Assembly (NCBI GenBank): GCA_003612335.1 | Contig: RAYO01000002.1 | Coordinates: 1-64,000, forward strand | Length of the DNA: 64,000 nucleotides | Source: a bacterium 1xD42-67 | Lineage (GTDB): Bacteria > Bacillota > Clostridia > Oscillospirales > Oscillospiraceae | Reading direction: 5' to 3' | Shown here: positions 1 to 64,000 of the stretch, piece after piece | How the letters are laid out: every line of letters begins with the position of its first letter | How positions within the stretch are numbered: the first letter of the stretch is position 1 | Notes under the pieces: model-generated | Databases searched by the model: none | Seen by the model: only the letters and a program-made list of their open reading frames with translations | What the model was told of the DNA's origin: nothing | Program-made: the position numbers and the translations under genes

Positions 1-329
1 CAGCCGATGGCCTCCTCCATGATGACGGGGACCTGCTCCGCCGCCAGGTCGTGGAGCTGGATGGTCTCGCAGGTGGTCAGCTTCATCCGGCCCACCTGCT
101 CCCGCTCCACCGTTTCGGCCAGGAACTTCAGCCGCTCCAGGGTCAGCCGCCCCGCCGGCATGCGCAGGCGGAGCATGTGCTTGGAGGGGTCCCGCTGGGC
201 ATAGGAGCCCAAGCCGCCTGAGGTCCCCTTATAGGCTTTCCGGTCCAGCTCTCCCTTGTCGAAGGAGCCGATGGTGCTCTTGAAGTCCGCGATCTCAGCG
301 CGGAAGGTGTTCGTCCACTGTTCGTTCAT
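1..329 (-). CDS. Nitrite/sulfite reductase ferredoxin-like protein, N-terminal part (cut by window edge)
   Basis: The minus strand reads from an ATG at 327-329 and stays open to position 1, so only about 109 residues are visible. The segment GGLGSYAQRDPSKHMLRLRM followed by a run ending VGRMKLTTCETIQLHDL matches the ferredoxin-like half-domain of the siroheme nitrite/sulfite reductase family, which precedes the siroheme/4Fe-4S core. The catalytic Cys motifs lie beyond the edge, so assimilatory and dissimilatory types cannot be told apart. An AGGA lies just upstream of the start, and a consensus promoter lies 80 bp upstream. It is divergent from the broken ATPase gene. Confidence 0.75.
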   Translation of the reverse strand, partial: MNEQWTNTFRAEIADFKSTIGSFDKGELDRKAYKGTSGGLGSYAQRDPSKHMLRLRMPAGRLTLERLKFLAETVEREQVGRMKLTTCETIQLHDLAAEQVPVIMEEAIG

Positions 330-406
330 TAGGTCGTCCTGCCTTTCCCTGATCGTATCTGTGATCTGCCGGGAGCCCTCCCGGCGCACCTTGGATAGTT
401 TCCCTC

Positions 407-435
407 ATTATACCAAAAGCCAAACCAAGATACAA
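407..435 (-). promoter_or_regulatory. Promoter of the reductase-like gene
   Basis: On the minus strand, TTGTAT (430-435), a 17-bp spacer and TATAAT (407-412) preceded by TGG, an extended -10. The rest of 330-531 shows no gene. Confidence 0.75.
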
Positions 436-531
436 TCCCTGAGAGCGGTATTTCTGCCGGTCTTTTCCCGCACCAAAGCCCCCTTCTCCACATAGTCTGA
501 GGCGTAATAACGTTGATACGGAGGGTCGCTT

Positions 532-855
532 ATGACTGCTTTGCCACATATCCGATATTTTCTGGGGGCCAACTCCCCCAGCGGCTTCTATTCTCTGTAC
601 GACCAGCTGATCTCCCCGGAGGAAGCCCGGGCCGTCTACATCCTGAAGGGGGGGCCGGGCTGCGGCAAGTCCACCCTTATGCGCAGGGCCGCCGCCCAGG
701 CGGAGGAGGCTGGGCTGGATACGGAATACATCCTCTGCTCCGGCGATCCGGATTCCCTGGACGCCGTCCTCCTTCCCGCAAAAGGCGTGGCCATCGTGGA
801 CGGGACAGCGCCCCAGGGCGTCGTTACCTTGGGACACTTGCGCATTTCTCTGTAA
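532..855 (+). pseudogene. P-loop ATPase, N-terminal fragment disrupted by the insertion
   Basis: ATG at 532 behind a GGAGGG site. Residues 1-91 are native: a Walker A motif GGPGCGKST (about residues 40-48) and a C-terminal ...AIVDGTAP. They match the start of a family of ~360-residue proteins with two tandem P-loop domains (PRK06851-like, unknown function). After residue 91 the frame enters the inserted element (QGVVTLGHLRISL) and stops at 855. The native continuation, starting TAPHVVEPKYPG, is at 5893 in the same frame, so fragment plus remainder gives an ordinary ~360-residue protein. Whether the short fragment is made or functional is unknown. Confidence 0.85.
805..815 (+). repeat. Left attachment core (attL) of the element
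   Basis: ACAGCGCCCCA, in frame as ACA GCG CCC (Thr-Ala-Pro) of the ATPase. It is identical to 5893-5903. Confidence 0.85.
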
Positions 856-866
856 TCTGATATACT
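838..866 (+). promoter_or_regulatory. Promoter for the HAD gene inside the element
   Basis: TTGCGC (838-843), 17-bp spacer, TATACT (861-866), about 20 bp inside the left end. Confidence 0.55.
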
Positions 867-919
867 GGCCTGGATTTTATACCGTTGGATCCAGCGGCAA
901 AGAAATGAGGAAAACAAGT

Positions 920-1717
920 ATGTATTCCATTGATCTTCAGAAGAAAAAGGGCTTCATCTGCGATATGGACGGCGTCATCTACCACGGCAATCAGGTCCTG
1001 CCTGGGGTTCCGGAGTTCATCCGGTGGCTCAACGAGGAGAAAAAGTCCTACCTCTTTTTGACCAACAACAGCGGATCCACCCCAAAGGAGCTCCAGCAGA
1101 AGCTGGCCCGCATGGGCCTGGACGTGTCCGAGGAGCATTTCTACACCAGCGCTCTGGCCACGGCGGCCTTTTTGAAGAGCCAGGCCCCGGGCTGCTCCGT
1201 CTATGCCCTGGGGGAGGCGGGCCTGCTCAACGCCCTGTACGACGCGGACATCACCATGAACGACATCGACCCCGACTATGTGGTCATCGGGGAGAGCCGG
1301 AACTACTCCCTGGATACCATCACCAAAGCCATCAACCTTGTTTTGGGCGGGGCCAAGCTCATCGGAGCCAATTCCGACGTCTCGGCTCCGGGAGAAGAGA
1401 TGACTGTCCCGGCCTGCGGCGCCCTAGTGGCCCCCATCGAGATGGCCACCGGGACGAAGGCCTACTTCTGCGGCAAGCCCAACCCGCTGATGATGCGCAC
1501 CGGCCTGCGGCTGCTCAAGTGCCATTCAGAGGACGCGGTGATGGTGGGCGACCGGATGGACACCGATGTGATCTCCGGCCTGGAGAGCGGGATGTCCACC
1601 ATCCTGGTCCTGTCGGGCATCTCCACCCCGGAGACGCTGAAGACCTTCTCCTACCGCCCGTCCATGATCCTGAACGGGGTGGGGGACATCGTCCGGGCCG
1701 CCAAGGGGGAGGCCTAA
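920..1717 (+). CDS. HAD-IIA family phosphatase (NagD-like)
   Basis: A 265-residue cytosolic hydrolase expected to dephosphorylate small phosphometabolites. Visible motifs are the HAD motif I CDMDGVIYHG (nucleophile Asp and acid/base Asp), TNNSG (motif II Thr/Ser region), a motif III Lys in FCGKPNP, and the metal-binding GDRMDTD near residue 205. The spacing fits subclass IIA (NagD/AraL/PNPase-like). The ATG at 920 is preferred to that at 905 because GAGGA lies 8 bp before it. It is the only rightward gene of the inserted element, and its stop overlaps the recombinase stop on the other strand by about 3 bp. Substrate not predictable. Confidence 0.85.
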   Translation: MYSIDLQKKKGFICDMDGVIYHGNQVLPGVPEFIRWLNEEKKSYLFLTNNSGSTPKELQQKLARMGLDVSEEHFYTSALATAAFLKSQAPGCSVYALGEAGLLNALYDADITMNDIDPDYVVIGESRNYSLDTITKAINLVLGGAKLIGANSDVSAPGEEMTVPACGALVAPIEMATGTKAYFCGKPNPLMMRTGLRLLKCHSEDAVMVGDRMDTDVISGLESGMSTILVLSGISTPETLKTFSYRPSMILNGVGDIVRAAKGEA

Positions 1718-3261
1718 AACCTCCAGGTCACCCTGATCTCCTGCCGGCCGGTATTCGGGTCCCGCTCGCAGACCTCGATTTTATCCACTAGTCCCACCAC
1801 CAGTTCCCGTGGGACGGTTTCCAGCCGCAAAAGCTCTTTTGCCCGCTCTATCAACTCGCCTTGCTGTTCCGGAGGCTCCCTCTCCGCCAGCGCTTCCCTG
1901 ATGGAATCAAGCCGCTGCTCCAGGCGGCTTTTTTCCTCCAAAAGGGACTGGTCCAGCTCCACGAACTGGCTCACGCTGAGGATACCGGCCACTCTGTCCA
2001 AGTACAGCGTTTTCAGCGCCTGGCTCCGCTTCTCCAACCGGGCGGTCAGGGCCTTTTGCTCCTGCTCCAGCGCCTCCCGGCGAGTATCCTTTTGCGGCTG
2101 GAGGTCCTTGGGATCCAGCTGATAGTAGGTCTGGACGTAGTAGCGGATGCGCTCCGAGATCAGGTCGATCAGCTGGTCCAGGCGCACCGAGTGCCGGGTA
2201 CACAGTTTTTGACTTCTGCTGTCGGCATACAGCTTGCACCGCAGATAGGCCCGCTTGCCGTTGGAGCACTTGCTCATGGTGGCGCCGCAGTCGGCACACT
2301 TCACCAATCCGGCTAACAGGTGGGTTTCCCCTGTTCCGTCCGTCCGGGTACGCAGCTTCAACCCCCGCTGGACCGCCTCAAAGGTCGCCCGGTCGATGAT
2401 GGGCTCGTGGGTGCCCTCCACTCGATACCACTTACTTTCTGGGGTATCAATAATAACCTTGGACTTGTAGCTGACCTTTCGCCGTCGGCCCTGGATCATC
2501 ACGCCCGTGTACATCTCGTTCGTCAAGATCCGCCCCACCGTCACCTTGTTCCACAGCCCGAAATCGTGCTTGACGGGATGGTTGCAGGTCCAGCCCTGCT
2601 CCGCCTTGTAGCGGGTGGGATTTGGGATACCCCGTTGGTTCAGCAGATAGGCGATGTTCTGCCGCCCGTGACCCTCCAGCGACCATCGGTAGATCTGCCG
2701 CACCACCTCCGCCGCCTCCGGGTCTGGGATGATGTGGTTTTTGTCCGCCGGGTCCTTTTGATAGCCGTAGATGGGTGATCCGCCGATGTATTTGCCCTCC
2801 CGCCGCTTCAGGTCAAAGACCATGCGGACGTTTTCAGACAGGTCCTCCAGATACCACTCGTTTACCAGACCATTGATCTGCCGGGCTTTCTTATTACCCT
2901 TGACCTCCGTGTCAGCGTTGTCGGCCACAGCGATGAACCGGATACCCCAGATGGGGAACAGGCCGTGGATGTACTTCTCCACCAGTTCCATGTCTCGGGT
3001 GAAGCGGGACTGGCTCTTGCACAGGACGATCTGGAATTTCTTCTGTTTGGCCGCCTCGATCATGCGGTTGAAGTCCGGGCGGTTACTGTCGATTCCTGAG
3101 AGGTCCTCGTCACTGTAGATGGCGTAGATGTCCCACCCGTGATCGATGGCGTAGCGGGTCAGCAGCGACTTCTGGTTCTGGATGCTCTCCGACTCGGGCT
3201 GATGCTTGTCTTCGTCCTCCTTGCTCAGTCGTGTATAGATCGCACAAAGGATCGGCCCCAC
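1714..3261 (-). CDS. Large serine recombinase (resolvase/invertase N-terminal, recombinase and zinc-ribbon domains)
   Basis: 515 residues. The N-terminal resolvase-type domain has the nucleophilic Ser in AIYTRLSKED (Ser13). A recombinase domain follows (about residues 160-300; GGSPIYGYQKD, then the PIYGY/ILTNEMYTGVMIQGR region typical of TnpX/Tn4451-type enzymes). Then come a Cys-rich zinc-ribbon segment (CADCGATMSKC ... CKLYADSRSQKLC) and a C-terminal coiled coil rich in Glu, Leu and Arg. It would integrate and excise DNA by Ser-linked double-strand breaks at short att sites. The start is GTG at 3259-3261, right after GAGGAG; initiation may be coupled to the tiny ORF just upstream. It is the obvious agent of the surrounding insertion. 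Confidence 0.93.
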   Translation of the reverse strand: MGPILCAIYTRLSKEDEDKHQPESESIQNQKSLLTRYAIDHGWDIYAIYSDEDLSGIDSNRPDFNRMIEAAKQKKFQIVLCKSQSRFTRDMELVEKYIHGLFPIWGIRFIAVADNADTEVKGNKKARQINGLVNEWYLEDLSENVRMVFDLKRREGKYIGGSPIYGYQKDPADKNHIIPDPEAAEVVRQIYRWSLEGHGRQNIAYLLNQRGIPNPTRYKAEQGWTCNHPVKHDFGLWNKVTVGRILTNEMYTGVMIQGRRRKVSYKSKVIIDTPESKWYRVEGTHEPIIDRATFEAVQRGLKLRTRTDGTGETHLLAGLVKCADCGATMSKCSNGKRAYLRCKLYADSRSQKLCTRHSVRLDQLIDLISERIRYYVQTYYQLDPKDLQPQKDTRREALEQEQKALTARLEKRSQALKTLYLDRVAGILSVSQFVELDQSLLEEKSRLEQRLDSIREALAEREPPEQQGELIERAKELLRLETVPRELVVGLVDKIEVCERDPNTGRQEIRVTWRF

Positions 3262-3265
3262 CTCC

Positions 3266-3379
3266 TCACCTGCGGAGGGCCTTGGCCAGCCAGGCGGCGA
3301 CAGCCTGACGGACCAGGCGCTCTGACGGACCTGGGGCCGGCGGATGGTGCTCCTTCAAGATCAGATCGGTCTCTTTCAT
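3266..3379 (-). CDS. Small 37-residue ORF coupled to the recombinase
   Basis: ATG at 3377-3379 with an ideal GGAGG 7 bp upstream; the stop TGA (3266-3268) is 4 bp before the recombinase start. The product begins MKETDLILKEHH and ends in a basic amphipathic stretch (LVRQAVAAWLAKALRR). Two roles are possible: a recombination directionality factor, or a leader peptide that couples translation of the recombinase. Nothing was recognised by similarity; coding status rests on the ribosome binding site and position. Confidence 0.5.
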   Translation of the reverse strand: MKETDLILKEHHPPAPGPSERLVRQAVAAWLAKALRR

Positions 3380-3424
3380 ACGATCGCCTCCAGGAAACTG
3401 TATGCGGGCACAGGGAGGGCTATG

Positions 3425-3454
3425 AAAAAGGCAGACGTACAGGACGTCTGCCTT
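3425..3454 (-). terminator. Rho-independent terminator after cca
   Basis: Perfect 11-bp stem AAGGCAGACGT (3428-3438) / ACGTCTGCCTT (3444-3454), loop of 5. On the minus strand it is followed by TTTTT (A run at 3425-3429). Confidence 0.85.
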
Positions 3455-3475
3455 TGGTTCGGAACGGTGAGCGCT

Positions 3476-4801
3476 TCATTTCCGGAGCAGCCCCAGCAGG
3501 ACCTCCCGCTGGTTTTCCGCCTCTCCGCAGACCACCCGCTCCAGCAGCGCGTTCAGCGTCCGGCCCACCTCCGGGCCTGGTGCGATCCCTGCCGCGATGA
3601 CATCCCGGCCGTTGACGGCCAAGTCTTTCAGGGAAAAGCACTGTCCCTGGGCCAGGATCTCCTCCGCCTTCGCCTGCAGCGCGTCCAGCTCCGCCAGCCG
3701 GTCCCTGACCAGCTCCCTGGCCTGTCCCATGTTGTCTGCCCGCTTGACCTCCAGGAGCTGGAAGAAGGTCTCGGGTCCCAGGCGGCTGAGCCATTTCCGG
3801 ACGGCCTGGCTCCGGAGGGGGATCTGCACGTCGTGGCGCTCCACCAGGGTGACCACCTGCTCCCGGGTCCTGTTGTCGAATCTCAGCGCCCGGAGCATCT
3901 CGTCCGCCAGCTTGGCACTGACAGCGGGGTGGCCGTAGAAGTGGTCGATCCCGTCTTCGTCGGTGGATCGGCAGGCGGGCTTGCCGATATCGTGGAGGAG
4001 CATGGCCAGTCTGAGGATCAGGTCGGCCGGTGCCGCCTCCACCGTGTGGATGGTGTGTTCCCAGCCGCCCCAGCAGTGCCAGGGGTTGTTCTGCTCCAAG
4101 CCGATCAGCGGCCCCAGCTGGGGCCAGAACTGGCAGAGCACATCCGGATACTGCCGCAGGACGTCCCCGACGTGCTGCCCCACCAGCAGCCTGCACAGCT
4201 CCGCATCGATCCGCTCCGCCGCCACCCGCTCCAGCATATGGCAGTTCTCGTGGATGGCCTGGGCGGTGCGCGCCTCGATCCCGTAGCCGAACACGGCGGC
4301 GAACCGCAGGGCCCGCATCACCCGCAGGCCGTCCTCCTGGAAGCGGTGAGTGGGCTCGCCCACACAGCGGATGAGGCCGGACCCGATGTCGTCCTCGCCG
4401 CCAAAGGGGTCCCGCAGATCCCCCTCCAGCCCCATGGCGATGGCGTTCATGGTGAGATCCCGCCGGGCCAGGTCGGCCTCCAGACTGGAGACGAATTCCA
4501 CATAGTCCGGGCGGCGGCTGTCGGAGTAGGGGCCCTCGGTGCGGTAGGTGGTGATCTCATAGGGCTCGCCCTCCTCCAGCACAGTGACGGTGCCATGCTT
4601 CAGCCCGGTCTCGACGATCCGCTGGCCGGCAAAGCATTTTTCTGTCTCTTCCGGGCGGGCAGAGGTGCAGATGTCCCAGTCGTGAGGTTCGACGCCCCGG
4701 AGCAGATCCCGGACACAGCCGCCCACCAGATAGGCCTCGTAGCCGGCGCTGGTCAGGGCCTCGAGGATACGCCGCGCTCCCGCAGGGATCTCAGATCTCA
4801 T
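3476..4801 (-). CDS. cca: CCA-adding enzyme / tRNA nucleotidyltransferase (class II, HD domain)
   Basis: 441 residues, full length. It restores or adds the 3' CCA of tRNAs. Visible are the class II polymerase-beta head LVGGCVRD, the metal-binding DWDICTSA, RRDLTMNAIA, and the LRVMRALRFAA neck; an HD-type domain HDIGKP follows in the C-terminal half. The ATG at 4799-4801 overlaps the upstream nucleotidyltransferase stop by 11 bp, so the two form an operon, and a strong terminator follows. It lies wholly inside the serine-recombinase element, which is unusual for a tRNA-maturation gene. Whether another copy exists elsewhere cannot be seen. Confidence 0.93.
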   Translation of the reverse strand: MRSEIPAGARRILEALTSAGYEAYLVGGCVRDLLRGVEPHDWDICTSARPEETEKCFAGQRIVETGLKHGTVTVLEEGEPYEITTYRTEGPYSDSRRPDYVEFVSSLEADLARRDLTMNAIAMGLEGDLRDPFGGEDDIGSGLIRCVGEPTHRFQEDGLRVMRALRFAAVFGYGIEARTAQAIHENCHMLERVAAERIDAELCRLLVGQHVGDVLRQYPDVLCQFWPQLGPLIGLEQNNPWHCWGGWEHTIHTVEAAPADLILRLAMLLHDIGKPACRSTDEDGIDHFYGHPAVSAKLADEMLRALRFDNRTREQVVTLVERHDVQIPLRSQAVRKWLSRLGPETFFQLLEVKRADNMGQARELVRDRLAELDALQAKAEEILAQGQCFSLKDLAVNGRDVIAAGIAPGPEVGRTLNALLERVVCGEAENQREVLLGLLRK

Positions 4802-5800
4802 CCCGCACCACCCTCTCGTTGACCTCCATCTGGAATGCCTCGATCCGGGCCAGGTCGGGCGTCTCCGGGAGGGATGTGTGTTCCTTGGCGCGATCCAACC
4901 GTTTTTCCAGTTCGTTCAGCAGGTCGTAAAAGGCGGAGTTGAAGGTGTGGTCCTCCTTCTGATAGCGCCCCTTCCGGATATCCATGAGCAGGTCGTGGTC
5001 CGCCGCCCGGAAGGTGACGATCTCCTCCTTCTCCAAAATGTCCAGGCACATGAGATAGAGGCGCACCAGGTGCATGGCGTGCTTGTTCAGGTGGGCATCG
5101 TCCTTTTTCTTGTTCCGGTGGTGGATCTTATCATAGTTCCGGGCGATCTCCGCCAGCTCGCTGACCATGCCGGTAAAGGTGCGCAGAGGGACCTGCTCCA
5201 TATGGATATCCGCCACCACCTGAGGATCGCCCTCCACATCGGCAACAGACAGTTTGATCTGCTCCGGAGCAAAGCTGCGGTATCGCTCCGGGAAAGTGGA
5301 GACGGCGTTCTCACAGGAGCCTATGATGTGCCGTTCCTTTGCCTCAGCGGGGTAGGCGTCATGGGCCAGGGCGTTCTCCAGCCGCCGGAGCTGCTGGCTG
5401 GCGTAGCCGCCGAAGGAGGCGGCCGCCCGGCGGGAGAGGAACATCTTCCGCTGATTGATGAGCTGTTTCCCGATGGGGTGAGGACCAGATAGTGCTCCGG
5501 CCTGCAGCCCAGCAGCTCGATGACGTTGGGGTTGCAGCTGGTCAGCAGGGCAAGGAGCTTGTTGAAGGCATACACCACAGTATCCGTCCCGGTATCCACC
5601 ACCTGCTCGAAGCTCCCCGTCCCCAGCAGGTCCGCCTTGCTGTTCAGGGCGCAGCCCCGGATGTCGATGTCTGAGCCCTCCACGTTGGTGCCGTAGGCAT
5701 AGCTGCCCCCATAGGTCAAAAAGATGATGTTCCGCCCCAGGCGGGGATCGGTCTTCAAAGATCGGTATCCTGGCCGGCTGAGCAGATCCAATATGAACAC
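4791..5800 (-). pseudogene. Nucleotidyltransferase (COG3541-like), frameshifted
   Basis: Two overlapping minus frames together encode one polymerase-beta superfamily nucleotidyltransferase of ~335 residues. The N-terminal part holds the catalytic GGSYAYGTNVEGSDIDIRG (G-S and D-x-D). The C-terminal part starts at PIGKQLINQRKMFLSRRAA and holds HLNKHAMHLVRLYLM. They are joined only if one C is added to the C4 run (G4 at 5475-5478 on the plus strand), where ACC CCA TCG should read ACC CCC ATC. This is a one-base deletion or a homopolymer sequencing error. The start is GTG at 5798-5800, or TTG at 5789-5791, which has better spacing from GGAGG. It overlaps cca and is read with it. Confidence 0.75.
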
Positions 5801-5842
5801 CTCCGATCTGCAAGATCCTGTATCAAAGATATCATCAGGGAT

Positions 5843-5871
5843 AGATTATCCGATACAGGGCGCCAAGTCAA
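5843..5871 (-). promoter_or_regulatory. Possible promoter of the nucleotidyltransferase-cca operon
   Basis: Minus strand: TTGACT (5866-5871), 17-bp spacer, TAATCT (5843-5848). GATAAT is the alternative -10, with a 15-bp spacer. The -10 match is poor. Confidence 0.4.
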
Positions 5872-5892
5872 GGGAAACCGTGTCTTTATGGA

Positions 5893-5903
5893 ACAGCGCC
5901 CCA
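5893..5903 (+). repeat. Right attachment core (attR) of the element
   Basis: ACAGCGCCCCA, identical to 805-815. Here it continues in frame into CAC GTG GTG GAG, the native ATPase sequence. Confidence 0.85.
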
Positions 5904-6702
5904 CGTGGTGGAGCCCAAATATCCCGGCGCGGTGGAGCGGTATGTGAACATGGGGGACTGCTATGACAAACAGGCCCTCTGGCCCCTGCGGCAGGAGATC
6001 ATGGACTGCATGGCGGGGTATAAAGGCTGTTACCAGCGGGCCTACCGCTGTTTGGGGGCGGCGGCGGAGATCATGGAGGACCAGCGGGCCACCCTGATCA
6101 CCGATGCCCTGTCTCAAAAGCTGGCCAAGCGGGCCAAGGGGATCCTCTCCCGGGAGGTGCCCCGGCGGAAGACGGAGGAGCCCGGCCGGATCCGCCAGCG
6201 GTTCCTGGGCGCAGTGACCCACCGGGGATCTGTGTGCCTGTACAGCACCGCACTGGCCCAGTGCGAGCGGATCTACGCCCTGTCAGACAGCTGCGGGCTG
6301 GCCCATGAGCTGCTGATCCACCTCCTGGCCGGGACGGCGGCCAGCGGCTATGACGCGGTGGCCTGTCCCGACCCGATGGCCCCTGACCGGCTGGCCCATA
6401 TGCTGGTGCCCCAGCTGGGGCTGGCCTTCCTCTCCGCCGCCGGAGAGCTGCCCCCGGAGATCCGGCCCTACCGCCATATCCGCCTGGACGCTGCGGCGGA
6501 CGGTGAGCTCCTGCGGCGCAGCCGCCCCCGCCTGCGCTTCGCCAGGAAGGTCTCCGCTGCTCTGGCGGAGGAGGCAGTGGCCTCTCTGGCCCAGGCCAAG
6601 GCCATGCACGACGACCTGGAGGCCATCTATAACCCCCATGTGGATTTCGGTCTGGTGGAGCGGACCGCCCAGGACATCTGGGAGGAGATCGCATCCTTCT
6701 GA
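5893..6702 (+). pseudogene. P-loop ATPase, C-terminal fragment
   Basis: 269 codons continuing the protein begun at 532 (TAPHVVEPKYPGAVERYVNMGD...). The second half of the family normally carries another P-loop. Here the equivalent site reads ALSDSCGLAHELL, so its phosphate-binding loop looks degenerate. A start at GTG 5905 is possible, but no clear ribosome binding site lies before it, so the fragment is probably silent. The stop is followed by a strong hairpin. Confidence 0.85.
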
Positions 6703-6710
6703 CCGCGGCT

Positions 6711-6738
6711 GCGGGCCCTTCTGTCCAGAGGGGCCCGC
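6711..6738 (+). terminator. Hairpin after the ATPase fragment
   Basis: GCGGGCCC (6711-6718) / GGGCCCGC (6731-6738), 8-bp perfect stem, no T tract. Further on, a weak promoter-like TATACT with upstream TGG sits at 6825-6830 before the next gene. Confidence 0.45.
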
Positions 6739-6888
6739 AACTGTATCTCTGTCCCGCCGCGGTCCCGGACAAAGATCGCGGCGGAGGAACGGATCGGGAT
6801 ATGGCGCGGCGGAGAAAAATGTGGTATACTATGGTCAGACGCGATTGAGAAGGGCGTGGGGCCCATCGAGGAATGGAGGTATCCTGGT

Positions 6889-7908
6889 TTGGACTATGAA
6901 CAGACATTAGGCCGGCTGTGCGCCCTGTCCGGGCCCAGCGGTTTTGAGGAGAGGGCGGCAGAGGCGGCAGCGGAGCTGCTCCGCCCCCTGGTGGATGAGG
7001 TGTACGCCACCCGGCTGGGCAGTGTGGTGGGGGTGCGCCGGTGCGGGCAGGAGGACGCCCCCAAGCTGCTGCTGGACGCCCATCTGGACGAGATCGGATT
7101 CATCGTCACCGGCCACGAGGAGGGCTTCCTCCGATTCGCCCCCCTGGGCGGAGTGGACTCCCGGATGCTGCCCGACCGGGAGGTGGTCATCCTCGCCGAC
7201 CCGCCCATCTCCGGCGTGGTGGCCTGTATGCCCCCCCACGTTCAGACGGCGGAAGATATGGACAAGTCCCTGCCCATTAAGGATCTGTTTATAGATGTGG
7301 GCCTGTCTCAGGAGGAGGCCCAAAGGCGCATCCCCATCGGGACCCCCGCCGCCTACCGTGGGGGCTGTACGCCCCTGGGGGAGGATCTGCTGTGCGGCAA
7401 GGCCCTGGACGACCGGGCGGGCTTCGCCGTCCTGCTGGACGTGCTGGAGCGGCTGAAGGACGAGCCCTTGGGGGTGGATCTGTACGTCCTGGGCTCCACC
7501 CAGGAGGAGACCCATTCCACCGGGGCCATCACCGCCGCCTATGAGATCGCCCCCCGGATGTGCGTGGCGGTGGACGTCACCCACGGGGACAGCCCGGACG
7601 CCTCTAAACACGAGACCTTCCAGCTGGGGGGCGGGCCGGTGATCGGGGTGGGGCCCAACTGCGCCGTGTCCATGTCCGGACGTCTGAAGGCCCTGGCAAA
7701 GCAGGCGGAGATCCCCTTCCAGATCGAGGTCATGGCTGGGTCCAGCGGGACCAACGCCTGGCCCATCCAGATCAGCCGGGAGGGGGTGGCCACAGCGGTG
7801 CTGTCCATCCCGGAGCGGTATATGCATGCCCCAGTGGAGGTGGTCCACAAGCGGGACCTGGAGGACGCCGCCAGGCTGCTGGCCGCCTTTGTGGGAACAT
7901 TGCGATAG
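6889..7908 (+). CDS. M42 family metallopeptidase (glutamyl/leucyl-type aminopeptidase)
   Basis: About 339 residues from a TTG at 6889, chosen because GGAGG (6875-6879) lies 9 bp before it; a GTG at 6856 would place that site inside the gene. M42 enzymes are cytosolic dinuclear-metal aminopeptidases that form dodecameric shells. All expected ligands and catalytic residues appear in order: His in LDAHLDEIGF, bridging Asp in KALDDRAG, the Glu pair in TQEETHSTGA, Asp in VDVTHGD, and the final His in RYMHAP. It is followed 12 bp later by a second member of the family, suggesting a heteromeric or substrate-split pair. Confidence 0.9.
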   Translation: MDYEQTLGRLCALSGPSGFEERAAEAAAELLRPLVDEVYATRLGSVVGVRRCGQEDAPKLLLDAHLDEIGFIVTGHEEGFLRFAPLGGVDSRMLPDREVVILADPPISGVVACMPPHVQTAEDMDKSLPIKDLFIDVGLSQEEAQRRIPIGTPAAYRGGCTPLGEDLLCGKALDDRAGFAVLLDVLERLKDEPLGVDLYVLGSTQEETHSTGAITAAYEIAPRMCVAVDVTHGDSPDASKHETFQLGGGPVIGVGPNCAVSMSGRLKALAKQAEIPFQIEVMAGSSGTNAWPIQISREGVATAVLSIPERYMHAPVEVVHKRDLEDAARLLAAFVGTLR

Positions 7909-7920
7909 GGGGAGGAGCAA

Positions 7921-8979
7921 ATGACAGATCTTTTAAAAAAACTGTGCCTGCTGAACGGCGTCTCTGGTGACGAGGACGAGGTGATGTACGGCATCTTGGA
8001 TCACATCCGCACGATCCCCCAAAAGCAGGAAGGGGAGATCGCCCTTTTGGACAGGGGGAGCCCCCTGCGGAATCTGACGGTGTTCAAAAAGGGCAAAAAG
8101 TCCACCGGGAACAAGCTGATGCTCTGCGCCCACATGGACGAGGTGGGGGTCATCATTACCCGTATCACCGACGAGGGCTTCCTCAAGTTCGACTTCGTGG
8201 GCGGGGTGGACCGGAGAGTCGCCATCGGCAAACCGGTGGTCATCGGACACAACAAGGTCCCTGGAGTGATCGGCCTGAAAGCTGTCCACCTGGTGAGCCG
8301 GGAGGAGCGGAAGAAGGTCCCCAAAACGGAGAGCCTGTATATCGACATCGGGGCCAAGGATAAAGAGGCCGCCGGGAAGCTGGTGGAGCTGGGGGACTGC
8401 GGCGCCTTCGTCTGCCAGCCGGAGGAGTTTGGCGGCGGCCTGTTCAAGGCCAAGGCCATCGACGACCGGGTGGGCTGCGCCGTCATGCTCAAGCTGCTGG
8501 AGGAGGACCTGCCCCTGGATGTGACCTTCGCCTTCACCGCCCAGGAGGAGGTGGGCACCCGGGGGGCCTTTGGGGCCGCCTTCTCGGTGACGCCCGAGAT
8601 CGCTCTGGTGCTGGAGACCACCACCGCCGCCGACCTGCCCGAGGTGGAGGGACACCGCCGGGTGTGCGCCCCGGGGAAGGGGCCGGTGATCTCCTATATG
8701 GACGGGGCCACTATCTATGACCGGGACCTCTTCGAGACCCTGCGCCGTCTATCAGAAGAGAACGGTATCCCCTGGCAGACCAAGGAGTATATCGCCGGGG
8801 GCAACGACGCCCGCACCATCCAGCGCACCAAGGCGGGGGTGAGGGTGGCCGCCCTGTCCGCCGCGACCCGCTATCTCCACGCCCCCGCCAGCGTGGGCAG
8901 CGTGGCGGATTTTGAAAATATGCTCAAGCTCACCCGGTTGTTCCTGTCCGAGATGGCCCAGCGGCTGGGCGAGGAATAA
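7921..8979 (+). CDS. M42 family metallopeptidase, second copy
   Basis: 352 residues with a GGGGGAGG site before the ATG. Metal and catalytic motifs: CAHMDEVG, KAIDDRVG, AQEEVGTRGA and RYLHAP. The Asp ligand that neighbours write as VDVTHGD here falls in a ALVLETTTAADLP stretch (Glu-Thr-Thr), a common M42 variation. It is only distantly similar to the gene upstream, so not a recent duplication. It forms an operon with the preceding M42 gene and probably the small zinc-site gene after it. Confidence 0.9.
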   Translation: MTDLLKKLCLLNGVSGDEDEVMYGILDHIRTIPQKQEGEIALLDRGSPLRNLTVFKKGKKSTGNKLMLCAHMDEVGVIITRITDEGFLKFDFVGGVDRRVAIGKPVVIGHNKVPGVIGLKAVHLVSREERKKVPKTESLYIDIGAKDKEAAGKLVELGDCGAFVCQPEEFGGGLFKAKAIDDRVGCAVMLKLLEEDLPLDVTFAFTAQEEVGTRGAFGAAFSVTPEIALVLETTTAADLPEVEGHRRVCAPGKGPVISYMDGATIYDRDLFETLRRLSEENGIPWQTKEYIAGGNDARTIQRTKAGVRVAALSAATRYLHAPASVGSVADFENMLKLTRLFLSEMAQRLGEE

Positions 8980-8991
8980 AGGAGGGGGAGT

Positions 8992-9312
8992 ATGCACTTT
9001 TACTGCACCTGTGGAACGTGTATCCACGATATTACAGATAACATCCCCCATAAAGCTTACCTTTTGTCCGATGAGGACGAGGATCGCTACTGCGAGGCCA
9101 TAGAGGCGGTTATGCGGGATGAAAGCCTCACTATGGACGAGCGGGTGAACCGAATTGTGATCAGCCTCCAGACCCGTTATCTGTCCCGGTCCATCTACCA
9201 GTGTCCAGACTGCGGCAAGTTATTTGTGGATGACAACAACTATAAGCTCCACAGCTTTGTCCCTGAGGAGCCAGTGGACAAACATCTGCTGACTGCCGCC
9301 CGGGAGGATTAA
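8992..9312 (+). CDS. Small Cys-rich protein, unknown
   Basis: 106 residues, start ATG behind AGGAGGGGG, 12 bp after the M42 stop and so in the same operon. The N-terminus has FYCTCGTC and the second half has YQCPDCGKLFVDDNN, two Cys pairs that could bind one zinc. No transmembrane segment; the middle is acidic. Family not recognised. Confidence 0.65.
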   Translation: MHFYCTCGTCIHDITDNIPHKAYLLSDEDEDRYCEAIEAVMRDESLTMDERVNRIVISLQTRYLSRSIYQCPDCGKLFVDDNNYKLHSFVPEEPVDKHLLTAARED

Positions 9313-9418
9313 AGCGATTGGAATTTCTCTATGAGGGCGAGGGCCTGCGGGCTTTTTTCCTGGATCTGCATGTGATGTAACATATAATAAAGCATATATG
9401 ATAAAAGGAGTGATCTTT

Positions 9419-10168
9419 GTGCGGGAAAACCTCAAAATTGAAGACCAGGTGGAGCAGTTAAAGGAGTATCTGGGCTGTCCCTGCACCTACTTTCCGCCTA
9501 TGGCGGACGACCAGCCCATTTTGGACGCATACCGGCAGGCCCGGGTGCGTGGGGAGAAGGAGGGTTTTCTCCCTATGCTGGTGGCGGTGGACGAGATCCT
9601 GATGGAGTGCTTCGAGATCAGCGGTGAGGACCATACTACCGCCCAGCTCCGGCAGGAGCTGCTGGCCGCGCCTCTGGGCTCCGGAAAGGGATTCCTCCAG
9701 AAATGGCTGAAAGAAATGAAAGAGGAGCTGGAGGAGGATGAGCCCGACTATTGGGCGCAGCTGATGGGCGAGGTGTCCGGCGGCGAGGGGATCGACCGCT
9801 TCCTGAGCCTCCGGGACTTCGACGGCAAAAAGACCGTGCCCGTGGTGTTGGCGGAGATCCCGGTCAAACATCCCTGGGAGGTCTTTGCGTATCTGCCCTT
9901 CGGCGGCTGGAACGAGTGCCCCGCCAACGAGGACCACATGGCTGTGGCAAAATACTGGTTTGAGGAGCATGGCGCGGTGCCCGCCCTCATGACCCACGAT
10001 GTGCTGGAGTACAGTCTGCCCGCCCCCGTCTCTCAGGAAAAAGCGATGGAGGTGGCCTGGGAACAGTTTACCTACTGCTCCGATATCGTGGAACAGGGCG
10101 TGGGCACAGTAGGCGCGCTGGCGGACGGACTGGCCCAGTCGAACTTCTGGTACTTTTGGTGGGATTGA
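9419..10168 (+). CDS. DUF4253 domain protein
   Basis: About 249 residues. The C-terminal ~110 residues (WNECPANEDHMAVAKYWFEE ... VPALMTHDVLEYSLP ... QSNFWYFWWD) match the DUF4253 domain, of unknown function, often linked to immunity or SMI1-like proteins. The GTG at 9419 is preferred to the ATG at 9398 because AAAGGAG lies between them, 8 bp before the GTG. TATAAT at 9383-9388 is a likely -10, without a good -35. Confidence 0.75.
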   Translation: MRENLKIEDQVEQLKEYLGCPCTYFPPMADDQPILDAYRQARVRGEKEGFLPMLVAVDEILMECFEISGEDHTTAQLRQELLAAPLGSGKGFLQKWLKEMKEELEEDEPDYWAQLMGEVSGGEGIDRFLSLRDFDGKKTVPVVLAEIPVKHPWEVFAYLPFGGWNECPANEDHMAVAKYWFEEHGAVPALMTHDVLEYSLPAPVSQEKAMEVAWEQFTYCSDIVEQGVGTVGALADGLAQSNFWYFWWD

Positions 10169-10185
10169 GACCCGCATGAGGCCGC

Positions 10186-10217
10186 GCCCGGCGCCCGCCG
10201 CAGAGCGGACGCCGGGC
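10186..10217 (+). terminator. Hairpin after the DUF4253 gene
   Basis: GCCCGGCG (10186-10193) / CGCCGGGC (10210-10217), no T tract. Confidence 0.45.
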
Positions 10218-10270
10218 CCCCTCAGCTGGGCGTCTCTGTCTCTGGGAATCAAAAAAATCGGGAGAACATA

Positions 10271-10299
10271 TTGATTTTTTCCCCAATGTCTGGTATCCT
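10271..10299 (+). promoter_or_regulatory. Promoter of tRNA-Ser(CGA)
   Basis: TTGATT (10271-10276), 17-bp spacer, TATCCT (10294-10299) with TGG extension, about 75 bp before the mature tRNA. Confidence 0.65.
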
Positions 10300-10372
10300 A
10301 AGGGGGCTCTTCCCGATGGCGGAGCGCGCCCAGGGCATGGTCCCCTGAGGACCGCCTCCTTCGGGCGGATGG

Positions 10373-10461
10373 GCAGCGGTATCGAAGTGGTCATAACGGG
10401 GCTGACTCGAAATCAGTTTGCAGGCAACTGCACGTGGGTTCGAATCCCACCCGCTGCGCCA
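10373..10461 (+). tRNA. tRNA-Ser (anticodon CGA)
   Basis: Acceptor GCAGCGG pairs with CCGCTGC, followed by a discriminator G and an encoded CCA. The anticodon stem GCTGA/TCAGT encloses the loop CTCGAAA (CGA at 10408-10410, reads UCG). The long variable arm TTTGCAGGCAACTGCAC is the class II mark of Ser, and the T arm is GTGGG TTCGAAT CCCAC. A short hairpin (10352-10370) lies just upstream. Confidence 0.95.
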
Positions 10462-10500
10462 GATCGCCGTGGACGTCGAAACGTTCGCGGCGATCTTTTT
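10461..10500 (+). terminator. Terminator of tRNA-Ser(CGA)
   Basis: AGATCGCCG (10461-10469) pairs with CGGCGATCT (10488-10496), then TTTTT. It is nearly the same in sequence as the terminator of the tRNA-Ser gene at 59.8 kb. I see no gene in 10501-10734. Confidence 0.85.
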
Positions 10501-10734
10501 GCTCCTGCTCGCCCATGGCCCCGGTCTGCTCTTGGATCCGGCCCTGGGAGCTGCGTCTTGAGCGATCGGCACAGTGTGGAAAACAGCCTGCAAGCGGATC
10601 TGCACCGCCTGCAGGCTGTCAGGCTGTTCTGATCCTCACCATGGGAGCATCCAGGATGCGGAGGTCTCATCCTGCCTCCGGCGGGGAACGCGAAAAGATC
10701 TCCTGAGCGGACGTTCCCAGGAGCAGGACTGGTC

Positions 10735-10763
10735 TTGTGGCCCTGTCCAGAAGGTGGTATGAT
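10735..10763 (+). promoter_or_regulatory. Promoter of the hsd operon
   Basis: TTGTGG (10735-10740), 17-bp spacer, TATGAT (10758-10763) with TGG extension, about 60 bp before hsdM. Confidence 0.65.
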
Positions 10764-10824
10764 ATAGTCGCTGAAGCATGAGACCACCAGATGTGGACTA
10801 TTTTGGAACAGAGAGGGAGAGACC

Positions 10825-12321
10825 ATGATAACAGGCGAACTGAAGAACAAGATCAACGCCCTTTGGGAGATCTTCTGGACCGGCGGCATCACCAATCCCC
10901 TGGACGTGGTGGAGCAGATGACCTATCTGATGTTCATCCACGACCTGGATGAGACGGACGGGCGCAAGGCCAAGGAGTGCGCCATGCTGGGCCTGCCCCA
11001 CCAGACAATCTTTGCTGCGGAGGTGCAGATCGGGGACCGCGCCGTTCCCGGCAGCCAGCTCAAGTGGTCGGTGTTCCGGGACTTCCCCGCCGACCGGATG
11101 TATGCCGTCATGCAGGAGCAGGTGTTCCCCTTCATCAAGGGCCTCCACGGGGACAGGGAGAGCGCCTACGCCCGGTATATGGACGACGCCATCTTCAAGA
11201 TCCCCACCCCCCTGATGCTGGACAAGGTGGTCACTGCCTTGGATGAGATCTACCGCCAGATGGCCCAGCTCCAGGATGGGGACGTGCGGGGAGACGTGTA
11301 TGAATATCTGCTGTCTAAGATCGCCACCGCCGGGGTCAACGGCCAGTTCCGCACCCCCCGGCACATCATCAAGATGATGGTGGAGCTGATGGACCCCGGG
11401 CCGGATGAGATCGTCTGCGACCCGGCCTGCGGCACCTCCGGCTTCCTGGTGGCGGCGGGGGAGCACCTCAAGGAGCACCACAAAGAGGAGATCTTCTTCG
11501 ATCGGGAGAAAAAAGCCCACTATATGAACGGCATGTTCCACGGCTACGACATGGACCGCACTATGCTGCGAATCGGAGCCATGAACATGATGGCCCACGG
11601 GGTGGACAGCCCCACCATCCAGTACCGGGACAGCCTGTCCGACCAGAACACCGACCGGGACAGATACTCCCTGATCCTGGCCAATCCCCCCTTCAAAGGC
11701 AGTCTGGACGCCGACATCGTGTCCGCCGACCTGCTGAAGCTGTGCAAGACCAAAAAGACCGAGCTGCTGTTCCTGGCCCTCTTCCTGAAGATGCTCCGGG
11801 TGGGCGGACGGTGCGCCTGCATCGTCCCCGACGGCGTGCTGTTCGGGTCCTCCAAAGCCCATAAGGATATCCGCCGGGAGCTGGTGGAGCGCCACCGGCT
11901 GGAGGCCGTCATCTCCATGCCCTCCGGCGTGTTCAAGCCCTACGCCGGGGTGTCCACCGGCGTGCTCATCTTCACCAAGACCGGCTACGGCGGGACGGAT
12001 CGGGTGTGGTTCTACGATATGCGCTCCGATGGCCTCTCCCTGGACGACAAGCGCGCCCCCGTAGCGGAGAACGATATCCCCGACATCATCGCCCGATTCC
12101 ATGACCTGGCCGGGGAGACGGACCGGGCCCGGACCGAGCAGTCCTTCCTGGTGCCTAAGGAGGAGATCGTGGAGAATGGCTACGATCTGTCCATCAATAA
12201 GTATAAAAAGACCGAGTATGTCCCCGTGGAGTACCCGCCCACCAGTGAGATCTTCGCCCAGCTCCGGGAGCTGGAGGCGGAGATCCAAAAAGGTCTGGAG
12301 GAATTGGAGGGGATGGTGTGA
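10825..12321 (+). CDS. hsdM: Type I restriction-modification, DNA methyltransferase subunit
   Basis: 498 residues. HsdM transfers a methyl group from S-adenosylmethionine to N6 of adenine within the sequence chosen by HsdS, as an M2S complex. An N-terminal helical N6_Mtase_N region is followed by the SAM-binding motif I DPACGTSGF (residues 199-207) and the catalytic motif IV NPPF (288-291). Length is normal. The start has GAGAGGGAG upstream. Its stop overlaps the hsdS start by one base. GC and codon use match the chromosome, unlike hsdS. Confidence 0.95.
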   Translation: MITGELKNKINALWEIFWTGGITNPLDVVEQMTYLMFIHDLDETDGRKAKECAMLGLPHQTIFAAEVQIGDRAVPGSQLKWSVFRDFPADRMYAVMQEQVFPFIKGLHGDRESAYARYMDDAIFKIPTPLMLDKVVTALDEIYRQMAQLQDGDVRGDVYEYLLSKIATAGVNGQFRTPRHIIKMMVELMDPGPDEIVCDPACGTSGFLVAAGEHLKEHHKEEIFFDREKKAHYMNGMFHGYDMDRTMLRIGAMNMMAHGVDSPTIQYRDSLSDQNTDRDRYSLILANPPFKGSLDADIVSADLLKLCKTKKTELLFLALFLKMLRVGGRCACIVPDGVLFGSSKAHKDIRRELVERHRLEAVISMPSGVFKPYAGVSTGVLIFTKTGYGGTDRVWFYDMRSDGLSLDDKRAPVAENDIPDIIARFHDLAGETDRARTEQSFLVPKEEIVENGYDLSINKYKKTEYVPVEYPPTSEIFAQLRELEAEIQKGLEELEGMV

Positions 12322-13412
12322 TGAAAGTCAAGTTGGGTGATGTTGCATCATTTTCGAAGGGAGCCCAAATTAACGGAGATGAATTGATGCCCGATGGTGA
12401 ATATTCTTTTTTGAATGGCGGTATTTATCCTTCAGGCAAATGGAGCGCTTATAATGTGTGTGGTAGAACGATAACGATCAGTGAAGGCGGCAATTCAAGC
12501 GGGTATGTTAATTATATGAAGCAGCCATTTTGGTGTGGCGCGCATTGCTACTATCTATTTGACTTGAAATGTGATAGCAAATATTTGTTTTATGCACTAA
12601 AAAGTCAACAAGAGCGCATTATGCAATTGCGTTCAGGCGCATGTATGCCCAATATACGCAAGAGCGATCTGGCACGATTTGAACTTGACATCGATCCTGA
12701 TATTTCGAATCAAAAAACGGTCGTACAAATTCTGGATAGAATCACCCGGTTGATCGCCCTCCGCGAAAAGCAGCTTGCCAAACTGGATGAAGTGGTCAAG
12801 GCAAGGTTTGTGGAGATGTTTGGGGATTTGAATATCAATCCTATGGGATGGGAATTTCAAAAGCTATCAAGTTTATGCGATGTTCGAGATGGGACACATG
12901 ATTCACCAGAATACCAGAACGAAGGGTATCCTTTATTGACATCTAAAAATTTCTCTTCTGGTATTATCGATTTTTCGGATTGTAATTTGATTTGTGAAGA
13001 AGATTTTGAAATGATTAACCGCCGCTCAAAAGTTGACTATGGGGATATTATTATGCCAATGATTGGCACCATTGGTCATCCGGTGATCGTTGATATAGAT
13101 AGGCCATTTGCAATTAAAAATGTGGCGCTGATTAAGTTCAATAACAAGGAAATTTCCAACAATTTTGTTAAAACGGTTTTAGACTCGGATTACTTTTTAA
13201 ACGTGACAACAGCCAACAGTCGAGGGGGAACACAAAAATTTATTGCGTTAGGCGATATTAGAAATATACCTATTCCTATTGTACCAAAGGAACTTCAAAT
13301 AGAGTTTGCTGATTTTGCTAAGGAAGTTGAACGACAAAAGTTGACGATCCAGCAGAGTTTAGATAAAATGGAAGTGCTGAAAAGATCGCTGATGCAGGAA
13401 TATTTTGGGTAG
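12321..13412 (+). CDS. hsdS: Type I restriction-modification, specificity subunit
   Basis: 363 residues from ATG 12321 (GTG at 12318 is the alternative) behind GGAGGGG. Two target-recognition domains (about 1-115 and 175-300) alternate with conserved coiled-coil spacers (ITRLIALREKQLAKLDEVVKA and a C-terminal QSLDKMEVLKRSLMQEYFG), so it should read a bipartite DNA site. The gene is clearly AT-richer than hsdM and hsdR, and the change is sharpest within the recognition domains, as expected if specificity was acquired by recombination. Recognition sequence not predictable here. Confidence 0.93.
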   Translation: MKVKLGDVASFSKGAQINGDELMPDGEYSFLNGGIYPSGKWSAYNVCGRTITISEGGNSSGYVNYMKQPFWCGAHCYYLFDLKCDSKYLFYALKSQQERIMQLRSGACMPNIRKSDLARFELDIDPDISNQKTVVQILDRITRLIALREKQLAKLDEVVKARFVEMFGDLNINPMGWEFQKLSSLCDVRDGTHDSPEYQNEGYPLLTSKNFSSGIIDFSDCNLICEEDFEMINRRSKVDYGDIIMPMIGTIGHPVIVDIDRPFAIKNVALIKFNNKEISNNFVKTVLDSDYFLNVTTANSRGGTQKFIALGDIRNIPIPIVPKELQIEFADFAKEVERQKLTIQQSLDKMEVLKRSLMQEYFG

Positions 13413-13416
13413 ACCC

Positions 13417-13555
13417 TCTCCGCCCCAGTGTGCGCACTGGGGCACCTCTCCCAAAGGGAGAGGCAAGGGGGAGGCTGGCAGGTCAGTGGACCTTGGCTCC
13501 CCCTTTGGGGGAGCTGGCTGGCCGGAGGCCAGACTGAGAGGGCGTCCCCCGCTGA
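13417..13555. repeat. Pair of opposed dispersed palindromic repeats
   Basis: A leftward copy (13417-13465: CCCCAGTGTGCGCACTGGGG plus CTCTCCCAAAGGGAGAG) faces a rightward copy (13494-13545: GGCTCCCCCTTTGGGGGAGC, then a variable hairpin CTGGCTGGCCGGAGGCCAG, then ACTGAGAGGGC). The same family recurs at 14393 and 24543. It lies between hsdS and the DUF559 gene. Confidence 0.75.
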
Positions 13556-13593
13556 ACGGGCGGACCGAAAGGGCATCCCGGGGAGGGATTCCA

Positions 13594-13962
13594 ATGACCG
13601 TAAAAAAGAACAGCCGAATGCTCCCACGGGCAAGGGAGCTGCGTCGCGATATGACACCGCAGGAGCGAAAGCTGTGGTATCTATTCCTGCGAAAATATCC
13701 GGTGAAGATATACAAGCAGCGGATCATTGACTCATTCGTTGTGGACTTCTACTGCGCCTCCGCGAAGCTGGTCATTGAGCTGGACGGTCCCCAGCACGAT
13801 ACAGAGCAGGGAAAAGTTTATGACGCAGAGCGCAGCGCCTGTTTAGCGCGCTACGGGCTGGAAGTGATACGGTTTACAAGTAGTGAGATCGACACGGGAT
13901 TTCACGCAGTTTGCAGAAAAATTCATACTGTGATCCAAGAAAGACAGGGGGTAACGCCATGA
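13594..13962 (+). CDS. DUF559 nuclease-like protein (Vsr/restriction-endonuclease fold)
   Basis: 122 residues, start ATG 13594 behind GGGAGGG. The sequence ARELRRDMTPQERKLWYLFL, then VVDFYCASAKLVIELDGPQH (conserved D ... E-x-D) and a C-terminal GLEVIRFTSSEI, fit DUF559, a PD-(D/E)xK-type fold related to Vsr mismatch endonucleases; nuclease activity is inferred only. The stop overlaps the hsdR start (ATGA at 13959-13962), so it is translated with hsdR inside the restriction operon. Confidence 0.85.
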   Translation: MTVKKNSRMLPRARELRRDMTPQERKLWYLFLRKYPVKIYKQRIIDSFVVDFYCASAKLVIELDGPQHDTEQGKVYDAERSACLARYGLEVIRFTSSEIDTGFHAVCRKIHTVIQERQGVTP

Positions 13963-16900
13963 CCAACTTCGACCGTTTCCTCTCCGACCCCCAGTTCACC
14001 TCCTTCGCGGAGGCGGCGGTGGCGGCGGAGAAGATCCTGCAGATCGACGTGGCCGCCTGTATCCTGAACTGCCGGCGGGCGATGGAGCATGGGGTCAAGT
14101 GGATGTACTCGGTGGACAGCGCGCTGGTCAAGCCCTGGCAGGACAACCTCAAGGGGCTGATGGATGCAGAGGAGTTCCGGGACATCGTGGGAGGTGACGT
14201 CTGGAAGCGGATGGACCACATCCGCCGCATGGGCAACGCCGCCGCCCACGGGGGCAGGGCGCTGGTCCGGGCCCAGGCGGAGCTGTGTCTGGAGAACCTG
14301 TACATATTCCTAGATCTCGTGGCCTACTGCTATGGGGAGGACTACCAGGAGGGGGAGTTCGACCGCGCCCTCCTCCAAGAGGAGCAGGCATCCTTTGGCT
14401 CCCCCTCTGGGGGAGCTGTCGGGCGCAGCGAGACTGAGAGGGCCGATGTGGACCTGGACGCCCTCATCGCGGAGAACCAGGCCCTCAGGGCGGAGCTCAC
14501 CGCCCGGCGGGAGGAGCAGGAGAAGAGCTATGTGCCCAAGCCCCTGGACCTCACCGAATACGAGACCCGCAGGCTGTATATCGACGCCATGCTCCTGGAC
14601 GCCGGGTGGACCCGGGGACAGGACTGGCTGGACGAGGTGGAGCTGCATGGCATGCCCAACAAGTCGGGGACGGGCTATGCGGACTATGTGCTCTACGGCT
14701 CTGACGGCCGGCCTTTGGCGGTGGTCGAGGCCAAGCGCACCTGTGACGACCCGGCCCGGGGCCGCCAGCAGGCCAAGCTGTACGCCGGCATTTTGGAGGA
14801 GCAGTACGGCCGCCGCCCGGTGGTCTTCCTCACCAACGGCTTCGACACCCGGATCGACGACGGCGTCTGCCCGGAGCGGAAGGTGGCGGCCATCTTCTCC
14901 AGGCGGGACCTGGAGAAGTGGGCCAACCTGCGCTCCATGCGGACCAGCCTGGCCCATGTGACGGTGGACAAGGGCATCGCCGGGCGCTGGTATCAGGAGA
15001 GCGCGGTCAAGGCGGTGTGCGGCGCTTTGGAGCGGGGCCGCCGCAAGGCCCTGCTGGTCATGGCCACCGGCTCAGGCAAGACGCGGACGACGATCGCCCT
15101 GTGCGATGTGCTCCAGCGTCACGGCTGGGTGAAGAATATCCTGTTCCTGGCCGACCGGAACTCTCTGGTCACCCAGGCCAAGCGGAGCTTTGCCGATCTG
15201 CTGCCCAGCCTGTCGCTGACCGATCTGTGTGAGGAGAAAAACGATACGTCTGCCCGCTGCGTCTTCTCCACCTATCAGACCATGATGAACTGCATCGACT
15301 CGGTGCGGGACGAGGAGGGCAAGCTGTTCACCTGCGGCCACTTCGATCTGGTCATCTGTGACGAGGCCCACCGGTCCATCTACAACAAGTACCGGGATAT
15401 CTTCTCCTACTTCGACGCCCCGCTGGTGGGCCTCACCGCTACCCCCAAGGATGAGATCGACAAGAACACCTATGAGGTCTTCGAGCTGGCGGACGGTGAG
15501 CCCACCTTCGGCTACGAGCTGGCCCAGGCGGTGACCGACGGATTCCTGGTGGACTTCATGTCGGTGGAGACCAAGCTGAGATTCCTGGAGGAGGGCATCT
15601 CCTACGATCAGCTGTCGGACGAGGATAAGGCGGCCTTTGAAGATACCTTTCGGGGCGGGGACGGGGAACTGCCGGAGAGGATCGGTCCCTCCGCCCTCAA
15701 CGAGTGGGTCTTCAATGAGGATACCATCCGGGAAGCGCTGGATATCCTGATGACCTACGGACTGAAGATCGATCACGGCGAGAAGCTGGGCAAGACCATC
15801 ATCTTTGCCAAGAACCACATCCATGCCGAGAAGATCCTGGAGATCTTCGGCCGGGAGCACCCCCATCTCCCCGGCTATGCCATGGTCATCGACAACTATC
15901 TGACCTATGCCCAGAGCGCGATCGACGACTTCTCCGACCCGGATAAGCTGCCCCAGATCGCCATCTCGGTGGACATGCTGGACACCGGTATCGACGTGCC
16001 CGAGGTGCTGAACCTGGTATTTTTCAAAAAGGTCATGAGCAGATCCAAATTCTGGCAGATGATCGGCCGGGGCACCCGGCTGTGTCCGGGCCTGCTGGAC
16101 GGGGCGGACAAGGAAAAATTCTACATCTTCGACCTCTGCGGGAATTTCGAGTTTTTCCGCATGGACGGCAAGGGCGGGGCCGCTGTCAGCCGTCTGCCCG
16201 TCCGGGGGGCGGTCTTCCAGCTCAAGGCCCAGATCGCGTATCAGCTCCAGGAGCCGGCGCATCAGACAGAGGAACTGACCGCCTTCCGCCAGAGACTGGC
16301 GGAGGATATGGCGGCCAAGGTCCGGGGGCTGGATCGGGGGGACTTCGCGGTGCGCCAGCATCTGCGGTATGTGGAGAAGTTCAGCAGCGCGGAGGGCTGG
16401 GCCGTCCTGAGCTATCAGGACACGCTGGATATCAGGGAGGAGCTGGCTCCGCTCATCGCTCCGGATGGAGACGACCCCAAGGCGCTCCGGTTCGATGCGC
16501 TGATGTATGGGATCGAGCTGGCCTGGCTCATCGGCGAAAAGCATGCCCAGGCCCGAAAGGACCTGCTGAAAAAGGTCAGAGGGATCGGCGGCATGACCAG
16601 CATCCCTGATATCCAGGCCCAGTCTGAGCTGATCGGCAAGATCCTCCGCACTGACTATCTGGACGGCGCGGGGATCGGCGAGCTGGAGCACATCCGGGAG
16701 GGCCTGCGGGATCTGATGAGATACATCCCGACAGAGATCGCCCGGTACACCACCAACTTCGACGATGAGATCCTGTCCATAGACTGGAAGGAGGCCCAGC
16801 TGGAGAACGACGACCTGAAAAACTACAAGGCCAAGGCGGAGCACTATGTCCGCCAGCATCAGGACGAGGCCGTCATCGCCAAGCTGAAGGGCAACATCCC

Positions 16901-17279
16901 GCTGACGGCGGAGGATGTGACCGCACTGGAGCGCATCCTCTGGAGCGAGGTGGGCAGCCGGGAGGACTATGAGGCGGAGATGGGGGCCAAGCCCCTGGGG
17001 GAGTTCGTCCGGGAGATCGTCGGCCTTGATATGCGGGCGGCCAAGGAGGCTTTTTCCGAATACCTCACCAGCACAGATCTGGACAGCCGTCAGATCTATT
17101 TCGTGGACCAGATCGTGGAGTATATCGTGCGCAACGGGATGATGAAGGACCTGTCCGTCCTCCAGGGGCCGCCCTTCACCGACCGGGGCAGTGTGGTGGA
17201 GGTGTTCACCGACCTCTCCCTCTGGCTGGGGATCAAAGCGGCGATCGACCGGGTCAACGCCAATGCGGCGGTATCATAA
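13959..17279 (+). CDS. hsdR: Type I restriction-modification, restriction/translocase subunit (EcoEI-like)
   Basis: 1106 residues from ATG 13959. Domains in order: a DUF4145-like N-terminus (1-125); a coiled linker; the HsdR_N endonuclease domain (~185-330; YADYVLYGSDGRPLAVVEAK with D ... E-x-K); DEAD-like helicase with Walker A MATGSGKT (~368) and VICDEAH (~467); the helicase C domain with MIGRGTRLCPG; and a C-terminal assembly domain. It translocates DNA with ATP and cuts unmethylated targets. It looks intact. Residues ~145-162 (FGSPSGGAVGRSETERA) are encoded by a dispersed repeat. Confidence 0.93.
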   Translation: MTNFDRFLSDPQFTSFAEAAVAAEKILQIDVAACILNCRRAMEHGVKWMYSVDSALVKPWQDNLKGLMDAEEFRDIVGGDVWKRMDHIRRMGNAAAHGGRALVRAQAELCLENLYIFLDLVAYCYGEDYQEGEFDRALLQEEQASFGSPSGGAVGRSETERADVDLDALIAENQALRAELTARREEQEKSYVPKPLDLTEYETRRLYIDAMLLDAGWTRGQDWLDEVELHGMPNKSGTGYADYVLYGSDGRPLAVVEAKRTCDDPARGRQQAKLYAGILEEQYGRRPVVFLTNGFDTRIDDGVCPERKVAAIFSRRDLEKWANLRSMRTSLAHVTVDKGIAGRWYQESAVKAVCGALERGRRKALLVMATGSGKTRTTIALCDVLQRHGWVKNILFLADRNSLVTQAKRSFADLLPSLSLTDLCEEKNDTSARCVFSTYQTMMNCIDSVRDEEGKLFTCGHFDLVICDEAHRSIYNKYRDIFSYFDAPLVGLTATPKDEIDKNTYEVFELADGEPTFGYELAQAVTDGFLVDFMSVETKLRFLEEGISYDQLSDEDKAAFEDTFRGGDGELPERIGPSALNEWVFNEDTIREALDILMTYGLKIDHGEKLGKTIIFAKNHIHAEKILEIFGREHPHLPGYAMVIDNYLTYAQSAIDDFSDPDKLPQIAISVDMLDTGIDVPEVLNLVFFKKVMSRSKFWQMIGRGTRLCPGLLDGADKEKFYIFDLCGNFEFFRMDGKGGAAVSRLPVRGAVFQLKAQIAYQLQEPAHQTEELTAFRQRLAEDMAAKVRGLDRGDFAVRQHLRYVEKFSSAEGWAVLSYQDTLDIREELAPLIAPDGDDPKALRFDALMYGIELAWLIGEKHAQARKDLLKKVRGIGGMTSIPDIQAQSELIGKILRTDYLDGAGIGELEHIREGLRDLMRYIPTEIARYTTNFDDEILSIDWKEAQLENDDLKNYKAKAEHYVRQHQDEAVIAKLKGNIPLTAEDVTALERILWSEVGSREDYEAEMGAKPLGEFVREIVGLDMRAAKEAFSEYLTSTDLDSRQIYFVDQIVEYIVRNGMMKDLSVLQGPPFTDRGSVVEVFTDLSLWLGIKAAIDRVNANAAVS
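14393..14443 (+). repeat. Dispersed repeat inserted in frame within hsdR
   Basis: GGCTCCCCCTCTGGGGGAGC, a variable hairpin segment and GACTGAGAGGGC match the repeat at 13494-13545. The reading frame is kept and no stop is introduced. It falls in the linker between the DUF4145-like and nuclease domains. Confidence 0.8.
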
Positions 17280-17317
17280 GATGTCTGCTTTCGGGTGAAA
17301 GGGATGCAGGCAGCCTA

Positions 17318-17346
17318 TTGCTTTCTGTCCCGGGCTGTGCTATACT
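17318..17346 (+). promoter_or_regulatory. Promoter of the zinc-ribbon membrane protein gene
   Basis: TTGCTT (17318-17323), 17-bp spacer, TATACT (17341-17346) with TGC extension. Confidence 0.7.
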
Positions 17347-17422
17347 TAGAACGGTCGTACTGTTTTTCGACAGGACCAGCCATGCAGAGGATAAAAAGTA
17401 AAGGAAGAGGAGAGATCGAAAC

Positions 17423-18058
17423 ATGTTTTGTCGTAATTGTGGGACACAGAACCAAGACGGAGCGGGCTTCTGCTGCTCCTGCGGCGCCCCTCTGAGCAGT
17501 GGGGGCCCGGCTGGCGGAGGCGCTGCGGCCAAGGCCAAGAACATCAATGTGAAGCTGATCGGGATCGTGGCCGCGGTGGTCGTGGTGCTCTTCGTGGCGT
17601 TCAAGCTCCTGTTCGGCGGCGGAGGCGGCCCGGAGAAGAGCGCGACCAAGTTCGTAAATTCTATCTTCAAGGGGGACGGCAAGGCGATCGTGAACATGCT
17701 CCCGGACAAGGTGATCGAGGAGATCATGGACGAGGAGGATATGACCAAGAAAGAGATGATCGAGGAGCTGAACGATTATCTGGAGGACAAGAAGGACGAC
17801 ATGGACGACAGATATGACAAGTGGAGCGTCAAGTGCAAGGTCCTGGATACGGAAGACTTTTCCAAGCGGGAGCTGCGGGATCTGGCCGATCGGTATGAGG
17901 ACTCCTACGACATCGACGTGAAAGCCGCCAAGACAGTGAGCGTGAAGGCCACGCTGAAAGCCGACGGAGAGACGGGCAGCAATACCATGGACATCGTCAT
18001 GGTCAAGATCGGGAGCAAGTGGTATGTGGATTACAACTCTGTGAGGTATTTCCTCTAA
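17423..18058 (+). CDS. Zinc-ribbon, single-pass membrane protein with DUF4878-like domain
   Basis: 211 residues. The N-terminal zinc ribbon is CRNCGTQNQDGAGFCCSCG. A Gly/Ala linker is followed by one transmembrane segment (~residues 49-68, IGIVAAVVVVLFVAFKLLF), then a charged extracytoplasmic domain with two Lys/Asp-rich helices, ending in VMVKIGSKWYVDYNSVRYFL. That end resembles the lumazine-binding-like/DUF4878 fold. Topology would put the ribbon inside and the domain outside. Its own promoter and a double terminator make it a single-gene unit. Function unknown. Confidence 0.75.
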   Translation: MFCRNCGTQNQDGAGFCCSCGAPLSSGGPAGGGAAAKAKNINVKLIGIVAAVVVVLFVAFKLLFGGGGGPEKSATKFVNSIFKGDGKAIVNMLPDKVIEEIMDEEDMTKKEMIEELNDYLEDKKDDMDDRYDKWSVKCKVLDTEDFSKRELRDLADRYEDSYDIDVKAAKTVSVKATLKADGETGSNTMDIVMVKIGSKWYVDYNSVRYFL

Positions 18059-18071
18059 AAAAGAACGATGG

Positions 18072-18142
18072 GAGGCGCGGCCCCGATGGGGCCGCGCCTC
18101 TGTCAGACCGAGAGGCCCCGCCGGATCCGGCGGGGCCTTTTC
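18072..18142. terminator. Double hairpin between convergent genes
   Basis: GAGGCGCGGCCCC/GGGGCCGCGCCTC (18072-18100), then AGGCCCCGCCGG/CCGGCGGGGCCT with TTTT (18113-18142). It probably works for both the gene before and yigZ. Confidence 0.85.
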
Positions 18143-18781
18143 TCATCTGGCCTCCCGCCAGGGGACATCCTTGAACTGCTCCCCGGCCTCCAGCACCTGG
18201 ATGATCCCGGCAGAGAGATCCAGCAGGCGGGCGGAGAAGAGGGCGGCCTGCTCCTCTGGGATCAGCACCGACAGCAGCACGTCAGCGCCGTAGTCCGCCT
18301 GCTCCTCCACGCCGCCAAAGCGGGACACCTCCCGGCGGACCTCCTCGAACCGGGCGTAGGTACAGGGGACCTCCATGGCCACCCAGCGGCGGACCACCGA
18401 GATCCCCGCCCCGTCCAGGGCGTCTTTGGCGGACTGGGCATAGGCCCGGACCAGCCCCCCGGCCCCCAGGAGGATCCCCCCGAAATAGCGGGTGACCACA
18501 CAGACCACGTCGGTGACCTCCTCCCGCTGGAACACGTTGAGCATGGGCTGGCCGGCGGTGCCTTGGGGCTCGCCGTCGTCGGAATACCGCTCCGCGCCCC
18601 CCTCCCGGAGGCGGTAGCACCAGCAGTTGTGCCGGGCGTCATAGTGCTTCTTTTTCGTCTCCTCGATCCGGGCCCGGGCCTCCTCCTCGGTGGCGGCCCG
18701 CCACACCTGACCGATGAATCGGGACCGCTTCTCGATCAGCTCCGTCTCGCTGTGCCCGGTGGGGATGTAGTATCCTGTCAT
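18143..18781 (-). CDS. yigZ: YigZ/IMPACT family protein
   Basis: 212 residues from ATG 18781 (GTG 18790 is less likely because GAGAGG lies 7 bp before 18781). Family signatures are KKSRFIGQVW-like near the start, YSDDGEPQGTAGQPML, and VVTRYFGGILLGAGGLVRAY; the C-terminal domain resembles EF-G domain V. YigZ proteins are linked to translation or stress control; the biochemical role is unsettled. It begins 5 bp after the XRE gene, whose 3' end carries its ribosome binding site. Confidence 0.93.
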   Translation of the reverse strand: MTGYYIPTGHSETELIEKRSRFIGQVWRAATEEEARARIEETKKKHYDARHNCWCYRLREGGAERYSDDGEPQGTAGQPMLNVFQREEVTDVVCVVTRYFGGILLGAGGLVRAYAQSAKDALDGAGISVVRRWVAMEVPCTYARFEEVRREVSRFGGVEEQADYGADVLLSVLIPEEQAALFSARLLDLSAGIIQVLEAGEQFKDVPWREAR

Positions 18782-18786
18782 GGCAG

Positions 18787-18981
18787 TCACCTCTCGTTGG
18801 GGAATATTTCGATCTCCAGCGCCTCGCAGATGCGGAAAAAGACATCTATCGAGGGGCTTTTTTTCCCGCTCTCTATCTCATTCATGAAGGATTGTGTGAT
18901 TCCGACCACTTGTGCCAGCTTATATTGGCTCCAACCGATCTTTTCTCGTTTGCTGCGAATCACTGCCCGATAATTTTCCAT
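18787..18981 (-). CDS. XRE-family helix-turn-helix repressor
   Basis: 64 residues from the ATG at 18981, with AGGGTG 6 bp before it; a GTG at 18990 would add MID. It is almost entirely a HTH_3 domain: VIRSKREKIGWSQYKLAQVVGITQSFMNEIESGKKSPS, followed by helices 4-5. With no separate dimerisation domain, it resembles phage and toxin-antitoxin repressors. It is co-transcribed with yigZ and divergent from the gene at 19109. Two identical-pattern operators in the intergenic region are its likely targets. Confidence 0.9.
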   Translation of the reverse strand: MENYRAVIRSKREKIGWSQYKLAQVVGITQSFMNEIESGKKSPSIDVFFRICEALEIEIFPNER

Positions 18982-18998
18982 ATCTATCACCCTAAGCT

Positions 18999-19027
18999 AT
19001 TATAGGCCAGACCAGTGTTTTTGAAAA
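18999..19027 (-). promoter_or_regulatory. Promoter of the XRE-yigZ operon
   Basis: Minus strand: TTTTCA (19022-19027), 17-bp spacer, TATAAT (18999-19004). The first operator lies just upstream of its -35. Confidence 0.6.
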
Positions 19028-19030
19028 TAT

Positions 19031-19086
19031 ATCGCTTTAGGCGATTGACATTGCAGAGCGATCACATTATAATCGCTATAAGCGAT
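19031..19086 (+). promoter_or_regulatory. Consensus promoter flanked by two XRE operators
   Basis: TTGACA (19045-19050), exactly 17 bp, TATAAT (19068-19073). The 15-bp palindromes ATCGCTTTAGGCGAT (19031-19045) and ATCGCTATAAGCGAT (19072-19086) lie at the edge of the -35 and over the -10/start. Binding at both would block the promoter completely. Confidence 0.8.
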
Positions 19087-19108
19087 ATATAGAGGAGGAA
19101 GATCATAG

Positions 19109-19345
19109 ATGGAGATCAAAAAGACCACTTGGCTGGAGGACTTCGACGAGACCCGCCGGGACATCCTGGAGGACGCCCTCCTCCTGGACGCCCTGTCCGC
19201 ATATCTGACCAGCGGCGGTGAGTTCACCCAGGGCGAGCGGGGGGAGTATCTCCCCCAGGTGTTCCGCCGCCTGTGCGGCTATCTGTCCCAGCACGCCCTG
19301 GAGCTGCACCGGCTGGAGGAGCGGCTGGGGTCGGAGCTGCCATAG
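19109..19345 (+). CDS. Small acidic protein controlled by the XRE operators, unknown
   Basis: 78 residues from ATG 19109 with GAGGAGG upstream. The product is rich in Leu, Glu and Asp and is predicted helical (WLEDFDETRRDILEDALLLDAL ... LELHRLEERLGSELP), with no Cys motif and no membrane segment. It follows the strongest promoter in this stretch and faces the XRE repressor. It could be an antirepressor, an antitoxin-like partner or a metabolic regulator; nothing in the sequence decides. Confidence 0.65.
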   Translation: MEIKKTTWLEDFDETRRDILEDALLLDALSAYLTSGGEFTQGERGEYLPQVFRRLCGYLSQHALELHRLEERLGSELP

Positions 19346-19371
19346 CGGCAAAATTTTTCAGGGCTGTGCTA

Positions 19372-19400
19372 TTTACTTCTCCACTTTCCTATGTTACACT
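19372..19400 (+). promoter_or_regulatory. Promoter of yerC
   Basis: TTTACT (19372-19377), 17-bp spacer, TACACT (19395-19400). Confidence 0.6.
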
Positions 19401-19450
19401 TTACACAAGTAAATTTCTCTGAAGACGCGATCGGGAAAGGGAGGTGCGTC

Positions 19451-19762
19451 ATGGCGAGAGCGGACAAGCGGGCGCGCAGTATGGCGCTGTATGAGACGAT
19501 CTTGAAGCTGAAGGATCTGGACGAGTGCTGCCGGTTCTTCGACGACCTGTGTACCCCAACAGAGCTGCGCTCTCTGGAGCAGCGGTTCGACGTGGCGGTG
19601 TATCTCCAGCAGGGGCTGGTCTATCTGGACATCCTGGACCGGACCGGGGCCTCCAGCGCTACGATCAGCCGGGTCCGGCGGTCCATGCTGGACAACGGCG
19701 CAGGGGGGATCATGCGGGAGGTCATCGCCCGGGAGGGGCTGCACGAGAAGGAGGAGGCGTAG
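19451..19762 (+). CDS. YerC/YecD family TrpR-related regulator
   Basis: 103 residues from ATG 19451 behind GGGAGG. It has the TrpR-like fold of YerC: LYETILKLKDLDECCRFFDDLCTPTELRSLEQRF, then a helix-turn-helix TGASSATISRVRRSMLDNG. It is a DNA-binding protein; in other Firmicutes the family is of unclear ligand, despite the TrpR similarity. The next operon degrades aromatic 2-oxo acids, so a link to aromatic amino acid status is possible but unproven. Confidence 0.88.
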   Translation: MARADKRARSMALYETILKLKDLDECCRFFDDLCTPTELRSLEQRFDVAVYLQQGLVYLDILDRTGASSATISRVRRSMLDNGAGGIMREVIAREGLHEKEEA

Positions 19763-19802
19763 GGGCGGCCTGTGGCCGCCCGCAGAAGCGTTGACCCGGC
19801 GT

Positions 19803-19877
19803 GTAGGGCGGGACGACCCGGCCCGCCGAACTAGTCAGTGTTCCAATTACGCGGCGCGCCGAGGTCGTCGCGCCCTA
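19803..19877. repeat. Imperfect palindromic repeat before iorA
   Basis: Arms TAGGGCGGGACGACCCGG near 19804 and CCGAGGTCGTCGCGCCCTA ending at 19877 are imperfect inverted copies. This is the same general design (GTAGGG...CCCTA ends) as the repeats at 49973 and 62282. A shorter GGGGCGGCC hairpin lies at 19763-19783. Confidence 0.55.
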
Positions 19878-19909
19878 TAAAACCATATGGAGGAAAGCAG
19901 GAAAAGGAT

Positions 19910-21655
19910 ATGAAGCAACTGATGTTGGGCAACGCCGCCGTTGCCCGGGGACTGTATGAGGCGGGGTGCTGCGTGATCTCCAGCTATCCCGGCACCCCCA
20001 GCACCGAGATCACCGAGGAGGCCGTGAAGTACCCTGAAATATACTGCGAGTGGGCCCCCAACGAGAAGGTGGCTATGGAGACCGCCTTCGGGGCCTGCCT
20101 GGCGGGAAAGCGGGCCTTCTGCGCCATGAAGCACGTGGGGCTGAACGTGGCCGCAGATCCCCTGTTTACCATGAGCTACACCGGGGTCAACGCCGGCCTG
20201 GTCATCGGTGTGGCCGACGACCCGGGGATGCACTCCTCTCAGAACGAGCAGGACTCCCGCCACTACGCCCGGGCCGCCAAGGTGCCTATGCTGGAGCCCT
20301 CCGACTCCGCCGAGGCCCTGGAGTTCGCCAAGCTGGCCTATGAGCTCAGCGAGCAGTTCGACACCCCGGTGCTGCTGAAGATGTGTACCCGTGTGGCCCA
20401 CTCCCAGTCCATCGTGGAGACCGCTCCCCGGGTGGAGCCCGCTGTGAAGCCCTATGAGAAGAACATCGGCAAGTATGTGATGATGCCGGGCAACGCCATC
20501 CGCCGCCACCCCTTCGTGGAGGAGCGCACCCGGAAGCTCCAGGCCTGGGCCGAGACCGCCTCCATCGACCGGGTGGAGCCGGGCAGGGACCACAAGATCG
20601 GGATCGTCACCTCCTCCACCAGCTACCAGTATGTGAAGGAGGTCTGCGGCGATACATATCCCATTTTGAAGCTGGGCATGATCTGGCCTCTGCCGGACCA
20701 GAAGCTCATCGATTTTGCAAGATCGGTGGAAGAACTGGTGGTGGTGGAGGAGCTGGACCCCATCGTCTCGAATTACTGCAGCGCCCTAGGTCTGGCCCCC
20801 TCCGGGGAGTACGATCTCCCCCGGCTGGGCGAGCTGAGCCAGAACATCGTGGCCGACCGCCTGACTCACACCTTCCCCATGGGCCGGACCATTGATGACC
20901 CCATCCCACCCCGGCCCCCTGTCATGTGCGCCGGCTGTCCCCACCGGGGACTGTTCTACACCCTGAGCAAGAACAAGTGTACCGTCCTGGGGGACATCGG
21001 CTGCTACACCCTGGGGGCGGTGGCCCCCCTGTCCGCCATGGACATGACCCTGTGCATGGGGGCCTCCATCTCCGCCGTCCACGGCTTCAACAAGGCCCGG
21101 GGGGCGGAGGCGGAGAGCAGGACCGTGGCCGTCATCGGTGACTCCACCTTCATGCACTCAGGGCTCACCGGCCTGGCCAACATCGCCTATAACCAGTCCA
21201 ACTCCACCGTGATCATTCTGGACAACTCCATCACCGGCATGACCGGCCACCAGCAGAACCCCACCACCGGCCGCAACATCAAGGGGGATCCCGCCGGGAA
21301 GATCGACCTGGAAGCCCTGTGCAGAGCGATGGGCTTCGAGCGGGTGCGGGTGGTGGACCCCTACGACCTGAAGGCCACCGACGCGGCCATCAAGGAGGAG
21401 CTGGCCGCCGCCGCTCCCTCGGTCATCATCAGCCGCCGGCCCTGCGCCCTCCTCAAGTATGTCGAGCACAGCGCTCCCCTTGCCGTGGACCCCGTCAAGT
21501 GCGTGGGCTGCCGCAGCTGCATGAAGATCGGCTGTCCCGCCATCTCCATCAAGGGGGGCAAAGCCCAGGTGGACGCCACCCTCTGCGTGGGCTGCGGCGT
21601 GTGCGAGCAGCTGTGCGGCGTGAAGGCGTTCCGGAGCACCAAAAAGGAGGGCTGA
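19910..21655 (+). CDS. iorA: Indolepyruvate ferredoxin oxidoreductase, alpha subunit
   Basis: 581 residues from ATG 19910 (AGGAAAG upstream). With IorB it oxidatively decarboxylates arylpyruvates to arylacetyl-CoA, reducing ferredoxin; oxygen-sensitive and cytosolic. The order is: pyrimidine-binding domain I (SSYPGTPSTEITEEA); domain II; the thiamine-pyrophosphate domain (CAGCPHRG, then GDIGCYTLG and GDSTFMHSG with the Mg/TPP-binding GDS..N); and a C-terminal two-[4Fe-4S] ferredoxin domain with CVGCRSCMKIGCP and CVGCGVCEQLC. Length is typical. The gap to iorB is 3 bp. Confidence 0.95.
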   Translation: MKQLMLGNAAVARGLYEAGCCVISSYPGTPSTEITEEAVKYPEIYCEWAPNEKVAMETAFGACLAGKRAFCAMKHVGLNVAADPLFTMSYTGVNAGLVIGVADDPGMHSSQNEQDSRHYARAAKVPMLEPSDSAEALEFAKLAYELSEQFDTPVLLKMCTRVAHSQSIVETAPRVEPAVKPYEKNIGKYVMMPGNAIRRHPFVEERTRKLQAWAETASIDRVEPGRDHKIGIVTSSTSYQYVKEVCGDTYPILKLGMIWPLPDQKLIDFARSVEELVVVEELDPIVSNYCSALGLAPSGEYDLPRLGELSQNIVADRLTHTFPMGRTIDDPIPPRPPVMCAGCPHRGLFYTLSKNKCTVLGDIGCYTLGAVAPLSAMDMTLCMGASISAVHGFNKARGAEAESRTVAVIGDSTFMHSGLTGLANIAYNQSNSTVIILDNSITGMTGHQQNPTTGRNIKGDPAGKIDLEALCRAMGFERVRVVDPYDLKATDAAIKEELAAAAPSVIISRRPCALLKYVEHSAPLAVDPVKCVGCRSCMKIGCPAISIKGGKAQVDATLCVGCGVCEQLCGVKAFRSTKKEG

Positions 21656-21658
21656 GAG

Positions 21659-22231
21659 ATGGAGACTAAAAATATCATGATCGTTGGCGTGGGAGGCCAG
21701 GGCTCCCTGCTGGCCTCCAAGCTGCTGGGACACCTTCTCATGGAGCAGGGGTTTGATGTAAAAGTGTCCGAGGTCCACGGCATGTCCCAGCGGGGCGGGT
21801 CGGTGGTGACCTATGTGCGCTATGGCAGCAAGGTGAGCTCCCCCGTCATCGACAGGGGGGAGGCGGACTATATCGTCTCCTTCGAGCTGCTGGAGGCCGC
21901 CCGCTGGCTGAGCTACCTCAAGCCCGACGGCCAGATCGTCACCTCCACCCAGCAGATCGACCCCATGCCCGTCATCACCGGCGCGGCCTCCTACCCGGAG
22001 GACCTGGTGGAGAAGATGCGCGCCGCCGGGGCCAAGGTGGACGCCCTGGACTGTCTGGCCCTGGCCGAGGAGGCCGGGTCGGCCAAGGCGGTGAACATCG
22101 TCCTCATGGGCCGGCTGTCCCACTACTTCGACCTGCCCGACGAAGCCTGGCAGAAGTCCCTGGAGGCCATAGTGCCCCCCAAGTTCCTGGAGCTGAATAA
22201 GAGGGCCTTTGAGCTGGGGAAGAAGGCGTAA
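21659..22231 (+). CDS. iorB: Indolepyruvate ferredoxin oxidoreductase, beta subunit
   Basis: 190 residues, the gamma-type domain of the 2-oxoacid:ferredoxin oxidoreductases: GVGGQGSLLASKLLG near the N-terminus (nucleotide/CoA contact), then EVHGMSQRGGSVVTYVRYG. It pairs with IorA, whose stop lies 3 bp before, and completes the active enzyme. Confidence 0.95.
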   Translation: METKNIMIVGVGGQGSLLASKLLGHLLMEQGFDVKVSEVHGMSQRGGSVVTYVRYGSKVSSPVIDRGEADYIVSFELLEAARWLSYLKPDGQIVTSTQQIDPMPVITGAASYPEDLVEKMRAAGAKVDALDCLALAEEAGSAKAVNIVLMGRLSHYFDLPDEAWQKSLEAIVPPKFLELNKRAFELGKKA

Positions 22232-22233
22232 CG

Positions 22234-22596
22234 GTGTTCGCCTGCAAAGTGATGATAAAAGGGGCTCTTGAATCGGTAAAAGCCCGTTTTGAGGGATACG
22301 AGGACATGGAGTTTTCCCCGAAGGGGGACTGGGTGCTGGCGGAGGACTCCTCCGGCACACAGTTGTTCGGCTGGGAGGTGTCCGCGTGGCTGGAGCTGGC
22401 CGGAGAGGACGAGCTGATCTACGCCTACTACGACGAGGACATGAACGCGGAATTTATCTTTGTCCAGAATGGCCTGTGTATGCGGGCCTATCAGGAGTAT
22501 GACGGCGAGGTGGACACTGATGAGGGGGAGGATTCAGATATCTCCATCGCCGGATGGACTGACATAGCCGACTACATGGATGAGCATATGGTGTAG
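22234..22596 (+). CDS. Acidic protein of unknown function
   Basis: 120 residues from a GTG directly after iorB. The product is strongly acidic (AYYDEDMNAEF, DGEVDTDEGEDSD) with aromatic residues at regular spacing, no signal peptide and no known motif. The start has only a poor AAGAAGG site, so expression may depend on coupling to iorB. A terminator-like hairpin follows. Family not recognised. Confidence 0.5.
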   Translation: MFACKVMIKGALESVKARFEGYEDMEFSPKGDWVLAEDSSGTQLFGWEVSAWLELAGEDELIYAYYDEDMNAEFIFVQNGLCMRAYQEYDGEVDTDEGEDSDISIAGWTDIADYMDEHMV

Positions 22597-22628
22597 GATC
22601 AAGCTCTTGTCCCGCCCGCAGGCGGCAA

Positions 22629-22652
22629 GGCTCCTTTGTAAAGGAGGCTTTT
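22629..22652 (+). terminator. Terminator-like hairpin
   Basis: GGCTCCTTT / AAAGGAG followed by GCTTTT, 2-base loop. Confidence 0.6.
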
Positions 22653-22700
22653 GGGAGCAACCCTTTAAATTTAATTGAATTCAGAAAGGAAGCATAAACG

Positions 22701-23084
22701 ATGGGACTTTTTTCCAACCTCTTTAACCTCTTTGGTGGCGGCGCCAAGAAAGTGGAGGAGGTCAACGACGCCAACGCTCAGGCTCTGAAGCAGTTTTTTA
22801 AGGAAAACCTGCCCAGCGAGTTTGTGAACTCCGCAAAATACGCTATCTCCATTACCCAGGGGGACAAGGGCTACGAGGCCCGGATCAACATGGACATGGG
22901 GGCGGACGGCTCCACCTACGACGGTTTTGCCAAGGAGAACTTCGCGGAGCTGGCAGACTGGGAATCCGAGCGGGTGTTTGACCTGCTGCCCGAGCCGCCG
23001 GTCACCGTGACCGTCATCTTCGACATGGACTTCGGCGGCAAGAACAAGATCACGGTGGATAAGGGCCGGGCCCTGGCAAAATAA
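22701..23084 (+). CDS. Hypothetical protein
   Basis: 127 residues from ATG 22701; AGAAAGGAAG lies upstream. It starts with a short amphipathic helix (MGLFSNLFNLFGGG), then a helical stretch and a beta-rich C-terminal half ending VTVTVIFDMDFGGKNKITVD. No Cys pairs, no membrane span. It sits inside the iorAB-ligase cluster but nothing ties it to that pathway by sequence. Confidence 0.6.
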   Translation: MGLFSNLFNLFGGGAKKVEEVNDANAQALKQFFKENLPSEFVNSAKYAISITQGDKGYEARINMDMGADGSTYDGFAKENFAELADWESERVFDLLPEPPVTVTVIFDMDFGGKNKITVDKGRALAK

Positions 23085-23110
23085 GAAGAAAAACGAAGTT
23101 TTTCGCTGAG

Positions 23111-23204
23111 TTTTCTTTTGGTCCTTTTCCACTCCGTGGACCTGAAACTCTAAAGCTCATGCTCCGCATTCGCTAAGAGTTTCACGTCTTTTCCAAAAGA
23201 AAAG
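23111..23204. repeat. Large nested inverted repeat
   Basis: Outer arms TTTTCTTTTGG (23111-23121) / CCAAAAGAAAA (23193-23203); inner arms TGAAACTCT (23143-23151) / AGAGTTTCA (23176-23184). AT-rich against its surroundings. A further small hairpin (GAAAAAC/GTTTTTC) lies at 23089-23105. It precedes the CoA ligase gene. Confidence 0.7.
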
Positions 23205-23237
23205 AACATACACATACATTCGAGAGGAATGATCCCA

Positions 23238-24539
23238 ATGGAAAGATATTACCAGCCCGAGATCGAGTGCGCATCCCGGGAACAGATCAAAGCCTGGCAG
23301 GACGAGCGGCTTGTGAAGCAGGTGCGCCACGTCTGGGACAATGTGCCCTACTACCGCAAAAAGATGGAGGAGAAGGGGCTCACCCCCGACGATATCCGGT
23401 CCAGCGACGACCTGTACAAGCTGCCTTTCGTCACCAAGGCCGACCTGCGGGAGGCATACCCCTATGGGCTGGTTGCCAAGCCCCTGAAGGAGTGCGTGCG
23501 CATCCAGTCCACCTCGGGCACCACAGGCAAGCGGGTGGTGGCCTTCTACACCCAGCACGACATCGACCTGTGGGAGGACTGCTGCGCCCGGGCCATCATG
23601 GCCGCCGGCGGCACCGACGAGGACGTGTGTCAGGTGTCCTATGGCTACGGCCTGTTCACCGGCGGGCCGGGCCTCAACGGCGGCTCCCACAAGGTGGGCT
23701 GTCTCACCATCCCCACCTCCTCGGGCAACACCGAACGGCAGATCATGTTCATCCAGGACCTGAACGCCACCATCCTGTGCTGCACCCCCTCCTACGCCGC
23801 CTATATCGGCGAGACCATGAAGGAGATGGGCCTTGCCCCGGAACAGATCCCCCTGAAGGCGGGCATCTTCGGGGCTGAGGCCTGGAGCGAGGAGATGCGG
23901 CAGGACATCCAGAATACGCTGGGGATCAAAGCCTATGACATCTACGGCCTCACTGAGCTGTCCGGGCCCGGCGTGTCCTTCGAGTGCTCCGCCCAGAGCG
24001 GGATGCACATCAACGAGGACCACTTCATCGCCGAGATCATCGACCCCGACACCGGCGAGGTCCTCCCCGAGGGGAGCAAGGGCGAGCTGGTGTTCACCTC
24101 CATCACCAAGGAGGCGTTCCCCCTGCTGCGCTACCGCACCCGGGACATCTGTATGCTCACCCGGGAGAAGTGTTCCTGCGGGCGCACCCACGTGAAGATG
24201 TGCAAGCCCATGGGCCGGTCGGACGACATGCTCATCATCCGGGGGGTCAACGTCTTCCCGTCTCAGATCGAGACCGTCCTGCTCAACCACGGCTACCCCG
24301 CCAACTACCAGATCGTTGTGGACCGGGTGAAGTCCACCGACACCCTGGACGTCCAGGTGGAGATGACTCCCGAGATGTTCACCGACAATATGGGCGAGAT
24401 CGACCGCCGGCAGAGGGAGCTGGTGGACGGCCTGCGGTCCATGCTGGGCCTGGCCGCCAAGGTCACTCTGGTGGCCCCCAAGTCCATCGTCCGCAGCGAG
24501 GGCAAGGCCGTCCGGGTCATCGACAAGCGGAAGATCTGA
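23238..24539 (+). CDS. paaK: Phenylacetate/arylacetate-CoA ligase (PaaK family)
   Basis: 433 residues from ATG 23238 (AGAGGA 9 bp upstream; ATG 23229 would directly abut it). It is an AMP-forming acyl-CoA synthetase: P-loop-like STSGTTGKRVV, motif YDIYGLTELSGPG, RTRDIC, and the short PaaK C-terminal domain ending KAVRVIDKRKI. Next to IorAB and an ACT protein, it is likely to interconvert aryl acids (phenylacetate, indoleacetate, hydroxyphenylacetate) and their CoA thioesters, either to conserve energy from aromatic amino acids or to activate acids for reductive carboxylation to amino acids. Confidence 0.9.
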   Translation: MERYYQPEIECASREQIKAWQDERLVKQVRHVWDNVPYYRKKMEEKGLTPDDIRSSDDLYKLPFVTKADLREAYPYGLVAKPLKECVRIQSTSGTTGKRVVAFYTQHDIDLWEDCCARAIMAAGGTDEDVCQVSYGYGLFTGGPGLNGGSHKVGCLTIPTSSGNTERQIMFIQDLNATILCCTPSYAAYIGETMKEMGLAPEQIPLKAGIFGAEAWSEEMRQDIQNTLGIKAYDIYGLTELSGPGVSFECSAQSGMHINEDHFIAEIIDPDTGEVLPEGSKGELVFTSITKEAFPLLRYRTRDICMLTREKCSCGRTHVKMCKPMGRSDDMLIIRGVNVFPSQIETVLLNHGYPANYQIVVDRVKSTDTLDVQVEMTPEMFTDNMGEIDRRQRELVDGLRSMLGLAAKVTLVAPKSIVRSEGKAVRVIDKRKI

Positions 24540-24542
24540 GCG

Positions 24543-24643
24543 CTGCCTCCCCCTTTATGGGGGAGGTGGCCGCGAAGCGGTCGGAGGGGGTGTCCCCCCT
24601 CACCTGGCTTCGCCAGGAGCTCCCCCACAAGGGGGGAGCCAAT
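24543..24643. repeat. Opposed pair of dispersed palindromic repeats
   Basis: Rightward copy: CCTCCCCCTTTATGGGGGAGG, then GGCCGCGAAGCGGTC, then GGAGGGGGTGTC. Leftward copy: GGCTTCGCCAGG hairpin, then GAGCTCCCCCACAAGGGGGGAGC. Same family and head-to-head layout as 13417-13555. Confidence 0.7.
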
Positions 24644-24671
24644 TGAAGCAGGAACAGGAGGAATCGATATC

Positions 24672-25106
24672 ATGAGCATCAAGCAGATCTCGGTCTTTTT
24701 GGAGAACGTCCCCGGTGCGCTCTACGCCATGACCGGCGTTTTGGCTCAGAACAAGATCGACATGCGGGCCTTCACCCTGGCAGAGGCCAGCGACTTCGGG
24801 ATCGCCCGGATCATCGTGGACGATCTCTATAAGACCACCACCGTCCTCAAGGACGCGGGCTATGTCCACTCCATCAGCGATGTGCTGGGGGTGGTCATCC
24901 CAGACAGCCCCGGCGGACTGAACCGGGTCCTCCAGGCCCTCACCGATGCCCAGGTGAACGTGGAATATATGTACGTCTTCCTGGGGCACAAGACCACTGG
25001 GAGCGCCTATATGATCTTCAAGGTGGCGGACATCGCCGCGGCCTCCGCCGCCCTGGCCGCCCGGGGGATCCGCACCATAGAGCAGGAGGAGCTGGAGAAG
25101 CTCTGA
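24672..25106 (+). CDS. Tandem ACT-domain protein
   Basis: 144 residues with two ACT domains: residues 1-68 (ISVFLENVPGALYAMTGVLA) and 70-144 (GVVIPDSPGGLNRVLQAL). Each has the Gly-containing turn where amino acids bind. Free-standing proteins of this type commonly accompany IorAB and PaaK genes and are thought to sense aromatic amino acids. AGGAGG lies upstream; a strong terminator ends the unit. Confidence 0.9.
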   Translation: MSIKQISVFLENVPGALYAMTGVLAQNKIDMRAFTLAEASDFGIARIIVDDLYKTTTVLKDAGYVHSISDVLGVVIPDSPGGLNRVLQALTDAQVNVEYMYVFLGHKTTGSAYMIFKVADIAAASAALAARGIRTIEQEELEKL

Positions 25107-25112
25107 GATGGA

Positions 25113-25160
25113 GATATCCGCCCCGGCCAGGACCGGGGCGGATATCCTCTATTTTTTCTT
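25113..25160 (+). terminator. Strong terminator ending the ior-paaK-ACT region
   Basis: 14-bp perfect stem GATATCCGCCCCGG (25113-25126) / CCGGGGCGGATATC (25133-25146), then a T-rich tract. It overlaps the 3' end of the convergent ygiQ. Confidence 0.92.
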
Positions 25161-27113
25161 TTTCGGTCTGGCCCAGCCCGCTTTCCGGACAGGACGGGCG
25201 GGCCCTTCTTTTTTCTCCATGCGGGTCCTGGAATCAGAACGGGGCCCTCGGCTCTTTTTGGGCTGGTCCTTGGAGGGGGAAGGGCTGTGGGCGGCCCCCT
25301 TTGCGGGCTTGTCCGGCCTCACCAGGCAGCGCTTGCCGTAGCCGATCAGGTCTTCGCGGCCGGTCCTGCGCAATGCCTCCAGCACCAGAGCTCGGTTCTG
25401 GGGCTTGCGCCACTGCATCAGGGCCCGCTGGAGGGCCTTGTCGTGGGGCGTTTTGGGGACGAAGACCGGCTCCATGGTCCGGGGGTCGATCCCGGTGTAC
25501 CACATGCAGGTGGCCAGGGTGCCGGGGGTGGGGTAGAAGTCCTGGACCTGCTCGGGCATGTGCCCCTGCCTGTTCAGCCACTCCGCCAGCTGGACGGCGT
25601 CCTCCAGGGTGCAGCCCGGGTGGGAGGATATCAGGTAGGGCACCAGATACTGGTCCTTGCCGTAGCGGCGGTTGAGCTTGAAGTACTTCTCACGGAATTT
25701 CTCATAGACCTGGATATGGGGCTTGCCCATGTAGTCCAGGGTGTGGGCCACGCAGTGCTCCGGGGCCACTTTCAGCTGGCCCGAGATGTGGTGCTGGACC
25801 AGGTCGGTGAAGAACTCCCCGCTGGGGTCCTTCATCAGGTAGTCAAAGCGGATCCCGGAGCGGATGAACACCTTCTTTACCTTGGGGATCTCCCGCAGCT
25901 TGCGCAGGAGCAGCATGTAGTCCGTGTGGTCGGCGTCCAGGTTGGGGCAGGGCTCCGGGGCCAGACAGGCCCGGTTTCGGCACATGCCGCTCTTCAGCTG
26001 CTTCTGGCAGGAGGGCCGGCGGAAGGTGGCCGAGGGGCCGCCCACATCGTGGATGTAGCCCTTGAAGCCGGGATGTCGGGTGAGCAGCTCCACCTCCCGG
26101 ATGACGCTCTCGTGGCTGCGGCAGGAGATGGTCCGCCCCTGGTGGAAGGCCAGGGAACAGAAATTGCAGGCCCCAAAGCATCCCCGGTTGTGGGCCACCG
26201 AGAAGCGCACTTCCTCGATGGCGGGCACGCCCCCCAGCTCGTCGTACATGGGGTGGGGCTCCCGGACGTAGGGCAGCTCCGCCACTCGGTCCAGCTCGGC
26301 GGTGGACAGGGGGAAGGCCGGAGGGTTGACGATGAGAAAGCGGTCCCCGTGTCTCTGGACGATGGCCCTGCCCGACACTGCGTCGTGCTCCTGGTACTCC
26401 GCCATGTTGGCCCGGGCGTAGGCCGTCTTGGAGGCGGAGACCTCCTCGAAGGAGGGGACCTCCACCCGGGGATAGGCGCAGACGCCGGGATACCTGCCGA
26501 TGATGCAGGTGCCCCGCACGTCGGCGATCTCCTCCACCGGAGTGCCCGAGGCCAGACGGGCGGCGATCTCCAGGGTGGCGGCCTCACCCATACCGTAGGT
26601 GAGGATGTCCGCCTGAGAATCGAAGAGGACAGACCGGCGCACCTTGTCCTCCCAGTAGTCGTAATGGGCGAAGCGGCGCAGACTGGCTTCCAGACCGCCG
26701 ATGATGATGGGGATATCCCCAAAAGCCTCCCGCACCCGGTTGGAGTAGACCACCGTGGCGTGGTCGGGCCGCAGGCCCGCCCTCCGGCCGGGGGAGTAGG
26801 CGTCGTCATGGCGGCGCTTTCTGGCGGCGGTGTAGTGGGCCACCATAGAGTCGATGTTCCCCGCCCCGATGAGCACCCCCAGCCGGGGCCGGCCCAGAGC
26901 GGAGAAGGGCTCCGCCGATCTCCAGTCCGGCTGGGCCAGGACGGCCACCCGGTAGCCCTCTGCTTCCAGGATCCGGCCGATGATGGCGGGGCCGAAGGAG
27001 GGGTGGTCCACGTAGGCGTCGCCGGTGATCAGCAGGAAGTCGTAATGGTCCCACCCCCGGCGGGCCATGTCCTCCCGGGACACCGGGAGGAACAGATCGG
27101 GGTCGAAGGGCAT
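25149..27113 (-). CDS. ygiQ: YgiQ family radical SAM protein
   Basis: 654 residues, ATG at 27111-27113 with AAAGGAGG. An N-terminal YgiQ-specific domain (about 1-290) precedes the radical SAM core with CFGACNFC binding [4Fe-4S] and, later, VAPEHC and PTPGT segments. The C-terminal ~60 residues are a basic, Lys/Arg/Pro-rich tail ending in KKKK, longer and more charged than needed for the fold and possibly RNA-binding. The reaction catalysed by the family is unknown. It is read from a promoter about 190 nt upstream through a structured leader. Confidence 0.93.
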   Translation of the reverse strand: MPFDPDLFLPVSREDMARRGWDHYDFLLITGDAYVDHPSFGPAIIGRILEAEGYRVAVLAQPDWRSAEPFSALGRPRLGVLIGAGNIDSMVAHYTAARKRRHDDAYSPGRRAGLRPDHATVVYSNRVREAFGDIPIIIGGLEASLRRFAHYDYWEDKVRRSVLFDSQADILTYGMGEAATLEIAARLASGTPVEEIADVRGTCIIGRYPGVCAYPRVEVPSFEEVSASKTAYARANMAEYQEHDAVSGRAIVQRHGDRFLIVNPPAFPLSTAELDRVAELPYVREPHPMYDELGGVPAIEEVRFSVAHNRGCFGACNFCSLAFHQGRTISCRSHESVIREVELLTRHPGFKGYIHDVGGPSATFRRPSCQKQLKSGMCRNRACLAPEPCPNLDADHTDYMLLLRKLREIPKVKKVFIRSGIRFDYLMKDPSGEFFTDLVQHHISGQLKVAPEHCVAHTLDYMGKPHIQVYEKFREKYFKLNRRYGKDQYLVPYLISSHPGCTLEDAVQLAEWLNRQGHMPEQVQDFYPTPGTLATCMWYTGIDPRTMEPVFVPKTPHDKALQRALMQWRKPQNRALVLEALRRTGREDLIGYGKRCLVRPDKPAKGAAHSPSPSKDQPKKSRGPRSDSRTRMEKKEGPARPVRKAGWARPKKKK

Positions 27114-27116
27114 GGG

Positions 27117-27308
27117 CGCCCCTCCTTTCCATCCAGATGAGAACGCAGCTGGACGGGCGCGGGATGCGCTCCTCCAACTGCGTCTATAGTTGGCGTGGCC
27201 GAAAAGCGGCCTGCGCCAGACTTCATAGTCAGCGCACAGGTTTTGCCAGCCAGCGGCTCTGCCGATGGCTGAAGATCGGTTTTACCGATCTTCAAGTGTG
27301 CTGACTAT
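27117..27308 (-). ncRNA. Highly structured ygiQ 5' leader, possible new RNA element
   Basis: Four nested or adjacent hairpins fill the leader. There is an outer pairing ATAGTCAGC.CAC (27225-27237 with 27296-27308). Inside it are GAAGATCGG/CCGATCTTC (27270-27293) and AGCCAGCGGC/GCCGATGGCT. Then come TGGCGTGGCCG/CGGCCTGCGCCA (27190-27217) and ACGCAG...CTGCGT (27133-27182), the last enclosing the region before the ribosome binding site. No known riboswitch core was recognised. It could also be a mobile palindrome. Confidence 0.45.
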
Positions 27309-27338
27309 ACTATATCACAGAGGCCCTCAGATCCGCAA
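27309..27338 (-). promoter_or_regulatory. Promoter of the ygiQ leader
   Basis: Minus strand: TTGCGG (27333-27338), 18-bp spacer, TATAGT (27309-27314), the latter repeated in overlap. I see no gene in 27339-27458. Confidence 0.5.
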
Positions 27339-27458
27339 GGGGGACTTTCTCAGCCCGCCGGGGCGCGGAGCGTCCAGACGCTGTCCTGGCCCCTGCCGCA
27401 GGCGGTCGGGCCATCAGACGGGTCGGCGGCCGGAACAGGTATGTTCCGTCTCTCCCGA

Positions 27459-28700
27459 TCATTTTGGAAGCTGAGGGGCCATGGTGCGGGTGTGGCGTAT
27501 CTCCTCCCAAACAGTGGTCTTTTTCCAAAAGCTGGCGGCGGTGATGGGCAGCCAGGTGAGGAGGAACAGCCAGTAGGCAGCCAGGCCCTTCCACAGCCGG
27601 TGGTCCCACTTGCCCTCTAAGGTGATGACGGTCCCGGCGGCGATCGTGGCGGTGAGCGCGGCCCAGGCGATGTTCCCGCAGGCCCCCGCCAGAGCCAGGA
27701 CCAGGGCCTCTGGGAGGGTCCGGCCCCCCAGGGCGGCGGTGAGGGCGGTGCAGAGCAGTCCGGCCAGGGCAGCCAGCTGGTAGGCAGGGAGGAGGAGGGT
27801 GGCCTCGAAGTCGAAGAGGGCCAGCCGGGGCCGGGCCGCCTGGCGCTCCTCCAGAGCGGGCAGACAGAGCCGGGCCACCTGAAGGGTGCCGCTGGACCAG
27901 CGCCGCCGCTGTTTGAAGGACTGCTCCCAGGTGAGGGGCTGTTCGTCATAGGTGACCGCCCGGGGCACATAGGCCACCTTCGCCCCCGCCAAAACGGTCT
28001 GGGCGGTGAGCTCCAGGTCCTCGCTGATGGTCTCGGTGCGCCAGCCACCCAGCTGGTCCAGCAGCTGCTGGGACACCATGAAGCCGGTGCCCCCGATCAT
28101 AGCGGACACCCCCAGCCCCGCCTTGCCCCCGTTGTGGAAACGGTCCATCATCCAGTAGTAGATGGAGGAGGCGCCGGATATGGCGGTGTCATAGGGGTTC
28201 TTGCTGTCCCGGTAGCCCTGGGCGGCCTTCACGCCGGTCAGCCGGGCGGCGTTCATCTCCGCTAAAAAGCGGCGGTCCACCACGTTGTCCGCGTCGAAGA
28301 CCAGCCAGGCGTCGTACTGCCGGCCCCGGAGGCGGTCATAGGCGAAGCGGAGGACCTCCCCCTTGCTCTTCACCGGGACGGTGCACTCCAGTACCCGGGC
28401 CCCCCGGGACCGGGCCGCGCCGGCCGTGTCATCGGTGCAGTTGTTGGGGACCACCCACACGTCATAGAGTTCCGCCGGGTAGTCCTGGGCCAGCAGGCTG
28501 TCGATCAGGGGGCCGATCACCTCCGCCTCGTTCCGGGCGGCGATCAGCACCGCGAAACGGGTCTGGGGCGGATGGATCCCATAGTCTGTGGGCTTTTTCA
28601 CACAGGCCAGGCCGGAGATCAGATACCACAGGCCCCACAAGCTCATCAGCGCCCCCATCGTGCCCGTCAGGGCCAGCGCGGCAGGGAATAACCAGTCCAT
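27459..28700 (-). CDS. Membrane GT2 glycosyltransferase (BcsA/hyaluronan synthase-like)
   Basis: 413 residues from ATG 28700 (AGAGGAGG upstream). One N-terminal membrane segment is followed by a GT-A domain: VLIAARNEAEVIGPLI, DADN (UDP-sugar/metal), a second acidic ISEDLEL, and QRRRWSSG (the Q-x-x-R-W processivity motif). Three or more C-terminal membrane segments follow. The design is that of processive beta-glycan synthases or polyprenol glycosyltransferases. No other polysaccharide gene is adjacent, so the product is unknown. Confidence 0.88.
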   Translation of the reverse strand: MDWLFPAALALTGTMGALMSLWGLWYLISGLACVKKPTDYGIHPPQTRFAVLIAARNEAEVIGPLIDSLLAQDYPAELYDVWVVPNNCTDDTAGAARSRGARVLECTVPVKSKGEVLRFAYDRLRGRQYDAWLVFDADNVVDRRFLAEMNAARLTGVKAAQGYRDSKNPYDTAISGASSIYYWMMDRFHNGGKAGLGVSAMIGGTGFMVSQQLLDQLGGWRTETISEDLELTAQTVLAGAKVAYVPRAVTYDEQPLTWEQSFKQRRRWSSGTLQVARLCLPALEERQAARPRLALFDFEATLLLPAYQLAALAGLLCTALTAALGGRTLPEALVLALAGACGNIAWAALTATIAAGTVITLEGKWDHRLWKGLAAYWLFLLTWLPITAASFWKKTTVWEEIRHTRTMAPQLPK

Positions 28701-28882
28701 GACCACGCCCTCCTCTCTTTTGATCTTGGCTCTAAGGATAGCAGGGCTTTTTTAAGGACGCCGTGGGAGGAAGATCAAGATTTTATTAAGGTTTCTTTAA
28801 AAGTTGGGGGTTTCGGAGGGGGCGGTCCTGTGGTACAATAGGGCATCGATCGCCGGGCCAGGCTCGGAAAGGAAGGGATCTT

Positions 28883-30466
28883 ATGATACGGATCGGGAAT
28901 CTGTCCCTGCCTGTGGACGGGGACTTCGACCTGCTGCGCAGGCGGGCGGCCCGGGCCCTGGGGGTGCGCCCCGGGGTCCTGGGGGAGCTGGAGATCGTCC
29001 GCCAGTCCATCGATGCCCGGGACAAGTACAATGTCCACTATGTCTGCACTGTGGAGCTGTCCATGGCCGACGAGGCGGCCCTGGTGCGTTCCGCCCCGGG
29101 GCGGAACGTGACGCTGACGGAGCGGGCCCCCTACACATTCCCAGAGGTGGCGCGGAGCTCCTCCCTGGCCCCAGTGGTGGTGGGGATGGGCCCGGCGGGG
29201 CTTTTCGCCGCGCTCTTCCTGGCCCGGAACGGCCTGCCCTGCGTCATTTTGGAGCGGGGCCAGGACATCGACCGGCGCACCCTGGATGTGGGAGAGTTCT
29301 GGACCACCGGGGCGCTGGACGAGGGCTCCAACGTCCAGTTCGGCGAGGGAGGCGCGGGCACCTTCTCCGACGGAAAGCTCACCACCGGCACCCACGACCG
29401 GCGCATCTCCGCCGTGTTAGACGCCCTGGTGGAGGCGGGGGCCCCCGCCGACGTGAAGTGGTCCCATAAGCCCCACATCGGCACCGATATCCTCCGGGAG
29501 GTGGTGAAGACCATCCGGAAGGAGCTGACCGCCCTGGGCTGCGATGTGCGCTTCGGCCACAAGCTCACCGGCCTGACGGTGAGCGGCGGGGCCCTGGCCG
29601 GCATCCGTGCGGAGGGGCCGCAGGGCCCCTATCTCCTGGCCTGCGACGCCCTGGTGCTGGCCCCCGGCCACTCCGCCCGCGACACCTTCGCCATGCTCCG
29701 CGACGCTGGGGTGCCCATGGAGCAGAAAAAATTCGCTGTCGGCCTGCGGGTCGAGCACCGGCAGCGGGACGTCAGCTTCCGGCAGTACGGAGGCTGCTGG
29801 GAAAAGCTCCCCCCTTCGGACTATAAGCTGGCCTGCCACCTGCCCTCTGGCCGCTCCGCATTCACCTTCTGTGTCTGTCCCGGGGGACAGGTGGTGGCCG
29901 CCGCCTCGGAACAGGGGGGCGTGGTCACCAACGGTATGAGCCATCGAGCCCGGGACGGGGAGGAGATCAACGGCGGCCTGCTGGTGGGGGTGGGGCCGGA
30001 GGACTTCCCGGACGGGGATGTGCTGGCCGGCGTCCGCTTCCAGCAGGAATGGGAGCGGGCGGCCTTCCGGCTGGGGGGCGGTGGCTTCCGGGCCCCTGTC
30101 CAGCGGGTGGAGGACTTCCTCCAGGGCCGCCCCTCCGAGGGGCCGGGGGGCATCCTGCCCACCTACCGCCCCGGCGTCACCTGGACGGATCTGCGGCCCT
30201 GTCTGCCCGGCTATGTCACCGACGCCCTGGCCCAGGCGATCCCCCTGCTGGACCGGAAGCTCCGCGGCTTCGCCGCCCCGGACGCGGTCCTCACCGGGGT
30301 GGAGACCCGGTCCTCCTCTCCGGTGCGCATCCTCCGGGACGGGAGCCTCCAGTCCGCCCTCCGGGGCCTCTACCCCTGCGGCGAGGGGGCGGGCTACGCT
30401 GGGGGGATCGTCTCCGCAGCTGTGGACGGGATCCGGGTGGCAGAGGCGGTGGCCGGCGGGATCTGA
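28883..30466 (+). CDS. FAD-dependent oxidoreductase (COG2509 family)
   Basis: 527 residues; GGAAGGGA upstream. An N-terminal ~90-residue domain precedes the Rossmann motif VVVGMGPAGLFAALFLARNG (about 97-116). Then follow EGSNVQFGEGGAGTFSDGKL, a feature of this family, and the C-terminal FAD-contact segment GLYPCGEGAGYAGGIVSAAVDG. It is a cytosolic dehydrogenase of unknown substrate, common in clostridia. TACAAT (28834-28839) with TGG is a likely -10. The 28701-28882 gap otherwise holds divergent promoters only. Confidence 0.88.
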   Translation: MIRIGNLSLPVDGDFDLLRRRAARALGVRPGVLGELEIVRQSIDARDKYNVHYVCTVELSMADEAALVRSAPGRNVTLTERAPYTFPEVARSSSLAPVVVGMGPAGLFAALFLARNGLPCVILERGQDIDRRTLDVGEFWTTGALDEGSNVQFGEGGAGTFSDGKLTTGTHDRRISAVLDALVEAGAPADVKWSHKPHIGTDILREVVKTIRKELTALGCDVRFGHKLTGLTVSGGALAGIRAEGPQGPYLLACDALVLAPGHSARDTFAMLRDAGVPMEQKKFAVGLRVEHRQRDVSFRQYGGCWEKLPPSDYKLACHLPSGRSAFTFCVCPGGQVVAAASEQGGVVTNGMSHRARDGEEINGGLLVGVGPEDFPDGDVLAGVRFQQEWERAAFRLGGGGFRAPVQRVEDFLQGRPSEGPGGILPTYRPGVTWTDLRPCLPGYVTDALAQAIPLLDRKLRGFAAPDAVLTGVETRSSSPVRILRDGSLQSALRGLYPCGEGAGYAGGIVSAAVDGIRVAEAVAGGI

Positions 30467-30471
30467 GCATC

Positions 30472-30512
30472 GAAAAGGCCCCCTGGACACGGATACCGTA
30501 TCCAGGGGGCCT
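30472..30512. terminator. Terminator between convergent genes
   Basis: 12-bp stem AGGCCCCCTGGA (30476-30487) / TCCAGGGGGCCT (30501-30512). A TTTT follows on the minus strand, so it mainly ends the NlpC/P60 gene. Confidence 0.8.
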
Positions 30513-30536
30513 CCTGTCAGGGGCTATGTAGAGGGA

Positions 30537-31457
30537 TCAGACGATGCGGCGGCCGCCGACGAAGCCGGTGGTGTAGTAGGCATCGCTCAGCTTGCTGATG
30601 ATGACGCCCACCTTGGCGGTGGAGGCGTGGATGAACTGACCGTCGCCGATGTACAGGCCCACGTGAGTGGCGCGGACACTGGGGTTGTTCTTGTTGAAGA
30701 TCACGATGTCGCCGGGCTGGAGCTCGCTCATGGAGACGGGCACGCCGTTGTCCAGCTGGCCGGAGCAGGTGCGGCTGATGCTGTAGCCGAACTGCTTGTA
30801 GACGTAGCTGGTGAAGCCGGAGCAGTCGAAGCCGCTGGGGGAGGCGCCGCCGTGGACGTAGCGGTAGCCCTTGAACTGGAGGGCGTAGTCGGCGATCTGC
30901 TGGCCCAGGCCGGAGCGGGCCACCTCATCGGCCTCTGCCTTCACCGCGTAGTCGGCGCTGATGTAGCCGTCCTCGATCTTATACCAGCCGTAGAGGATCT
31001 CCTCCACCTCTACGATCCGGCCGGCGTACAGGGTGCCCACCCGGTCGAACTCGGTGCCGGGGCCGGAGCGGACGTTCAGCGGGCCCTCGGTGATCCGGGC
31101 GTAGATCTTGTCGTCCTCCTCGGTCTCCTCCGCCTGGGGGGCCTCCTCAGTCAGGGGGACGGCGGCGGGCGCCACCTCGGACCCCTCGGGGACGGTGAGA
31201 TATTCACCGGACACATAGCCGGTGCTCCCCTCGAAGGAGATCTGATACCAGCCGTTCTCCAGGGCGGAGAGGATCTCCACCTGGGTGCCGTGGGCCAGCT
31301 GCTTCAGGATGGCGCTGGTGGTGTTTGCCTCAGCACGCATCCGCAGGTAAGAATCTTCGGTATCGACGGTGCCGGTGACGGCAAGGGCAGGGGCGGCCAG
31401 AGCGCCTGCCAGCAGGACACTGGCAGTCAGACGGGCCAAAGCGCGATGGAGATGCAT
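30537..31457 (-). CDS. Secreted NlpC/P60 endopeptidase with two SH3 domains
   Basis: 306 residues with a signal peptide (LTASVLLAGALAAPALA, cleavage near residue 26). Two bacterial SH3 domains follow (about 28-90 and 115-170: YLRMRAEANTTSAIL and PLNVRSGPGTEFDRVG), then an NlpC/P60 domain with the catalytic Cys in GFDCSGF, His in ATHVGLYIGDG, and a third polar residue in QFIHAS. It would cut gamma-D-Glu-meso-Dap type links in peptidoglycan outside the cell. It lies 56 bp after the small gene at 31514 and may share its transcript. Confidence 0.93.
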   Translation of the reverse strand: MHLHRALARLTASVLLAGALAAPALAVTGTVDTEDSYLRMRAEANTTSAILKQLAHGTQVEILSALENGWYQISFEGSTGYVSGEYLTVPEGSEVAPAAVPLTEEAPQAEETEEDDKIYARITEGPLNVRSGPGTEFDRVGTLYAGRIVEVEEILYGWYKIEDGYISADYAVKAEADEVARSGLGQQIADYALQFKGYRYVHGGASPSGFDCSGFTSYVYKQFGYSISRTCSGQLDNGVPVSMSELQPGDIVIFNKNNPSVRATHVGLYIGDGQFIHASTAKVGVIISKLSDAYYTTGFVGGRRIV

Positions 31458-31513
31458 ATCGACGTCCTCCTCTTTTCTATAACAGACGGTTTATCAGCAG
31501 TATCTTCTCGATG

Positions 31514-31804
31514 TTATTTGCCGGACAGGGCCCGGTCCAGCCACACGGAAGCCACATCCATAGCGGCATAAAGGCTGTCCTTCTCGCTCTTCTTCACCAC
31601 CCGGTCCCGGCTCTTCAGGTCGGGGTCGGTGAGCTGGAGCTGGACAGATACCCGGTCCGCAACGGGCAGGTCGCCCTGCTTCTTGCTGGACAGGATCTGG
31701 ATCATGATGATGTATTTCTCCGCCATGGTCCCGTAGTAGATCAGGTCGTCTTTCCGGCGCAGGGGGTGTCCCTTATAGGAAAGAGGCAGATCGGTGTTCG
31801 GCAT
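31514..31804 (-). CDS. Hypothetical protein upstream of the NlpC/P60 gene
   Basis: 96 residues, AAGGAGG 7 bp before ATG 31802-31804. It is basic with a central MAEKYIIMIQILSSKKQGDLPVA and a C-terminal helical YAAMDVASVWLDRALS. No signal peptide or membrane segment. Possibly related to small clostridial proteins annotated only as hypothetical. It has a consensus promoter with an internal palindrome. Confidence 0.7.
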   Translation of the reverse strand: MPNTDLPLSYKGHPLRRKDDLIYYGTMAEKYIIMIQILSSKKQGDLPVADRVSVQLQLTDPDLKSRDRVVKKSEKDSLYAAMDVASVWLDRALSGK

Positions 31805-31841
31805 GGTGTCGCCTCCTTAGCGATCAAAAAGTTGTAACCGA

Positions 31842-31870
31842 ATTGTAACACATTTGTTACCTCTTGTCAA
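31842..31870 (-). promoter_or_regulatory. Consensus promoter with internal operator-like palindrome
   Basis: Minus strand: TTGACA (31865-31870), 17 bp, TACAAT (31842-31847). The palindrome GTAACA-N4-TGTTAC (31845-31860) lies between the boxes, and more GTTGTAAC copies flank it (31831-31838), suggesting a repressor site. Confidence 0.75.
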
Positions 31871-31946
31871 ATCTTTTCCGAAAAAAACAAAAGGGTTTTT
31901 TCTGGAAAGATCTGGGCAAGATGATGGCAAAAAAAGAAGATAGACC

Positions 31947-31975
31947 TTGACAGCCTACCTTTTATATGGTAAGAT
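31947..31975 (+). promoter_or_regulatory. Promoter of rpoBC
   Basis: TTGACA (31947-31952), 17 bp, TAAGAT (31970-31975) with TGG extension. Confidence 0.75.
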
Positions 31976-32224
31976 AAAATGCTTTTATGCCCCTGCACGC
32001 AGGAGGGGCCCTTTCCCATCATTTACAGCGACAGTGTAGCACACACTGGGGAGAAAGACAAGAGCAGGCGCGAAGTTCCAGTCCACCGGCTCGTGCGTTC
32101 GCAATGCTCCGTTTTCTCCCGGATCGTGCAAACTGACGGCAAGATTCCCCGTATCCCCCGAATTTCGGCAGAAAAAAGTGAAGATCGACCGTCGATCCAG
32201 AAGAAAGTGAGTTGATTTTTCAGC
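31976..32224 (+). other. rpoB leader, about 240 nt
   Basis: No gene. One hairpin GCCCCT/AGGGGC near 31987-32010; no ribosomal-protein binding motif or terminator recognised. Only a weak purine stretch precedes the rpoB ATG. Confidence 0.4.
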
Positions 32225-36112
<3,888 letters not shown>

Positions 36113-36132
36113 GGACGGGAGGAAGACTACCT

Positions 36133-39825
<3,693 letters not shown>

Positions 39826-39848
39826 CCTACCACTGGACACAGAACGAT

Positions 39849-39937
39849 ATCCGCCGCCGGGCCCTGGCCTGACAGCCTGTCCCGGCGGCGGATCATAAAA
39901 GAGGACGCTCCCCTTCTGCGGAAGGGGAGCGTTTTTT
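39849..39937 (+). terminator. Double terminator of rpoBC
   Basis: ATCCGCCGCCGGG (39849-39861) / CCCGGCGGCGGAT (39881-39893), then ACGCTCCCCTTC (39905-39916) / GAAGGGGAGCGT (39921-39932) with TTTTTT. Confidence 0.95.
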
Positions 39938-39962
39938 GCTGGCTCAAACGATGTTGTTTTTG

Positions 39963-39991
39963 TTGACATATCATCTAGAGCATGGTATATT
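39963..39991 (+). promoter_or_regulatory. Promoter of the repeat membrane protein gene
   Basis: TTGACA (39963-39968), 17 bp, TATATT (39986-39991) with TGG extension. The 39940-40114 stretch is much more AT-rich than its surroundings. Confidence 0.75.
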
Positions 39992-40114
39992 GAGTATACC
40001 TATAAATAACAAGCATTGATCATAGAGAGGAGGATGGAGCCATACATCGATAGACGATGGAAAGATCAAGATCTCATATCGATCGACGATATAGCGGAAG
40101 GGGACGCGGGATAG

Positions 40115-40555
40115 ATGACGAATAAAACACGGTTGGGCACGGGGCTCATGATCGCTGGAGCCATCCTGTTGGATGGAGCGTTATTAAGGAAAACGCTGAT
40201 GTGGCTGGCCCAGGCGATACCGTTGACACCAATGGGAAGGTTGCGTGATACAGGATGGATATCATCAGTATCAGGTGTGCTGATGATCGTGGGTCTAACG
40301 CTTGGCGTCCGTGGTGCAAAAGATCGATCGGACAAGGTGCGTCTGGGCATAGGGCTCATGATCGCTGGAGCGATCCTGCTCAACGGGACCCTTTTGCAGG
40401 AGACGTTGATATGGCTGACGCCAAATGTGACGCTGCTGACCGATAGCAATGTGATGCCGTGGATCGCGGGAGGGATGATTCTCACCGGTCTGGTGGCAGC
40501 TGTCTATGGCGCAGGAAAGAAGCCGCAGGATGAGGACGGTGAGCTCCACAGATAG
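40115..40555 (+). CDS. Small membrane protein made of two internal repeats
   Basis: 146 residues. Two ~75-residue halves repeat: TRLGTGLMIAGAILLDGALL ... LMWL and VRLGIGLMIAGAILLNGTLL ... LIWL. Each half is followed by a second hydrophobic helix (SSVSGVLMIVGLTLGV and WIAGGMILTGLVAAVYG), giving four membrane segments. A short basic/acidic tail follows. It is an internal gene duplication, with the first helix nearly identical between halves. Family not recognised. It is bounded on both sides by almost identical terminators. Confidence 0.7.
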   Translation: MTNKTRLGTGLMIAGAILLDGALLRKTLMWLAQAIPLTPMGRLRDTGWISSVSGVLMIVGLTLGVRGAKDRSDKVRLGIGLMIAGAILLNGTLLQETLIWLTPNVTLLTDSNVMPWIAGGMILTGLVAAVYGAGKKPQDEDGELHR

Positions 40556-40572
40556 GGCAGTCGGCACAAGGC

Positions 40573-40613
40573 AAAAAAGGACGCTCCCCTTTGGCGGAAG
40601 GGGAGCGTTTTTT
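40573..40613. terminator. Terminator nearly identical to that of rpoBC
   Basis: ACGCTCCCCTT (40581-40591) / AAGGGGAGCGT (40598-40608), T6 after and A6 before, so it can work both ways. I see no gene in 40614-40813. Confidence 0.9.
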
Positions 40614-40813
40614 CGTCCACAGGCGGGGGAGAGAGGGCCAGTCCAGGAGAGAGGGAGGACCGGGCCGGCCCGCCTGCGCCAGATCCGGAGAAGGCCTGGA
40701 TATTGGTCAGACTGCAGATCGTGATCCGTTCTGCAAGATCTATTATAGCAGCGACCGGATAAAATGGGTGTGAACGAAGGAGGGAGGGGCGTAAAAAAGC
40801 TGTTAAAGGGGGA

Positions 40814-41521
40814 TCAGTCATCCAGCATCCGATAGCCGATGCCCAGTTCGGTGTGGATATACTTGGGCTCGGAGGGGTTCTCCTTCAGCTTGCGGCGGAT
40901 ATTGGCCATATTGACCCGCAGGATCTGATTGCTGCCGCTGCCGCCGTAAGGCCCCCAGATGTGCTCCAGGATGAAGTCGTAGGTGAGCACTTTCCCGGCG
41001 TGGATGGCCAGCAGCTCGACGATCTTGAACTCGTTCTGGGTGAAGTGGATCTCCTCCCCCGCCAGGAGCACCTGGTGCCGGGCCAGGTCGATGGTCAGGT
41101 CCTTGATCTGATAGACGTCCCGCTGGATCCCCTGGCTCAGCTTCAGCCGCTCGGCCCGGCGCAGGGCGGAGCGGATCCGGGCCAGCAGCTCCGACACGCC
41201 GAAGGGCTTGACCACATAGTCGTCCGCCCCCATGTCCAGGGCCCGGACCTTCTCCGCCTCCCGGTCCCGGGCGGAGATGATGATCACCGGGACCTCCCGG
41301 GGCAGGTCCCGGAGCTGGGCCAGGATCTCCAGCCCGTCCATGTCGGGGAGCCCCAGGTCCAGCAGCACCAGGTCGGGGCCGTGGGAGAAGAAGAGGGACA
41401 GGCCCTCTCTGCCGGTATAGGCGGGGATGGCCCGGTAGTCATTGGTGGCCAGGGCCCGGCTGATGAAATTGCTGATGGCCCGCTCGTCCTCGATGATGAG
41501 GACGGTCTGTTTCTCGATCAT
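40814..41521 (-). CDS. OmpR/KdpE-type response regulator
   Basis: 235 residues. The receiver domain has the acidic pair ED (11-12), phosphoacceptor Asp55 in LVLLDLGLPD, and Lys in VVKPFG. A winged-helix DNA-binding domain follows from ~130 (FTQNEFKIVELLAIHAGKVLTYDFILEHIWG). It is closest in pattern to KdpE. It is the second gene of an operon with the sensor kinase. Its targets may include the potassium system 12 kb away, but no site was identified. Confidence 0.92.
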   Translation of the reverse strand: MIEKQTVLIIEDERAISNFISRALATNDYRAIPAYTGREGLSLFFSHGPDLVLLDLGLPDMDGLEILAQLRDLPREVPVIIISARDREAEKVRALDMGADDYVVKPFGVSELLARIRSALRRAERLKLSQGIQRDVYQIKDLTIDLARHQVLLAGEEIHFTQNEFKIVELLAIHAGKVLTYDFILEHIWGPYGGSGSNQILRVNMANIRRKLKENPSEPKYIHTELGIGYRMLDD

Positions 41522-41609
41522 AGCTCGATCTCTCCATGTCGGCAGGTGAAGGCCGCCGTCTCCGGCGGCCCGTTCTCAGGATCCAGATCCCGGTGGGTCT
41601 GGACCGGCT

Positions 41610-42779
41610 TCAGGGCCGGTCCTCCTCCATCGGCAGGCCGAAGCGCACCACGGCGCCCCCTTCCGGGTGGTTGACGGCGGTGAAGGAGCCGCCGTGGGCC
41701 TTGATGATGTTCTGGCAGACGGACAGACCGATCCCCATCCCCCGGGTGGAATCCCCGGACAGGGAGCGGGGCATGGGCTGGCCGGCCTGTACAGCCTGAC
41801 ACACATCGGGGGACAGGCCCCGGCCCCGGTCCTGGACCTCCACCACCGCTTGGTCCCCCTCCCGATACAGCCGCAGGGCGATATGTTCGGTGTCTCCCGA
41901 GTGGCGGATGGCGTTCTCCAGCAGGTTGACGATCACCTGCTTCACCAGCAGGGGGTCCATGGGCAAGTAGAGGATGTCCTCGGACAGGTCCAGTTCGACA
42001 TGGCAGTCGGGGAAGCGCCGCCGGGTGGTGAGCAGGGCGTCTCCCGCCACCTCTTCCAGCATCTCCTCCCGCTTCTTCAGCGGGAGGGTGCCGTCCTGGA
42101 CCCGGGTGACCGACAGCAGGTTCTCCACCATGACGATCAGGCTGTCGGCGTCCTGTTTGATGTCGTTGAGCATGGCCACGTTCTTGGGGGAGACCTCCGG
42201 GCTGGACAGCAGCACCGAGACGGCCCCGGAGATGGAGGTGAGAGGAGTGCGCAGGTCGTGGGAGACGGCCCGGAGGATGGTCTCCCGGATGGCGGTGCGG
42301 TCGGACTGGAGCTGGATGGCGGCCTTCTCGGCGTTGAGCTTCTCGTTCTGCTCATAGAGGACTTTGGCGTTCCTCTCCCGGCGGACGGCCTCGGTGGCCT
42401 GCTTCTTCACCCGGGCGGTGAGGGCACAGACCACGCAGGAGATGGCCACCATGGACAGCATGGCCACCGGATACCCCGTCCGGCTGAGGGAGAAGGCGTC
42501 GTAGGGCTCCATGAAGTAGATGTTGATGAACAGCGCCCCGATGATGGAGGCGGCGATCCCATAGAAGTAGCCGGAGGTGAGCAGAGAGATCAGGGCCACT
42601 GCCAGCACGAAGACCAGGGCGGAGTTGTTCTCTCCGCCGGTGTGGCCGATGAGGATCCCGCTGACCCAGTAGGCGGCGCACAGGAACAGGGCCGTGATCC
42701 CCAGGTTCCGGGGGACGGCGGGGATCCGGTGGCCCTGCACGTCTGCCCAGTGATATAGGTCCTTGAAGGGCTGGAACAT
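41610..42779 (-). CDS. Sensor histidine kinase, KdpD C-terminal type (DUF4118)
   Basis: 389 residues from ATG 42779 (GGGAGG upstream). A DUF4118 domain with about four membrane segments (27-120), a coiled coil, HisKA with His174 in RAVSHDLRTP, and a HATPase_c domain (NLLENAIRHS, DRGRGL, GMGIGLSV) follow. It lacks the KdpD and Usp domains that come first in full KdpD, so the signal sensed may differ from that of classic K+ sensors. Confidence 0.9.
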   Translation of the reverse strand: MFQPFKDLYHWADVQGHRIPAVPRNLGITALFLCAAYWVSGILIGHTGGENNSALVFVLAVALISLLTSGYFYGIAASIIGALFINIYFMEPYDAFSLSRTGYPVAMLSMVAISCVVCALTARVKKQATEAVRRERNAKVLYEQNEKLNAEKAAIQLQSDRTAIRETILRAVSHDLRTPLTSISGAVSVLLSSPEVSPKNVAMLNDIKQDADSLIVMVENLLSVTRVQDGTLPLKKREEMLEEVAGDALLTTRRRFPDCHVELDLSEDILYLPMDPLLVKQVIVNLLENAIRHSGDTEHIALRLYREGDQAVVEVQDRGRGLSPDVCQAVQAGQPMPRSLSGDSTRGMGIGLSVCQNIIKAHGGSFTAVNHPEGGAVVRFGLPMEEDRP

Positions 42780-42857
42780 GGCGCCGCCTCCCTGGTCGCT
42801 CTTTCGTCCTCGATATGATGATGCGCTGTCGCGGTCCATGGGGACCGCTCCAGACCG

Positions 42858-42886
42858 ATTATAGCAGAGATCGGGGCAAAGGTAAA
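42858..42886 (-). promoter_or_regulatory. Promoter of the two-component operon
   Basis: Minus strand: TTTACC (42881-42886), 17 bp, TATAAT (42858-42863) with TGC extension. Confidence 0.75.
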
Positions 42887-42938
42887 GCGCGGTGGGAGGA
42901 AGATGGAAGATCTTAACGGTGTCGAAACATGCCGCAGC

Positions 42939-44015
42939 TCAGGACAGGGGCTCCATGGATACCACCGTTCCGGACACCACGTCCACCACGATCCTGGTGT
43001 CTCCCCAGTCCTCGCCCTCGCGGAAGCCGCCGGCCGCTGCCGGATCCACGATCTGCTCCCGGACCCTGGTGACGAAGGACAGCTCCTTGCCGGTCTCGTC
43101 GAGTTGGATGTCGGCGGGATCCAAAGACCAGTAGGAGCCATAGACATAGCCCTCGGGGAGCAGGCTGCGGATGTCCAGCTCGGTCCCGTCCAGAGCCACA
43201 TAGCGGAGGAAGCTGTTCCCGCCGTGGGGAACGCCGCCCTGGGAGACGCTGTAGGCCGTGCCCAGTCTGCCGGGATAGCGGGTGAACTCCGTGACCAAAA
43301 AACTGACCTTCTTCGCATCCCGCTCCGCCTTCTCCAGGACCCGCTCCATGGGGCCGTCTTTGGCCTCGATGGCCTTGTCCGCCTTGCTGAACACCGCCGC
43401 CGCCTGGGCCCGGATCAGGGTCTGGTCTCCGGCGAAGGTCCCGGCCCCGTCCACCCCGGACAGCAGCCCCAGGGCGAAGCAGGCGGCCACCGCCTGTTGG
43501 TACTGCTCCGGGATCTGGTCCCAGTCGCCGATCCTCGCCCGGACCGCCGCCAGCTCCTCTGGATCGGGGAGGGGGAGCTCCCTGCGCTCCGCCAGGCGGT
43601 AGAGGACCACCGCCATCTGATACCGGGTCATGGGGGCCTCCCAGTCCGCGATCCCCGCCCCCTGGGTCAGGCCGGCCCTCTCTATCGTCCGCTGATAGGG
43701 GGCATACCAAGGGCTGCCGGCAGGAAGGGGCCCATCCGGATCCTGTCCCATCTCCCGCCAGCAGAAGGCCTGGGCCACGATGACGGCGAACTGCCCAGGG
43801 GTGAGGGGAGCGTCGGGGGCGAACACCGCCAGCTGGGACTCCTGGTCATACCCAGTGCCGGAGATGATGCCCTCATCATAGGCCTGCCGGATGGCGCCGG
43901 CCGCCCAGTGGTCGGGAGGCACGTCGGCGAAGGGGCTCTCCTCCGCCGCCAGGGCCGGGACGGCCAGAGACAGGGCGAGGGCGGCGGTCAGGGCGAAAGA
44001 CAGCGTACGTTTCAT
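42939..44015 (-). CDS. Secreted S-layer-homology (SLH) domain protein
   Basis: 358 residues with a signal peptide (LSFALTAALALSLAVPALA). Three SLH repeats follow (SPFADVPPDHWAAGAIRQAYDEG, then one around SPWYAPYQRTIERAGL, then IPEQYQQAVAACFALGLLSG), which bind pyruvylated wall polymers. The C-terminal ~140 residues, beta-rich (FLRYVALDGTELDIRSLLPE, TRIVVDVVSGTVVSME), form an unknown domain. A solitary gene with AAGGAGG and its own promoter, divergent from the T-box operon. Confidence 0.88.
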   Translation of the reverse strand: MKRTLSFALTAALALSLAVPALAAEESPFADVPPDHWAAGAIRQAYDEGIISGTGYDQESQLAVFAPDAPLTPGQFAVIVAQAFCWREMGQDPDGPLPAGSPWYAPYQRTIERAGLTQGAGIADWEAPMTRYQMAVVLYRLAERRELPLPDPEELAAVRARIGDWDQIPEQYQQAVAACFALGLLSGVDGAGTFAGDQTLIRAQAAAVFSKADKAIEAKDGPMERVLEKAERDAKKVSFLVTEFTRYPGRLGTAYSVSQGGVPHGGNSFLRYVALDGTELDIRSLLPEGYVYGSYWSLDPADIQLDETGKELSFVTRVREQIVDPAAAGGFREGEDWGDTRIVVDVVSGTVVSMEPLS

Positions 44016-44038
44016 AGCAATGCCTCCTTTTTTCTTAA

Positions 44039-44067
44039 AGTATAGCAGATTCCCTCTTGCAATACAA
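44039..44067 (-). promoter_or_regulatory. Promoter of the SLH gene
   Basis: Minus strand: TTGTAT (44062-44067), 17 bp, TATACT (44039-44044) with TGC extension. Its -35 abuts the divergent -35 at 44057-44062. Confidence 0.7.
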
Positions 44068-44085
44068 GGCGATCTGTGGTATAAA
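44057..44085 (+). promoter_or_regulatory. Promoter of the T-box operon
   Basis: TTGCAA (44057-44062), 17 bp, TATAAA (44080-44085) with TGG extension. Confidence 0.7.
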
Positions 44086-44091
44086 TCTTAT

Positions 44092-44352
44092 CCATAGGGC
44101 GGTCCGGACTGGGCGGCCCGGTCCAAATGTGAAGAACGGGAAAATAGCGGAGGACACTCATCAGAGAGAGGCGGCCACCGGCTGAGAGCCGCCTTGGAGA
44201 ACGGTCCGCTTGGTTCGCCCGGGAGCGGCCCCTGAGAGGGGGACGGCCCTCCGCCGTTATCGGAGATCAGAGCGCGCACCCCACGGTGCGAATGCGGGTG
44301 GTACCGCGGAAGGTCAGCCTTTCGTCCCGAGATACAGGGGCGGAGGGCTTTT
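44092..44352 (+). promoter_or_regulatory. T-box leader, probable tRNA-Phe sensor
   Basis: The conserved T-box TGGTACCGCGG is at 44299-44309 and is followed by the terminator 44316-44349 (13 pairs with G-U, then TTTT). The stem I features AGAGAGGCGG ... GCTGAGAGCCGCC are at 44164-44192. A TTC at 44214-44216 on the 3' side of stem I is the best specifier, fitting pheS-pheT downstream. Binding of uncharged tRNA would open the terminator. Confidence 0.85.
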
Positions 44353-44391
44353 CGTTTGCTTGAGGACTTTTTCTGGAGGAGAGGAAGGATC

Positions 44392-45447
44392 ATGGTGAAG
44401 AGGCTCTGTCGTTTGACATTTGCGGTCCTGTCATGTCTGGCTCTGCTGGTCTCCTGCCGCCGCCCTCTGCCGGGGACAGCGCCGCCCTTCATCGAGGCGG
44501 GAGGCCCGGGGACCGGTGCGGCCGTCTCCCGGGAGGAGGAGCCCCCCTCCAGACCGGACAGCGGCGCCCCGCCTCTGGAGGAGGATCCCGCTGCCGGCCC
44601 GGCAGGCCCCGTTCCCCCCGCCGGTCAGCTCTCCGACAGCAGCACCTCGCCCCCACAGGGGAGCGAGCTCCCTCAGGACCCGCCCACCGCCGTCCCGCCG
44701 GAGGCAGAAGGGCCTGGGACCTCAGAGCCGGTGCTCCCGGAGCCCGAGGTCCCGGAACCGGTGAAGACGAACACCAAGCTGTATGTCCTGATGTACCACC
44801 ACTTCGTGCCGGAGGGCCGGACCTGCAACCAGTGGATGCTCACCGACGTCCGGTTCCGGGAGGATCTGCAGTGGCTGACGGACCACGGCTGGACCACGGT
44901 CCTGCCCAGTGAACTGACCGCCGGGACGGGCCTGCCGGAGAAGGCGGTGATGCTCACCTTCGACGACGGCTACCGGAGCAACTACGAGATCGCCTACCCC
45001 CTCCTCCAGGAGTTCGATGCGAAGGCGGCGATCTCCATCGTCACCCAGTATACCGCAGACCAGTATCCCGAATGCCTCACCTGGGACATGTGCCGGGAGA
45101 TGGTCCAGTCCGGCCTGGTGGAGATCGGCTCCCACACCAACAGCTGCCATGGGGACCGGGGGATCGAGCGCCAGAAGGGGGAGGACAGAGAGACCTACCG
45201 GGCCCGGGTCCAGCCGGACATCCAGACCAGCATCGACCTGATCGAACAGAACGTGGGGACCAGGCCCATCTTCTTCGCTTACCCCAACGGGATCAAGGAC
45301 AGGTGGGCCGCCAACTACATCGCGGACCACTTCCCCATCACCCTGGTCACAGTGGGCGGCTGCTCTGACCTCAAGAACGGGCTGTACAGCCTGCGGCGGT
45401 ACAACGTGTCTATGGAGGTCCCTCTGAGCGAGGTCCTGCCGGGATAG
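44392..45447 (+). CDS. Lipoprotein polysaccharide deacetylase (NodB domain)
   Basis: 351 residues from ATG 44392 (GGAGGAGAGGAAGG upstream). Lipoprotein signal with the lipobox ALLVSC (Cys ~21) and a Pro/Glu-rich ~100-residue linker. The NodB homology domain follows: LYVLMYHHF, LTFDDGYRSN (Asp-Asp metal and base), EIGSHTNSCH (His-x-x-x-His-like) and FFAYPNG. It would deacetylate a wall polysaccharide or peptidoglycan outside the membrane. It is the first gene after the T-box leader, an unexpected partner for a tRNA synthetase operon. Confidence 0.9.
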   Translation: MVKRLCRLTFAVLSCLALLVSCRRPLPGTAPPFIEAGGPGTGAAVSREEEPPSRPDSGAPPLEEDPAAGPAGPVPPAGQLSDSSTSPPQGSELPQDPPTAVPPEAEGPGTSEPVLPEPEVPEPVKTNTKLYVLMYHHFVPEGRTCNQWMLTDVRFREDLQWLTDHGWTTVLPSELTAGTGLPEKAVMLTFDDGYRSNYEIAYPLLQEFDAKAAISIVTQYTADQYPECLTWDMCREMVQSGLVEIGSHTNSCHGDRGIERQKGEDRETYRARVQPDIQTSIDLIEQNVGTRPIFFAYPNGIKDRWAANYIADHFPITLVTVGGCSDLKNGLYSLRRYNVSMEVPLSEVLPG

Positions 45448-45463
45448 GGAAGAGGAGGGACGC

Positions 45464-45664
45464 ACGGCGGAGCATGGACAGGATGTCTGTCCCCGCTGCG
45501 GCGGGACGAGGATGGTCATGGGAGCTCGGCAGCGGGGCAGGGCGTGGCTCTGCCTGGCACGGGGACTGAGCGCCGGACAGGAGCTCATCCACGTCATCTG
45601 AAAAAGCTGCGGCACGGTGGTCCGCTCCTATGTGGACTGCCCGGAAGATCTGAAAGATTTGTGA
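45464..45664 (+). pseudogene. Zinc-ribbon protein remnant with in-frame TGA
   Basis: One frame reads GQDVCPRCGGTRMVMG ... QELIHVI, TGA (45599-45601), KSCGTVVRSYVDCPEDLKDL, stop 45662-45664. The TGA replaces the first Cys of the second expected zinc pair (CPRCG ... xKSCG). No ATG in this frame precedes the first Cys pair, so a loss of function is most likely. It lies between the deacetylase and pheS. Confidence 0.5.
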
Positions 45665-45679
45665 TAAGGAGTTTTACCG

Positions 45680-46705
45680 ATGAAAGAACAGTTAGCGAAG
45701 ATCAAGAGCGAAGCCCTGGCCGCCTTCGGGGCGGTGACCTCGCCCGCCGCCCTGGACGAGCTGCGGGTGAGATACCTGGGCAAGAAGGGGGAGCTCACCG
45801 CCGTCCTCAAGCAGATGGGCAAGCTGTCCGCTGAGGAGCGGCCCGCCATGGGCGCGCTGGCCAACGAGGTCCGCTCCGCCCTGGAGGAGGCCATCGAGAC
45901 CGCTTCCCAAAAGCTGGAGGCTGAGGCCCTGGAGGAGCGGCTGAAGGCCGAGGCCATCGACGTCACCGTTCCCGGCAAGGCCCCCAAGCTGGGCCGCGAG
46001 CACCCCATGTACAGCGCCCTGGACGAGATCAAGGACATCTTCGTGGGCATGGGCTTCACTGTTCTGGACGGCCCCGAGATCGAGCTGGCCGAGCTGAACT
46101 TCGACCGGCTCAACGCCGAGGAGGGCCACCCCTCCCGGGACTGGAGCGATACCTTCTACTTTGACGAGGACAGCCGGGTGATGCTCCGCTCTCAGACCTC
46201 CCCCATGCAGGTGCGGGCCATGGACTCCAGACAGCTGCCCATCCGCATCATCGCCCCCGGCCGGGTCTACCGCAAGGACGAGGTGGACGCCACCCACTCT
46301 CCCATGTTCCACCAGGTGGAGGGGATGGTCATCGACAAGAATGTCACCATGGCCGACCTGAAGGGCACCCTCAACCTGCTGGCCGAGGAGCTCTTCGGCA
46401 AGGGCACCGTTACCCGCTTCCGCCCCCACCACTTCCCCTTCACCGAGCCCTCCTGCGAGATGGACGTGCAGTGCCACAAGTGCGGCGGCGCGGGCTGCCC
46501 CACCTGCAAGGGCGAGGGCTGGATCGAGCTGCTGGGCGCGGGGATGATCCACCCCAATGTGCTGCGCATGGCCAACATCGACCCCGAGGAGTGGTCGGGC
46601 TGGGCCTTCGGCATGGGCCTGGAGCGCACCGCGATGCGCCGGTTCAAGATCGCCGACCTGCGGCTCATCTTTGAGAACGATGTCAGATTTTTGGAGCAGT
46701 TCTGA
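45680..46705 (+). CDS. pheS: Phenylalanine-tRNA ligase alpha subunit
   Basis: 341 residues, AAGGAG before ATG 45680. An N-terminal coiled coil for tRNA, then the class II catalytic core: motif 2 in PIRIIAPGRVYRKDEVDATHSPMFHQVEG and motif 3 in AFGMGLERTAMRRF. The clostridial Cys-rich insertion CHKCGGAGCPTCKGEGW is present and may bind zinc. It charges tRNA-Phe as an alpha2-beta2 enzyme with PheT. Its stop overlaps the start of an unrelated gene by one base. Confidence 0.97.
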   Translation: MKEQLAKIKSEALAAFGAVTSPAALDELRVRYLGKKGELTAVLKQMGKLSAEERPAMGALANEVRSALEEAIETASQKLEAEALEERLKAEAIDVTVPGKAPKLGREHPMYSALDEIKDIFVGMGFTVLDGPEIELAELNFDRLNAEEGHPSRDWSDTFYFDEDSRVMLRSQTSPMQVRAMDSRQLPIRIIAPGRVYRKDEVDATHSPMFHQVEGMVIDKNVTMADLKGTLNLLAEELFGKGTVTRFRPHHFPFTEPSCEMDVQCHKCGGAGCPTCKGEGWIELLGAGMIHPNVLRMANIDPEEWSGWAFGMGLERTAMRRFKIADLRLIFENDVRFLEQF

Positions 46706-47091
46706 TGGAGCTTCCCTCCACATACTGCATCGAAGCGCTTACCTGCCGCTGCAAGACCTGCGGCACGGTCTTCCATGAGACTTTTCCGGCCAACTATGAG
46801 CTGGCGCAATTTTCCTGCGGGGACGGCCGGAAGCGTTTTTTGCCCGTCTACGGCCCCGGCGGCTACTTGGACCTGCTGGAGCGATTCGTTCCGGAGTGGA
46901 GCACAAAGCAGACGATCACACAGCAAATCAGCGACAGGCTGACACAGGAGCTGTCCAACTGGCTCCCCTATTCCGTGACGCTGTATGCAAGGGCAGACAT
47001 CCGCTGTCCCTCCTGCGGCGGGCGGGAAGTAAAAACAGAGCAGGAACAGACCCTTCTGAATCCGCCGGTGGAATGGCTGGAAATTCCGTAA
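46705..47091 (+). CDS. Cys-rich protein between pheS and pheT, unknown
   Basis: 128 residues; ATG 46705 overlaps the pheS stop (TGATG). Two zinc-like Cys pairs, one near the start (LTCRCKTCGTVF) and one late (IRCPSCGGREV), frame a middle with LLERFVPEWSTKQTITQQISDRL. No signal peptide. It resembles the layout of CpXC-type proteins (Cys pairs at both ends), but I cannot assign it. Codon use is slightly less GC-rich than pheS. Confidence 0.7.
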   Translation: MELPSTYCIEALTCRCKTCGTVFHETFPANYELAQFSCGDGRKRFLPVYGPGGYLDLLERFVPEWSTKQTITQQISDRLTQELSNWLPYSVTLYARADIRCPSCGGREVKTEQEQTLLNPPVEWLEIP

Positions 47092-47181
47092 GGCGCACTG
47101 CGCTGCAAAAAACGGCGGGCCCAGTGGTCCCGCCCTATCCGCCCCTACAAACAAAACCTGATACCAAGAGGAGTTTTAAAT

Positions 47182-49890
47182 ATGAATCTATCCAGAAAAT
47201 GGCTCAACGAGTTTGTTGAGATAAACGCCGGCGACCGAGAGTTCGCCGAGGCGATGACCTTATCCGGCTCCAAGGTGGAGCTGACCCACGACATGGGGGA
47301 GGAAATTTCCAACGTGGTGGTGGGCCGCATCCTGTCCATGGAACGCCACGAGAACAGCGACCACATGTGGGTGTGTCAGCTGGACGTGGGCAAGGACGAG
47401 CCCGTTCAGATCGTGACCGGGGCCTGGAACATCCACGAGGGCGACCTGGTGCCCGTGGCCCTGCACAAGTCCACCCTGCCTGGGGGCAAGAAGATCGAAA
47501 AGGGCAAGCTGCGGGGGGTGCTGTCCAACGGGATGCTGTGCTCCCTGAAGGAGCTGGGCCTGGACGAGCGGGATTTCCCCTATGGGGTGATCACCGCCGC
47601 CGCCCTCCTCAACGACTACCACCCCATCGACCCGGACAAGCCCTCCATCCCGGCGGATATCAAGCCTGGAGACAAGATGTTCGGTTCGGTGGAGTGTGCA
47701 GGGGTGGCAAATGTCTCTCCCTCTGGAGAGGGCAAATGGGAATGCACACTCATCCGCACGGAGGATGACGGACCCTGTGCCACTACTCTGGTAACCGACT
47801 GTCAGAATCTCCACAAGTGGGATCTGGTGGCTTACAACACAAAGACGAACACTATTTGTACCCTGGCCGACCTCCGGGCGGAGCAGAAGGAGTTCCCCAA
47901 CTGCATCCCCGACGGCATCTTCGTCCTCCAGGAGAACTGCAAGCCCGGGGACGACATCAAGACCGTCACCGGCCTGGACGACCACGTCGTCGAGTTTGAG
48001 ATCACCCCCAACCGCCCCGACTGCCTCAGTGTGATCGGTCTGGCCCGGGAGGCGGCGGCCACCTTCGACAGGCCCTGCCGCTTCCACCAGCCGGAGGTGA
48101 AGGGGGGCGGCGAGGGCGTCCTCCCCGAGCTGCTGGACGTGGAGACCCCCGACCCCGAGCTGTGCCCCCGGTACACCGCCCGGATGGTGCGGAACGTGAA
48201 GATCGGCCCCTCCCCCAAGTGGATGCGGGAGCGGCTGCGGGCCATGGGGGTCCGGCCCATCAACAACATTGTGGACATCACCAACTACGTCATGCTGGAG
48301 TACGGCCAGCCTATGCACGCCTTCGACTACCGCTACGTGAAGGGCGGGAAGATCGTGGTCCGCCGGGCCCAGGACGGGGAGGAGCTCACCACCCTGGACG
48401 GCAACGTGCGCAAGCTCACCTCCAACATGCTGGTCATCGCCGACGACACCCGGGCGGTGGGTCTGGCGGGCATTATGGGCGGCCTGAACTCCGAGATCGT
48501 GGAGGACACAGTGGACGTGGTCTTTGAGTCCGCCAACTTCGACGGCACCACCATCCGCAAGACCGCCCTGGCCCTGGGGATGCGCACCGAGGCCTCCGCC
48601 AAGTTTGAGAAGGGGCTGGACATCCTCAACACCCTCCCCGCCGTCAACCGGGCCTGTGAGCTGGTGGAGCTGCTGGGGGCCGGCGAAGTGCTGGACGGGG
48701 TGATCGATATCCTCAATTACGTCCCCCAGCCCACCCTGCTGAAGGTGGAGCCGGACAAGATCAATGCCCTGCTGGGCACCGATGTGTCGGAAAATGTGAT
48801 GTACACCATCCTCCAGAAGCTGGGCTTTGAGACCACTAAGGAGCGGGGCGTGGTGAAGGTGCCCTCCTGGCGGGGGGACGTGAAGGAGATGGCCGACCTG
48901 GCCGAGGAGGTGGCCCGGTTCTACGGCTACAACAACATCCCCACCACCCTCATGCGGGGCCAGACCACCCTGGGGGGCTACTCCCCCGAGCAGAAGCTGG
49001 AGCAGAAGCTGGGGGCCGTGTGCCGGTCCTGCGGCTATGACGAGATCATCACCTACTCCTTCATCTCCCCCACCTGGTACGACAAGATCGGCTGGCCGGA
49101 GGCCCATGCCAAACAGGAGTTTTTCAAGATCATGAATCCTCTGGGGGAGGACACCTCCATCATGCGCACCACCACCCTGCCCTCCATGCTGGACATCCTG
49201 GCCCGGAACTACAGCTATCGGAACAAGGACGTGCGGCTCTACGAGCTGGGCCGGGTCTACCTGCCCGGCGGCGAGGACGGCCTGGCCGATGAGAAGAAGG
49301 TGCTCACCCTGGGGGCCTACGGTGAGGGCTTTGACTTCTGCGACCTGAAGGGAGCCGTGGAGGCCATCCTGAAAGAGATCCGGGCGGAGGAAGTCTGGTT
49401 TGAGGGGTGGCGTATTGGTGACGACGCCTACCACCCCGGCCGCTTTGCCACCGTCTGGGTGGGCGGCGTGGAGGTGGGCCATATGGGCCAGATCCACCCC
49501 AACGTGGCCAGGAACTTCGGTGTGGACGCCGAGCTGTACTGCGCCGAGCTGGACTTTGATAAACTGTTCCAGGTCCGCGGGGCCGACCCGGAATATGTCC
49601 CCCTGCCCAAGTTCCCCTCTGTCACCCGGGATATCGCCGTGGTATGCCGTGAGGCGGTCACTGTGGGGGCGCTGGAAAAGGCCATCCGCAAGGGGGCCAA
49701 GGGGCTGCTCAAGGAGGTCTCCCTCTTCGACATCTACCGGGGCAAGGGGGTCGACGAGGGGAAGAAGTCCGTCGCCTTCAGCCTGGTCCTCCGGGCGGAC
49801 GACCGCTCCCTCACCTCTGAGGAGGCCGACGAGGACGTGAAGGCCATCCTGGAGGCCCTGGAAAAGGACTGCGGGGCGAAATTGCGCTGA
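47182..49890 (+). CDS. pheT: Phenylalanine-tRNA ligase beta subunit with an insertion
   Basis: 902 residues, about 108 more than the usual ~795. Domains: tRNA-binding EMAP-like (about 40-130 and 240-250), B3/B4 (FEITPNRPDCLSV onward; editing), B5 and the ferredoxin-fold anticodon-binding domain at the end. The extra residues ~131-238 (DFPYGVITAAALLNDYHPID ... LRAEQKEF) split the tRNA-binding domain. They are flanked by similar Phe-Pro segments (RDFPYGV and KEFPNCIPDG), hinting at partial duplication. The frame is open and the rest is normal. Confidence 0.95.
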   Translation: MNLSRKWLNEFVEINAGDREFAEAMTLSGSKVELTHDMGEEISNVVVGRILSMERHENSDHMWVCQLDVGKDEPVQIVTGAWNIHEGDLVPVALHKSTLPGGKKIEKGKLRGVLSNGMLCSLKELGLDERDFPYGVITAAALLNDYHPIDPDKPSIPADIKPGDKMFGSVECAGVANVSPSGEGKWECTLIRTEDDGPCATTLVTDCQNLHKWDLVAYNTKTNTICTLADLRAEQKEFPNCIPDGIFVLQENCKPGDDIKTVTGLDDHVVEFEITPNRPDCLSVIGLAREAAATFDRPCRFHQPEVKGGGEGVLPELLDVETPDPELCPRYTARMVRNVKIGPSPKWMRERLRAMGVRPINNIVDITNYVMLEYGQPMHAFDYRYVKGGKIVVRRAQDGEELTTLDGNVRKLTSNMLVIADDTRAVGLAGIMGGLNSEIVEDTVDVVFESANFDGTTIRKTALALGMRTEASAKFEKGLDILNTLPAVNRACELVELLGAGEVLDGVIDILNYVPQPTLLKVEPDKINALLGTDVSENVMYTILQKLGFETTKERGVVKVPSWRGDVKEMADLAEEVARFYGYNNIPTTLMRGQTTLGGYSPEQKLEQKLGAVCRSCGYDEIITYSFISPTWYDKIGWPEAHAKQEFFKIMNPLGEDTSIMRTTTLPSMLDILARNYSYRNKDVRLYELGRVYLPGGEDGLADEKKVLTLGAYGEGFDFCDLKGAVEAILKEIRAEEVWFEGWRIGDDAYHPGRFATVWVGGVEVGHMGQIHPNVARNFGVDAELYCAELDFDKLFQVRGADPEYVPLPKFPSVTRDIAVVCREAVTVGALEKAIRKGAKGLLKEVSLFDIYRGKGVDEGKKSVAFSLVLRADDRSLTSEEADEDVKAILEALEKDCGAKLR

Positions 49891-49972
49891 GCGGTGTTCT
49901 ATAGGGGGCGGCCCCTGCGCCGCCCCGGCCCCTGCGTTTTCCTTTAATCGCTTGTTTGCGCTGACACCTGTT

Positions 49973-50046
49973 GTAGGGGCGGATATCATCCGCCCGCACG
50001 TCAGTCCACAAAACATTTGAAACGGGCGGATAATATCCGCCCCTAC
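49973..50046. repeat. 74-bp palindromic repeat, copy 1
   Basis: Ends GTAGGGGCGGATA / TATCCGCCCCTAC with inner arms ATCCGCCCG / CGGGCGGAT. The second near-identical copy is at 62282-62355. 49891-49972 holds a smaller GGGGCGGCCCCTGCGCCGCC hairpin and no gene. Confidence 0.85.
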
Positions 50047-50070
50047 ATACCGTCCAATAAGGAGACCATC

Positions 50071-51099
50071 ATGATCCGATTCGAATGCGACTACACCACC
50101 GGGGCCCACCCCAAGATCCTGGAGGCGCTGGTGGACACCAACGGGGAGGCCTGTCCCGGCTACGGGGTGGACAGCCACTGCGAACACGCCCGGGCCATGC
50201 TCCGGGCGCTGTGCCAGGCTCCAGATGCCGGGGTCCACTTCCTGGTGGGGGGCACCCAGGCCAACACCACCGTCATCGCCGCCGCTCTCCGTCCCCACCA
50301 GGGGGTGGTGTGCGCCGAGACGGGGCACATCAATGTCCACGAGACGGGGGCCATCGAGGCCACCGGCCATAAGGTGCTGGCCCTGCCCGCAGCGGAGGGC
50401 AAGATCACCGCCCAGCAGATCCACGACTGCTGCGAGGCCCACCACACCGATGTGGCCTGGGAGCACATGGTCCAGCCGGGGATGGTCTATCTGTCCCACC
50501 CCACCGAGCTGGGCACGGTGTACACCCTGGCCGAGCTGGAGGCCATCCATGAGGTCTGCCAGCGGTGGCGGCTGCCCCTCTTCGTGGACGGGGCCCGGCT
50601 GGCGGCGGGACTGGCGGCGTCGGATATCGCCCTGCCCGACCTGGCCCGGCTGTGCGACGTGTTCTACCTGGGGGGCACCAAGGCGGGGCTCCTCTTCGGC
50701 GAGGCGGCGGTCATCCCAGATCCCAACATCGACCACGACTTCCGCTACCTGATCAAGCAGCACGGCGGGATGCTGGCCAAGGGGCGGCTGCTGGGGGCCC
50801 AGTTCGAGGCGTTTTTGACCGACGGGCTCTTCCTGGAGATCGGCAAGAGGGAGGTGGCCCAGGCCCTGCGCCTGCGGGCGGCTTTTGAGGCGAAGGGCTG
50901 GCCCCTCTTCGTCGCCTCCCCCACCAACCAGCAGTTCCCCATCCTGCCCAACGGGGCCGTGGCGGTTTTGAGGCACAAGTACTCCTTTGAGGTGTGGGAG
51001 AAGGTGGACCAGGCCCACACCGCCGTCCGCTTCTGCACCAGCTGGTCCACCACCGACCAGGATGTGGACGCGCTGATCGCCGATATCCAGCGGCTGTAA
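50071..51099 (+). CDS. Threonine aldolase / beta-eliminating lyase family PLP enzyme
   Basis: 342 residues from ATG 50071 (AAGGAG upstream). It is a fold-type I enzyme: VGGTQANTTVI near the PLP phosphate site, a His (HINVHETGAIE) stacking on PLP, FVDGARLAAGL with the Asp that binds the ring nitrogen, and the Schiff-base Lys in YLGGTKAGLLFGE. The usual product is low-specificity L-threonine aldolase (threonine to glycine and acetaldehyde), but related enzymes act on other beta-hydroxy amino acids. Confidence 0.9.
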   Translation: MIRFECDYTTGAHPKILEALVDTNGEACPGYGVDSHCEHARAMLRALCQAPDAGVHFLVGGTQANTTVIAAALRPHQGVVCAETGHINVHETGAIEATGHKVLALPAAEGKITAQQIHDCCEAHHTDVAWEHMVQPGMVYLSHPTELGTVYTLAELEAIHEVCQRWRLPLFVDGARLAAGLAASDIALPDLARLCDVFYLGGTKAGLLFGEAAVIPDPNIDHDFRYLIKQHGGMLAKGRLLGAQFEAFLTDGLFLEIGKREVAQALRLRAAFEAKGWPLFVASPTNQQFPILPNGAVAVLRHKYSFEVWEKVDQAHTAVRFCTSWSTTDQDVDALIADIQRL

Positions 51100-51106
51100 C
51101 AGGAAA

Positions 51107-51146
51107 ACTGCCGGCCGGTCCTGATGCTCCAGGACCGGCCGGCAGT
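51107..51146. terminator. Terminator between convergent genes
   Basis: 16-bp perfect stem ACTGCCGGCCGGTCCT (51107-51122) / AGGACCGGCCGGCAGT (51131-51146), TTTT on the minus side. A second 13-bp hairpin TATCTCCCCGCCC/GGGCGGGGAGATA is at 51170-51198. Confidence 0.85.
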
Positions 51147-51212
51147 CTCTTGATGAGGGCACATACCGGTATCTCCCCGCCCAGAGGGCGGGGAGATACG
51201 AGAGGGTCGGGG

Positions 51213-52436
51213 TCAGTAGAAAAGGATCTCAGAGATCACAGCGTCCTGATACGTGGTCCCAGGGTAGAGGGACGTGATGGTCAGTTCGACGCGGTCTGTC
51301 TCCACCGGGAAGTCGAGGGGGATATCCTGCAGGGCATCCACGTCCTGAAGGAGCATGGTCTGCTGGACGCCGTCGGAGAAGGTCAGGGTGAAGGAGGCGG
51401 GGCGGTCGTTCATCTGATACAGCTCCTCCGACTTCTGATAGCCGGCGTTGATCCGGATCCCGGAGATGAGATAGGCCCTGTCGAAGACGAAGGTGATGGA
51501 TTCTCCTATGCCGGGCCCATCGATCCCCTCCACCCAGGCGGTGCGCAGATCGCCGTCCACTGTGCGGTCCGGGGTGTGGTACAGGTCCAGCCCGGGCTCG
51601 CGGAGGAAGGAGGAGGCGGTGATGGCGGTCACTGCGTCCATAGACACGGGGGTCGGGCTGCTGCCCTGGGCGATGAGGTCCTCCACCTGGCGGAGCTTGT
51701 CCTGGAGATCGGAACGGCCCGGGAGGGCGGTCAGGCCATGGTCCAGCAGGACCTTCGCCTCCTCCAGGTGGCCCTCCTCGACCATCCAGTCCACGTCGGA
51801 TAACAGCGTGGAGGCATATCCCTCCTCATGGTCCTCCAGGGCGTCCTTCAGCTCCCTGGAACGGGGATGGTCCTCCAGGGCCTCCCGGATGACGGCCAGC
51901 GCGTTGTCGTACTCCCTGACGCTGGCGAAGACGCCCGCCTGAGCCAGGGCCTTCTGGATCTCGCGCTCCTCCTCGTCCTCCTCCTCGCTCTCGTCTCCGG
52001 GGCGGTCACGGTCGTCCCGGTCCTTCTGGTCCCTGTCTTCGGAGGAGGAGGCGTCCGCCCCGCCCTCGAAGGAGGGCAGGCCGTTTTGGACCACATACCA
52101 GATCCCCCCGGCCGCTGCGGCGGCCAGCAGGAGCAGCAGGACGATCAGCGCCACCGTGCCCGTCCCACGCTTCCCGCCCCTCTGGGGCGGCTCCGGGCTG
52201 GGGCGGGGGGCGGGGCGCTCCGGCGGCGGAGCGGCCCTGTCCGGGGCCCCTCCTCCTGCGGGGGGCAGGTCGGCGAACAGCTCTTCGGGCAGAGGGGCGC
52301 CGTCGTTGGCGCAAAAGCGGCTGCGTTCATAGAGCACCGTGCCGCAGACAGGACAGCGGGGGATCTTCTTTCCGCACCTGCCGCAGAATCTTGCGTTGGG
52401 ATCCAGTTCCTGGGTACAGATCGGACATCTCATCAT
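51213..52436 (-). CDS. Double zinc-ribbon membrane protein with discoidin-like glycan-binding domain
   Basis: 407 residues. N-terminal two zinc ribbons (CPICTQELDPNARFCGRCG and CPVCGTVLYERSRFCANDG), a Pro-rich linker, and one membrane segment (~95-118, VALIVLLLLLAAAAAGGIWYV). An Asp/Glu/Arg-rich linker, a TPR-like helical region (EYDNALAVIREALEDHPRS) and a C-terminal beta-sandwich (LRTAWVEGIDGPGIGESITFVFD ...) follow, the latter of the NADase-type glycan-binding kind. The ribbon faces the cytosol and the sandwich the outside. Function unknown. Confidence 0.8.
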   Translation of the reverse strand: MMRCPICTQELDPNARFCGRCGKKIPRCPVCGTVLYERSRFCANDGAPLPEELFADLPPAGGGAPDRAAPPPERPAPRPSPEPPQRGGKRGTGTVALIVLLLLLAAAAAGGIWYVVQNGLPSFEGGADASSSEDRDQKDRDDRDRPGDESEEEDEEEREIQKALAQAGVFASVREYDNALAVIREALEDHPRSRELKDALEDHEEGYASTLLSDVDWMVEEGHLEEAKVLLDHGLTALPGRSDLQDKLRQVEDLIAQGSSPTPVSMDAVTAITASSFLREPGLDLYHTPDRTVDGDLRTAWVEGIDGPGIGESITFVFDRAYLISGIRINAGYQKSEELYQMNDRPASFTLTFSDGVQQTMLLQDVDALQDIPLDFPVETDRVELTITSLYPGTTYQDAVISEILFY

Positions 52437-52467
52437 GATCCACTTCCTTTATCTCGTTCACTGCCCC

Positions 52468-52496
52468 ATTCTACTATGTCCCATCCTGGTTGTCAA
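52468..52496 (-). promoter_or_regulatory. Promoter of the zinc-ribbon gene
   Basis: Minus strand: TTGACA (52491-52496), 17 bp, TAGAAT (52468-52473). Confidence 0.75.
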
Positions 52497-52607
52497 TGCG
52501 GCCGCCCTGACTGGCCGGCCCGATATTCAGAAAAACTTAAGGATCTTTTCCGTTTTTTATCAGGATCCTATGCTATACTGTCTTTGATATTAGGGAGGCG
52601 ATACCGA

Positions 52608-53807
52608 ATGAAACGATGCTTATCTCTTCTGCTGGCGCTGGTCCTGCTGCTGCCCGGCTGCGGGAGAGGGACCAAAGAGGACGAGAGCGCCAGTCAGGAC
52701 ACCGGGCTCCCCAGTCAGGACGCTGAGACCATCGTTCGAGCGATGCTCTCCTCCTTAGAGGAGGATGGGGAGGCGGATGCCCTTGTCTGGTATCTGGAAC
52801 CGCTGGATGTCGGCGCCTATCTGGCCGACTTCTATGATCTGGAGGACCTGTGCTGGGCCGACGGGGCGGTGGTCCGCATGGATGGGGCCCGGGCCTTCGA
52901 GCTGGCGGTGCTCTTCCTGGATGAGTGGGACGTGGGCCCCACGGCGGAAGTCCTGCAGCAGTATCTGCTGGACCGGAGGGGCTCCTTCACCGGCTACTTT
53001 CCCGACCAGGCGGCGCTGCTGGACGATGCCCTGATCCTCACTGAGCGGAATTGTGTGGCTCTGATCGTCTGTGAGGACCCGGATGCGGCCAAGTCCGCCT
53101 TTGAGACCTGCTTCGACGAGGGGGCCAGCGCCGTGTGGGCCCCTGCCGTGCTCCCCTCCGGCTCGGAGGAGCGGAGCCAAGACGGCCGGCTGACCTACGT
53201 GTGTCCCGGCAAGGACGACATGGCCCTCTTCGACGATTCCGCCATCCTGGCCGCCTGGGAGAGCGGGGATGACAGCGCTCTGTCTAAGGATGACAGGGCG
53301 GTCCTGGATGCGGCGGAGCGAGTCTTTGAGGAGTGCGTCACCCCGGAGATGAGCGACTACGATAAGGAGCTGGCCCTGTATACCTGGCTCACCACCCACG
53401 TGGTCTATGACTACTCCCATCATGAGAAAAAGGGCGCGCCCCGGACGGCCTATGAGCCCTACGGCCCCCTGGTGGACGGCAAGGGGGTCTGTCTGGGCTT
53501 CGCCGAGACCTTCCGGCTGTTCATGGATATGGCGGAGATCGAGTGCATCACCGTCACCGGGGCGGCGTTCCAGAGCCGGGAGGACCACGCCTGGAACATG
53601 GTGGAGCTGGACGGAGAGTGGTACTGCGCCGACCCCACCTGGGACCTGATCGGCGGGGCGGACAGGGTGCCGGAGGGCTTCGATACCTCCAAGCTCTTCT
53701 CCTATTTCAACGTCACCAGCGACTGGATGGCCCAGACCGACCACCAGTGGGACTATGAGGATGTTCCCGAGGCCACGGCGGAGGACCACGGCCGGCCGGA
53801 GGGATGA
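52608..53807 (+). CDS. Transglutaminase-like lipoprotein
   Basis: 399 residues from ATG 52608 (AGGGAGG upstream). Signal with lipobox LLPGC (Cys ~18), then a ~210-residue unassigned region. A transglutaminase-like domain completes it, with the catalytic Cys in VDGKGVCLGFAETF, His in REDHAWNMVELDG and Asp in CADPTWD. It is predicted on the outer face of the membrane; in such proteins the domain often acts as a protease or is only structural. TATACT with TGC (52574-52579) is the likely -10. Confidence 0.88.
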   Translation: MKRCLSLLLALVLLLPGCGRGTKEDESASQDTGLPSQDAETIVRAMLSSLEEDGEADALVWYLEPLDVGAYLADFYDLEDLCWADGAVVRMDGARAFELAVLFLDEWDVGPTAEVLQQYLLDRRGSFTGYFPDQAALLDDALILTERNCVALIVCEDPDAAKSAFETCFDEGASAVWAPAVLPSGSEERSQDGRLTYVCPGKDDMALFDDSAILAAWESGDDSALSKDDRAVLDAAERVFEECVTPEMSDYDKELALYTWLTTHVVYDYSHHEKKGAPRTAYEPYGPLVDGKGVCLGFAETFRLFMDMAEIECITVTGAAFQSREDHAWNMVELDGEWYCADPTWDLIGGADRVPEGFDTSKLFSYFNVTSDWMAQTDHQWDYEDVPEATAEDHGRPEG

Positions 53808-53816
53808 GACGGGAAA

Positions 53817-53846
53817 GGGCCCGGACAGCGGCTGCTGTCCGGGCCC
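53817..53846. terminator. Terminator between convergent genes
   Basis: 13-bp stem GGGCCCGGACAGC (53817-53829) / GCTGTCCGGGCCC (53834-53846); three T on the minus side. Confidence 0.8.
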
Positions 53847-53862
53847 CGGCATATCGTTGGAT

Positions 53863-54504
53863 CTACACGAATTTTCGTATCATCTCCTGTCGGCCCAGGA
53901 CCAGGACGGAGCCCTCCCGGTCCAAAACGGTGTCCGGCCCCACCCCCATATCCAGCTTCCCGGCCCTGCGGATCCCCAGGACGTTGATCCCATACTTTTT
54001 CCGCAGGTCCAGCTGGAGGATGCTCCGCCCCGCCCAGCGCTCCGGGACAGACAGCTCGAAGATCGAGTGGTCCTGGTCCAGCTCGATGTAGTCCAGGATG
54101 TGTTCGGAGGTACAGCGGATCGCGGTCCACACGGCCAGCTGCTTCTCCGGATAGACCACCTCGTCCGCGCCGCAGCGGCGCAGGAACTTCTCCTGCACGC
54201 CGCGGGAGGCCCGGGCGATCACCTTCCGCGCCCCCAGCTCCTTCAGCAGGTCGGTGGTCTCCAGGGAGTTCTGGAAGTCGTCGCCGATGGCCACGATGCA
54301 CACGTCGAAGTCCCGCACCCCCAGGGAAGACAGGAACCCCCGGTCTGTACTGTCGCCGATCTGGGCGTTGGTGACGATGGGGAGGATGGCGTCCACCCGC
54401 TCCTCGTCGCTGTCCACCGCCATCACCTGGTGGCCCAGGTCGCTGAGCTTTTGGGCCACATGCCGGCCGAACCGGCCCAGCCCGATCAAAAGTACCGTTC
54501 TCAT
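53863..54504 (-). CDS. trkA: TrkA/KtrA-type potassium channel regulatory subunit
   Basis: 213 residues; AGGAGG before ATG 54502-54504. An RCK domain with the Rossmann motif LLIGLGRFGRHVAQKL and Asp at the end of beta 2 (AVDSDEERV), then a C-terminal RCK_C/TrkA_C domain (FELSVPERWAGRSILQLDLR). The octameric ring binds NAD(H)/ATP, and commonly c-di-AMP in the C domain, to gate the membrane subunit encoded next to it. Confidence 0.93.
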   Translation of the reverse strand: MRTVLLIGLGRFGRHVAQKLSDLGHQVMAVDSDEERVDAILPIVTNAQIGDSTDRGFLSSLGVRDFDVCIVAIGDDFQNSLETTDLLKELGARKVIARASRGVQEKFLRRCGADEVVYPEKQLAVWTAIRCTSEHILDYIELDQDHSIFELSVPERWAGRSILQLDLRKKYGINVLGIRRAGKLDMGVGPDTVLDREGSVLVLGRQEMIRKFV

Positions 54505-54519
54505 AAGATCCTCCTCATC

Positions 54520-55851
54520 TCAGCCCACCATCAGTCTCTCCCGGGGGAGGCGGGAGGCGTTCCCCCGGCTGTCGCCGGACAGGGCGGCGAAGATCAGGGT
54601 CAGCGCCCCCACCCGGCCGGAATACATCAGCACGATCAAGATCCCCCGGGACAGCAGTCCCAGCTGGGGGGTGATGCCCAGGGTGATCCCCACCGTCCCC
54701 ACCGCCGAGGCGCTCTCGAACAGGCAGGTGAGCAGGGGCAGGCCCTCCAGCCGGCTGATCAGCAGCCCCCCGGTGAAGAACAGGAACAGATACAGGGTCA
54801 GGATGGCCATAGCGCTGCGCACCGTCTCCTCCTCCACCCTGCGGCCGAAGAAGTGGGTCTCCTCCCGGCGGCGGAAGATCGCCAGAGCGGTGGAGATCAT
54901 GACGGCCAGGGTGGTCACCTTCATCCCACCAGCCGTAGACCCAGGCGCGCCGCCGGTGAGCATGAGGACGATCATGATGGCCAGGCCGCCCTCGCTCATC
55001 CCGTTCAGGTCCAGGGTGTTGAAGCCCGCGGTCCGGGCGGTGACCGACTGGAAGAGGGAGCCCCACAGCCGCTCTCCTGCTGGGAGGGCGGCGAACTCGA
55101 AGAAAAAGAAGTACACCGCGGGCAGGAGGAGGAGCAGGCCGGAGGTGACCAGCACCACCTTGCTCTGCATCCTCCAGCGCCGGACGCGGAGGCCGTTGTC
55201 CCGCAGGTCCATCCAGGTCATGAAGCCGATCCCCCCGATGACGATCAGCGCCATGACAGGCAGGACCACTGCCGGACTGGCGGCGTAGGCGGTGAGGGAG
55301 GAGAAGGGGGCCCTGGTCCCCATCAGGTCGAAGCCGGCGTTGCAGAAGGCGGAGACCGAGTGGAAGATCCCGTACCACAGCCCCTGGGGCAGGCCCAGCT
55401 CCCGGCAGAAGGGCAGGGCCAGAAGGAGGGCGCCCAGGCCCTCGAAAAGGGCCGTCATGGCGATGATCCGTCCGGTCAGCTTGACGATCCCGCCGATCTT
55501 TGGGGCGGCGATCGCCTCCTGCATGGTGCTGCGCTGTTTGAGAGAGATCTTCTGTCCGGCGGCGGATCCGATCACCACCGTGAAGGTGACCACCCCCATC
55601 CCTCCCACCTGGATCAGGAGCAGGAGGACCATCTGCCCAAAACCGCTCCAGTAGGTGGCGGTGTCCTGAACGATCAGTCCCGTGACGCAGACGGCGGAGG
55701 TGGCGGTGAACAGGGCGTCGGCGAAGCCGGCGCCCGAACCGTCCTGGGTGGCGAAGGGCAGCATCAGTGCCAGGCTCCCCGCCAGGATCGCCGCCGCGAA
55801 GCCCAGGATGATGATCTGGGAGGAGGACAGCCTGCGCCTCTTCTTCCCCAT
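54520..55851 (-). CDS. trkH: TrkH/KtrB potassium transporter
   Basis: 443 residues from ATG 55851 (AGGGGGG upstream). Four M1-P-M2 repeats; the four filter segments read TSAVCVTGL, SAFCNAGF, TARTAGFN and ASAVGTVG, each with the key Gly. A basic N-terminus and length are typical of KtrB. It takes up K+ with Na+ or H+. Co-transcribed with trkA, 15 bp apart, from its own promoter. Confidence 0.95.
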   Translation of the reverse strand: MGKKRRRLSSSQIIILGFAAAILAGSLALMLPFATQDGSGAGFADALFTATSAVCVTGLIVQDTATYWSGFGQMVLLLLIQVGGMGVVTFTVVIGSAAGQKISLKQRSTMQEAIAAPKIGGIVKLTGRIIAMTALFEGLGALLLALPFCRELGLPQGLWYGIFHSVSAFCNAGFDLMGTRAPFSSLTAYAASPAVVLPVMALIVIGGIGFMTWMDLRDNGLRVRRWRMQSKVVLVTSGLLLLLPAVYFFFFEFAALPAGERLWGSLFQSVTARTAGFNTLDLNGMSEGGLAIMIVLMLTGGAPGSTAGGMKVTTLAVMISTALAIFRRREETHFFGRRVEEETVRSAMAILTLYLFLFFTGGLLISRLEGLPLLTCLFESASAVGTVGITLGITPQLGLLSRGILIVLMYSGRVGALTLIFAALSGDSRGNASRLPRERLMVG

Positions 55852-55887
55852 GCGGATCCCCCCTCTGTCCTGACATCTCACCTATCC

Positions 55888-55915
55888 ATTATAGCCCAAA
55901 ATATGCCGGCGTCAA
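55888..55915 (-). promoter_or_regulatory. Promoter of trkH-trkA
   Basis: Minus strand: TTGACG (55910-55915), 16 bp, TATAAT (55888-55893). No c-di-AMP riboswitch seen in the short leader. Confidence 0.75.
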
Positions 55916-55992
55916 TGGTCAGATGGGGCCGCAGGACCTCCGCCGGGAGGATCCGTTCGTGTCCCCCGCCGGAGCTCGTCCCTCTTTTCCTC

Positions 55993-56021
55993 TTGAAAAG
56001 CCTCCGCAGATGTGCTAAAAT
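55993..56021 (+). promoter_or_regulatory. Promoter of the S4-protein leader
   Basis: TTGAAA (55993-55998), 17 bp, TAAAAT (56016-56021) with TGC extension. Confidence 0.75.
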
Positions 56022-56027
56022 CTAGAT

Positions 56028-56205
56028 ATAGGCAGAATAGACACGGCTCGCCCCGGATATATATATCCGGGGGTGTCGTGCTGAGATGGGAGAACGTGAG
56101 GACCAGGACCGCAAATGCCCAGCACGGATCTCTTCGATCACACATATCGGTAAAAAATGTCGGGCGAATCGCGAAAGATCTGTCAGCAGTTCGCCCGGCC
56201 TTTTT
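56028..56205 (+). ncRNA. Structured leader with terminator, unknown class
   Basis: About 210 nt from promoter to start codon. It contains a perfect palindrome at 56053-56074 (CCCCGGATATA and its complement), a CGTGCTG/CAGCACG pairing enclosing about 45 nt (56087-56138), and a terminator CGGGCGAA/TTCGCCCG with TTTTT (56161-56205). It has the layout of a transcription attenuator, but no known motif fits. Confidence 0.5.
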
Positions 56206-56240
56206 GTGTCCTATCCAGATATGGACGAGGGGGGACCTCT

Positions 56241-57041
56241 GTGAACAAGAAAGAGCTGCTGGACCGCTGTGCCCGGAACGGGGAGGAGCGGATCCTGCTG
56301 GGCCGGACGCTGGACAAGCTGGACCAGGTCCAGAGCCGGGGCGTCCCCGCCCATACTCCATTCCTCTCTCCGGGGGAGCAGGCGGCAGTGACGGATCTGC
56401 TCAACGCCTGGGGCAGGCCCCGGCACCTGTTCTGGGGCGGCTATCCGGACAGCGAGCGGAACGTCTGCCTCTTCCTCCCTGACTGGCTGGAGGCGGAGGA
56501 CGTCCGCTCCGATCCGGAGGGCCCGCTGGCGGCCCTCCAGGCTGTCTTCCCCGCCAATGCTGCCCTGAGCCACCGGGACATCCTGGGCTCCGTCATGGGC
56601 CTTGGGCTGGGCAGGGAGGTGCTGGGGGACATCCTCCTCCCCCGGCCGGGGGCATGTCAGGCGGTGGTCCTGCGGGAGAGCCTGCCCATCTTCCTCTCCC
56701 AGTGGGAGAGCGCCGGGCGATGGCGGCTGTCCCTGTCTGAGATCCCCCTGGACCAGCTCGCCCCCGCGCCCGCCCAGGTGAAGACCATCCGGGACACGGT
56801 GGCCGCCCTCCGGCTGGACGCCGTCACCGCCGCTGGCTTCTCCCTGTCCCGGGGGAAGGCCGCCGCCCTCATCGCCGCCGGCCGGGTCTCTCTCGGCCAT
56901 CGGGAGTGCCTGAAGGCGGACCGTCAGGTGGCGGAGGGGGACGTGATCGCCTGCCGGGGGCTGGGCAAGTGTGTAGTCAAAGAGGTATCGGGCCAGTCCA
57001 AAAAGGGCCGGACCATGCTGGTGATCGAGAGGTATATCTAA
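56241..57041 (+). CDS. S4-domain RNA-binding protein (YlmH family)
   Basis: 266 residues from GTG 56241 (GAGGGGGG upstream; ATG 56157 would include the terminator). The N-terminal half is a YlmH-like domain (ERILLGRTLDKLDQVQSRG ... HTPFLSPGEQAAVTDLLNAW ... FLPDWL), the middle has LSHRDILGSVMGLGLGREVLGDILL, and a C-terminal S4 domain (LDAVTAAGFSLSRGKAAALIAAGRVSL) binds RNA. YlmH is linked to ribosome quality control in Bacillus and often lies by division genes; here it is alone with DUF896. Confidence 0.9.
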   Translation: MNKKELLDRCARNGEERILLGRTLDKLDQVQSRGVPAHTPFLSPGEQAAVTDLLNAWGRPRHLFWGGYPDSERNVCLFLPDWLEAEDVRSDPEGPLAALQAVFPANAALSHRDILGSVMGLGLGREVLGDILLPRPGACQAVVLRESLPIFLSQWESAGRWRLSLSEIPLDQLAPAPAQVKTIRDTVAALRLDAVTAAGFSLSRGKAAALIAAGRVSLGHRECLKADRQVAEGDVIACRGLGKCVVKEVSGQSKKGRTMLVIERYI

Positions 57042-57095
57042 AGCCCGCGCCCATCGCCGGAGGGGCCCTGACGCGCCGTGGAAGGAGACGACATC

Positions 57096-57314
57096 ATGGA
57101 CCAAAAGAAGATCGACCGCATCAATGAGCTGGCCAGGAAGGCCAAGGGCCCGGCGGGGCTGACCCCCGAGGAGACCGCCGAGCGGGACGCCCTGCGGCGG
57201 GAGTATGTGGCGGCGGTCAAGGCCAGTCTCACCGCTCAGCTGGATGATACCTATATCCAGTATCCAGACGGCTCCCGGCGAAAGCTGGAGAAACGGGGCG
57301 GACAGCCCTCCTGA
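57096..57314 (+). CDS. DUF896 (YnzC) family protein
   Basis: 72 residues from ATG 57096, GGAAGGAG upstream. KKIDRINELARKAKGPAGLT followed by PEETAERDALRREYV is the DUF896 helical-hairpin signature; function poorly known, linked to SOS in Bacillus. It follows the S4 gene by 54 bp and probably shares its transcript. Confidence 0.92.
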   Translation: MDQKKIDRINELARKAKGPAGLTPEETAERDALRREYVAAVKASLTAQLDDTYIQYPDGSRRKLEKRGGQPS

Positions 57315-57326
57315 CGCATTTTTAAA

Positions 57327-57355
57327 TTGACAAACCCATCCATTTTTGAGATAAT
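57327..57355 (+). promoter_or_regulatory. Promoter of the degV gene
   Basis: TTGACA (57327-57332), 17 bp, GATAAT (57350-57355). Confidence 0.75.
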
Positions 57356-57409
57356 GGCCCCTGCAAGACAGCGGGCCCGGGCCCGATCACGAGTAAGGAG
57401 GCTGACCCT

Positions 57410-58273
57410 ATGGCTGGAATCAGATTCACCACCGACTCCGCCTCAGATATCCCCGCCCCCCTGCGGGAGGAGCTGGGGATCCTGGTGCTCCCCTTCCCCA
57501 TCGCCAGCGGAGATAAGGAGTATGAAGACGGCTTCGACTTCACGCCGGACCAGTTCTACGACATGCTCCTGGCCGCCCCTAAGATCCCTACCCATGCACA
57601 GCTCAATCCCTATGTCTTCACGGAGGTCTTCGAGGCGGCCTATGCGGAGGGCTGCGCCGACCTGATCCACACCTCCATCAACTCCAAGGGCTCTGCCACC
57701 TGTGCCAATGCCTTCCAGGCCCGGGAGGAGTTCTATCAGGACCACCCGGAGGCCCGGGACACCTTCCGCATCCACATCATCGATTCCCTAGACTACACCA
57801 TGACCTACGGCTGGGCCGTGGTCCAGGGGGCCCGGATGGCCGCCCAAGGGGCCGCCGCCCAGGAGATCGTGGACTATATCCAGGACTGGGTGGACCACGT
57901 CCGGGTGATCTTCGCCCCGCTGGATCTGCGGTTCGCCAAGAAGTCGGGGCGGATCTCCGCCGCCGCCGCCTTCGTGGGGGAGGCCCTGGGGCTGAAGCCC
58001 ATCATGACCTTCCTCGACGGGGAATCCAAGATCCTGGAGAAGGTCAGGGGGGAGAGGACCGTGGTGGCTAAGCTGGCGGAGATGTGCCGGCGGGAGCGTC
58101 AGCCCGGCACCCCCTATCTGGTGGTCCGGGGCAACAACCAGGAGCAGACGGATAAGCTGCTGGACGCCTGCCTCCAGGAGCTGGGGGAGGAGCCCGCTAT
58201 GATCTACCCCATCGGCGGCGTGGTCGCCATCAACGCCGGTCCAAACCTGATCGGTGTGGTATACCGCACATGA
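57410..58273 (+). CDS. DegV family fatty-acid-binding protein
   Basis: 287 residues. Family signs: TTDSASDIP near the start, FDFTPDQFYDMLL, HAQLNPYVF, TSINSKGSATCANAF, and the C-terminal GEEPAMIYPIGGVVAINAGPNLIGVVY. DegV proteins (FakB-type) hold fatty acids and serve the kinase FakA, giving acyl-phosphates for phospholipid synthesis; no fakA is in the window. Single-gene unit with its own promoter and terminator. Confidence 0.93.
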   Translation: MAGIRFTTDSASDIPAPLREELGILVLPFPIASGDKEYEDGFDFTPDQFYDMLLAAPKIPTHAQLNPYVFTEVFEAAYAEGCADLIHTSINSKGSATCANAFQAREEFYQDHPEARDTFRIHIIDSLDYTMTYGWAVVQGARMAAQGAAAQEIVDYIQDWVDHVRVIFAPLDLRFAKKSGRISAAAAFVGEALGLKPIMTFLDGESKILEKVRGERTVVAKLAEMCRRERQPGTPYLVVRGNNQEQTDKLLDACLQELGEEPAMIYPIGGVVAINAGPNLIGVVYRT

Positions 58274-58279
58274 GGATCC

Positions 58280-58320
58280 CAGGGCCCGGCCGCTTTTTCG
58301 CGGCTGGGCCCTGTTATTTT
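58280..58320 (+). terminator. Terminator after degV
   Basis: CAGGGCCC-GCCGC / GCGGC-GGGCCCTG with a TTTTTC loop, followed by TTATTTT. Confidence 0.92.
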
Positions 58321-58536
58321 ACAGATCTCCCCTCTGTCCTGTGGTATGCTGTATCTTGGATCGTCAGAGCGGGGGAAAGAGCGCGCCTGCGCTGGTCCGG
58401 CCGATGGGCTGCGGGCACGCTGCACGCGCTGCTGCGCCGGCGATCTGGTCTCCAGCGGGAGCCGCTCCGGCGGCCCCCTGCGGCGATACGATCGGGCGGA
58501 GCCTGTCCGCCCCCTGTTACGAAGGAGGAGCGCTCC
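58321..58536 (+). other. Leader or gap before the AI-2E-type gene
   Basis: 216 bases with very high GC and several GC hairpins (for example near 58440-58475). No ORF, terminator or known RNA motif; a TATGCT and TATCTT are weak -10 candidates near 58345-58355. Confidence 0.3.
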
Positions 58537-59697
58537 ATGGGATACAGACAGCTCACCTGGCCCCAGAGGGGGCGGCTCTGGCTGCGGCTGGGGATCCGCC
58601 TGGGGCTGACTGCTCTGGCGGTGTGGCTGGGGGCCCGGTCCGGCCGGCAGATCCTGGCCCTCTTCGCCCCCTTCCTCTTCGCCCTGGCCGCCGCCGCCCT
58701 CCTGGATCCCCTGGTCCGGCGGCTGCAGCGGGCTCTGGGCTGGGACCGGCACGTGCTGTCCCTGCTCCTCCTGTCCCTCCTCTTCGGGCTGATCGGCGGG
58801 GGACTGGCCCTGCTGGTCTACGCCGCCGCCGGACAGCTGGTCTCTCTGGTACAGGACTGGAGCGGCCTGCTGGACGGCCTGCAGTCCGCCCTGGACCAGG
58901 GGGAGGCGCTCTTCGCCCGGTCTGCCGCTCTGCTGCCCCCCCAGATCACCCAGCTGGCGGAGGATGTGGGGGACAGCCTGTTCCAGTGGCTGGCCGAGGC
59001 GGTGCCTGCCGCCCTGAAGGATCTGGGGATGGAGGCCGGGGAGCGGGCTATGGGCCTGCCCGCCTTTTTGATGGCGGTGGTGATCTTCGTCATGGCCACC
59101 TTCCTGCTGACGGCGGACTACCCCTATCTGCGCAGCCGGACCGCTCAGCACCTGGACGGATCCCTGCTGCGCTTCCTGGGCCAGGTGAAGACCACCGCCC
59201 TGGGAGCCTTCGGCGGCTATGTGAAGGCGGAGCTGCTCCTGTCTGTGGGGGTCTTCTTCATCCTGCTGGCCGGGTTCCTCCTCACCGGACAGCCCTATGG
59301 GCTGCTGCTGGCCCTGGGGCTGGCGGTGCTGGACTTCATCCCCATCATCGGAGCGGGGACCGTCATGGTGCCCTGGGCCTTCGGCGCCCTGTTCCTCCGG
59401 GACCTGTCCACCGCCGTGGAGCTGATGGCCATCTGGGGGGTCGTGGCCCTGTTCCGCCGGGTGATGGAGCCCAAATTCGTGGGGGACCAGACCGGGCTGT
59501 CCCCCATCCTGTCCCTGGTGTCCATCTATGTGGGCATGGAGCTGGGCGGGGTGCTGGGCATGGTCTTCGGCCCGGTGATCCTGCTGATCTTCCTCAACCT
59601 GGCGGGGATGGGCATGTTCCAGGGCCTGCGGCTGGATCTGAGGGCCGCCGCGAGGGATATCGCCGCTATCCTCCGGGAACGGCCCGAGGGCTTTTGA
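58537..59697 (+). CDS. AI-2E family transporter (YtvI/YdbO-like permease)
   Basis: 386 residues from ATG 58537 with GAAGGAGG. Seven to eight membrane segments: an N-terminal hairpin, a helical loop (residues ~85-150, DQGEALFARSAALLPPQITQLAEDV), then the family core LALGLAVLDFIPIIGAGTVMVPWA and the C-terminal PILSLVSIYVGMELGGVLGMVFGPVILLI. In Firmicutes the family includes the sporulation protein YtvI as well as exporters; autoinducer transport is not established by the name. Confidence 0.92.
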   Translation: MGYRQLTWPQRGRLWLRLGIRLGLTALAVWLGARSGRQILALFAPFLFALAAAALLDPLVRRLQRALGWDRHVLSLLLLSLLFGLIGGGLALLVYAAAGQLVSLVQDWSGLLDGLQSALDQGEALFARSAALLPPQITQLAEDVGDSLFQWLAEAVPAALKDLGMEAGERAMGLPAFLMAVVIFVMATFLLTADYPYLRSRTAQHLDGSLLRFLGQVKTTALGAFGGYVKAELLLSVGVFFILLAGFLLTGQPYGLLLALGLAVLDFIPIIGAGTVMVPWAFGALFLRDLSTAVELMAIWGVVALFRRVMEPKFVGDQTGLSPILSLVSIYVGMELGGVLGMVFGPVILLIFLNLAGMGMFQGLRLDLRAAARDIAAILRERPEGF

Positions 59698-59747
59698 AGC
59701 CCTGCCTGGAGGGGCGCCGGCAAAGGATCGGGCAGACCGGGAAAGAA

Positions 59748-59788
59748 CAAAAAGATCGCCGCGAACGATATGACGTTCGCGGCGATCT
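59748..59788 (-). terminator. Terminator of the tRNA-Ser pair
   Basis: Stem AGATCGCCGCGAACG (59753-59767) / CGTTCGCGGCGATCT (59774-59788); T tract on the minus strand (A run 59748-59753). Confidence 0.9.
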
Positions 59789-59879
59789 GGCGCAGAAGGG
59801 GGGATTCGAACCCCCGCACGGTTTTACCCGCCTACTCCCTTAGCAGGGGAGCCCCTTATAGCCACTTGGGTACTTCTGC
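59788..59879 (-). tRNA. tRNA-Ser (anticodon GCT)
   Basis: Minus strand. Acceptor GCAGAAG / CTTCTGC with encoded GCCA, anticodon loop CTGCTAA (GCT at 59842-59844, reads AGC/AGU), long variable arm, T arm GGGGGTTCGAATCCCCC. 92 nt. Confidence 0.96.
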
Positions 59880-59926
59880 ATGGCTGTAAGCAAGAGCTGC
59901 TGATATGGCCCGCTGAGAGAAAAAAG

Positions 59927-60013
59927 TGGCGGAGAGAGTGGGATTCGAACCCACGGCTCTTGCGAGTCACTGGTTTTCAAGACCAGCTCCTTAAACCACT
60001 CGGACATCTCTCC
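59927..60013 (-). tRNA. tRNA-Ser (anticodon TGA)
   Basis: Minus strand. Acceptor GGAGAGA / TCTCTCC with GCCA, anticodon stem CTGGT/ACCAG with the loop CTTGAAA (TGA at 59977-59979, reads UCN), long variable arm, T arm GTGGGTTCGAATCCCAC. 87 nt, read before the GCT gene in one transcript. Confidence 0.96.
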
Positions 60014-60042
60014 GGATAGGGACGATCGAAACAACGCTCTTG

Positions 60043-60071
60043 ATTTTAGCACGCTTTTTTCGATTTGTCAA
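60043..60071 (-). promoter_or_regulatory. Promoter of the tRNA-Ser pair
   Basis: Minus strand: TTGACA (60066-60071), 17 bp, TAAAAT (60043-60048) with TGC extension. Confidence 0.85.
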
Positions 60072-60118
60072 GAAGTTTTTAGACAGCCATTTTTTGCGCC
60101 GATCCCGCAAAAAACTGC

Positions 60119-60147
60119 TTGACAATTTGCTGTCACTGGGATATAAT
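60119..60147 (+). promoter_or_regulatory. Promoter of rplJL
   Basis: TTGACA (60119-60124), 17 bp, TATAAT (60142-60147): a full consensus match. Confidence 0.92.
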
Positions 60148-60154
60148 CCTCTCT

Positions 60155-60257
60155 GCGTTCAAAGACAGCAGGGGCCTTCGGGCATAATTCCTGCCGAGAG
60201 TGCTTTCAAAGGGATATGCTTTTGATCGTACTGTCCTTCTGTCTTTTTGACAGAAGG
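60155..60257 (+). promoter_or_regulatory. Ribosomal protein L10 leader
   Basis: AGACAGCAGGGGCC, GGCATAATT and CCTGCCGAGAG (60163-60200) match the L10(L12)4-binding leader found before rplJ in Firmicutes. A hairpin CCTTCTGTC / GACAGAAGG with T-rich loop (60235-60257) is the terminator. Excess L10-L12 complex binding would stop transcription. Confidence 0.88.
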
Positions 60258-60299
60258 TCATTTGTTTCGCACCAAGAAATTCTGGAGGTGAGACTAAAA

Positions 60300-60857
60300 A
60301 TGCCTAATGCAAAGGTCCTTTCTGAGAAGAAGGCCGTCGTGGCCGCTCTGGAGGAGCAGCTGAAGGGCGCCGCCAGCGGCGTGCTGGTGGATTATAAGGG
60401 CATCACCGTGGCTGAGGACACCGCGCTGCGCGCCGAGCTGCGTCAGAGCGACGTGCAGTACTCCGTGGTGAAGAACACTCTGGTCCGCTTCGCTCTGGAC
60501 GGCGCCGGTCTGAAGGAGCTGGACGAGGTGCTCAACGGGACCACGTCCCTGGCCACCAGCGCCGGCGACCCCATCGCCCCCATGCGGGTGGTGAACAAAT
60601 ACGCCAAGCAGCTGGGTGAGGGGAAGTTCAGCATCAAGGGCGGTTTCATGGATGGCAAGGTGCTCTCCCTGGAGGAGATCATGGCTCTGGCCGAGCTGCC
60701 CTCCAAGGACGTGCTCCAGGCTCAGGCCCTGGGCATGATGCTGGCCCCGATCACCAGCCTGGCCATCGTGCTGAAGGCCATCGCCGAGAAGGGCGGCGAG
60801 CCCGCCCCTGCCGAAGAGGCCGCTGCCCCCGCTGAGGAGGCCCCCGCCGCCGAGTGA
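60300..60857 (+). CDS. rplJ: Ribosomal protein L10
   Basis: 185 residues from ATG 60300 with GGAGGTGA. N-terminal rRNA-binding domain ([20 protein letters not shown] ... [28 protein letters not shown]), then the helix that binds L7/L12 dimers and an Ala/Glu/Pro-rich tail ([18 protein letters not shown]) longer than in many bacteria. It forms the ribosomal stalk base. Controlled by the L10 leader and followed by rplL. Confidence 0.97.
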
Positions 60858-60924
60858 GCGGCAGATCCGCTCCCATAACGGGAGATATCAAATCCAAAAT
60901 ACACAATTAGGAGGTCTATTTATC

Positions 60925-61302
60925 ATGGCTAGTGAGAAGATCAATGCTCTGATCGAGGAAGTCAAGGCCCTTACCGTCCTGGAGCTGTCCGAGCTGGTGA
61001 AGGCTCTGGAGGAGGAGTTCGGCGTGTCCGCCGCCGCTATGGCCGCTCCCGCCGCCGGCGGCGCCGCTGCTGAGGCCGCTGTGGAGAAGACCGAGTTCGA
61101 TGTGGTCCTGGCCGGCTTCGACGCCGCCGCCAAGATCAAGGTCATCAAGGCTGTCCGCGAGATCACCGGTCTGGGCCTGGCTGAGGCTAAGGCCGCTGTC
61201 GAGGGCGCTCCCAAGACCCTGAAGGAGGCTGTGTCCAAGGACGAGGCCGAGGAGCTGAAGAAGAAGCTGGAAGAGGCCGGCGGCAAGGTGGAGCTGAAGT
61301 AA
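60925..61302 (+). CDS. rplL: Ribosomal protein L7/L12
   Basis: 125 residues, AGGAGG before ATG 60925. N-terminal dimerisation helices ([21 protein letters not shown]), an Ala-rich hinge ([15 protein letters not shown]), and the C-terminal factor-binding domain (VRE...[20 protein letters not shown]). Recruits EF-Tu, EF-G, IF2. A strong terminator follows, so rpoBC is not in this operon. Confidence 0.98.
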
Positions 61303-61347
61303 GCTCCTCCGTTCCGACCAGATGTCCCGGTCCAAACGGACCTGTAC

Positions 61348-61389
61348 GAGGGCCTGAGCGGTCACAGACCGCTCAGGCCCTCGTTTTTG
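61348..61389 (+). terminator. Terminator of rplJL
   Basis: 16-bp stem GAGGGCCTGAGCGGTC (61348-61363) / GACCGCTCAGGCCCTC (61367-61382), then GTTTTTG. Confidence 0.95.
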
Positions 61390-61423
61390 TCAGATCGGGG
61401 GAAAGACCCAGGGAGAATTAAGA

Positions 61424-61452
61424 TAGACAAACCAGTCGTATCGTGGTAGAAT
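61424..61452 (+). promoter_or_regulatory. Promoter of the suf operon
   Basis: TAGACA (61424-61429), 17 bp, TAGAAT (61447-61452) with TGG. A GGGGCGCTCC / GGAGCGCCCC hairpin with TTTCT (61454-61484) begins at about the first transcribed base. Confidence 0.6.
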
Positions 61453-61548
61453 GGGGGCGCTCCGAAGGCCGGAGCGCCCCTTTCTGTCTGTGAAGGGCGG
61501 GGATGGGGCACACTGTTAGGCGAGAGCCTGTACGACGGAGGAAATTCT

Positions 61549-62277
61549 ATGCTGGAATTACAGCACATCAGCTACAATGTAGAGCAGGATGGCGACGACA
61601 AGGGCATCCTGCAGGATATCGACCTGAGGATCGATGAGCGGTTCGTGGCCATCACCGGCCCCAACGGGGGCGGCAAGTCCACCCTGGCCAAGGTGATCGC
61701 CGGGATCCTGACGCCCACCCAGGGCCGGATCCTCTTCAACGGGGAGGACATCACAGACCTGTCGGTCACCGAACGGGCCCGGAAGGGGATCAGCTTCGCC
61801 TTCCAGCAGCCGGTGCGCTTCAAGGGGCTGACGGTGAAGGATCTGATCACCCTGGCCAGCGGCAAGGACATCGGCGTGCCCGAGGCCTGCGACTACCTGT
61901 CTGAGGTGGGGCTGTGCGCCAAGGACTATATCGACCGGGAGGTGGACGCCTCCCTGTCCGGGGGCGAGCTGAAGCGGATCGAGATCGCCACCATCATGGC
62001 GCGCTCCACCGCCCTGTCCGTCTTCGACGAGCCGGAGGCGGGCATCGACCTGTGGTCCTTCTCCAACCTGATCCAGGTCTTCGAGCACCTCCATGAGAAG
62101 ATCAACGGCTCGATCCTCATCATCTCCCACCAGGAACGGATCTTGAACATCGCCGACCGGATCGTGGTCTTGGCGGATGGCCAGGTGGTCAACGACGGTC
62201 CCCGGAAGGACATCCTGCCCACCCTGCTGGGGGGCGTCCCCGGCGTGTGCGGCGCGCTGGCGGATAAGGTGCGGTGA
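61549..62277 (+). CDS. sufC: SufC-type ABC ATPase for Fe-S cluster assembly
   Basis: 242 residues from ATG 61549 (GGAGGAAA). Walker A GPNGGGKST (~38-46), Q-loop FAFQQPVRF, signature LSGGELKRIE (in place of LSGGQ, as in SufC), Walker B LSVFDEPEAGIDLW, and the switch His SHQERIL. It powers the SufB-type scaffold encoded 105 bp downstream. There is no sufS, sufU or sufD near, so this is the two-gene minimal form. Confidence 0.93.
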   Translation: MLELQHISYNVEQDGDDKGILQDIDLRIDERFVAITGPNGGGKSTLAKVIAGILTPTQGRILFNGEDITDLSVTERARKGISFAFQQPVRFKGLTVKDLITLASGKDIGVPEACDYLSEVGLCAKDYIDREVDASLSGGELKRIEIATIMARSTALSVFDEPEAGIDLWSFSNLIQVFEHLHEKINGSILIISHQERILNIADRIVVLADGQVVNDGPRKDILPTLLGGVPGVCGALADKVR

Positions 62278-62281
62278 TCCA

Positions 62282-62355
62282 TGCAGGGGCGGATATCATC
62301 CGCCCGCCATAACACGACCGATCTTGAAACGGGCGGATCATATCCGCCCCCTACA
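62282..62355. repeat. 74-bp palindromic repeat, copy 2
   Basis: GCAGGGGCGGATATCATCC ... GGATCATATCCGCCCC, nearly identical to 49973-50046; lies between sufC and sufB. Confidence 0.85.
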
Positions 62356-62381
62356 GACAGATTCCCAAGGAGGAACATGAT

Positions 62382-63299
62382 ATGGACGCGATCCAAAAGA
62401 GCTTATTAGAGCAGGTGGCCGGGCTCCACGAGGTCCCGGAGGGGGCCTACAACATCCGGGCCAACGGCCAGAAGGCGGGCCGGAACACCACCGCCAACAT
62501 CGATATCGTCACCAAGACGGACAAGGACGGCATCGACATCATCATCAAGCCGGGTACGAAGAACGAGTCGGTCCACATCCCGGTGGTGCTGAGCATGAGC
62601 GGCCTGAAGGACATGGTGTACAACGACTTCTTCATCGGCGAGGACAGCGACGTGACCATCATCGCCGGCTGCGGCATCCACAACTGCGGGGTGCAGGCCT
62701 CGGAGCACTCGGGCATCCACACCTTCCACGTGGGGAAAAACGCCCGGGTGCGCTATGTGGAGAAGCACTACGCCGAGGGGGACGGCTCCGGCGAGAACAT
62801 CATGAACCCCACCACGGTCGTGGAGCTGGACGAGGGGGGCTACATGGAGATGGAGACCACCCAGATCAAGGGGGTGGACTCCACCATCCGCACCACCACC
62901 GCCAGACTGGGTCCCCGCGCCACCCTGATCATCAAGGAGAAGGTGATGACCCACGGCAGGCAGCTGGCCAAGTCCGACTTCACTGTGGATCTGGACGGCG
63001 AGGGCTGTCACACCAATGTGATCTCCCGCTCGGTGGCCCGGGACCAGTCCAAGCAGATCTTCCTGGCCCGGATCAACGGCAACGCCGCCTGTTATGGCCA
63101 TTCCGAGTGCGACGCCATCATCATGGACGAGGGGGTGGTGTCCGCCATCCCAGAGGTCACCGCCAACTGCCTGGACGCCCAGCTGGTCCACGAGGCGGCC
63201 ATCGGCAAGATCGCCGGTGAGCAGCTCACCAAGCTGATGACCCTGGGCCTCACTGAAAAGGAGGCCGAGGAGCAGATCGTCAACGGGTTTTTGAAGTGA
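62382..63299 (+). CDS. SufB/SufD family Fe-S scaffold protein
   Basis: 305 residues, AAGGAGG before ATG 62382. Shorter than SufB (~465): only the right-handed beta-helix core and the C-terminal helices are kept (VHIPVVLSMSGLKDMVYNDFFI ... CGIHNCGVQASEHSGIHTFHVG ... NVISRSVARDQSKQIFLARI ... EGVVSAIPEVTANCLDAQLVHEAAIG). The C-terminal GEQLTKLMTLGLTEKEAEEQIVNGF binds SufC. Probably a homodimeric scaffold for a SufBC-only system. Confidence 0.92.
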   Translation: MDAIQKSLLEQVAGLHEVPEGAYNIRANGQKAGRNTTANIDIVTKTDKDGIDIIIKPGTKNESVHIPVVLSMSGLKDMVYNDFFIGEDSDVTIIAGCGIHNCGVQASEHSGIHTFHVGKNARVRYVEKHYAEGDGSGENIMNPTTVVELDEGGYMEMETTQIKGVDSTIRTTTARLGPRATLIIKEKVMTHGRQLAKSDFTVDLDGEGCHTNVISRSVARDQSKQIFLARINGNAACYGHSECDAIIMDEGVVSAIPEVTANCLDAQLVHEAAIGKIAGEQLTKLMTLGLTEKEAEEQIVNGFLK

Positions 63300-63365
63300 T
63301 GCAGGGGCGGGCAGCCCTTGCCCTGCATCATGTTCGTTTTGCGTTGTTTTGGAAAGGAGCGCCCT

Positions 63366-63815
63366 ATGGGCCACCAGATCCAGGCCATCATCGGCAAGCG
63401 GGAAGCTATCCAGGTCTTCGCGGACTGCTGGGCGCAGGCGGAGATCATAGACCTGCCCCAGGACTGCGGCATGGTCTTTCTCACCGATGCCCTCTTTGAC
63501 GGTATCACCGAGCTCTTTGACGGGCCCGACCGGGAGGAAGCCTCGCCCTTGGTGCTGTTTACCTCCGCCATCCGCCGAGCCCTGGAGGAGGCCGCCCGCC
63601 CTGGCCCCCTGGTCTATATCGAGACCGACTATGCCGGGGGCTATGGCACCCAGGCCGGGATCCTGCTGGAGCGGGGACAGGTGGCTCTGGGCCCGCTGGA
63701 GGGGGCGGGGACCATCGACCGTCTATTGGAGACCATTGGGGTCTGGCGCCGGCCCGGAGAGGACGAATTTGACGCCCTGGGCCTGGGCCGTTACCGCCAT
63801 ATGCCTGGGGGATAA
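63366..63815 (+). CDS. Hypothetical protein
   Basis: 149 residues from ATG 63366 (GGAAAGGAG upstream). Mixed alpha/beta with VIYIETDYAGG-like LVYIETDYAGGYGTQAGILL in the middle and LPQDCGMVFLTDALFDGITELF near the start; no Cys motif, no signal. It follows sufB and precedes a YjeF-type gene by 14 bp, so it is probably in one operon with the latter. Family not recognised. Confidence 0.65.
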   Translation: MGHQIQAIIGKREAIQVFADCWAQAEIIDLPQDCGMVFLTDALFDGITELFDGPDREEASPLVLFTSAIRRALEEAARPGPLVYIETDYAGGYGTQAGILLERGQVALGPLEGAGTIDRLLETIGVWRRPGEDEFDALGLGRYRHMPGG

Positions 63816-63829
63816 AAGGAGGGATCTTT

Positions 63830-64000
63830 ATGCTGCCCTTAGCCACCGCCGCACAAATGAAGGAGCTTGACCGCCGGGCCATTGAGGAGCGGGGAGTCCC
63901 CTCCCTGGAGCTGATGGAACACGCCGCCCAAGCCGTGGCGGACGCGGTCTGGGCGGTGCTCCATCCGGAGGAGGATGATTTCCAGGTCATCGGCCGCGGT
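63830..64000 (+). CDS. YjeF N-terminal domain protein (NAD(P)HX epimerase), N-terminal part
   Basis: Only 57 residues before the window edge, ATG 63830 behind AGGAGGG. ATAAQMKELDRRAIEERGVP followed by SLELMEHAAQAV is the start of the YjeF_N domain, which epimerises hydrated NAD(P)H. Whether the ADP/ATP-dependent dehydratase half follows is not visible. Confidence 0.85.
   Translation, partial: MLPLATAAQMKELDRRAIEERGVPSLELMEHAAQAVADAVWAVLHPEEDDFQVIGRG

Follow-up and report, generated by a model that had tools for sequence, protein, structure and literature searches.

The window, the whole 64-kb stretch of DNA analysed, carries between positions 532 and 6702 a gene of the dwNTPase (PRK06851) family interrupted by an element of 5,088 bp from core to core. 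The genes and features of this locus are the following.

491–494, + strand: CATA within a −10-like element that precedes the dwNTPase gene, conserved across the genus genes examined
532–815, + strand: dwNTPase (PRK06851) N-terminal part, residues 1–94 and the first part of codon 95; NCBIfam NF005320, E = 1.4e-23, residues 8–95 aligned to profile 7–94; Walker A motif GGPGCGKST
805–815, + strand: attL core, ACAGCGCCCCA (repeat search, joined frame, junctions of relatives)
905–1717, + strand: HAD-IIA family hydrolase (TIGR01460, above cut-off)
1714–3261, − strand: large serine recombinase (LSR) of 515 aa, 3′ end toward attL (Pfam PF00239, PF07508, PF13408)
3266–3379, − strand: 37-residue ORF immediately preceding the LSR gene, conserved in LSR loci; candidate recombination directionality factor
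3397–3425, − strand: putative sigma-E-like promoter, TCATAGC, 14 nt, CATACAGT, then GGAGG and the small ORF (conserved motif)
3476–4801, − strand: CCA tRNA nucleotidyltransferase (NF009814, above cut-off), sole copy found in the source genome (one match in G000)
4791–5813, − strand: frameshifted RlaP-like nucleotidyltransferase gene (N part at 5321–5800, remainder in the frame of 4791–5813; PF10127 on 5321–5800 only)
5893–5903, + strand: attR core, ACAGCGCCCCA (repeat search, joined frame, junctions of relatives)
5902–6702, + strand: dwNTPase C-terminal part, residues 95–360, without its own start signal; NF005320, E = 1.1e-29, residues 1–265 aligned to profile 95–360; full-length in the C-half model

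The 11-bp repeat that the preliminary description had placed at both joints is indeed found at 805–815 and 5893–5903, and nowhere else in the 64-kb window (0.03 expected; none of 100 shuffles contained two copies). This 11-bp match is local to the window, and the two joints of the relatives have about CCCA or less in common. When the flanks are joined in silico, they encode 360 residues without a stop, in agreement with the claim that the ATPase frame is continuous over both joints; the peptide IVDGTAP, assigned by the same description to 804–813, actually spans 793–813. The large serine recombinase reported inside the element was recovered at 1714–3261 of the minus strand with its Resolvase, Recombinase, and Zn-ribbon domains, and the HAD-IIA hydrolase, the CCA tRNA nucleotidyltransferase, and the frameshifted RlaP-like gene extend that earlier account.

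The ORF of the N-terminal part reads past the left core to position 855 (532–855). The second part, taken as an ORF (5905–6702), corresponds to positions 95–360 of the NF005320 profile, and the two parts together match the PRK06851 profiles from end to end. The cut falls within the first P-loop domain, over the conserved codons VDGTAPH. The gene had been described as a two-domain P-loop ATPase; a canonical Walker A motif is present in the first half, whereas none was seen on inspection of the sequence of the second. As the curated cut-off of NF005320 (556 bits) is reached by none of the 64 genomes of the genus, the gene is assigned to the wider PRK06851/dwNTPase family only. PRK06851 is equated with the dwNTPase family in the available text of PMC10949312. 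The Clostridium difficile member, CD3298 (Cd630_32980), is described in the available passages of PMC5509370 and PMC10449524 as required for dipicolinate and calcium in spores, and shares a table row with sigma-E in those of PMC3789822. Judged by these papers and by the NCBIfam profiles, the window gene belongs to a known sporulation family. Within the genus, all 39 dwNTPase genes examined have a CATA 25–90 nt upstream (shuffled mean 6.6, maximum 15), a −10-like type that we take to be the one used by mother-cell sigma factors.

Among the 64 genomes of the genus, the gene is uninterrupted at this codon in 42, split with both halves present in 15, represented by one half in six, and uninformative in one. 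The uninterrupted genes comprise 41 of full length and that of G001, which is cut by a contig end yet continuous over the site; a single half ending at the site occurs in G002, G016, G019, G035, G079, and G083, and only the far C end was found in G004. The preliminary description had turned on whether any relative keeps an uninterrupted homologue, and these 42 of 64 genomes do. One of them, G009, additionally holds a divergent C half beside an LSR. Splits are rare in the rest of the class (4 of 73 other genomes with the gene: G115, G148, G218, and, with the N half only, G172) and in the order (4 of 100: G278, G296, and, with the N half only, G276 and G249); all eight were called from the gene halves alone. 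An LSR scan over named genome contigs gave 79 loci among the best 80 of 134 matches. In 60 of these 79, distributed across Clostridia and with LSRs 43–89% identical, the LSR lies next to a dwNTPase half whose end or start falls at one and the same model position, that is, at the same codon. No dwNTPase half was in reach in the remaining 19 of the 79 loci from these best 80 of 134 matches. Going by the titles of their records, the carriers comprise, among others, Flintibacter muris, Colidextribacter sp. OB.20, Flavonifractor plautii, Anaerotruncus massiliensis, Clostridium magnum, and Thermobrachium celere. The split gene of F. muris (L075) comes from strain DSM 110149, a commensal that can be cultured.

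We identified 104 halves in 81 distinct loci: 97 are complete in one frame, six are cut by a sequence end, and one, the N half of L125, is matched from position 30 only. This is the single exception among the 98 halves that no sequence end truncates. In the genomes picked for having both halves, both are complete in 28 out of 28. At L091, where a contig end truncates the N half, the core is preceded by two additional bases that would place the join out of frame. Within the genus, the median dN/dS of occupied genes is 0.139 for the N half (17 sequences) and 0.219 for the C half (19 sequences), compared with 0.183 and 0.288, respectively, for intact genes (22 sequences each); these are medians of pairwise Nei-Gojobori estimates at a median dS of about 0.8, and the pairs are not independent. 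Split halves are under no less constraint than intact genes within the genus. Of the 60 C halves to which no N half is attached, two have an in-frame start with a Shine-Dalgarno (SD)-like motif and 58 do not. As the halves are intact and constrained and the C half lacks its own start, the gene probably yields a product, for which the C half by itself is an unlikely source. Complete and constrained halves without a C-half start constitute the main argument for excision.

The recombinase is itself constrained, with a dN of 0.06–0.11 at a dS of 0.61–0.78 relative to 12 genus relatives (G002 was left out as a remnant), and a dN/dS of approximately 0.1 in comparison with the source genome, G000. 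Its 3′ end faces the att site, at the N half (antisense) or at the C half (sense), and is often less than 200 bp away; a HAD gene lies between the LSR and the att site in G000, G030, and G005, and the LSRs of L125 and L126 are also farther off. Integration in either direction through a palindromic core, considered for an LSR that is at the N or the C half depending on the genome, was rejected: the common core, CA, is not palindromic. The 37-residue ORF has no match in Pfam or NCBIfam. With a model seeded with 12 of the matching loci, it was found in 48 of 82 distinct LSR loci (56 of 95 including 13 double records); it is absent from the other 34, six of which have 86–89% identical LSRs. Among 47 loci, 36 have the pattern CATA-N14–18-CATA ahead of the small ORF, with a spacer of 16 in 30 of them (mononucleotide shuffles: mean 0.15, maximum 2), and 11 lack it. 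The pattern occurs 11 times in the whole window, one occurrence being the copy before the small ORF and the LSR. Five LSR loci that lack the small ORF (L033, L037, L039, L045, and L060) retain the motif 142–143 nt before the LSR match. This motif resembles sigma-E promoters. The 37-residue protein is a candidate directionality factor, for which CD1234 of C. difficile, likewise small and under sigma-E, provides a precedent. In the available text of PMC5025042, excision of the C. difficile skin element requires CD1234, a small directionality factor controlled by sigma-E and SpoIIID, and CD1231 itself is constitutive, whereas here the motif precedes the small ORF and the LSR jointly.

The 18 elements with both ends in hand range from 3.8 to 10.2 kb, with a median of 6.4 kb; larger elements are missed because the loci carry at most 10 kb of flank. 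The HAD-IIA gene has 95–97% identical copies at the elements of G030 and G005 and, together with the CCA gene, on one contig in G036. The CCA gene lies within the element in G000, G007, and G034, and is linked to one end in G016, G005, G072, G073, and G002. Other cargo consists of flagellin, acetyltransferase, DUF4317, and resolvase genes in G034, IS1595 transposase and dehydrogenase genes in G007, and tyrosine integrase and DUF4143 ATPase genes in G017. As its RlaP-like gene is broken, the element of the window is partly decaying. No phage structural or replication gene was found among its seven ORFs and ten ORFs of G007, G017, and G034 (smaller elements). The scanned ORFs included one tyrosine integrase and one IS1595 transposase, and the small set of elements scanned yielded no transfer genes. 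A phage origin is not supported: viral contigs yielded one locus at 37% identity and the 986 phage records were all below 60%. We rejected as unproven the idea of an essential cargo, according to which losing the element with the sole CCA gene would be lethal: all 32 of the 32 distinct tRNA genes inspected, which come from 30 loci out of 46 tRNA matches, encode CCA. Excision in growing cells may therefore be tolerable. No CCA gene turned up in four of the 61 genomes of the genus; two of the four are 94% and 98% complete.

Traces of excision were identified in other genomes. Contig C2 of G003 carries an intact gene, and its contig C4 a P arm, a core, and a P′ arm beside the CCA gene and a decayed LSR. 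The P arm is identical to an attR over 26 of 26 bases and the P′ arm is 96% identical to an attL over 24, which suggests that the junction is the fossil of a precise excision. In G016, a rejoined junction lies between two tandem elements (98% over 46 and 96% over 50), and a third one is present at L084 (89% over 38 and 90% over 31); that of L110 is doubtful, one arm being 100% identical over 19 and the other matching with E = 0.05. Distances between LSRs correlate with those between the ATPase genes (Mantel r = 0.77, 0 of 2,000 permutations, 26 genomes; within the genus r = 0.84, 3 of 2,000, 14 genomes). Strictly vertical descent was nevertheless rejected, as swaps are apparent in two pairs of genomes. 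Judging from their alignment, G007 and G072 hold related but distinct elements at a shared site: per 100 bases, the outer flanks mostly agree at 92–99% (about 95%), less so toward the outermost ends of the alignment, and identity falls at both cores, the element sides being lower. In G025 and G081, the LSRs are 97% alike and the genes 77%. The label occupied or intact changes 10 times on a tree of 61 rows, at least three changes being forced by well-supported branches. On the basis of the distance correlation, the swaps, and these label changes, we retain a mixed history.

The source genome encodes sigE, above cut-off. Its sigK gene is split into parts corresponding to SigK profile positions 2–125 and 109–223, which some 57 kb of contig C10 separate. 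A gene for a 579-aa serine recombinase adjoins one of the two parts; contiguous sigK exists in relatives. LSRs with 44–48% identity adjoin a part of a CspBA-like protease gene in two Anaerocolumna genomes (NF040809, E = 3.6e-97 for L148; L145 is 90% alike). Kin in the same identity range adjoin, in seven loci of Faecalibacterium and others, a peptidoglycan-binding, weakly SpoIID-like gene, both parts of which flank the LSR in L137 and L139 and meet at residues 196–200. We call this gene SleC-like as our own presumption, a name given by no library searched. In the LSR tree, targets cluster, with seven changes for five groups versus 14.6 when shuffled, in a quick method with long outgroup branches.

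Elements of this kind are known. The skin elements in sigK (Bacillus subtilis SpoIVCA; C. difficile CD1231/CD1234) likewise combine an LSR with insertion in a mother-cell sporulation gene and a precise join that restores the frame. The present family differs in its target, dwNTPase instead of sigK, in its LSR lineage, and in its size of 3.8–10.2 kb (18 complete cases). The gin element in gerE of Bacillus cereus ATCC10987 is also a nonphage intervening element with a serine recombinase; the available text of PMC5595907 describes the recombinase GirC, the factor GirX, a 9-bp common core, and expression of the recombinase in sporulation. However, gin resides in another gene and host class and has three recombinases (PMC5595907), whereas the family described here is found repeatedly, across many genera, at a single codon. 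The LSR of yin, in yabG of Clostridium botulinum, has the identical domain set; yin is reported in the accessible part of PMC10747680 as prophage-like, with a 14-bp repeat and a detected excised circle, in one strain. In contrast to prophage-like yin, the LSR of the window reaches 60% identity with none of the 986 phage records that match it. The available passages of the dwNTPase papers (PMC10949312, PMC5509370, PMC10449524, and PMC3789822) do not mention an interruption, and the second P-loop is noncanonical here. Our literature search, whose coverage mostly left out subscription journals and preprints, found no description of an element in a dwNTPase gene.

We consider it very probable that the 5.09-kb stretch is a skin-like site-specific integrative element, residing in a spore-loading gene and excised in the mother cell. 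The proposal that excision would restore an ATPase of about 360 residues, as a skin-like switch, is supported by the empty sites, the recurrent occupation in exact frame, the constrained halves, the junctions rejoined elsewhere, the sporulation family, and the sigma-E-like promoter. By its gene, its recombinase, and its precise removal (in silico, with L091 as a possible exception), the element fits the skin-like class. We infer the timing and cell type of excision, the use of the promoter, the role of the small ORF, and the activity of the window copy as follows. The LSR would have joined attP to attB over the codons VDGTAPH of the sporulation dwNTPase gene, leaving it in two parts in vegetative cells. 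In the mother cell, the sigma-E-type promoter would switch on the small ORF and the LSR, which, with the small protein or another as directionality factor, would recombine attL with attR. The element would then leave as a circle and the 360-residue ATPase, of a family helping calcium-dipicolinate loading, would be restored, while the forespore would retain the element. Occurring, by analogy with skin, in the terminal mother cell, this excision would not be inherited.

Other readings can account for part of these data. That a selfish insertion broke the gene and left pseudogene remains might be argued from the frameshifted RlaP-like cargo, from the possibly broken L125 and L091, and from the order and class genomes without a match to the gene. 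This is very unlikely, and strongly disfavored by the 97 complete halves out of 98, by their dN/dS, which lies well under 1 and does not exceed that of intact genes, and by the constraint on the LSR itself. Open and constrained halves would also be expected if they acted as two separate polypeptides, with no role for excision, and the N half meets stops soon after the core in the junctions inspected. We regard such a split protein as very unlikely: only two of 60 C halves have a nearby in-frame start with an SD-like motif, the cut is inside the first P-loop domain, and the rejoined junctions of G003, G016, and L084 show that excision happens.

An ordinary integrative element, excised for transfer without any tie to sporulation from a gene so rarely needed that occasional excision suffices, would agree with the turnover at the site in G007 and G072, with LSR pairs closer than their genes, as in G025 and G081 (97% versus 77%), and with tandem junctions like that of G016. 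It is nonetheless unlikely: the element interrupts a sporulation gene, a sigma-E-like promoter precedes the LSR operon, kin of the LSR adjoin other spore or germination genes, sigK is also split, and transfer genes were not seen in the few elements scanned.

Although the kind of element is known, the gene and the LSR lineage are new. If excision in the mother cell is correct, a spore-loading gene can be added to those that DNA rearrangement repairs, the site being a single codon across many genera, and dozens of LSR-att pairs of graded divergence at one conserved site form a natural tool. Annotators should not read such split genes as pseudogenes. As kin adjoin cspBA-like and sleC-like genes, evolved targeting of mother-cell genes by related recombinases becomes testable. 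We tentatively propose, with slightly less than even confidence, that one LSR lineage has specialized in genes of the doomed mother cell (dwNTPase, CspBA-like, and SleC/SpoIID-like), each cut at a fixed codon. Such sites would be safe havens, the gene being mended in the dying cell and the element inherited through the spore. With ordinary cargo, here the sole CCA gene found, mother cell and spore would then hold different gene sets, as a bacterial soma and germ line.

In the source genome (G000), sigK, the mother-cell sporulation sigma gene and site of known skin elements, is itself in two parts on contig C10, separated by about 57 kb:

L150:572-1021, minus strand, sigK part
L151:5877-6314, minus strand, sigK part

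A 579-aa serine recombinase (L150:933-2672) is located at the C part. The split sigK with its adjoining recombinase is a second skin-like insertion in this genome.

Kin of the large serine recombinase (LSR) also lie at other genes. In Faecalibacterium, Gemmiger, and relatives, they are found beside or within the gene of a peptidoglycan-binding, weakly SpoIID-like protein, of which both parts are present in two loci (L137 and L139) and one part in five (L131, L133, L140, L147, and L149). In Anaerocolumna (L145 and L148), the gene concerned encodes a CspBA-like germination protease; its C part, starting at THVASIAAGNG, adjoins the recombinase on the latter's 3' side.

The cargo of the window's element carries a frameshift, whereas relatives have a 338-aa RlaP-like frame (e.g., L033:8291-9307):

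4791-5813, minus strand, RlaP-like gene, frameshift-broken

Upstream of the LSR in L033, L037, L039, L045, and L060, the stretch that separates it from the sigma-E-like motif holds a short, conserved inverted repeat, TGCCTTTGC ... GCAAAGGCA, which perhaps forms a leader hairpin.

In several genus genomes, the second sigK-like match is incomplete at other positions too, e.g., with profile end 218 in G004, G005, G010, G017, and G022. Such partial matches may represent more insertions or contig ends.
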